Virus record (IMG/VR): IMGVR_UViG_3300042868_005531
Span: 1 to 24,535 of that record
Length of the DNA: 24,535 nucleotides
Reading direction: 5' to 3' (one strand)
DNA from: a virus
The notes beneath the pieces were generated by a model, which saw only the letters and a program-made list of their open reading frames with translations, did no database searches and had not been told where the DNA came from. Below are positions 1 to 24,535 of this stretch, one piece after another. The position numbers were made by a program, and so were the translations under genes. Within the stretch, counting starts at the first letter, position 1, and each line of letters starts with the position of its first letter.

Positions 1-159
1 ATAATAAGGACACCAATATCCTGTAAGCGCAGTTTCATCATCTATACCATAGCATTGTAAATTTGTTATGTATCCATTGCTATCAGGAACATAATTGCAA
101 TACCAAGCATGAGCATTACTGCTTATCAGCAATAACAGGAAGCTTAAAATCCGAACCAT
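1..159 (-). CDS. Exported small protein, 3' end cut by window edge
   Basis: This reading frame is open from an ATG at 159 to the window edge (53 codons), so the C-terminus is missing. The first 18 residues look like a cleavable signal peptide (MVRI, then a Leu-rich core, then S-N-A-H-A before Trp19), so the product is probably periplasmic or outer-membrane associated. The visible mature part is short, rich in Tyr and contains three Cys, which would suit disulfides after export. There is no lipobox Cys directly after the cleavage site, so it is not an obvious Rz1-type lipoprotein. The start lies inside the upstream exported-protein gene, overlapping its 3' end by 44 nt in another frame, with no clear ribosome binding site; translational coupling is likely. 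I do not recognise the family. Confidence 0.55.
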   Translation of the reverse strand, partial: MVRILSFLLLLISSNAHAWYCNYVPDSNGYITNLQCYGIDDETALTGYWCPYY

Positions 160-598
160 ATAATTTATAGAATCTTTCAGGGTATCGTTTAAACCAAGCG
201 CGTCTAGCAACATCACCTAAAGCGCCGCCAAAAGGGCAAGGGCTAGATGCCATTTCCATTGCTTCCCATGTAGCTTCATCTTGACACATTAAACTTACCG
301 CACTAACTTTTAATCCTAAATTAGATAAAGTTTCAGCCTTAACTATTCTTGCGCAGTTTTCATCTTCTACTGTAAACCCACCGCTAATAGACACAACACC
401 TGTGTTAGCTCCGCCACTTACCCCTGTTTTACAAATCTTGGGATTCATAGTAGAAATAGAAGGAGCCATAGCTGAAGGAACTGGCATGCCTTTCATATTC
501 GTAGTGATATTAGTATCTGCCGCAAAAGCGTAATCAGTTAAAACTGCTAATAAACCACCAACTATTAATGCTAATACAAATAATACAAATTTATTCAT
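116..598 (-). CDS. Exported hypothetical protein (160 aa)
   Basis: Residues 1-26 form an N-terminal signal peptide or anchor (hydrophobic core followed by Asp-Tyr-Ala-Phe-Ala before Ala-Asp). The mature part of about 130 residues has Gly-rich and Cys-containing stretches (four Cys) and an aromatic/basic tail with W-F-K-R-Y-P-E-R-F-Y. The product is probably exported to the periplasm or cell surface. The start is well supported: an AAAGGAG ribosome binding site precedes ATG 598, and that ATG overlaps the stop of the SprT-like gene (TAATG). I do not recognise a family or function. A spanin role was considered because it overlaps a second exported product, but there is no coiled coil or lipobox. 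Confidence 0.75.
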   Translation of the reverse strand: MNKFVLFVLALIVGGLLAVLTDYAFAADTNITTNMKGMPVPSAMAPSISTMNPKICKTGVSGGANTGVVSISGGFTVEDENCARIVKAETLSNLGLKVSAVSLMCQDEATWEAMEMASSPCPFGGALGDVARRAWFKRYPERFYKLYGSDFKLPVIADKQ

Positions 599-942
599 TA
601 AAACTCCTTTATATCAAATTTATACATATCGCATATTCGTTTAGCTATTCTATTAAATTTGACCTCATGTTGATCAAAGTCTAAATGATTAGCCTTATAT
701 AATGCCACATGGATGCATTCATGCATCATAGTTTGGAATATATGATCCCATGTGTCGCACATTTTATCTATTTCTATTCTCATTGGCTCTGTGTGAAAGT
801 AACCAAATACTTCGTTTGTATCTATGACGCTAAAGCTAATTTTATGTGGCTGGGGCATTTGCATCTCATTAAACGGTGGCAATGATGCACACAATTTATA
901 TATTTTGCGTAAATTCTGCTTCGTTAGCAATCTTGACTGCAT
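598..942 (-). CDS. SprT-like zinc metallopeptidase
   Basis: The protein carries an H-E-C-I-H motif followed about 14 residues later by D-Q-H-E-V-K-F, the HExxH...H pattern of SprT/Spartan-type zinc metallopeptidases, in which two His of the first motif and the later His hold zinc and the Glu is catalytic. At about 114 residues it is a minimal protease core without a C-terminal zinc ribbon. Cellular SprT-like proteins process DNA-protein crosslinks, and a DNA repair or replication-fork role fits its place in a nuclease-rich arm. The start is uncertain: ATG 942 is preferred, with ATG 951 and TTG 963 as alternatives; all overlap the 3' end of the HNH gene. Its stop overlaps the next gene's start. 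Confidence 0.75.
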   Translation of the reverse strand: MQSRLLTKQNLRKIYKLCASLPPFNEMQMPQPHKISFSVIDTNEVFGYFHTEPMRIEIDKMCDTWDHIFQTMMHECIHVALYKANHLDFDQHEVKFNRIAKRICDMYKFDIKEF

Positions 943-1336
943 AGTCCACATCCGTGTATTCAATTATTCCGTTTGATGAATAGTGTAAATATTTACCTTG
1001 ATTTTCTTCTTGTGTTTTCAAAGTATGATGTGGTTGGCATAGGCTTTGAAATATATTTGTTTTGAATTTGTTTTGATCTTGTCTATGTGGAAACACATGG
1101 TCTATATGAACAGCTTGGACCACTTTGCCTTCTAGGAGGCATGCTGCACATAACGGCTCTTTACTTAATTGAATGATTCTTTGTTTCTTCCAGTATCCAG
1201 TCGAGTATAGTTTACTATTCTCTTTACCTTTGTCTGTTATTCCGCCTCCATGATCGTTGCAGAAGGTGGATCGATTTGTCTTTTCATTCTTACATCCTAA
1301 CTCTCTGCACTTTGTGTTGAGAGGAGCTATTGGCAT
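896..1336 (-). CDS. HNH endonuclease
   Basis: This is a 146-residue protein with a classical HNH nuclease core: a C-x2-C knuckle (about C63, C66), the H-I-D-H segment at 77-80 holding the catalytic His, and N94...C100-x2-H103 completing the zinc site. An extra N-terminal Cys/His cluster (C10, C15, C26, H29) probably binds a second zinc. Small phage HNH proteins of this kind act as DNA-nicking enzymes, some of them in genome packaging and some as mobile homing-type nucleases; which applies here cannot be read from sequence. The start has an AGGTAGGT-type ribosome binding site and follows a tiny membrane-peptide ORF directly. Confidence 0.85.
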   Translation of the reverse strand: MPIAPLNTKCRELGCKNEKTNRSTFCNDHGGGITDKGKENSKLYSTGYWKKQRIIQLSKEPLCAACLLEGKVVQAVHIDHVFPHRQDQNKFKTNIFQSLCQPHHTLKTQEENQGKYLHYSSNGIIEYTDVDYAVKIANEAEFTQNI

Positions 1337-1340
1337 TTTT

Positions 1341-1403
1341 TTACCTACCTATAAAATATATGACAATCGCCATAATTAATACACCAATTAATAATTCTAA
1401 CAT
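1341..1403 (-). CDS. Tiny single-pass membrane peptide (20 aa)
   Basis: A 20-codon ORF fills the gap between the Ref-like nuclease gene and the HNH gene. It starts M-L-E-L-L-I-G and is almost wholly hydrophobic, ending I-G-R, enough for a single membrane helix. It has a GAGGA ribosome binding site at normal spacing before ATG 1403, the start overlaps the upstream TAG stop (ATGTTAG), and the TAA is followed within 4 nt by the next gene's ATG. This spacing is what one expects of a real coupled gene rather than chance. Function unknown; as it is so short, the coding call is tentative. Confidence 0.42.
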   Translation of the reverse strand: MLELLIGVLIMAIVIYFIGR

Positions 1404-1690
1404 ATTTTGTCCTCTATTATTGTTAAAGTTTGATGTAAAAGTTCTGCTTCCGTGCCGTATTTCTTTTCAAAGGTTTTTTGGCCCGCGTGTAGCGCCACAC
1501 CGTGACCGCCATGTTGATGGTGCAGAGGGCATAAAGGGATAGCCAAGCTCCAATGGCTACGCATAGCCAATCCAACCCCATGCCGTATGTGGTGAATATG
1601 TGGAGCTGAATAACCATGCCCAAGATTGCGACACACAATGCACCCAATTTGAGATAGCTTTTCATAATGTTTCCTTTCATCTTTAGTCAT
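1397..1690 (-). CDS. Ref-family recombination enhancement nuclease
   Basis: This 97-residue protein has the motif layout of the phage P1 Ref family: C17-x2-C20, an H-I-H-H-I-R-H cluster at 31-37, then I-P-L-C-P-L-H-H at about 51-58 and the late K-x-F-E-x-x-Y-G segment near the C-terminus. P1 Ref is an HNH-fold, RecA-dependent nuclease that cuts displaced DNA in recombination intermediates; the same role is inferred here. The start ATG overlaps the stop of the preceding PD-(D/E)XK gene and the stop overlaps the start of the tiny membrane peptide. A second ORF in another frame is nested inside it (1423-1665). Confidence 0.8.
   Translation of the reverse strand: MTKDERKHYEKLSQIGCIVCRNLGHGYSAPHIHHIRHGVGLAMRSHWSLAIPLCPLHHQHGGHGVALHAGQKTFEKKYGTEAELLHQTLTIIEDKIC
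1423..1665 (-). CDS. Possible overprinted two-helix membrane protein inside the Ref-like gene
   Basis: In a different minus-strand frame, wholly inside the Ref-like gene, an 80-codon ORF starts at ATG 1665 behind an AAAGGA ribosome binding site at good spacing. The product would have two hydrophobic segments (about residues 6-30 and 33-58) followed by a strongly basic tail (R-A-K-K-P-L-K-R), a layout like small two-helix membrane proteins such as holins or antiholins. The Ref frame has the recognisable catalytic motif and is the primary gene, so this ORF could be a by-product of codon composition. It is listed because start signal, length and topology agree. Confidence 0.25.
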   Translation of the reverse strand: MKSYLKLGALCVAILGMVIQLHIFTTYGMGLDWLCVAIGAWLSLYALCTINMAVTVWRYTRAKKPLKRNTARKQNFYIKL

Positions 1691-2219
1691 CTAATTGCTT
1701 TCTAAATTCCTCTAATGAACGGCTTTGGACTAACTGGGAGTTCTTTAGCTCGTATAGACCTGCTTTAGTCTTAAATGTGGTTCCGTCTGATCGGGTTCGA
1801 ATTGTGTTTTCAGGATATAAAATTGCGTTTTCTGCAAATTCTTTTTTGTTTATCCATCCACATATGGTTAGTTCAACCGTTAATTTGTTTATGCTGCAAA
1901 ATATGTATCGATCAACAGAATAGTTTGCCTGGAGGGCTATTAAATTGTTTACATAGTGTGGCTGTGGGTATGTTTCACGGCCCATGGTTTTAATATCGTA
2001 TGTTTTGTTGTTGTATATAAAGTCTATGCCGCCATCAGGGCCTTCAGTTGACTCTATCAATGGCATGCCTAATAAATCCATCACGACTGATTGACCTACG
2101 ATTCCTATGTATTGTTCTACCTTACTTCCGTCAGCCTTACCTCGCTGGCCGAAGTTAGTTGTTTCCAGTATCGTCCTACAGTGTTCTATAATGTTTTTAT
2201 CGATTGATATTGTAATCAT
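1683..2219 (-). CDS. PD-(D/E)XK nuclease-like protein
   Basis: This protein of about 178 residues contains G-P-D-G-G-I-D-F-I-Y followed by K-T-Y-D-I-K, the spaced Asp...Asp-x-Lys arrangement of the PD-(D/E)XK restriction-endonuclease fold (catalytic residues near D66, D75 and K77). The rest is unremarkable alpha/beta sequence. It may be a Holliday-junction or flap nuclease or a restriction-type enzyme; the sequence alone does not decide. ATG 2219 is chosen over the in-frame TTG just before it. The start lies within the last codons of the NinB-like gene and the stop overlaps the Ref-like start, so the three are one translational chain. Confidence 0.65.
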   Translation of the reverse strand: MITISIDKNIIEHCRTILETTNFGQRGKADGSKVEQYIGIVGQSVVMDLLGMPLIESTEGPDGGIDFIYNNKTYDIKTMGRETYPQPHYVNNLIALQANYSVDRYIFCSINKLTVELTICGWINKKEFAENAILYPENTIRTRSDGTTFKTKAGLYELKNSQLVQSRSLEEFRKQLDD

Positions 2220-2568
2220 CAAATTTGCAGCCTATCTCTGCGCCCCATTGTTCTATCTTTTGTTGAAACTCCACCATTTCTTGCACTGTCATTTTTTTAG
2301 TGCTTTTAACTATATCAATCTTTTGGCCGTTAATCTCTTTCATCTCTCTTAAAAATTTGTATTTCATCAGCTCATGTATTTCCTCTGTAGAGTATCCAGT
2401 GTGATTGGCTAATGTTTTATATAGATGTCCAAACAGTCTTCTATGTTGTTCTTCAGACCTTGTGTTCTCTCTTATGATGACTATTGGATACTTGCCTTGA
2501 TTAAGGAAATCTTTTAGCTTTTCAATTAGGACTGGTAGATTTTGTGGCGATAAATGAAATGGCTGCAT
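2197..2568 (-). CDS. NinB-like recombination protein
   Basis: This 123-residue protein matches the lambda NinB/Orf (YbcN) pattern. It has a beta strand with I-V-I-I-R-E-N, then R-S-E-E-Q-H-R-R-L-F at about 37-46, and later S-T-K-K-M-T-V-Q-E-M-V-E-F followed by I-E-x-W-G-A-E-I-G-C-K-F-D-D-Y near the C-terminus. Lambda Orf is a recombination mediator that binds ssDNA and SSB and helps load RecA-like or annealing proteins. In this phage it would work with the ERF annealase and exonuclease of the plus-strand operon, although it is encoded in the other arm. The start has an AAGGAAG ribosome binding site and overlaps the upstream 66-residue gene by 47 nt. Confidence 0.72.
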   Translation of the reverse strand: MQPFHLSPQNLPVLIEKLKDFLNQGKYPIVIIRENTRSEEQHRRLFGHLYKTLANHTGYSTEEIHELMKYKFLREMKEINGQKIDIVKSTKKMTVQEMVEFQQKIEQWGAEIGCKFDDYNINR

Positions 2569-2722
2569 CTTTAGCTTCCTTTGCTGAATTAAATATTTGT
2601 ATTAGTTTTGTGTTATGCCACATGGCAAATCTTTCGCTACTGGGCAGTTTGTATCTAGATATATATATTTCTTCATGCTGTATGCAGTAATTACTTATTT
2701 TTTTCCATCTAATTGTTGTCAT
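2522..2722 (-). CDS. Small hypothetical protein (66 aa)
   Basis: This small, moderately basic protein starts M-T-T-I-R-W-K-K and has a central aromatic-rich part (Y-I-S-R-Y, F-A-M-W-H) and an Ala/Lys-rich C-terminal helix. No family is recognised. It begins at an ATGA overlap with the stop of the helicase-loader-like gene and ends 47 nt inside the NinB-like gene, so it is embedded in the replication/recombination chain and probably translated by coupling. No signal peptide or membrane helix is visible. Confidence 0.6.
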   Translation of the reverse strand: MTTIRWKKISNYCIQHEEIYISRYKLPSSERFAMWHNTKLIQIFNSAKEAKDAAISFIATKSTSPN

Positions 2723-3147
2723 TTAGCTTTCACCGCTTGTTCAGCAAATTGTATTGATATAGATGGATAGTTTTTAGGGTTCTTTAATATCCTATGCGCC
2801 CATGATCGCATGTCTTTTAGTTTCATTTCTTTAGATGCGTGTTCAGATACATATTGCATCACATTAGCTGCGTGCATTCTGTTTTGATCTATGGTTAGTT
2901 TAGGTGCCTGGAGGGCTGGTGCAAATTCTATTTTAGGTCTGACTAGGCTTAATATATCAAAGACTGTCGGTGCATGCTTTGAGGAATCTACCCATTGATT
3001 AAATGATTGTGTGACTTTATCAAATTCGTATCTTTCCAGCTTGGCCCACCACACTCTCAATGTATCTTGATCGCATTGTGGCTTTTGGTATATAGACATG
3101 ACTGTATTCATCATGGCTTTAAATCCTTTCTTATCTTGTTCTGTCAT
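2719..3147 (-). CDS. Helicase loader/inhibitor-like replication protein
   Basis: This is a 142-residue, largely helical protein. The N-terminal part (residues 8-65) follows the pattern of phage helicase loader/inhibitor (G39P-like) domains: M-x-S-I-Y-Q-K-P...L-R-V-W-W-A-K-L-E-R-Y-E-F-D-K-V followed by S-K-H-A-P-T-V-F-D-I-L. Proteins of this type bind the replicative DnaB helicase and deliver it to the origin opened by the initiator. Its position a few genes downstream of the DUF1376 initiator fits. No helicase gene is in the window, so the host DnaB may be recruited. The start has AAAGGA at good spacing. The family match is by pattern only. Confidence 0.5.
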   Translation of the reverse strand: MTEQDKKGFKAMMNTVMSIYQKPQCDQDTLRVWWAKLERYEFDKVTQSFNQWVDSSKHAPTVFDILSLVRPKIEFAPALQAPKLTIDQNRMHAANVMQYVSEHASKEMKLKDMRSWAHRILKNPKNYPSISIQFAEQAVKAK

Positions 3148-3156
3148 TTTTATCCT

Positions 3157-3300
3157 TTATTTTGCCATTAAATATAATCCAACATTCCCTAACGCATATC
3201 CAAAGTAGCATATGCCCATTCCATTATTTCCTAGCCAAAACTGCTCAACGCTTATGTATGAATAAATCATGCCTGTAATAATTATTAATATGTGGCTCAA
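3157..3300 (-). CDS. Small membrane protein (47 aa)
   Basis: This ORF fills the otherwise empty stretch between two genes. A TTG start overlaps the stop of the upstream 63-residue gene (TTGA), and an in-frame ATG is available at 3270. The product has one hydrophobic segment near the N-terminus (I-L-I-I-I-T-G-M-I-Y) and a second glycine/aromatic one (G-I-C-Y-F-G-Y-A-L-G-N-V-G-L-Y-L) before a short K tail, so it may span the membrane once or twice. It ends just before the ribosome binding site of the helicase-loader-like gene. Function unknown; the start codon is uncertain. Confidence 0.5.
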   Translation of the reverse strand: MSHILIIITGMIYSYISVEQFWLGNNGMGICYFGYALGNVGLYLMAK

Positions 3301-3488
3301 AATGGTGGCTCATCTTTTATTAAATCAAATACATTTTCTTTTGGTAAGTCTGGTAATTTTTCAATTCTATGATTACCTCTGTGCAATATATAGCATTCAG
3401 CTTCATGCTTTGTTCTAAATCTTCGTATTGGCTCACCTACATCATCAAAGACCAGGTATCTAAATAACACTTCCATGGTGTAACTCAT
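3297..3488 (-). CDS. Small hypothetical protein (63 aa)
   Basis: This short, charged, soluble protein starts M-S-Y-T-M-E-V-L-F-R-Y. Its middle segment (R-R-F-R-T-K-H-E-A-E-C-Y-I) resembles helix-strand small phage proteins of unknown role. No known domain is recognised. ATG 3488 overlaps the TGA of the 34-residue membrane peptide gene (ATGA), a sign of coupled translation. It ends D-E-P-P-F, a Pro-Phe terminus that recalls SSB-type tails but is too weak a resemblance to call. Confidence 0.6.
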   Translation of the reverse strand: MSYTMEVLFRYLVFDDVGEPIRRFRTKHEAECYILHRGNHRIEKLPDLPKENVFDLIKDEPPF

Positions 3489-3589
3489 CTAATAAATACC
3501 CATTCTAACATTAAAGACATTCCAAGAATTAATCCAATGAATCCGCCAATTAATAATATTATGATTGCAAATTCTAAAATTTTAACCAT
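3485..3589 (-). CDS. Tiny membrane peptide (34 aa)
   Basis: This 34-codon ORF has one of the best ribosome binding sites in the window (GGGAGGAATTTA before ATG 3589). The product is a single strongly hydrophobic helix with Gly-rich spacing (A-I-I-I-L-L-I-G-G-F-I-G-L-I-L-G-M) between a short N-terminal K/E segment and a C-terminal W-V-F-I-R. It overlaps the stop of the 38-residue peptide gene at its start and the next gene's start at its stop, so translation is coupled on both sides. It is most likely an inner membrane peptide. Its function is unknown; it could help in lysis or host membrane takeover. Confidence 0.6.
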   Translation of the reverse strand: MVKILEFAIIILLIGGFIGLILGMSLMLEWVFIR

Positions 3590-3698
3590 TAAATTCCTCC
3601 CATAAAAAATATAATACGAGGGCAACAATTAAAAATATAACCATCCACAATATAAAAGCAACAACCTTAAAGGCCAACCACAAATTTGCTAGAATCAT
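3582..3698 (-). CDS. Tiny membrane peptide (38 aa)
   Basis: This 38-codon ORF starts at ATG 3698 inside the 3' end of the 73-residue gene, in another frame, and ends inside the start of the 34-residue peptide gene. The product is nearly all hydrophobic (M-I-L-A-N-L-W-L-A-F-K-V-V-A-F-I-L-W, then V-I-F-L-I-V-A-L-V-L-Y-F-L) with an acidic W-E-E-F-N-G tail. A GGAG lies upstream but at long spacing (12 nt), so coupling to the upstream gene is likely. Function unknown. Confidence 0.48.
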   Translation of the reverse strand: MILANLWLAFKVVAFILWMVIFLIVALVLYFLWEEFNG

Positions 3699-3888
3699 AT
3701 TTTTTTTCAACTCCATCAATTTTTTTAACATTTCCAGCTACCAGTTCAGTAATCGTTAAATTATGTTTCTTACCTTTTAAATCTCGCATCCATTCAAGGC
3801 TATCGGGCTGAAAAAATGAGATCATTTTCCATACTAGATTTCCTTGACGATCTGTTTCCTCTATCATCCATGCTTTAATATCACTCAT
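3667..3888 (-). CDS. Small hypothetical protein (73 aa)
   Basis: This soluble 73-residue protein starts M-S-D-I-K-A-W-M-I-E-E and is rich in Trp, Lys and Asp; it looks like a small beta-rich fold and no family is recognised. The start has an AGGAG ribosome binding site and overlaps the 3' end of the preceding 90-residue gene by 8 nt. Its own 3' end overlaps the 38-residue membrane peptide ORF. It belongs to the replication-arm chain but nothing in the sequence indicates its role. Confidence 0.65.
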   Translation of the reverse strand: MSDIKAWMIEETDRQGNLVWKMISFFQPDSLEWMRDLKGKKHNLTITELVAGNVKKIDGVEKKYDSSKFVVGL

Positions 3889-4153
3889 GTTTACTCCTAT
3901 AAGTTCCCACTTCTAACAATTCAACGCTTTTAATTTTCCAGCTTTTCCTATCAAATATGACTCTAATATTTGGCTTAAAATTAGTTTTTCTATGAATAGA
4001 GTTGGTAATATTAAAGTATGCGGTGCCATCCTCCCGAAGACCTGTGTAGTATTCTTTCACAATGTCTTCGGCTGGCATGGCTTTTTCTTTCATGACCGCT
4101 ACAACATCAATTTTTCCTGTTACTTGTTTTGTCCATAATTCTATATTGTTCAT
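3881..4153 (-). CDS. Hypothetical protein (90 aa)
   Basis: This soluble protein of mixed charge starts M-N-N-I-E-L-W. The middle (G-L-R-E-D-G-T-A-Y-F-N-I) and C-terminal half (I-R-V-I-F-D-R-K-S-W-K-I-K-S-V-E-L-L) read as beta strands. No family is recognised. It has an AGGA ribosome binding site and lies 16 nt downstream of the cell wall hydrolase gene, overlapping the next gene by 8 nt, so it is co-transcribed with both. Confidence 0.65.
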   Translation of the reverse strand: MNNIELWTKQVTGKIDVVAVMKEKAMPAEDIVKEYYTGLREDGTAYFNITNSIHRKTNFKPNIRVIFDRKSWKIKSVELLEVGTYRSKHE

Positions 4154-4169
4154 GTCTTATCCTGTTTAG

Positions 4170-4526
4170 TTAGTAAAAAATATGGTTTCCTAATGCTAGT
4201 TTAACCTCTTTGTTTTTAATCCAGTAAGGTTTTACCTTTTTTGTATGAAACCATTTTGCTCCACGAGTTGGATCATCGATCCTACCTTGTAGAATAGCTT
4301 GTGCAATTGGCATTAAATACTTTACCTCTTGCTCTTGTGGTATTCCTATTTTGCTTATAAATTCGTATTGTGAGTTTTGTGTCATGATTTTACATATGTC
4401 GTTAGGATATTTTGGATCAGCTTTTCTATTTACAGCGGTGTATGCTACGGCCACTTGACCTAATTGTGGCTCACCTCTTGCTTCTCCAAACATAATCATA
4501 CTTAAGCACATAATTTCATTTAACAT
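4170..4526 (-). CDS. SleB-like cell wall hydrolase (probable endolysin)
   Basis: This 118-residue protein matches the SleB/CwlJ Hydrolase_2 domain. It has F-G-E-A-R-G-E-P near the N-terminus with the conserved catalytic Glu (E15), V-A-V-A-Y-T-A-V-N-R, then D-P-T-R-G-A-K-W-F-H-T at 85-95 and the terminal G-N-H-I-F-Y. The domain cleaves peptidoglycan glycan strands as a lytic transglycosylase, and in a phage the likely role is cell lysis. No signal peptide is visible, so export would need a holin; the best holin candidate is at 10765-10920, far away in the late arm. The start has a near-perfect AGGAGG ribosome binding site, suggesting strong expression. Confidence 0.85.
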   Translation of the reverse strand: MLNEIMCLSMIMFGEARGEPQLGQVAVAYTAVNRKADPKYPNDICKIMTQNSQYEFISKIGIPQEQEVKYLMPIAQAILQGRIDDPTRGAKWFHTKKVKPYWIKNKEVKLALGNHIFY

Positions 4527-4534
4527 CTCGCCTC

Positions 4535-5182
4535 CTAGAATGTTATCTGTTCAGGCCTTTCATCCATATATCTTCCTTGATTAATCCATGTTGCTGGATT
4601 AGGGATAAATTGCCCACCGTTTTTATACCATTGGTCTGTTTCTTTCTGCCAGTCCAATGCTATTAATACTTCCTCTATATTTAGTTTTGTCTTATTCCAG
4701 GCTTTTAAGGCTGCCTGTCTGCCTACCTTTTTAGGATATGCATTCCAAAATCTTTCAAAATCGTCATGTATATCTATATTGGTTAATGGTTTATGGTTAA
4801 TGGTTAATGGTTTATGGTTAGCATTGCGTTCGCTATGCGTTGGCATTGCATTCGCATTGCGTTCGCATTCCCATCTTACTTTTGCTGATTTACTAGCGAC
4901 TTCACTTTTACTATGAAAAGTTTGAATCTCAATTTCACACCGTCTATGAATATAGCCAGCTTCAGTTTGAGTAAAGAAATCCCCAAGCACAGATTTGATA
5001 GCATTTTTTTCCTCCGTAGTTTTGGCTGATAGTAGCCTAAATATTTTTATTTCGTCTAGGCTCAATGGTTGTTCATTGAGGTAGTATTGATCTAACAGTT
5101 GCCGATATGCACCGTGTTCTAATAGCGTCAGGTGACTTGTGTCCTTTCTATAATCGGCAATATTGTGTTGATAATAATGCAT
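4535..5182 (-). CDS. DUF1376 replication initiator protein
   Basis: Residues 1-85 form a DUF1376 winged-helix-like domain (Y-Q-H-N-I-A-D-Y, H-L-T-L-L-E-H-G-A-Y-R-x-L-L-D-x-Y-Y). A low-complexity linker follows (about 100-135) containing two copies of N-H-K-P-L-T. The C-terminal part (about 143-212) has the F-W-N-A-Y-P-K-K...F-I-P-N-P-A-T-W-I-N-Q-G-R-Y-x-D-E pattern seen in phage replication O/DnaT-like proteins. It is expected to bind the origin and recruit the helicase through its partner. The DNA of the linker carries iteron-like repeats (4781-4866), as in lambda O. AAAGGA precedes the start and lies in one arm of an inverted repeat (5183-5215). Confidence 0.78.
   Translation of the reverse strand: MHYYQHNIADYRKDTSHLTLLEHGAYRQLLDQYYLNEQPLSLDEIKIFRLLSAKTTEEKNAIKSVLGDFFTQTEAGYIHRRCEIEIQTFHSKSEVASKSAKVRWECERNANAMPTHSERNANHKPLTINHKPLTNIDIHDDFERFWNAYPKKVGRQAALKAWNKTKLNIEEVLIALDWQKETDQWYKNGGQFIPNPATWINQGRYMDERPEQITF
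4781..4866. repeat. Iteron-like direct repeats, candidate replication origin
   Basis: Two perfect 19-nt copies of GGTTAATGGTTTATGGTTA lie at 4781-4799 and 4802-4820 (period 21). Directly beside them is a second repeat family, GCATTGCGTTCGC, at 4821-4833 and 4854-4866, with a one-mismatch copy at 4843-4855 and a diverged piece between. An AT-rich repeat next to a GC-richer iteron inside the initiator gene is the layout of the lambda-type origin inside gene O. The period of 21 is also 7 codons and keeps the frame, so a purely protein-level repeat cannot be excluded. Confidence 0.5.
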
Positions 5183-5215
5183 TTTGTCCTTTCTTATATT
5201 GTGTTTCAGGACAAA
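5183..5215 (-). promoter_or_regulatory. Inverted repeat covering the initiator's ribosome binding site
   Basis: TTTGTCCT (5183-5190) and AGGACAAA (5208-5215) form a perfect 8-bp inverted repeat with a 17-nt loop, directly upstream of the DUF1376 start at 5182. In the minus-strand transcript one arm contains the AAAGGA ribosome binding site, so the hairpin would hide it. This could limit initiator translation. It may also be chance, because AGGACAA is a common ribosome binding site form in this phage. Confidence 0.35.
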
Positions 5216-5232
5216 GATTACTCCAGTTTCAT

Positions 5233-5592
5233 TTATTCCTGCAAGTATTTTTTTATGATTTCTTTGCCTTCCTCATATGAATATGCCACTTTTGCTTCAT
5301 AACCCATTGATTCTGCTAAAAATAAGAATTCTTTCTGTTCTGTGGTTAATTTACCACTTTTGGCCTTCATTTCTAGAAAAAGGCCATGTTTAGTGTTATT
5401 TGGGATCATTAAAAATAAATCGGAGACGCCTGGGACGACGCCTTCTCTTTTAAGTTTGATAGCGGTGCCTATGTTTCTGACACCGCCGTTTGGTATGGCC
5501 CACAGGCATTTTGTATGTTTTGGATGTTGTAATCTAAACCATTGGATGAGCGCTACTTGTTCTTGGTGTTCGTTTTTAGATGTTAACGCCAT
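5233..5592 (-). CDS. VRR-NUC domain nuclease
   Basis: This 119-residue protein is a stand-alone VRR-NUC (virus-type replication-repair nuclease) domain. Visible landmarks are E8 and Q11 in the first helix, I-P-N-G-G at 33-37, G-V-S-D-L at 55-59 with catalytic D58, E74-M-K76 as the E-x-K motif, and T-E-Q at 84-86. Such enzymes cut branched DNA structures during replication and repair. The start ATG overlaps the 3' end of the methyltransferase gene by 17 nt, so both are made from one message. Confidence 0.88.
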   Translation of the reverse strand: MALTSKNEHQEQVALIQWFRLQHPKHTKCLWAIPNGGVRNIGTAIKLKREGVVPGVSDLFLMIPNNTKHGLFLEMKAKSGKLTTEQKEFLFLAESMGYEAKVAYSYEEGKEIIKKYLQE

Positions 5593-6841
5593 CTATCTTT
5601 TCGGCTTTCTTGCCTGTAAATTCTTCCCATCTCTGAATGATCACATCAACATATTTTGGGTCCAACTCCATGCCTGCACATTTTCGCTGAAGTGTTTCAC
5701 ATGCAATTAAGTTGCTGCCTGATCCCAAAAATAAATCCACAACCACATCGCCTAGTTTGGTAAAATGTTTTAATGCTTTTTGATTTACTTCGACTGGCTT
5801 TTGAGTAGGATGCATGTAGAAGGCTGTGTTGTCTTTTCCTACTTTCCATACCACTGGGCCTTCAGTCATTCGATTGACTAATTGTTTTAATTCATCCTTG
5901 CTGGCCTTGGCGATCCATTCTGCTTTTTCTTCTTCTTGGAAATCCCACACGGAACCTATTCGGCCTGATTGAATTAAATTATCTCTGTGAACTACTAATC
6001 CTATTTCAAAGTCAGATGACAGAGTTCGCATGCAATCGCCCATGCCCCCACCGCCTTTGTGCCATATAATAATATTAGTTACACGCTCAAATTCTTGTTT
6101 AATGCGTTTCATCCATTCATCAACGACCTGATATCCAGTCCACATGTAAAAAAATCCGTTTGTATATTTTTTGGCTAGTCCTATGTAATCTAGAAATACA
6201 TCATCGTTTTTAATCATGTCGTATTTATCAGATTTAGGATCGTATGCGATTCCATATGGAGGATCGGATATGCAATGCATCGTTTCGTCTGAATATGGGT
6301 ATAGTAATTTTTGAACATCCTCCTCTTTTGTGGAGTCGCCGCACATGAGTCTATGTTCGCCCAGTTGATAGATATCGCCATACATAGCCTTGGGTTCAGC
6401 TGGAGTTGCAGGTGTATTGTCTACATCGGTTAGGCCGTCAATAACATCGCCATTTAGAAGTTTATTGATCTCGCCTGGTTCGAAGCCTAGGTCTGTTAGG
6501 TCCATTTCACCGTTCAAGGCCTCTAATTCTATGGCCAGTAGCTCATTATCCCAGCTGGAGTTCATCGCAATCCTGTTATCGGCCAGTATAAAGGCCTTTT
6601 TCTGCGTTTCTGTGAGATGTTCGAGGGCTATGGTTGGGACTTCTGTCCAACCGAGCCTTTGGGCCGCTAAAACGCGTCCATGGCCTGCAATAATGCCATT
6701 ATCCTTGTCAATTAGAACTGGGTTGTTGAAACCAAATTCTTTAATGCTAGATGCTATCTGCTTTATCTGATTTTCATCGTGTTTTCGTGCATTATTGGCA
6801 TAGGGAATGAGGGAGTCGATGGGTTTGGCTGTAATTATCAT
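5576..6841 (-). CDS. ParB-domain DNA methyltransferase fusion
   Basis: Residues 1-95 form a ParB/sulfiredoxin-like domain (L-I-P-Y-A-N-N-A-R-K, I-x-A-G-H-G-R at 51-56, A-D-N-R at 87-90). After a linker, a DNA amino-methyltransferase follows with C-G-D-S (167-170), the catalytic D-P-P-Y at 193-196, an H-P-T-Q-K-P motif and the SAM-binding D-L-F-L-G-S-G-S near 369-376. The order (catalytic motif before SAM motif) is that of the beta class, giving N6-adenine or N4-cytosine methylation. It probably protects phage DNA from restriction or marks it for regulation; no partner restriction gene is adjacent. It is the first gene of the leftward arm, with an AGGACAA ribosome binding site. Confidence 0.88.
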   Translation of the reverse strand: MIITAKPIDSLIPYANNARKHDENQIKQIASSIKEFGFNNPVLIDKDNGIIAGHGRVLAAQRLGWTEVPTIALEHLTETQKKAFILADNRIAMNSSWDNELLAIELEALNGEMDLTDLGFEPGEINKLLNGDVIDGLTDVDNTPATPAEPKAMYGDIYQLGEHRLMCGDSTKEEDVQKLLYPYSDETMHCISDPPYGIAYDPKSDKYDMIKNDDVFLDYIGLAKKYTNGFFYMWTGYQVVDEWMKRIKQEFERVTNIIIWHKGGGGMGDCMRTLSSDFEIGLVVHRDNLIQSGRIGSVWDFQEEEKAEWIAKASKDELKQLVNRMTEGPVVWKVGKDNTAFYMHPTQKPVEVNQKALKHFTKLGDVVVDLFLGSGSNLIACETLQRKCAGMELDPKYVDVIIQRWEEFTGKKAEKIDGVNI

Positions 6842-6895
6842 ATATTGTCCTAAAAGTGATGAATTTTGCTTATATTAACATTATTTGCAGAAAGT

Positions 6896-6923
6896 TTGCA
6901 CATTTTGGAAATGTATGGATAAT
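6896..6923 (+). promoter_or_regulatory. Rightward promoter candidate with internal palindrome
   Basis: TTGCAC (6896-6901) and GATAAT (6918-6923) are spaced 16 nt apart, close to sigma-70 -35/-10 elements, and lie about 50 nt before the first plus-strand gene. A perfect inverted repeat ACATTT-TGG-AAATGT (6900-6914) sits in the spacer and touches the -35 element, where a bound repressor would block RNA polymerase. No regulator gene was recognised in the window. Confidence 0.5.
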
Positions 6924-6930
6924 AGGACTT

Positions 6931-6946
6931 GTAGCAACAACGCTAC
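6931..6946 (+). other. 5'-UTR hairpin
   Basis: GTAGC (6931-6935) pairs with GCTAC (6942-6946) around a 6-nt loop, just downstream of the promoter candidate and upstream of the first gene's ribosome binding site. In the rightward transcript it would form a short 5'-UTR stem, possibly stabilising the message. Confidence 0.3.
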
Positions 6947-6972
6947 TTTAACTTACTGAAGAGGACTTATAT

Positions 6973-7275
6973 ATGACAAAAATCACATTAGCAACAATCA
7001 AAAAATTCATACGCGAAAATCGCGACAATCTTTTAATTAAAAATATTTCAGAGTTTAGTGGTATGACTGACGGTATTGAGCCTTCACGCGATCAATCATT
7101 TCGTCCAGCTGTCAAACCTGTGCCTGATTGGAATGCTAAAAATATGTTAGATATTCAATATGCATGGTTTGTAGGTGGGTCACGCGATTCATTTAATCGT
7201 TATGATGATGATCAACATACAGGTTTTGAAGTTTATAATTGCTGTGGTCATTTTGTATTGGCGGTGGCCAAATGA
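6973..7275 (+). CDS. Hypothetical protein, first gene of the rightward operon (100 aa)
   Basis: This soluble 100-residue protein starts M-T-K-I-T-L-A-T-I-K-K-F-I. Its C-terminal half has an aromatic/acidic motif region (F-V-G-G-S-R-D-S-F, Y-D-D-D-Q-H-T-G-F-E-V-Y-N-C-C-G-H-F). No named family is recognised. A GAGGA ribosome binding site precedes it, and its TGA overlaps the ATG of the next gene. As the first gene behind the early promoter it may be an early host-takeover product, but that rests on position only. Confidence 0.75.
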   Translation: MTKITLATIKKFIRENRDNLLIKNISEFSGMTDGIEPSRDQSFRPAVKPVPDWNAKNMLDIQYAWFVGGSRDSFNRYDDDQHTGFEVYNCCGHFVLAVAK

Positions 7276-7529
7276 GACTTTTAACCGCACTCTTAATCGC
7301 ACTCCCTATCGTATCATTCGCTGGGGAGTCTGCAAAACTTCGTTATAATTGGGTTGAAAACAAATACAATTACGCGCCTGCTTCAACCAAGCTTAAATAC
7401 AATTGGACGGCAGATAAGTATGAATTTGTTGCGCCTAATTCAAAACTTAAGCACAATTCGCAAAGCGGTAATTATGAATATGTTCAAACTCAAATTGATC
7501 CATATCAATCACAAATAGGAGAAGAATAA
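7272..7529 (+). CDS. Exported three-repeat protein (85 aa)
   Basis: The start is placed at ATG 7272, at an ATGA overlap with the upstream stop, because it directly begins a good signal peptide (M-R-L-L-T-A-L-L-I-A-L-P-I-V-S-F-A before G-E-S); an in-frame start at 7239 would spoil it. The mature part is three copies of a repeat of about 18-19 residues with the core S-x-K-L-[RK]-x-N-W/S-x(4)-[KN]-Y-x-[YF]: S-A-K-L-R-Y-N-W, S-T-K-L-K-Y-N-W and S-K-L-K-H-N-S. The short aromatic repeats suggest a small periplasmic or surface-binding beta protein. Function unknown. Its stop overlaps the next start (TAATG). Confidence 0.75.
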   Translation: MRLLTALLIALPIVSFAGESAKLRYNWVENKYNYAPASTKLKYNWTADKYEFVAPNSKLKHNSQSGNYEYVQTQIDPYQSQIGEE

Positions 7530-7642
7530 TGTCATCACAAAATAAGAAACTCATTGTTTATGCAATCGCTATCTATGCGTATTTTGGTTTATGGTTGTAT
7601 GTGCTTTATCCTTTACTAGACAATTTCTTAAAAGGAGTATAA
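7529..7642 (+). CDS. Tiny membrane peptide (37 aa)
   Basis: This 37-codon ORF begins at a TAATG overlap with the exported repeat protein and ends 1 nt before the next ATG, whose AAGGAG ribosome binding site it contains. A short basic start (M-S-S-Q-N-K-K) is followed by one hydrophobic, Tyr-rich helix (L-I-V-Y-A-I-A-I-Y-A-Y-F-G-L-W-L-Y-V-L-Y) and a polar tail ending L-K-G-V. It fits a single-pass inner membrane peptide with N-terminus in the cytoplasm. Function unknown. Confidence 0.6.
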   Translation: MSSQNKKLIVYAIAIYAYFGLWLYVLYPLLDNFLKGV

Positions 7643-7643
7643 T

Positions 7644-8030
7644 ATGACGACAAATCAATCACTTACAGAGGACATTATGTCTGACCAAGTTGCAGTTGAG
7701 AATAAGATACATATTCAAGCGCTTCATCATCCTGATCCTGACTTCTACGATGATTCAGATGAGATTAAAAATATGCTTGAGTTGATTGAGCATTACTTAA
7801 CTTTCCAATGTAAAAATTGGGGAGATTTGTATGCCGATGCTGAAGATTCAGGGCCATTTATTAGCCGCATTCATACAATTTTATTTGATGCTAAAGATGA
7901 TGAGATTGGCCGCATTCGCGATGAATTCAACAAATCAATCAAAGATATGGCATACTTTGTTTACACCAATCATGAAACTAATCGTTGGGCCAAGCGCATT
8001 TACGATGACACGATTGCACATATAATTTAA
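7644..8030 (+). CDS. Hypothetical acidic protein (128 aa)
   Basis: This soluble, acidic, mostly helical protein begins M-T-T-N-Q-S-L-T-E-D-I-M, with a stretch rich in Asp and His (H-H-P-D-P-D-F-Y-D-D-S-D-E-I) followed by helices. A second in-frame ATG at codon 12 is possible, but AAGGAG precedes the first one. No family is recognised. It lies 19 nt upstream of the ERF annealase in the same operon, so a role around recombination or replication is possible but not shown. Confidence 0.7.
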   Translation: MTTNQSLTEDIMSDQVAVENKIHIQALHHPDPDFYDDSDEIKNMLELIEHYLTFQCKNWGDLYADAEDSGPFISRIHTILFDAKDDEIGRIRDEFNKSIKDMAYFVYTNHETNRWAKRIYDDTIAHII

Positions 8031-8049
8031 AAAATAAGGACAAGATAAG

Positions 8050-8598
8050 ATGAAAACTTCCGATAGTATTAAAACTATTGCGGCAGCACTTGTGGCCGCT
8101 CAATCGCAGATTAGGTTTGCTGTTAAGGATTCTACCAATCCTCATTTCAAATCTAAATACGCTAATATCAATTCAACGGTCGATGCGATCAAGCCTGCTC
8201 TTAATGACAATGGCATTGCTTTCATTCAATCGTTAAGCCCTTCAGACGACGGTAAACTTCATTTAACCACTCGATTACTTCATAATTCAGGTGAATGGAT
8301 TGAGGATACGGCCGTCTGTCCTTTACAAAAGCAAGATGCGCAAGGCGTTGGGTCATGCGTGTCTTATTTAAGGCGTTATAGCTTAACGGCCATGTTAGGT
8401 CTTTATAGCGAAGATGACGATGGTAATTCTGCATCAGAAGTTAATCCAGCTTTCTTTATTGCTAGAATTAATAGCAGTAAGTCTTTAGATGATCTTCAAA
8501 AAAATTACATGGCTGCCATGGATCAGCTTCGTGGCAATACACACGCTACACATGAAATTATTCAAGCTAAAGATGCTATGAAAGCAAGGTTAGCATAA
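8050..8598 (+). CDS. erf: ERF-family ssDNA annealing protein
   Basis: This 182-residue protein has the ERF pattern: N-P-H-F-K-S-K-Y-A-N-I at 30-40, a central T-x-R-L-L-H-x-S-G-E at 74-82, V-G-S-C-V-S-Y-L-R-R-Y-S-L at 100-112 and E-D-D-D-G-N at 121-126. ERF proteins are ring-forming annealases that pair complementary single strands (P22 Erf is the founding member). It probably works with the exonuclease two genes downstream in a two-protein recombination system used for genome replication, end repair or exchange with other phages. The Lys-rich region and stop overlap the next small ORF (TAATG). Confidence 0.9.
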   Translation: MKTSDSIKTIAAALVAAQSQIRFAVKDSTNPHFKSKYANINSTVDAIKPALNDNGIAFIQSLSPSDDGKLHLTTRLLHNSGEWIEDTAVCPLQKQDAQGVGSCVSYLRRYSLTAMLGLYSEDDDGNSASEVNPAFFIARINSSKSLDDLQKNYMAAMDQLRGNTHATHEIIQAKDAMKARLA

Positions 8599-8726
8599 TG
8601 TTACTTTCTAATTTTTACGGTATTCAATTGCCTGTGTGGGAAAGTGATATAGCTCAAATTGAAAAACGACATATCAAAGTTTTATTTTTAAAAAGATTGA
8701 TAGCTATGAAAAGAGAATATAAATGA
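8598..8726 (+). CDS. Small basic protein (42 aa)
   Basis: A 42-codon ORF sits exactly between the ERF and exonuclease genes, with TAATG at its start and ATGA at its stop, so the whole span is coding if it is real. It begins M-L-L-S-N-F-Y-G-I-Q-L-P-V-W-E and ends with a basic helix (K-R-H-I-K-V-L-F-L-K-R-L-I-A-M-K-R). It could bind nucleic acid or associate with a membrane surface. No family is recognised. Confidence 0.5.
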   Translation: MLLSNFYGIQLPVWESDIAQIEKRHIKVLFLKRLIAMKREYK

Positions 8727-9358
8727 CAGAAGAAATTATCCAAGGATCAGATGCCTGGCATCAAATAAGATTGGGAAAAATAACCGCCTCACGAATTGCT
8801 AATATCATGACCAAAGTCAAAACAGGCGAGTCTGCTTACCGCAAGCGTGCTAAATTTGAAATCATCAGGGAGCGTTTAACAGGTCGACGAATTGAGTCAT
8901 ATAAGACAGCTCTCATGCAGCGTGGGATAGATTTAGAACCGTTGGCCCGCGCTAAATACGAGCATGTAAAAAATGTTATGATTGATCAGATTGCTTTTGT
9001 CAATCATCCTACCGTTCCTATGGCTGGCGCTTCCCCTGACGGTCTTATTGGTGACCATGCTTTATTAGAGATCAAGTGTCCTAGCCCTGAAAACCACCTA
9101 GGCCATCTAATTGATGATGGTGCAGATTTAGTTGCGACCTATAACGCTCAATGCCAATGGCAGTTGGCCTGTATGCCTGATCGCAAGTATGTAGATTTAG
9201 TTTCTTTTGATCCTGACCAAAAAGAGCACTTGCAGTTGTTTATTAAGCGCTTGTATAAAGACGAGGTTTGGATTGCTGAAGCTGAAAAAGAGGTCATCGC
9301 TTTAAATGATGAGATTGAAAATATTATATTAAAATTAGAGGAGTTTACAAATGGCTGA
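8723..9358 (+). CDS. Lambda Exo/YqaJ-family recombination exonuclease
   Basis: This 211-residue protein has the YqaJ/lambda-exonuclease fold motifs: W-H-Q-I-R-L-G-K-I-T-A-S at 12-23, R-G-I-D-L-E-P at 67-73 with E72, A-G-A-S-P-D-G at 101-107 with catalytic D106, and L-E-I-K-C-P at 115-120 with E116 and K118, followed by Q-C-Q-W-Q-L in the last core helix. It should be a Mg-dependent 5'-3' dsDNA exonuclease that makes 3' single strands for the ERF annealase. The start overlaps the preceding small gene (ATGA) and the stop overlaps the following one. Confidence 0.9.
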   Translation: MTEEIIQGSDAWHQIRLGKITASRIANIMTKVKTGESAYRKRAKFEIIRERLTGRRIESYKTALMQRGIDLEPLARAKYEHVKNVMIDQIAFVNHPTVPMAGASPDGLIGDHALLEIKCPSPENHLGHLIDDGADLVATYNAQCQWQLACMPDRKYVDLVSFDPDQKEHLQLFIKRLYKDEVWIAEAEKEVIALNDEIENIILKLEEFTNG

Positions 9359-9605
9359 ACAATATGTTCCTAAACCTGGCACTGGCAGTGCTTTTAAAAA
9401 TGAAAATAAGACGGAAGATTGGCATGGCGACTATCAAGGTAAGATTGTTTTACCTGAAGGCGCTGTCCCTGGCGCTACTTATTATTTCAATATTTACAAT
9501 AATCAAACAAAAACTGGCAATCCATATTTAGGTGTATCTATTGGTAAACAAGTTCAGCCTAAAGGTGAGTTTGCTTCAGCAGTTGAAGCGGATATGCCAT
9601 TTTAA
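9351..9605 (+). CDS. Small SSB-tail-like protein (84 aa)
   Basis: This 84-residue protein has a beta-rich body (K-P-G-T-G-S-A-F-K-N-E-N-K-T, then D-Y-Q-G-K-I-V-L-P, Y-Y-F-N-I-Y, G-V-S-I-G-K) and ends E-A-D-M-P-F. An acidic tail closing in Pro-Phe is the hallmark of bacterial SSB, where it docks partner proteins. With ERF and exonuclease just upstream, a ssDNA-binding or SSB-mimicking role is a reasonable inference. The body is short for a full OB fold of SSB and may be a minimal version. A GAGG ribosome binding site lies before the start, inside the exonuclease gene. Confidence 0.6.
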   Translation: MAEQYVPKPGTGSAFKNENKTEDWHGDYQGKIVLPEGAVPGATYYFNIYNNQTKTGNPYLGVSIGKQVQPKGEFASAVEADMPF

Positions 9606-9689
9606 TGATTTTCTTGATGGTTTTGTCTGCATAAACAAGTAATCTTATATTTACAGGCAAATTGCTTGGATAATAAAAGGATCAACACC

Positions 9690-9761
9690 ATGTGGACAAC
9701 TCCAGCAGCTACAGAAATGCGTTTTGGATTTGAAGTTACTATGTATGTAATGAATAAATAG
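9690..9761 (+). CDS. pqqA: PqqA, precursor peptide of pyrroloquinoline quinone
   Basis: This 23-codon gene matches PqqA along its length: M-W-T-T-P at the start, R-F-G-F-E-V-T-M-Y in the core and N-K at the end. It has the same length as the Klebsiella peptide, and the two residues that become PQQ, Glu15 and Tyr19, are in the same positions (E-x3-Y). In bacteria PqqE with PqqD cross-links these residues, and PqqB/F/G/C complete the cofactor used by methanol and glucose dehydrogenases. An AAGGA ribosome binding site lies 8 nt before the ATG, and the gene is last in the rightward operon, ahead of a strong terminator. No pqqB-E is present, so host enzymes would have to process it. It is the phage gene most likely taken from a methylotroph host. 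Confidence 0.93.
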   Translation: MWTTPAATEMRFGFEVTMYVMNK

Positions 9762-9773
9762 TAGCTTTAAATA

Positions 9774-9809
9774 TGGTGAATAGCGTTCCTCGGAAAAATG
9801 GTATCACCA
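9774..9809 (+). other. Stem between pqqA and terminator
   Basis: TGGTGA (9774-9779) and TCACCA (9804-9809) can pair around a 24-nt loop that itself contains a small TTC/GAA inverted repeat. It begins 12 nt after the pqqA stop and would form in the 3' part of the message, just before the terminator. It may protect the transcript or be a processed small RNA. Weak evidence. Confidence 0.3.
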
Positions 9810-9815
9810 GTAATT

Positions 9816-9840
9816 AAGGGCCTTTATGGCCCTTTTTTAT
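9816..9840 (+). terminator. Intrinsic terminator of the rightward operon
   Basis: A perfect 7-bp stem AAGGGCC (9816-9822) / GGCCCTT (9828-9834) with a 5-nt loop is followed by a T run (to 9838). This is a strong rho-independent terminator about 55 nt after pqqA and marks the end of the rightward transcript. Confidence 0.9.
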
Positions 9841-9980
9841 TGTGTGTATAGTGTGTATTTAAATGTGTAATATATATCACTTTTTTTGATTTAATTATTA
9901 AAGTTTCATGCAAATTGTTTTCATTCTTTTTATATAAATCAATGACTTGAGTGAAAACGGATGTAAAGCATACTTTACAA
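9841..9980. other. Convergent intergenic spacer with inverted repeat
   Basis: No gene was found in this AT-rich spacer between the ends of the two convergent operons. It contains two GTGTGTAT copies (9842-9849, 9851-9858) and a perfect inverted repeat TGTAAAG-CATA-CTTTACA (9962-9979) directly after the stop of the leftward late arm. The repeat is followed on the minus strand by TCCGTTTTC, so it may be a weak leftward terminator; a protein-binding site is the alternative. Confidence 0.45.
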
Positions 9981-10163
9981 TCAATGAATAATTATTTCAA
10001 CACCATGTCTTTGATCCCATCTATCTTGATGCCAAAACCATATCCGTCTGTAAGTTTCTACTCGGTCATGTCGTCTTTTGCTTTTGTTTGACACTCTCAT
10101 TTTTACATAGCGCCTATGAATGCGCGCCATAGCCCATTTAGCATTGCATTGATATACAATCAT
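9981..10163 (-). CDS. Small basic hypothetical protein (60 aa)
   Basis: This is the last ORF of the leftward late arm. The protein is very rich in Arg, Trp, Tyr and His (R-I-H-R-R-Y-V-K-M-R, K-R-R-H-D-R-V-E-T-Y-R-R-I-W-F-W-H) and so may bind nucleic acid. It starts 18 nt after the preceding stop without a clear ribosome binding site, which lowers confidence. No family is recognised. Confidence 0.45.
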   Translation of the reverse strand: MIVYQCNAKWAMARIHRRYVKMRVSNKSKRRHDRVETYRRIWFWHQDRWDQRHGVEIIIH

Positions 10164-10181
10164 TTATGACACCATAAGTTA

Positions 10182-10394
10182 TCACTTAATATAGTGATCG
10201 CCTGTATTGCTATTAAGGCCAATCATATCAACTTTATCTTGATCCCATGATGTTGTTTCATCGGAATCATAATAGCGTTCCTCATAAAGCTTATTCTTTT
10301 TATTACCCCAAATTTTTTCGTAGTTCTCATCATACAAGCTTTTTTGTTTAAGCTTATTAGTTGATCCTTTACCAGCTTCACTATATTTACTCAT
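10182..10394 (-). CDS. Conserved-type small phage protein (70 aa)
   Basis: The start is placed at ATG 10394, since an AAAGG ribosome binding site lies 7 nt upstream and the ATG overlaps the HNH gene's stop; the longer in-frame ORF from 10433 would overlap needlessly. The protein starts M-S-K-Y-S-E-A-G-K-G-S and has Y-D-E-N-Y-E-K-I-W-G in the middle, a pattern I associate with small conserved phage proteins of unknown role. It is highly charged and soluble. Function not known. Confidence 0.65.
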   Translation of the reverse strand: MSKYSEAGKGSTNKLKQKSLYDENYEKIWGNKKNKLYEERYYDSDETTSWDQDKVDMIGLNSNTGDHYIK

Positions 10395-10764
10395 CAATGA
10401 CCTTTCTGTAAGTTTTTTTAATCCAATTAGCAAATAATATCAATTCATTATTATCAGCGCAATGCTTCATTGTATTAGCTTTATGGCTCATAACTTGGAC
10501 ATTGCCTTTGATATAGCCTTTAGTGTTATCAATGCGATCTAGTGAAGGTGAGCATCCGCGAGGGCCACCGCTAGAGCTTCCAGCAGAAAGAGGTATTTTT
10601 AATACAGGACATACTTTAGGAATAACTACATCGGATAATTCTAAATTAAATTCAATACCTTTTTTTTTGGCTCTATATCTAGCCTGACCTAAAAGGACTA
10701 ATGCGCGATTATTTTCTCGGTATTTTTGACAATAAGCTTGATGTTTTATCTTATCTTTTGCCAT
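10387..10764 (-). CDS. HNH-type endonuclease
   Basis: This 125-residue, Lys-rich protein has the motif set of small phage HNH nucleases: V-C-P-V-L-K-I-P-L, then S-P-S-L-D-R-I-D-N at 73-81, G-Y-I-K-G-N-V-Q-V-M-S-H-K-A-N-T-M-K and a final helix E-L-I-L-F-A-N-W-I. The D-R-I-D-N and S-H-x-A-N segments replace the classic HNH residues in this subfamily. The start directly follows the holin-like gene (TAA-ATG) and the stop overlaps the next gene. It may be a free-standing homing endonuclease or a nicking enzyme; a second, unrelated HNH gene is at 896-1336. Confidence 0.75.
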   Translation of the reverse strand: MAKDKIKHQAYCQKYRENNRALVLLGQARYRAKKKGIEFNLELSDVVIPKVCPVLKIPLSAGSSSGGPRGCSPSLDRIDNTKGYIKGNVQVMSHKANTMKHCADNNELILFANWIKKTYRKVIDE

Positions 10765-10920
10765 TTATTTTTTAGATTTAATCCATTCATAAATTCTAAT
10801 GCAATACCAAACTATTGATAAGACTGCCGCAATAGCTGGTAAAAATTTCATAACAGTTCCTAAAACTGTAACGCCCGAAACTGTATCTAATACATGCTTT
10901 GTATGTTCTTGCATATCCAT
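10765..10920 (-). CDS. Holin-like small membrane protein (51 aa)
   Basis: This 51-residue protein has a short polar N-terminus (M-D-M-Q-E-H-T-K-H), a first hydrophobic part (V-S-G-V-T-V-L-G-T-V), then L-P-A-I-A-A-V-L-S-I-V-W-Y-C-I-R-I-Y-E-W and a basic tail (I-K-S-K-K). The L-P-x-I-A-A-V-L-S-I-V-W-x-x-I-R-I-Y-E motif is typical of a group of small phage holins with one or two membrane helices. Holins form inner-membrane lesions that release the endolysin; the endolysin candidate here is the SleB-like protein at 4170-4526. Its stop is adjacent to the HNH gene's start. The ribosome binding site (AGAAAG) is modest. Confidence 0.7.
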   Translation of the reverse strand: MDMQEHTKHVLDTVSGVTVLGTVMKFLPAIAAVLSIVWYCIRIYEWIKSKK

Positions 10921-10935
10921 GACTATTTCTTTCTA

Positions 10936-11121
10936 CTAATTAATGAGATGGCGCTCGAGAGCCATAAACAAATCGCCGCTAGAAGATATATAACAGAGAG
11001 AACCATCAGATAATAAAATAACCAAATAATTTTTATTATCGTAGTGATCAGAGCCAATATCTTTGATTGTTTTATTTTGTAGAAAATCGAATATGTCATC
11101 AATGGTTTCTCTTGTTTCCAT
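10936..11121 (-). CDS. Small hypothetical protein (61 aa)
   Basis: This soluble, acidic 61-residue protein starts M-E-T-R-E-T-I-D-D-I-F-D-F-L, with a beta-like middle (Y-L-V-I-L-L-S-D-G-S-L-C-Y-I-S) and a helical end. No family is recognised. It begins at the stop of the large tail fibre gene (shared nucleotide 11121) and lies just upstream of the holin-like gene, so it is co-expressed with fibre and lysis functions. Confidence 0.6.
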   Translation of the reverse strand: METRETIDDIFDFLQNKTIKDIGSDHYDNKNYLVILLSDGSLCYISSSGDLFMALERHLIN

Positions 11122-12695
11122 TAAATTGGGTAAACTAAATCCACCAAATCATTTACTGTTAATCCTGTAGCCATAACAACTGAAGTCCCTGAAGTAACTG
11201 TAACATCGCTTCCATTTCTAAATTTTACACCATTTACAAACACTTCTATTTTTCCGCTTGTATAAGTTTGAGAAGTAGTAAATGTAGTTTGAGATGCGCT
11301 TGCAGTAAATGTATCATAGATTATTTTACCTGTAACTTGATCATTAGGCAAAGCAAAAGTGCCACCTAATGTTAAATTGCCTGAAGATGTTACTGTGCCG
11401 CTTAAACTAATACCTGCTACTGTGCCTGTGCCACTTACTGAAGTAACTGTGCCACTTCCGCCTGCCGCAGATAAAGTTCCACCTGTAAATGAAAGTCCTG
11501 AACCTACAGTTACATTACTAAAACCACCTGATCCATTTCCATATAAAATATCTGTGCCTGAAGTTGCAGGCGCTTTACTATTAAATGTATTCCAATCGGT
11601 TGAGCTTAAATAACCATCGGTTGATGTAGTAGCTTGAGATATACTAATTGCTGGAGTTGCGCCACCCGATGATGCTATAGGTGCGGTTCCTGTTACTGAA
11701 GTTACTGTGCCTGCATTAGTAGCGTTAATGGTAATTGATCCAGCACCATTAGATATTGATATGCCTGTGCCTGCGGTTAAAGTAGAATTTTTCCAATAAC
11801 CAGCCGTTGCATCATAAATAAGAGTTTGACCTGAAGCTAAAGTGCCAAGTTGAACATTGCTATCTGTGCCACCTAATTGTGATCCTGGATTAACTCTTAC
11901 TGTGATAACACCGCCACCTGCTGATCCGCCTTTATTACAAGCCGCTACTTGAGCTTTAATATTGGGAGCTGAAGGTTTTGTGGCAGTTAATCCACCTGTA
12001 ACGCTTGGATCATACCAAAGAATATCGCCGTCAGCAAAAGCAGAGGTATTTACATTAGTTAAAACACCAAAGGTTTGCACAAAGCCAAAATCATTATTAG
12101 CAATAGCTTCAGCCGCAACACCTATAATATAAGTGCCGTCTGTAATGCCTGTAGCTGGAGCGCCTGTTAATATACCTGAAGCACCTACCGATCCTGTGAA
12201 CATAATCACTTGACCTTTAGTAATAGTGGCGCTTGCCTTTATATAAAGATATTGATCTTCACCAATATGTTGGATTATGTTGCCACCAATCATACCAATA
12301 GATAAATTATTATAAGTTGCATCCCAACCTAATTGACCTACTGTTAATGCTGTAGAGTAACCTGTATTAAAAGTAACATAGTCAGGATCGGTAATTGAGT
12401 TAATGCCTGTTAGGTTTCCTGAATCATCTAGGATACCTACAGAGTTTTGAATAAGCTTTCCTGTCGTTGAATCATAACGAGCTAAAGCATTGTCCGTAGC
12501 TGAAGCTGGACCTACGACATCGCCTGAACCACCACCGCCAGCATTGATTGTAACAATAGATGCAGTGCCGTCATCTTTTTTGATATACATCTTACCATCA
12601 TAGGTATTTACCGCAATCTCGCCTAAAGCAAGATCAGAGGTCGTAGGAACTTTTGCTGGAACCGCAGACCTCTTAACTTGAATTGTATTAGCCAT
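11121..12695 (-). CDS. Tail fibre protein (524 aa)
   Basis: The protein starts M-A-N-T-I-Q-V-K-R and has an N-terminal region (L-A-L-G-E-I-A-V-N-T-Y-D-G-K-M-Y-I-K-K) typical of phage fibre proteins that attach to the tail. The middle is Gly/Ser/Thr-rich beta sequence with repeated T-V-T-S-V-[TS]-G-T-[AG] motifs and a G-Y-L-S-S-T-D-W-N-T-F-N-S-K segment, a module found in many fibre-like proteins. The C-terminal 70 residues (Q-T-T-F-T-T...I-E-V-F-V-N-G-V-K-F) form a separate beta domain also seen in the J-like protein's C-terminal part. It should be a trimeric fibre with a receptor role. An AAGGAAG ribosome binding site precedes the start. Confidence 0.78.
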   Translation of the reverse strand: MANTIQVKRSAVPAKVPTTSDLALGEIAVNTYDGKMYIKKDDGTASIVTINAGGGGSGDVVGPASATDNALARYDSTTGKLIQNSVGILDDSGNLTGINSITDPDYVTFNTGYSTALTVGQLGWDATYNNLSIGMIGGNIIQHIGEDQYLYIKASATITKGQVIMFTGSVGASGILTGAPATGITDGTYIIGVAAEAIANNDFGFVQTFGVLTNVNTSAFADGDILWYDPSVTGGLTATKPSAPNIKAQVAACNKGGSAGGGVITVRVNPGSQLGGTDSNVQLGTLASGQTLIYDATAGYWKNSTLTAGTGISISNGAGSITINATNAGTVTSVTGTAPIASSGGATPAISISQATTSTDGYLSSTDWNTFNSKAPATSGTDILYGNGSGGFSNVTVGSGLSFTGGTLSAAGGSGTVTSVSGTGTVAGISLSGTVTSSGNLTLGGTFALPNDQVTGKIIYDTFTASASQTTFTTSQTYTSGKIEVFVNGVKFRNGSDVTVTSGTSVVMATGLTVNDLVDLVYPI

Positions 12696-12710
12696 AAGGC
12701 TTCCTTTTAT

Positions 12711-12724
12711 TTGCTATATAGCAA
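12711..12724. repeat. Perfect 14-bp palindrome between fibre genes
   Basis: TTGCTATATAGCAA is a perfect palindrome in the short gap between the two fibre genes, just upstream of the second one's ribosome binding site. It could be a protein-binding site or a small RNA hairpin affecting fibre gene expression. No promoter was assigned. Confidence 0.35.
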
Positions 12725-12733
12725 GGTTATTAT

Positions 12734-13933
12734 TTAGAATGTGCCGCCGTCAATAGTAATGCCATCAAAAGTAGTTAAGTTAATAATTGAACCACCTGTA
12801 ATAGCAACACTGCTGGCCGCTTGTGTGGACATTGTGCCTAAACCTGATACTTGGGTATTTGCAATTGCAATACTAGTATCAGCTAATGCAGTTAATTGGC
12901 CTTGAGCATTTACAGTAGCAGTTAAAGTTTTACTTGCGTCACCATAAGAAGCTGGAGTAACGGCTGTGTTAGTAATACTGAATACATTACCTGTTAATGT
13001 TAAACCTGTGCCATTAGTATATGTGCCTGCACCTGAAAATTGTGTCCAAGTAATAGGTGTAGTGCCTAAAGTGCCACCTGCGTTAATTGTGCAAACCCAG
13101 CCTGTATCAGCATTAGTGCCTTCTTCAACGAATACGAAAGCAGAAACTAATTCATCCCAAGTATCAGCGTCAGGTGATCTTGACCATGCCGTTGCTGAAG
13201 CAAGATAAATACCATTATCTTCAGACGCAGTTTGATTTTTAACTAAAACTCTTTGACCAGCCGTTAATGTAACGCCAGCAATAGTTAAAAGACCTGAAAG
13301 CGTTGTTATATTAGCCGTAGAAGCCGTAACAACTGAAGCTTTAATATCAAGCCCTTGAGCTACAGAATCAACATAGTATTTAGTAGCCGCATCTTGATTG
13401 CTTACAGGATCAGCAAGGCTGGTTAATAATTGTGAGCCAAAGCTAAATGAAGATGTAGGTGCGCCAATATCGTTAAGAATTGCATTAGCACCTGCGGTTG
13501 CTAAACCTTTACCATTAATTGTAATTTTAGTGAATGTGCCAACATTGCTATTAACTGTAGCTAAAGTGCCTGCGGCAGTTACATTGCCTGTGCCATCAAA
13601 AGATGGTGAAGTATAAGTTAAATCACCTGAAATAGAGATTGTGCGACCTGTAGCTAAAGCAGTTGCAGTTGCCGCATTTCCTGATACCGAACCAGTAATA
13701 GTGTTTGAAAATGTTTTTGTGCCACCTACTGTTTGATTAGAAGATAAATCAACAAAAGCACCACTACCAGCAATAGGAATAATGCTTGTAGCAGAACCGC
13801 CTACGCCGCCTGTGCCTTGTCCGTAGTAAAGAACCTCACCTACTTCATTAAAAGCTAATTCTGCATTTTCAAGGGTGCTGGGTGCTCCCGCGCTACCACT
13901 CGTTCTGCGTTTAATTCTAATTGTATTTGCCAT
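12734..13933 (-). CDS. Tail fibre protein (399 aa)
   Basis: The N-terminus M-A-N-T-I-R-I-K-R is like that of the 524-residue fibre downstream, pointing to a shared attachment module. A T-V-G-G-T-K-T-F-S-N segment, then N-A-A-T-A-T-A-L-A-T-G and D-A-A-T-K-Y-Y-V-D at about 180-190 are well-known fibre repeat motifs, the last marking the start of a coiled or collar part. Further beta segments (R-V-L-V-K-N-Q-T-A-S-E-D-N-G-I-Y) resemble the widespread fibre knob domain. It ends I-D-G-G-T-F. It is probably a structural fibre contacting the host surface. Confidence 0.78.
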   Translation of the reverse strand: MANTIRIKRRTSGSAGAPSTLENAELAFNEVGEVLYYGQGTGGVGGSATSIIPIAGSGAFVDLSSNQTVGGTKTFSNTITGSVSGNAATATALATGRTISISGDLTYTSPSFDGTGNVTAAGTLATVNSNVGTFTKITINGKGLATAGANAILNDIGAPTSSFSFGSQLLTSLADPVSNQDAATKYYVDSVAQGLDIKASVVTASTANITTLSGLLTIAGVTLTAGQRVLVKNQTASEDNGIYLASATAWSRSPDADTWDELVSAFVFVEEGTNADTGWVCTINAGGTLGTTPITWTQFSGAGTYTNGTGLTLTGNVFSITNTAVTPASYGDASKTLTATVNAQGQLTALADTSIAIANTQVSGLGTMSTQAASSVAITGGSIINLTTFDGITIDGGTF

Positions 13934-13945
13934 GCTTATTTCCCC

Positions 13946-14227
13946 TTAAAAATTGCCGCCATCAGAAATTTCTTCCTGTGGAATGTTAGTCCATTGATTT
14001 GTAGTAGTTCTAAACATAAGAGCATTAAAATCAGTTAATCCTGATATGTTAAAACCATATCCGCCTATTGTATTTGGGCCTGGAGGTCCTGCTGGTCCTG
14101 CTGGTCCTGATACCCCTCTGCTAATATTAATAGTTTGTTGCGCTGGCGGCACAACTTCTACTTTAACCTGCGGTGCAGGCGTTACAGAAAGGTCTATATT
14201 ATTATCTGTATTTAATGTAACTTTCAT
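13946..14227 (-). CDS. Small tail protein with collagen-like triplets (93 aa)
   Basis: The N-terminal 37 residues are beta-like (K-V-T-L-N-T-D-N-N). A short collagen-like run G-P-A-G-P-A-G-P-P-G-P lies at 41-51, followed by a compact domain ending I-S-D-G-G-N-F. Collagen-like Gly-x-y stretches in phage proteins form trimeric rods, so this is probably a short trimeric linker or spike piece of the fibre assembly. Its final D-G-G-N-F resembles the D-G-G-T-F end of the neighbouring fibre. It overlaps the upstream gene's stop by one nucleotide. Confidence 0.65.
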   Translation of the reverse strand: MKVTLNTDNNIDLSVTPAPQVKVEVVPPAQQTINISRGVSGPAGPAGPPGPNTIGGYGFNISGLTDFNALMFRTTTNQWTNIPQEEISDGGNF

Positions 14228-14709
14228 TAATTGATCACCCCATCAGACCTCACTAAAAATAGCAAGAAAATGATTTGATCTTCAGCAGGTGTAGTGCCTA
14301 CTGCTGGAAATGAAATTTTAATGCGACCTGAAAAGCCTACACAGTTTTCAGCATTAATATCTAGTTGAGGATCGGCGGCCATAAGCCCCCAAGCGTTACT
14401 ATCAATAATAAGGGTGAATGTGCCTGCGGCATCAACTCTATTTGTAATAGTAAGAGGAACTGCGGAAGGTGCTGGAGTGTAATCGGCAATATCAAAAGTT
14501 AATCCATAACGGCTATCTCGGATATTGGATAATTGTCTGCGGATAATTGATGCGCTAATGGTTGCGCCTGTTAAATCGACAGGAAGTCCATCTTCCCCTG
14601 TCATTGTTAAATCCCAATACTTTTGCTGATTCCATACAAGCTCACCTGCTATGATTTCATTATCAAAGCCCGATACTTGTTGAAGGGTATTTTTGTTAAA
14701 GATAGCCAT
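14227..14709 (-). CDS. Tail/baseplate-type structural protein (160 aa)
   Basis: This is a beta-rich 160-residue protein. A segment with W-D-L-T-M-T...L-P-V-D-L-T-G-A-T-I-S-A-S-I and a later G-x-F-T-L-I-I-D, then F-S-G-R-I-K-I-S-F, looks like the immunoglobulin-like N-terminal domain of phage upper baseplate (BppU-type) proteins. The position, first in the fibre cassette after the dioxygenase, fits a structural adaptor joining fibres to the tail. Function inferred from pattern and neighbours; confidence in the exact family is low. Confidence 0.5.
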   Translation of the reverse strand: MAIFNKNTLQQVSGFDNEIIAGELVWNQQKYWDLTMTGEDGLPVDLTGATISASIIRRQLSNIRDSRYGLTFDIADYTPAPSAVPLTITNRVDAAGTFTLIIDSNAWGLMAADPQLDINAENCVGFSGRIKISFPAVGTTPAEDQIIFLLFLVRSDGVIN

Positions 14710-14794
14710 GTTTTCCTCACTAGGTAAATAACGCCCCTATATGCTTACAGAAGGCGAATGGTCTTATCTTATTGAATAAGTTATTTTACCATAA

Positions 14795-15934
14795 CTATTT
14801 AAAATAATCACCTACCATCCATGTAACTACAGAATATCTTATACCTTTTGTTACAGGCTCAACACCATGTGGCATAAATGAAGGGAATACTAAAACTGTG
14901 CCAGGCGTTTGTTGAGGATAAAATCTTTGATTACTATTTTGAATATAAAACTTACCGCCTTCAAAATCATCATTTAAAAATGCTAATACAGTTAATTTTC
15001 TAGTTTCATTTGACCTTTGATGAAAGGTATCAACATGAGTTTCATATTTACCATTAACATCATACATTAAAAATTCTGATTGATTTGAATGCGTAATATT
15101 GTATTGCCATATTTGATGATTAACTTGCAATCCAATAGAAGTTAATGTTGCACCAATACCTGCAAATAAAGGTAACTGTAATCTTTGAACATTACGAATA
15201 TCAAGATTAATATTTTTTTCTAAATCTTGACCTTTACCAATAAACGGAAGTTCTTTTTCTACTTCAGGCTTTGCATATTCCTCAATAAGTTTTTTACAAA
15301 ATCCTTCAGAAATTGCATTTTCTACTTTGTAACATTCATCAAAACCATTATTGTTTTGAATTGTTTTGCTAATGCCTAATGATTCGCGCTTATCATATTT
15401 CCATTCAGCGTGTGGGCCATTAGCATCAACATAATGCAAAAATACTTGAGCTTGCCATTGCCCTTCTTTATAGGGTTCTCGCCAATGGTATTTATCGCAC
15501 CCACGATACATAACTGCATCGCCAATAGCCATATCAATTTTTGAGCTATTAGTTTTATCTTCATGGTCGCCCATATAAATTGACCAAACATCACCTTCAA
15601 AACCTAATGTAATAGTGGCTGATATTTCACAAGCTGGTCTATCTCTATGATTTTTTAATTCCTCACCTTTTTGATTATAAAGGCGAGCATAAGAATAAGT
15701 GGGGTAAAGTTTAAGACCTGACTTTTCTTCAAAATAAGGCGTTAATTGTTCAAGAAGTAAATCAAATTGTTCTGCGCCATGCACCGCTTGAGATTTTGGG
15801 CATTGCTCATCATTAATGGTTTGTTGTTGATTAACTAAATCTTTTAAATATTCAGTTAAATTTTTGCATGATTGCTCATCTAATACATTTTTTAAATGAA
15901 CATACCCATTGTTTTTAAACTCTTGTATTGTCAT
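14795..15934 (-). CDS. Tandem two-domain 2-oxoglutarate/Fe(II) dioxygenase
   Basis: This 379-residue protein looks like two 2OG-Fe(II) oxygenase domains in tandem. The C-terminal one is clear and prolyl-4-hydroxylase-like: Y-E-T-H300-V-D302 as HxD, F-E-G-G-K-F at 324-329, H356 in F-M-P-H-G-V and R366 as the 2-oxoglutarate-binding residue. The N-terminal half is more diverged but shows H96-R-D98 and H150 as a second possible metal site. Such enzymes hydroxylate protein side chains or nucleobases using iron, O2 and 2-oxoglutarate. It sits between fibre genes, suggesting modification of virion or host-surface proteins. The start has an AAAAGGA ribosome binding site. Confidence 0.82.
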   Translation of the reverse strand: MTIQEFKNNGYVHLKNVLDEQSCKNLTEYLKDLVNQQQTINDEQCPKSQAVHGAEQFDLLLEQLTPYFEEKSGLKLYPTYSYARLYNQKGEELKNHRDRPACEISATITLGFEGDVWSIYMGDHEDKTNSSKIDMAIGDAVMYRGCDKYHWREPYKEGQWQAQVFLHYVDANGPHAEWKYDKRESLGISKTIQNNNGFDECYKVENAISEGFCKKLIEEYAKPEVEKELPFIGKGQDLEKNINLDIRNVQRLQLPLFAGIGATLTSIGLQVNHQIWQYNITHSNQSEFLMYDVNGKYETHVDTFHQRSNETRKLTVLAFLNDDFEGGKFYIQNSNQRFYPQQTPGTVLVFPSFMPHGVEPVTKGIRYSVVTWMVGDYFK

Positions 15935-15949
15935 ATATTGTCCTTTTAA

Positions 15950-16210
15950 TTAATCAGGATTTGGAGCAGGTTCAGGCACAGGATAAATTTCATTGTCTTT
16001 TGTATTGTAATACCATTGATCCGCCACAACATCATCATCGCATGGTGTCCAAAATAAAGGTAGTGATACTTCAAAAGTTTGAGTTTCAACTTGAGCTACT
16101 CTGCATGAATTTTCAATGGGTGTAAGAATAGGTTCAGGCGGTGTATCCGTTGTCCATCCTGATACATATTCAATTGGAGCTTGCATTGGAGCTATTAAAG
16201 CATTTTTCAT
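15950..16210 (-). CDS. Hypothetical protein in fibre cassette (86 aa)
   Basis: This Pro-rich, acidic 86-residue protein has the run W-T-T-D-T-P-P-E-P-I-L-T-P, a C-R-V-A-Q-V segment, D-D-D-V-V-A-D-Q-W-Y-Y and an Asp/Pro tail (P-V-P-E-P-A-P-N-P-D). It is probably a small structural or assembly protein of the fibre region, judging only by neighbours. No signal peptide or membrane segment was seen. The fibre gene ends just upstream and the dioxygenase gene starts just downstream. Confidence 0.6.
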   Translation of the reverse strand: MKNALIAPMQAPIEYVSGWTTDTPPEPILTPIENSCRVAQVETQTFEVSLPLFWTPCDDDVVADQWYYNTKDNEIYPVPEPAPNPD

Positions 16211-16224
16211 ATTATTTTCCTTTT

Positions 16225-16992
16225 TTATCCTACGAATTCTACTACTATTGCGCCGCTAACACCGCCAGCACCCGAAGGGAGGCCAGTCCCTCTAGCGCCA
16301 GCCATAAAGGGTCCAGAAGAACTATAAGCTATTGCAACAGGTCCTGGTATTGGTCGCTGAATCAAGCCAGATATTATTCCAATGCTACCAAATGAATCTG
16401 ATCCTCCAGAATTAGAAATTCCTGTTTTTAAAGCAGTTCCTACAGATACAGTTCCAGTTCCAAGTCCAGGATTTACTGGACCTGCACTTCCTCCAGTCGC
16501 CGATACAGCTGGCCCAAAAGATGATGTTCCTCCAGCCGCACCTGCATTACCACCAGCTCCTATTGTAATACTTACAGGGGCAGATACAGGAACTATAGCT
16601 ACAGCAAGGCCACCTACTTTGCCTGGACTACCTGGGGCAGGACCTCCACCGCCACCTCCACCAATAACAGTAACTTTTACTTGAGTGCAAGATGCAGGTT
16701 TTGTCCAAGTGCCTGGAGCAGTAAATAATTGAGTTTGAAATTGCCCACCGCTTGCCGCCGCACTTGTCCATGTAGTGCCATCAGAAGTCAATACATTTCC
16801 ATTAGCGCCTGCGGCTACTGAAGTAACTGCACTTGTGCCTGCGCCTATAAGAACATTTCCTGAAGTAAGTGTTGTAGCCCCTGTGCCACCATTAGCTACA
16901 GGAAGCGTTCCTGTAACCGCAGTTGTTAAACTAGCTTCTCCTGAAGTATTTACCTTATTGGCAAATTGACTTAAATTAAATGCTTGTGTCAT
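16225..16992 (-). CDS. Glycine-rich tail fibre protein (255 aa)
   Basis: The N-terminal part has the fibre motif T-G-T-L-P-V-A-N-G-G-T-G-A-T-T-L (about 27-42) followed by L-T-S-D-G-T-T-W. The second half is a glycine-rich domain (V-I-G-G-G-G-G-G-G, I-T-I-G-A-G-G-N-A-G-A-A-G-G-T) of the kind forming polyglycine-II-like receptor-binding tips in some phages. The end is G-A-I-V-V-E-F-V-G. It lies directly downstream of the J-like gene and is probably a side or tip fibre involved in host recognition. Confidence 0.72.
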   Translation of the reverse strand: MTQAFNLSQFANKVNTSGEASLTTAVTGTLPVANGGTGATTLTSGNVLIGAGTSAVTSVAAGANGNVLTSDGTTWTSAAASGGQFQTQLFTAPGTWTKPASCTQVKVTVIGGGGGGGPAPGSPGKVGGLAVAIVPVSAPVSITIGAGGNAGAAGGTSSFGPAVSATGGSAGPVNPGLGTGTVSVGTALKTGISNSGGSDSFGSIGIISGLIQRPIPGPVAIAYSSSGPFMAGARGTGLPSGAGGVSGAIVVEFVG

Positions 16993-17001
16993 CTTTTCCC
17001 T

Positions 17002-20000
17002 TTATGCCGCACCTGCGCGAGCGAATGTTTGTTGTTGAATTATAAACGATTGTGTAGGACTATTAGTTAATGTATAGCTATTAGTAGAAGTCGTATAATC
17101 CACACCGCCTTCATATAATACACCATTTGCATAAATTCCTAAAGCCCCATTTGTAAAATTAAATGAATAAAAAGATTGTCCAGTAGTAGCAAAAGTTATT
17201 ACATTTTGCGGAGTGCCTGTAGGTGTCGTTGTATTGTTTGCGCTAAATTGAATAATAGTTAAAAGCCCATCGGATACGGCTGGGGTAATAGTATAAGTAT
17301 TGCCTACAATATCAAAATCAGAATCAGGCACTATAGTTCCGTTATAAAAAGGAAGCTCATATCCTGAATTAAATTGCCAATTTGTAGGTGTATAAGTTGT
17401 AGCTGAAGTAAGTGTATCTTCAAATCGACTAAATACAGGATAGCTTGATCCTGAAGCTCTATAAGTATATATAGGATCGCCAGCCGTTAATGATGTAGGT
17501 GAAGTAGTAAATGTAATAGTTGCCGTTCCGTAATTAACACTTGATACTGTATATTGAGTTGGCGTGCCAGTATTACTAAAAGTCATAATATCGCCAGCTC
17601 TTATTAATTGATAAGGCATTTGAGCAATATTCCAAGTGACATCCGCACCTGCTACAGTTGCTACATTAAGATAAGTATTATCAAAATAATCGCCACTTGA
17701 TATGGCTCTCATTGAATAAATGGTTATTACATCATCTAAAGTAGCACCTGTGCTTAAAGTAACTGTGCCTGTAGCCCCACCTGTATCTGTATATTCTGTA
17801 TCAGATAATAAAAGACCATTTTGAAATACTAGGCATTGATCTTCAATATAAGTTGAATCGCGAGTAACTGAAAAAACTGTTTGGCCGCTTGTCGCATCAA
17901 AATAGTCTATCGTCATAAAGAAGTCATCAGGTGTAGTAAAGCCTACCACTCGACCATAAATATCCACTGTAATGGTTGCGGCTGATCCTGTAAAAATAGT
18001 AGGCCCACCAAAATTTAGGAACTCATCTAAAGATGCGATTAATTGACCATCGCCTGTATTAGATATTTTAACTTGTCCTGTGCCTGTTGTAGTTGTTCCT
18101 GTAGTAATTAATTGACCTGTTTTATTATCAAGATCAATAACATTTAAGCCGTCAGGTAAAGCTGACCATAATCTAGGATCAAAGTCTGCAATTGTTGTTG
18201 GCACAAATTGACCTGTGCCTGAAGCAAAATCAGCAAAGTCTGTATCAAAGCTAAACTTGCGACCTGTTCTATTAATAAAGCATAAAAATTTATTAGTGCC
18301 AAAAGCGGGATCAGCTAGATACCATTTATAATTTGTTGGATCAAGTGAAGGGCTTGTAGAACTATTATTATAAAGACCATAATAAAGCCTGCCTGTAGGG
18401 CTTAAATTAAAGTTACTTGTGCCTGTAATGTTATCTGCATAAGCTACTGAAAGGAATTTTTCTGTATATTGGAATGTTGTTGGTCGCCATGTAAGTTTTC
18501 CTGAAGCCAATGAATAATTACTATTGGCAAGATTATTAACCATGCGAGTAAAGAAATACCAATCGCCTGCGGGTATATTAAATAATTGAACATCAGGCAT
18601 ATAAGTATTAACGACATAAGGGCTTCCGCCTGGTTGCACTTCAGTCGTTCCTGCAAATATAAGTTGATCGTCTGTAGGATATTGATAAGCTGAATAATAG
18701 ATTTCTGCATATTCAGAAATACCAGCGCTTGAAGTTTGTATTCTTAATGTAAATGCAGGGTTAGTAATAGATGGAAATTGAGCAGTAATAACAGGCGCAT
18801 AAACTGTGCCAAAAGTTGTAGGGCTAGAAAGTCCTGTATTGGGTGCAGGTGTAAATTGAGTAACATTATAATCGTCATATACGGATGGATTATATTCGGA
18901 TAAATTTAATGAAGCCGTTACAGTTCCGTTATCACCAAATTTTTCAACCACTTTTAATATTCTAAATAGTTTAGCTGACCAACCATAATTAGTATTTGTT
19001 ACTGTAACAATGTCGCCAGCTTCTAACTCAAGCCCAATATAATTAATTTCGCATTGAATTTGTAAATCTTCCCTTGCCGCTTCAAGCATACGATTAGCAA
19101 TATATTGAGCCGTTACATTATTGTTAGTTAAATAAAGACTAACTGATTGTTTATTAATAGGTTCATTAGGAAATAAAAGGCTAGGGTTTAATTCTGCTAA
19201 ATCAAAAGTTGCCGCATTAAATGAATCTTGTTGATCGCTATCAGGAAATTTTGTTTCAATAATATTAAATGAATTAGAAATATCAATAGGGCTAACTGTA
19301 ATAGCACCAATTATATTGCTGTCATTAATATCCATAGCTACAGAATAAGTTGGGCTTTGAACAATAACACCCCAAAGACCTGTAATTTCATTATATTTAA
19401 CCAAACAATCAGCGCAATCAGCCATTGATTGAATATTTTTCATTATTTTTTGAGCAGTATCTAATTGACCATTAAATTGAAATCTTGGTATTGTTGCTGA
19501 TCCACCTGTGTAAGCTGTATAAGTAATAGTTGCATTTGAATAAGTATTAAGAGCTGTAAGACTTGCAGTATCAATACTAGCTAAAGGAATTGATGCACCA
19601 TAACGAGTAGAAGTTAAGTAATCTAAAAAGCAATCGCCTGGCGCTGATCGAGCATTAGTTATTTCAAAATTAGTAGCAGAAAGACCTACAAGATTTCTTG
19701 ATTGTGAATATTTAAGTTTAATAATTGCAAAAGCGCAATTAGTCATTAATTTAGAGCCATTCCAAGTGTAAGTTAATCCTGCTTGATTCATTACTTGAAT
19801 AGCAGTTAAAGATGAGTTAGCAGGTTGATTTGATCCATTTTTATAAAAATAAATATTCATGTATCCTGAAATATTTTGAGATTGGTTTGTGCTAGGATCA
19901 AGCAAGCTAACTACTTTAGTTAAATCTGTAACATCAAATATACATTTTTTTCCTCCCCAATATACATCGCCAAAAGTTATATTGTCAGGACTGCCAACAC

Positions 20001-20313
20001 TTGATGATTCTGTATTAGTAACTTCAGATAAAGCAAATACATAATAAAGTGTTTGATTATCACTTGTAATAGAAAGGTCTGTAACAATACCGCCAGTCCA
20101 AGCATGGCCATAGATTACAGGAAGTTTATTATTTCCAGCAGGCGGCGTTTGTGCGCGAGAGCCAGGATTAGGTTCAGGTTGTTGAGTTGATAAACTTGGA
20201 GGAGTAGGCGCAAATACTTTTGACAGCACTGTAGATACAATCATTGAAATTGCAAAACTAATTGGATTAAATCCCCCCGCGAATGAGGCAAACGCTTTAA
20301 CTACACTACTCAT
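17002..20313 (-). CDS. J-like tail tip / host specificity protein (1103 aa)
   Basis: This is the longest gene. The N-terminus has a hydrophobic segment (about 16-35), then R-A-Q-T-P-P-A-G-N-N-K-L-P-V-I-Y-G with T-G-G-I-V-T-D, the start of a tail-tip hub as in lambda J-type proteins. The middle has G-D-I-V-T-V-T-N-T-N-Y-G-W...F-R-I-L-K-V-V-E-K, a segment commonly seen in such hubs. The C-terminal third has beta modules of the type F-x-V-T-R...L-V-F-Q-N-G-L-L-L and G-I-Y-A-N-G-V-L-Y. It should sit at the tail end and contact the host. The order (tape measure, two minor tail proteins, GNAT, this gene) parallels the lambda tail operon. Confidence 0.8.
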   Translation of the reverse strand: MSSVVKAFASFAGGFNPISFAISMIVSTVLSKVFAPTPPSLSTQQPEPNPGSRAQTPPAGNNKLPVIYGHAWTGGIVTDLSITSDNQTLYYVFALSEVTNTESSSVGSPDNITFGDVYWGGKKCIFDVTDLTKVVSLLDPSTNQSQNISGYMNIYFYKNGSNQPANSSLTAIQVMNQAGLTYTWNGSKLMTNCAFAIIKLKYSQSRNLVGLSATNFEITNARSAPGDCFLDYLTSTRYGASIPLASIDTASLTALNTYSNATITYTAYTGGSATIPRFQFNGQLDTAQKIMKNIQSMADCADCLVKYNEITGLWGVIVQSPTYSVAMDINDSNIIGAITVSPIDISNSFNIIETKFPDSDQQDSFNAATFDLAELNPSLLFPNEPINKQSVSLYLTNNNVTAQYIANRMLEAAREDLQIQCEINYIGLELEAGDIVTVTNTNYGWSAKLFRILKVVEKFGDNGTVTASLNLSEYNPSVYDDYNVTQFTPAPNTGLSSPTTFGTVYAPVITAQFPSITNPAFTLRIQTSSAGISEYAEIYYSAYQYPTDDQLIFAGTTEVQPGGSPYVVNTYMPDVQLFNIPAGDWYFFTRMVNNLANSNYSLASGKLTWRPTTFQYTEKFLSVAYADNITGTSNFNLSPTGRLYYGLYNNSSTSPSLDPTNYKWYLADPAFGTNKFLCFINRTGRKFSFDTDFADFASGTGQFVPTTIADFDPRLWSALPDGLNVIDLDNKTGQLITTGTTTTGTGQVKISNTGDGQLIASLDEFLNFGGPTIFTGSAATITVDIYGRVVGFTTPDDFFMTIDYFDATSGQTVFSVTRDSTYIEDQCLVFQNGLLLSDTEYTDTGGATGTVTLSTGATLDDVITIYSMRAISSGDYFDNTYLNVATVAGADVTWNIAQMPYQLIRAGDIMTFSNTGTPTQYTVSSVNYGTATITFTTSPTSLTAGDPIYTYRASGSSYPVFSRFEDTLTSATTYTPTNWQFNSGYELPFYNGTIVPDSDFDIVGNTYTITPAVSDGLLTIIQFSANNTTTPTGTPQNVITFATTGQSFYSFNFTNGALGIYANGVLYEGGVDYTTSTNSYTLTNSPTQSFIIQQQTFARAGAA

Positions 20314-20738
20314 TAATTAATTTCCCAATGATATTCTATTAATTTCATTCCATATCTTTCAAATTTTAAATCATCATAAGATGATATTGTAGCTTGATTA
20401 ATTTCCTTTTTTATTAATAATTCTTTTGCTATTTTGGTATATTCTTTAATTAATCTAGTAATAACAAATTTGTTATATCCATGCAACATAACTTCTTGTA
20501 ATTGAATACTTTTGTTATTCCAAAAACAATGACTTTTATATGCGACAAGAATTCCTGTTTGTTTATCATCAATTAGTATAAATCCTTGCCCTGCCATTAT
20601 ATCTGTAATAAGTTGCATTACATAAGTTTTAGACCAGTCTAATGGGCTTCCTTTTAATTGAGTATCTGTCTTTATAGCAAAATCTTTTAAAAGTTCTACT
20701 ATCTTATCTATATCGTATTTGTTAGCTTGTCTTATCAA
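20313..20738 (-). CDS. GNAT-family acetyltransferase
   Basis: This 141-residue protein has a GNAT layout: I-R-Q-A-N-K-Y-D-I-D-K-I-V-E-L-L at the N-terminus, G-F-I-L-I-D-D-K-Q-T-G-I-L-V-A-Y in the core strands, and L-Q-E-V-M-L-H followed by helix residues in the acetyl-CoA binding part. The usual R-x-x-G-x-G/A loop is not clear, so activity is uncertain. The end F-E-R-Y-G-M-K-L-I-E-Y-H-W fits the last strands. GNAT proteins acetylate amines on proteins or small molecules. It sits between tail genes, overlapping both by a few nucleotides, so virion or host-protein modification is possible. Confidence 0.7.
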   Translation of the reverse strand: MIRQANKYDIDKIVELLKDFAIKTDTQLKGSPLDWSKTYVMQLITDIMAGQGFILIDDKQTGILVAYKSHCFWNNKSIQLQEVMLHGYNKFVITRLIKEYTKIAKELLIKKEINQATISSYDDLKFERYGMKLIEYHWEIN

Positions 20739-21367
20739 GTTCTATACTGGCTTGGATCGCGATCCTTACCAAAGAAGTAATTAATATTTTGAATAACAGC
20801 AACTCTATCCATTGAAGTATCGTTAGTCGCAAAAAATTGCCATGAATTATTATTGGTATATCTTCCAGCAGTTCCGTTTTGTAAAATAATTTGTATGCTT
20901 GATGCAGTTACATTAATAACACCAAGATACATTTTACCTTCTTCAAACCATTGTTCAGTAATATTAAATGAATTAACATAGCCTGTAAAAAACTTATAAA
21001 GGCCACCTGTGCCACCTGTAGTTATAAGCTCATTATTATCATCAAAAAAGCCATGCCACATTTCAATCAAAGAGCCTTTAATCTTATTGCTTAATACCCA
21101 ACCTAATTGCGCCGATTCAATACCAACCAAAGTAACGGAAGTTTCATTGGCAGTTGATTTAATATCTCTACTTGCATCACCTACTTTAACTAAAGGGCCA
21201 AGCGCATCAAAAGGTAATGCATCAACGGCAGGGATTGTTAATACGGAAGGAGTGGAAGCTAAAAGATATACTTGAGTAACACCTAAAGCGTCTTGAGTAG
21301 TAATGCGGATAAAATCCGCCATCCTTATATTATTCGTATTTTGTATTGGTGGTATATTGTTTGCCAT
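20735..21367 (-). CDS. Minor tail protein, lambda-L-like position (210 aa)
   Basis: This 210-residue beta-rich protein is N-terminally D-F-I-R-I-T-T-Q-D-A and near the end has F-F-A-T-N-D-T-S-M-D-R-V followed by N-Y-F-F-G-K-D. It stands two genes after the tape measure and before the J-like tip gene, the place of lambda L, which joins tail tip parts. The sequence resemblance to L is weak, so the assignment is mainly by order. The stop overlaps the GNAT gene start. Confidence 0.55.
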   Translation of the reverse strand: MANNIPPIQNTNNIRMADFIRITTQDALGVTQVYLLASTPSVLTIPAVDALPFDALGPLVKVGDASRDIKSTANETSVTLVGIESAQLGWVLSNKIKGSLIEMWHGFFDDNNELITTGGTGGLYKFFTGYVNSFNITEQWFEEGKMYLGVINVTASSIQIILQNGTAGRYTNNNSWQFFATNDTSMDRVAVIQNINYFFGKDRDPSQYRT

Positions 21368-22050
21368 TATAAGACTGCTTCTATTGCTTTAAATGATCCT
21401 GACCATTGAATGAATGAATCATTCGTCATTGGGATAAGTGTGTATTGTGGATATTGTTGAAGGATTACAGGGAAAGTAACGCCTGTAAAAGTGTTGCCAC
21501 CTATTGATTGTGTAATGCCATACTGACCAATCACTGCAAACATAGGGCTTGCAAGGGTTGTCATAATAGTTCTGTGAACAGGAATATTAACTGTAGAACC
21601 GCCACCTCTTTGAACATTGGCAGTAGCTATATAAGCATAGCGATCAATCTGTAAGAAGTCGCCTGTCTTTACAATAAATTCTGTAGCGCCCATTGTAGGT
21701 AGTGAACCTAATACAATAGTTTTATTTGCTGAAGTTGTTTGATATTGACAAGCGGTAATTTCAGCAGAACTCATATCGCCTTGATAAGCAATATAATTAA
21801 CCCAGCCTGTAGCCCCAAAATTAAGGTATTGCTCAAACTGTCGATCAGCCGCTCTTAATGCTGAAAGCAATGGCCTATTTTGAGAATATAAAAGATAATT
21901 CATAGGCTTCATATCAAAGCCAAAAGGTTGCACCCCAATAATTTCAGAGGTAGCAATTCTTTGATTTCGGCTCATCATTTGACCGATAAATCTTTGATCT
22001 TCAATACCTACAGATTCAGATATGGAAAGGATTGTATTTAGAGTTGCCAT
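21367..22050 (-). CDS. Minor tail protein after the tape measure (227 aa)
   Basis: This 227-residue, largely beta protein starts M-A-T-L-N-T-I-L-S-I-S and has Q-P-F-G-F-D-M-K-P-M-N-Y-L-L and Q-Q-Y-P-Q-Y-T-L-I-P-M near the end. It follows the tape measure gene by 3 nt, which is the usual place of a distal tail or lambda-M-like protein linking the tube to the tip. The call rests on gene order and the general character of the sequence. Confidence 0.55.
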   Translation of the reverse strand: MATLNTILSISESVGIEDQRFIGQMMSRNQRIATSEIIGVQPFGFDMKPMNYLLYSQNRPLLSALRAADRQFEQYLNFGATGWVNYIAYQGDMSSAEITACQYQTTSANKTIVLGSLPTMGATEFIVKTGDFLQIDRYAYIATANVQRGGGSTVNIPVHRTIMTTLASPMFAVIGQYGITQSIGGNTFTGVTFPVILQQYPQYTLIPMTNDSFIQWSGSFKAIEAVL

Positions 22051-22053
22051 ATA

Positions 22054-23850
22054 TTATCTCGATTGAGGTAGTGATCTTTGAGCTGATTGATAACTAGCCC
22101 AAACACCTTGTTTATTTTTAGCCAAAAATTGTAAGCCTGATTGTGTATCAATAGCACTCATATTAGCAATGTAAGGGCCATTATAAACTACTTGCGGTTG
22201 ATTGCCCATAGCAGAACCTAGTTGATGATTAGGAATAATAGTGCCTGAAGTTTTAGGAACAAACAATTCAGGGCCACGCTCGCCTACAAGAGAAGGAACG
22301 CCAACAGGTGGATCACCGCCATCAGCAAATCCTAATTTAAGTCCGCCAGCGCTTGGCGCGCTTGAAAACAATCCGCCGCCACCGCCACCGCCGCCAAATC
22401 CAAATATACTTCCTAATGAGCTAAACATAGAAGTTAATTGCGCTCTCATTTGAATCTTAATAAGGTCTGCAATAATGCTACGAGCTAAATCACTAAATTT
22501 AAGTTTTCCTGTAGTAACAAATTGATCAATTGCGCTTTCAAGATTTTGTGTTACAGATACGAATGCTTGTTCACCTAATTTAGCGGCATTAGTAGCATTA
22601 TCTGTATAACTTGCAAAAGCTTTTTTCCATCCAAACTCAAAACTTCTTTGTGATTCACCAATTTGATAAGCTTCTTGTGCGCGAGCCTTTTCACCTTCAG
22701 CCCATGCGTTAGCTTGTTCGTCTGACATTCTACGGCCAAACTGATCACCTAAAGTTAATTGTTTGCGCTTTTGTTCTATATCAAATAATTCTAACTGCAA
22801 CTTTCTTTCATTTTCTGAAGTAAAAGCCAACTCATTTTCTTTTTGTAATCTTTCGCCTTTAGCTTGAGTAATCAGCAATTCTTTTTCGTAAAATTCTTGT
22901 TGCCTTTTTAGAGCTTCTTTTTGTTTTTTTGCTTCAGCTTCAGCTTCTTTATTTTTTGCTTCCGCAACTTCTCTAATATCTTTTTTATCTGCGGCTACGC
23001 CACCAATGCCTGACATAATTCCAGGCACTTCAGCCCCTTGAACTGATCCTCGCGTAGGAAACTCAAACTTTCTAAAACCTTCTTTATCTAACCAAGCCGC
23101 CAACCAGCCAGCTTCTTTTTTAATTTCTTGAAATCTATTAACAGTTCTTATACCTGATTCTTGCCAATTTTCCATTGCTTTAGTTGCTACATCAAAAGCG
23201 GGAGCTAACCTTTCAGCAAGGCTTACTTTTAATTGAAAAGTAAATTTATCTACACGATCAATAGAATTAGCAATTCTAGTAAATGCTTCCTCTGCGCCTT
23301 CAAATTTGTTTTTATTGGCTTGTAATTGATCGCCTAAACTTTTAATATCTGTGCCACGAACTGCTCGGCCAAACATATCCATAGCCGTAGCATTTCTTTT
23401 TGTAGTATCTTCAATGGAAGATAAAGCAATTGCAGTTTTTTCAAATAATTCTTGGGGAGTAAGAGTTCTTAAATCTTTTAAAGATATGCCAATAGATGTA
23501 AAAGCCTTTTGTGCTTTTTCGCCACCTTGCGCGGCTTCATCAACTTTATTTGCGAATGATGCCATAAGCTTACCAGCATCATCGCTATTGCCACCGCTTA
23601 ACTGCAATGCGCTTGACAAACGCAATACAGATTGGATTGACATATCATTGGCTTTTGCTACTTCTTCAATTCTGTCAGCAAAATTTATAGCTTCACGAGC
23701 GGAAGCGGCAAAGGATACTGCAACCGCAAGCAATGATGCTTTTGCGCCTATGCTGAAGCCTTCTACTTTTTCTTTAGCCTTGCCTAGATTGGCATTAAAC
23801 TCGCCTGCATCAAGCCCAAGTAAAACAGCTAATCTTGAAATAATTGCCAT
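22054..23850 (-). CDS. Tail tape measure protein (598 aa)
   Basis: The N-terminal 200 residues match tape measure proteins (G-L-D-A-G-E-F-N-A-N-L-G-K-A, repeated A-x-A-x-N-D-M-S-I-Q-S, L-T-P-Q-E-L-F-E-K), followed by a charged coiled-coil segment (about 290-400). The C-terminal region has F-S-D-L-A-R-S-I-I-A-D-L-I-K-I-Q and a Gly-run, then V-G-E-R-G-P-E-L-F-V-P-K, typical of lambda H-type proteins. The protein sets tail length and is ejected with the DNA. At roughly 0.15 nm per residue, 598 residues suggest a tail of about 90 nm. It follows the chaperone gene by 2 nt. Confidence 0.9.
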   Translation of the reverse strand: MAIISRLAVLLGLDAGEFNANLGKAKEKVEGFSIGAKASLLAVAVSFAASAREAINFADRIEEVAKANDMSIQSVLRLSSALQLSGGNSDDAGKLMASFANKVDEAAQGGEKAQKAFTSIGISLKDLRTLTPQELFEKTAIALSSIEDTTKRNATAMDMFGRAVRGTDIKSLGDQLQANKNKFEGAEEAFTRIANSIDRVDKFTFQLKVSLAERLAPAFDVATKAMENWQESGIRTVNRFQEIKKEAGWLAAWLDKEGFRKFEFPTRGSVQGAEVPGIMSGIGGVAADKKDIREVAEAKNKEAEAEAKKQKEALKRQQEFYEKELLITQAKGERLQKENELAFTSENERKLQLELFDIEQKRKQLTLGDQFGRRMSDEQANAWAEGEKARAQEAYQIGESQRSFEFGWKKAFASYTDNATNAAKLGEQAFVSVTQNLESAIDQFVTTGKLKFSDLARSIIADLIKIQMRAQLTSMFSSLGSIFGFGGGGGGGGLFSSAPSAGGLKLGFADGGDPPVGVPSLVGERGPELFVPKTSGTIIPNHQLGSAMGNQPQVVYNGPYIANMSAIDTQSGLQFLAKNKQGVWASYQSAQRSLPQSR

Positions 23851-23852
23851 TG

Positions 23853-24173
23853 TTATTTACCTTTAAATCTGTCCATTTTAAAGTTAGGCGCTTGCGACAT
23901 AAACATTAATAAAGATTGGCTAGGATCAGCTTTTTCTATACCATAAAAATATTCGTAAGCACTACCCAAAACGCTTTTTAGAGTATAAGGTTGGCTACCA
24001 CTTGCTCTTAAATAATTAAAAACTCCAGCGACTAGAGTTCCTTGCATATTTAATAAGCCCCTATTTCCAACTAACCCATCCGCATACATGACTGTTATTT
24101 CATTCATGGTTGCTTCATCTAAAGCGTCTATATCTTGTATTGTATGCCCGTTAAAGACCATAGCCGCCCGCAC
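23853..24173 (-). CDS. Tail assembly chaperone, second part (lambda T-like)
   Basis: This helical protein of about 106 residues lies just before the tape measure gene, the place of the lambda T extension. Only a GTG start (24173) without ribosome binding site, or an internal ATG at 24161, is available. The frame is open upstream to 24209 and is the -1 frame relative to the preceding gene, so it is probably made as a frameshift fusion. Its end has S-L-L-M-F-M-S-Q-A-P-N-F-K-M-D. Such chaperones coat the tape measure during tail assembly. Confidence 0.65.
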   Translation of the reverse strand: MRAAMVFNGHTIQDIDALDEATMNEITVMYADGLVGNRGLLNMQGTLVAGVFNYLRASGSQPYTLKSVLGSAYEYFYGIEKADPSQSLLMFMSQAPNFKMDRFKGK

Positions 24174-24193
24174 TTGGGTTCTTAACGAGCCTA

Positions 24194-24535
24194 CTACTTT
24201 GACTTTATGTCTTTATATTCAGGGCTAATAACCTCGTTAATTTTTTCCACTAAAGTCATTTGAACTGATAATGGAAATTCAGTTTCTACATCTTCATAAG
24301 TTATATCTTCTAATGATCCAGTTTCAGGTATTAGAAATTTAATATATTCAACTATTCTGTGTTGCAATATATGTTTATTCTTGGCAGTTTCTCTTACTGA
24401 TCTGCCGTCAATAATAAAATCATTATCTTTAACTTCCACACCTTCTTGATCTTTAATATTCTCAAAGGCTTTTATCATTAACTGATATTCTGCTTCAACC
24501 TTATCTTCATTAGGATTTTTAAAGTAATTATAAAT
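24194..24535 (-). CDS. Tail assembly chaperone, first part (lambda G-like), 5' end cut
   Basis: The frame is open from the window edge to the stop at 24194 (113 residues visible), and the ATG at 24478 is internal, since coding sequence of the same character (Y-F-K-N-P-N-E-D-K-V-E-A-E) precedes it. The protein is acidic and helical, and its place before the tape measure, ahead of a second ORF in the -1 frame, fits a lambda-G-like chaperone. The 5' end lies outside the window. No database family was recognised directly. Confidence 0.65.
   Translation of the reverse strand: MYNYFKNPNEDKVEAEYQLMIKAFENIKDQEGVEVKDNDFIIDGRSVRETAKNKHILQHRIVEYIKFLIPETGSLEDITYEDVETEFPLSVQMTLVEKINEVISPEYKDIKSK

Follow-up and report, generated by a model that had tools for sequence, protein, structure and literature searches.

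The window analyzed here is the whole 24,535-nt stretch of a 24.5-kb virus record, which carries tape-measure, tail, primosomal, endolysin, and recombination genes. In its recombination region, the gene order is ERF, YqaJ exonuclease, an 84-residue protein, an 84-nt gap, and a short ORF extending from ATG at 9690 to TAG at 9761, of which the translation is the 23-residue peptide MWTTPAATEMRFGFEVTMYVMNK. The features of this region are as follows.

8050 to 8598, plus strand: ERF single-strand annealing protein, context (PF04404, 3.5e-27)
8723 to 9358, plus strand: YqaJ-type exonuclease, context and synteny anchor (PF09588, 7.5e-23)
9351 to 9605, plus strand: 84-residue protein directly upstream of pqqA, context (position)
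9623 to 9651, plus strand: promoter-like site TTGTCT-N17-TATATT (weak alone; as many matches expected by chance)
9654 to 9668, plus strand: small leader hairpin CAGGCA-AAT-TGCTTG at the predicted mRNA 5' end (folding; not significant alone)
9677 to 9681, plus strand: Shine-Dalgarno sequence AAGGA, 8 nt 5' of the ATG (sequence)
9690 to 9761, plus strand: pqqA, 23-residue PqqA precursor peptide with cross-link residues Glu15 and Tyr19 (Pfam and NCBIfam models, 23/23 host identity)
9774 to 9809, plus strand: conserved hairpin between stop codon and terminator (folding; found in seven phage-like loci)
9816 to 9834, plus strand: intrinsic terminator stem-loop AAGGGCC-TTTAT-GGCCCTT, then a T-run (stem co-varies among relatives)

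The window peptide matched Pfam PF08042 with an E value of 3e-10 (40.3 bits, cut-off 21.1) and the NCBIfam equivalog model TIGR02107 with an E value of 5.6e-10 (38.8 bits, cut-off 20), exceeding both curated cut-offs by a large margin, and its Glu15 and Tyr19 conform to the E-x3-Y spacing near the C terminus of PqqA proteins. With these matches and both residues in place, the peptide can be taken as a true PqqA. A chance short frame was ruled out, given that the window has a single PqqA motif (W-P-R-G-E-T-Y spacing) and 100 dinucleotide shuffles of the window have none. A search of the window against Rfam returned no match, nor did a search of PDB sequences with the peptide, as expected for a 23-mer. 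The peptide is identical in all 23 residues to the PqqA found in many members of the Methylophilaceae. The window gene is a phage-encoded PqqA of a methylotroph phage, as a sequence-only reading had proposed from the length of the gene and the two reactive residues; the ribosome-binding site and the terminator which that reading described are also in place.

Among GenBank phages, the window has a single near relative, P19250A, a Methylophilaceae phage (33% covered, 81% identity); its host, strain IMCC19250, belongs to the freshwater LD28 group. Based on this relative and on the peptide signature, the phage from which the window is a fragment is likely to infect Methylophilaceae. The 84-residue protein directly upstream of pqqA is by its position probably ssDNA-binding, and the gene adjoining pqqA in the spring-water phage ctXG6705 is annotated as putative ssDNA-binding. 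Elsewhere in the window, positions 14795 to 15934 on the minus strand encode a two-part protein of 379 residues that matches 2OG-Fe(II) oxygenases at its C terminus, in the PHROGs class of auxiliary and host-takeover genes.

The sequence-only reading had placed pqqA at the end of the recombination operon. Its position behind the ERF, YqaJ, and 84-residue protein genes agrees with this, but the 84-nt gap contains the promoter-like site, a lone match that is no better than chance, and pqqA may, instead of being just the operon's tail, form a short transcript of its own. Shine-Dalgarno matches of at least 5 nt precede 135 of 148 viral pqqA starts, compared with about 4% in shuffled leaders, and -10-like boxes cluster 30 to 60 nt upstream of viral starts, lying 5' of the leader hairpin in viral and host leaders alike. 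The leader hairpin of the window itself folds no better than shuffled sequences (z +0.43). Across viral leaders, folding exceeds that of shuffled sequences directly 5' of the ribosome-binding site (mean z -1.67, n = 130) but not farther upstream (z -0.21); in host pqqA leaders the effect is weaker (z -1.07). A layout of -10-like box, stem-loop, and Shine-Dalgarno sequence, at 9646 to 9689 in the window, is thus common to viral and, more weakly, to host leaders with unrelated sequences. Downstream of the gene, the hairpin at 9774 to 9809 (GGTGAATAGCGTTC...GAA...) is common to the window and loci L277, L256, L264, L002, L034, and L237. Its 5' arm is invariant in this phage group, and substitutions in the 3' arm keep the pairing; it is perhaps an mRNA stabilizer or a small RNA. 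Taken together, the leader, promoter, hairpin, and terminator features suggest short self-standing mRNAs for viral pqqA, the promoter and leader hairpin of the window being weak singly.

No genes for PQQ enzymes lie near the window pqqA, as had been noted from the sequence. This is not odd in view of the several stand-alone pqqA copies kept by Methylophilaceae. A scan for EMRFGFEVTMY in one genome per species gave matches almost only in Methylophilaceae, with a few in other Betaproteobacteria, and the comparison with Methylophilaceae pqqA called for earlier revealed that the commonest host peptide is the window peptide (23/23). All 120 Methylophilaceae genomes searched contain pqqA, in 1 to 12 copies each; 3 to 12 copies next to one pqqBCDE set have been published for the family (PMC4109929). 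The complete streamlined genome of strain LSUCC0665, for example, has pqqA genes at 52 kb and, two of them, at 875 kb, and pqqE and pqqC at 765 to 767 kb. With the pqqA genes of this genome so far from pqqE and pqqC, a stand-alone pqqA is the hosts' own style. PqqE was found above cut-off in six of seven host-family genomes searched and PqqC in 10 of 12; the genomes in which they were missed are incomplete small assemblies. A host without any pqqBCDE genes would have spoken against the proposal; the family of the putative hosts has the PQQ enzymes and the homologous gene, as is asked of the host of an auxiliary metabolic gene. Five loci of OM43-type hosts (L147, L150, L217, L227, and L235) have two tandem pqqA genes about 200 bp apart, with peptides ending in VCNK or VCNR and in VMNK.

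Searches by tblastn identified PqqA in P19250A (23/23), Venkman, MEP301, MEP401, MEP402, four records of the 141-kb Melnitz phages, and ctXG6705. The Melnitz peptide, MKWTKPVAQEMRFGFEVTMYIMTR, is divergent from the window peptide. In P19250A, Venkman, MEP301, MEP401, and MEP402 there is no annotated feature under the match, and in the Melnitz phages and ctXG6705 a "hypothetical protein" is annotated at the site on the opposite strand. The gene thus escapes annotation in the isolate phage genomes examined, as the sequence-only reading had anticipated for a gene below the usual size cut. The same unannotated gene is present in nine sequenced methylophage records and in considerably more than 100 contigs of uncultured viruses. 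Its occurrence in complete isolate genomes, and the phage genes surrounding the window pqqA, place it in genuine viral genomes, as expected of an auxiliary metabolic gene. In the publications that describe Venkman, MEP301, MEP401/402, and Melnitz, pqqA goes unmentioned in the main text. Earlier work had reported PqqA in the Lake Baikal phage VP_266 and had stated that P19250A encodes none of the auxiliary genes of that study (PMC7678222); for pqqA, our tblastn match contradicts this statement. A 2026 reservoir study listed pqqA among viral genes (PMC13188868).

Viral loci were gathered with degenerate DNA patterns. A pattern for G[F/L]EVTMY identified at least 120 loci in IMG/VR, with a short PqqA frame in every one listed. 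A second IMG/VR scan used the N-terminal half only, so that the reactive residues were not selected on. Among the matches listed, Glu15 and Tyr19 are intact in 131 of 131 copies, six of which vary only at Val16 or Met18. Disruption of this pair in related phages, which would have weighed against a functional peptide, was therefore seen in none of the copies found, including those from the scan blind to it. The contigs of the most divergent copies encode phage portal, terminase, DNA polymerase, clamp loader, major head, and tail proteins; these genes indicate that several phage types carry pqqA, probably with other hosts too. PqqE was above cut-off in none of 40 pqqA-bearing phage records. One of the 40, a 72-kb record (L050, IMGVR_UViG_3300025120_009955), has, like VP_266, a dehydrogenase gene besides pqqA; it is full-length and of the PQQ-dependent methanol/ethanol dehydrogenase type (G153:34049-35731). 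A match in Acinetobacter phage MD-2021a (CAKLQF020000010.1) was attributed to host DNA and left out. There pqqA is the first gene of a bacterial pqqBCDE operon that adjoins a polyphosphate kinase gene, and the record is probably at least partly host chromosome.

For synteny, 21 loci were chosen by the neighboring YqaJ exonuclease and not by the peptide. An intact pqqA lies about 300 nt 3' of the exonuclease in 10 of the 11 loci with at least 54% exonuclease identity and enough downstream DNA, and in none of the more distant exonuclease relatives (51% identity or less). Related phages therefore hold the same peptide at the same locus, a check that the sequence-only reading had suggested. In the synteny-chosen set, pS was 0.44 and pN 0.06, resulting in a pN/pS of 0.14; the value of 0.17 for the whole viral set is biased by the search pattern, and only the former is relied on. 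These values argue for purifying selection on phage pqqA, in keeping with an auxiliary metabolic gene that is maintained by selection.

In Melnitz-like phages (L380 to L393, and L004), conserved flanks enclose a short site just 5' of the OB-domain gene, in which pqqA and a tRNA-Leu gene occur singly, together, or not at all. L393, which has pqqA, is otherwise nearly identical at this site to L390 and L392, which lack it, so that the site looks like one with a cassette either intact or absent. The stretch upstream of the OB-domain gene is a small insertion hot spot in these phages. In Zobellviridae, pqqA occurs near the MEP402 position in 4 of 36 loci with upstream DNA, after rejection of a match in L340 as a spurious frame. 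No decayed pqqA copies were seen by scanning or in the presence/absence comparisons. Because some close relatives are without the gene, pqqA appears dispensable in some hosts or conditions. The alleles are 69 nt and too short for a firm tree. For 74% of viral alleles the nearest neighbor is viral, compared with 50% when labels are shuffled, and for about 26% it is a host allele, from which we conclude that pqqA spreads from phage to phage and is to some extent exchanged with hosts.

We consider it likely that the phage copy of host pqqA works as an auxiliary metabolic gene that sustains the supply of PQQ for methanol dehydrogenase. It is known that the PqqA leader is bound by PqqD and that Glu and Tyr are cross-linked by PqqE (numbering one higher for the PqqA of that work; PMC10906245). 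The host PqqA, identical to the window peptide, would be the natural substrate of PqqE and PqqD. According to this proposal, a Methylophilaceae phage would carry a functional pqqA, from which PqqA would be made during infection on a short mRNA. Host PqqD would bind the phage peptide, host PqqE would cross-link its Glu15 and Tyr19, and host PqqB and PqqC would mature the cross-linked product. Because one PqqA is consumed per PQQ, supplying the precursor alone could sustain PQQ as host expression declines, and methanol oxidation would go on, providing phage replication with energy and C1 units. The 1 to 12 pqqA copies of hosts with generally one enzyme set fit a precursor dosage that matters; this dosage and the known chemistry are what suggest the role in PQQ supply. 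Weighing against a limiting PqqA supply, overexpression of the whole operon was reported to give only limited gains in PQQ (PMC9851590). The medium published for OM43 includes PQQ (PMC9004378), by which an effect of the phage gene could be masked.

The same sequence evidence is compatible with a replacement, in which the phage copy only holds PQQ at its normal level after early destruction of host mRNA or DNA, or with service to a PQQ-dependent enzyme other than methanol dehydrogenase. The self-standing transcription signals fit this as well, and sequence alone does not tell replacement from boost; we regard this alternative as unlikely. The sequence-only reading had also raised a decoy, a phage peptide that occupies PqqD and PqqE, slows host PQQ synthesis, and diverts metabolism from methanol oxidation. 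PqqD could in principle be titrated by a surplus of substrate-like peptide, and the sequence is compatible with this, but the peptide equals the host substrate in every residue and evolves under purifying selection, and Glu15 and Tyr19, by the loss of which a decoy would gain, are never lost in viral copies. The pairing of PqqA with methanol dehydrogenase in one phage record and in the Baikal study (PMC7678222) points to promotion instead, and we judge a decoy to be highly improbable.

The least credible reading is that a host gene was acquired by chance and is without effect on infection. Many stand-alone pqqA copies are available in host genomes for pick-up, and roughly a quarter of viral alleles are nearest to a host allele. 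Against this, pqqA is syntenic where the neighboring exonucleases are only 54 to 60% identical, its presence/absence is clean, and unrelated phage lineages carry it. On these sequence comparisons, synteny and pN/pS already contradict a neutral passenger.

The window gene resembles Methylophilaceae PqqA (PF08042, TIGR02107) in its identical 23 residues, in standing alone away from pqqBCDE, and in a short leader with a strong Shine-Dalgarno sequence. It differs in its location in a phage recombination region, in its flanking DNA, and in a leader sequence that is not common to host copies. Cyanophage psbA is an auxiliary phage gene that props up a host energy pathway. Similarly, the phage here would supply one short-lived or consumed component of such a pathway, but the component is a ribosomal peptide substrate of a cofactor pathway and not an enzyme or structural protein. 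VP_266 is likewise a predicted Methylophilaceae phage with PqqA as a proposed auxiliary metabolic gene, but it has a T4-like genome and a methanol dehydrogenase, whereas the window has pqqA alone in a P19250A-like siphovirus-type genome (PMC7678222). Our finding is a further case of a kind once reported, spread much wider than the literature we found suggests. New here are this breadth, the hidden copies in isolates, the clean presence/absence at one site, and the leader-hairpin architecture.

In conclusion, a metabolic gene known from one published phage of methylotrophs is widespread in methylophages and was missed for its size. We lean toward the view that a guild of methylophages of at least three unrelated genome types supplies only the consumable precursor by means of short self-standing transcripts, and that this substrate-dosage gene, hidden by annotation in all isolates examined, sustains methanol oxidation. 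Among the phages that carry it are cultured ones of abundant methanol oxidizers, the marine OM43 and the freshwater LD28/Methylopumilus groups, so that it becomes directly testable whether a phage can drive a pathway by providing nothing but the consumed precursor of its cofactor.
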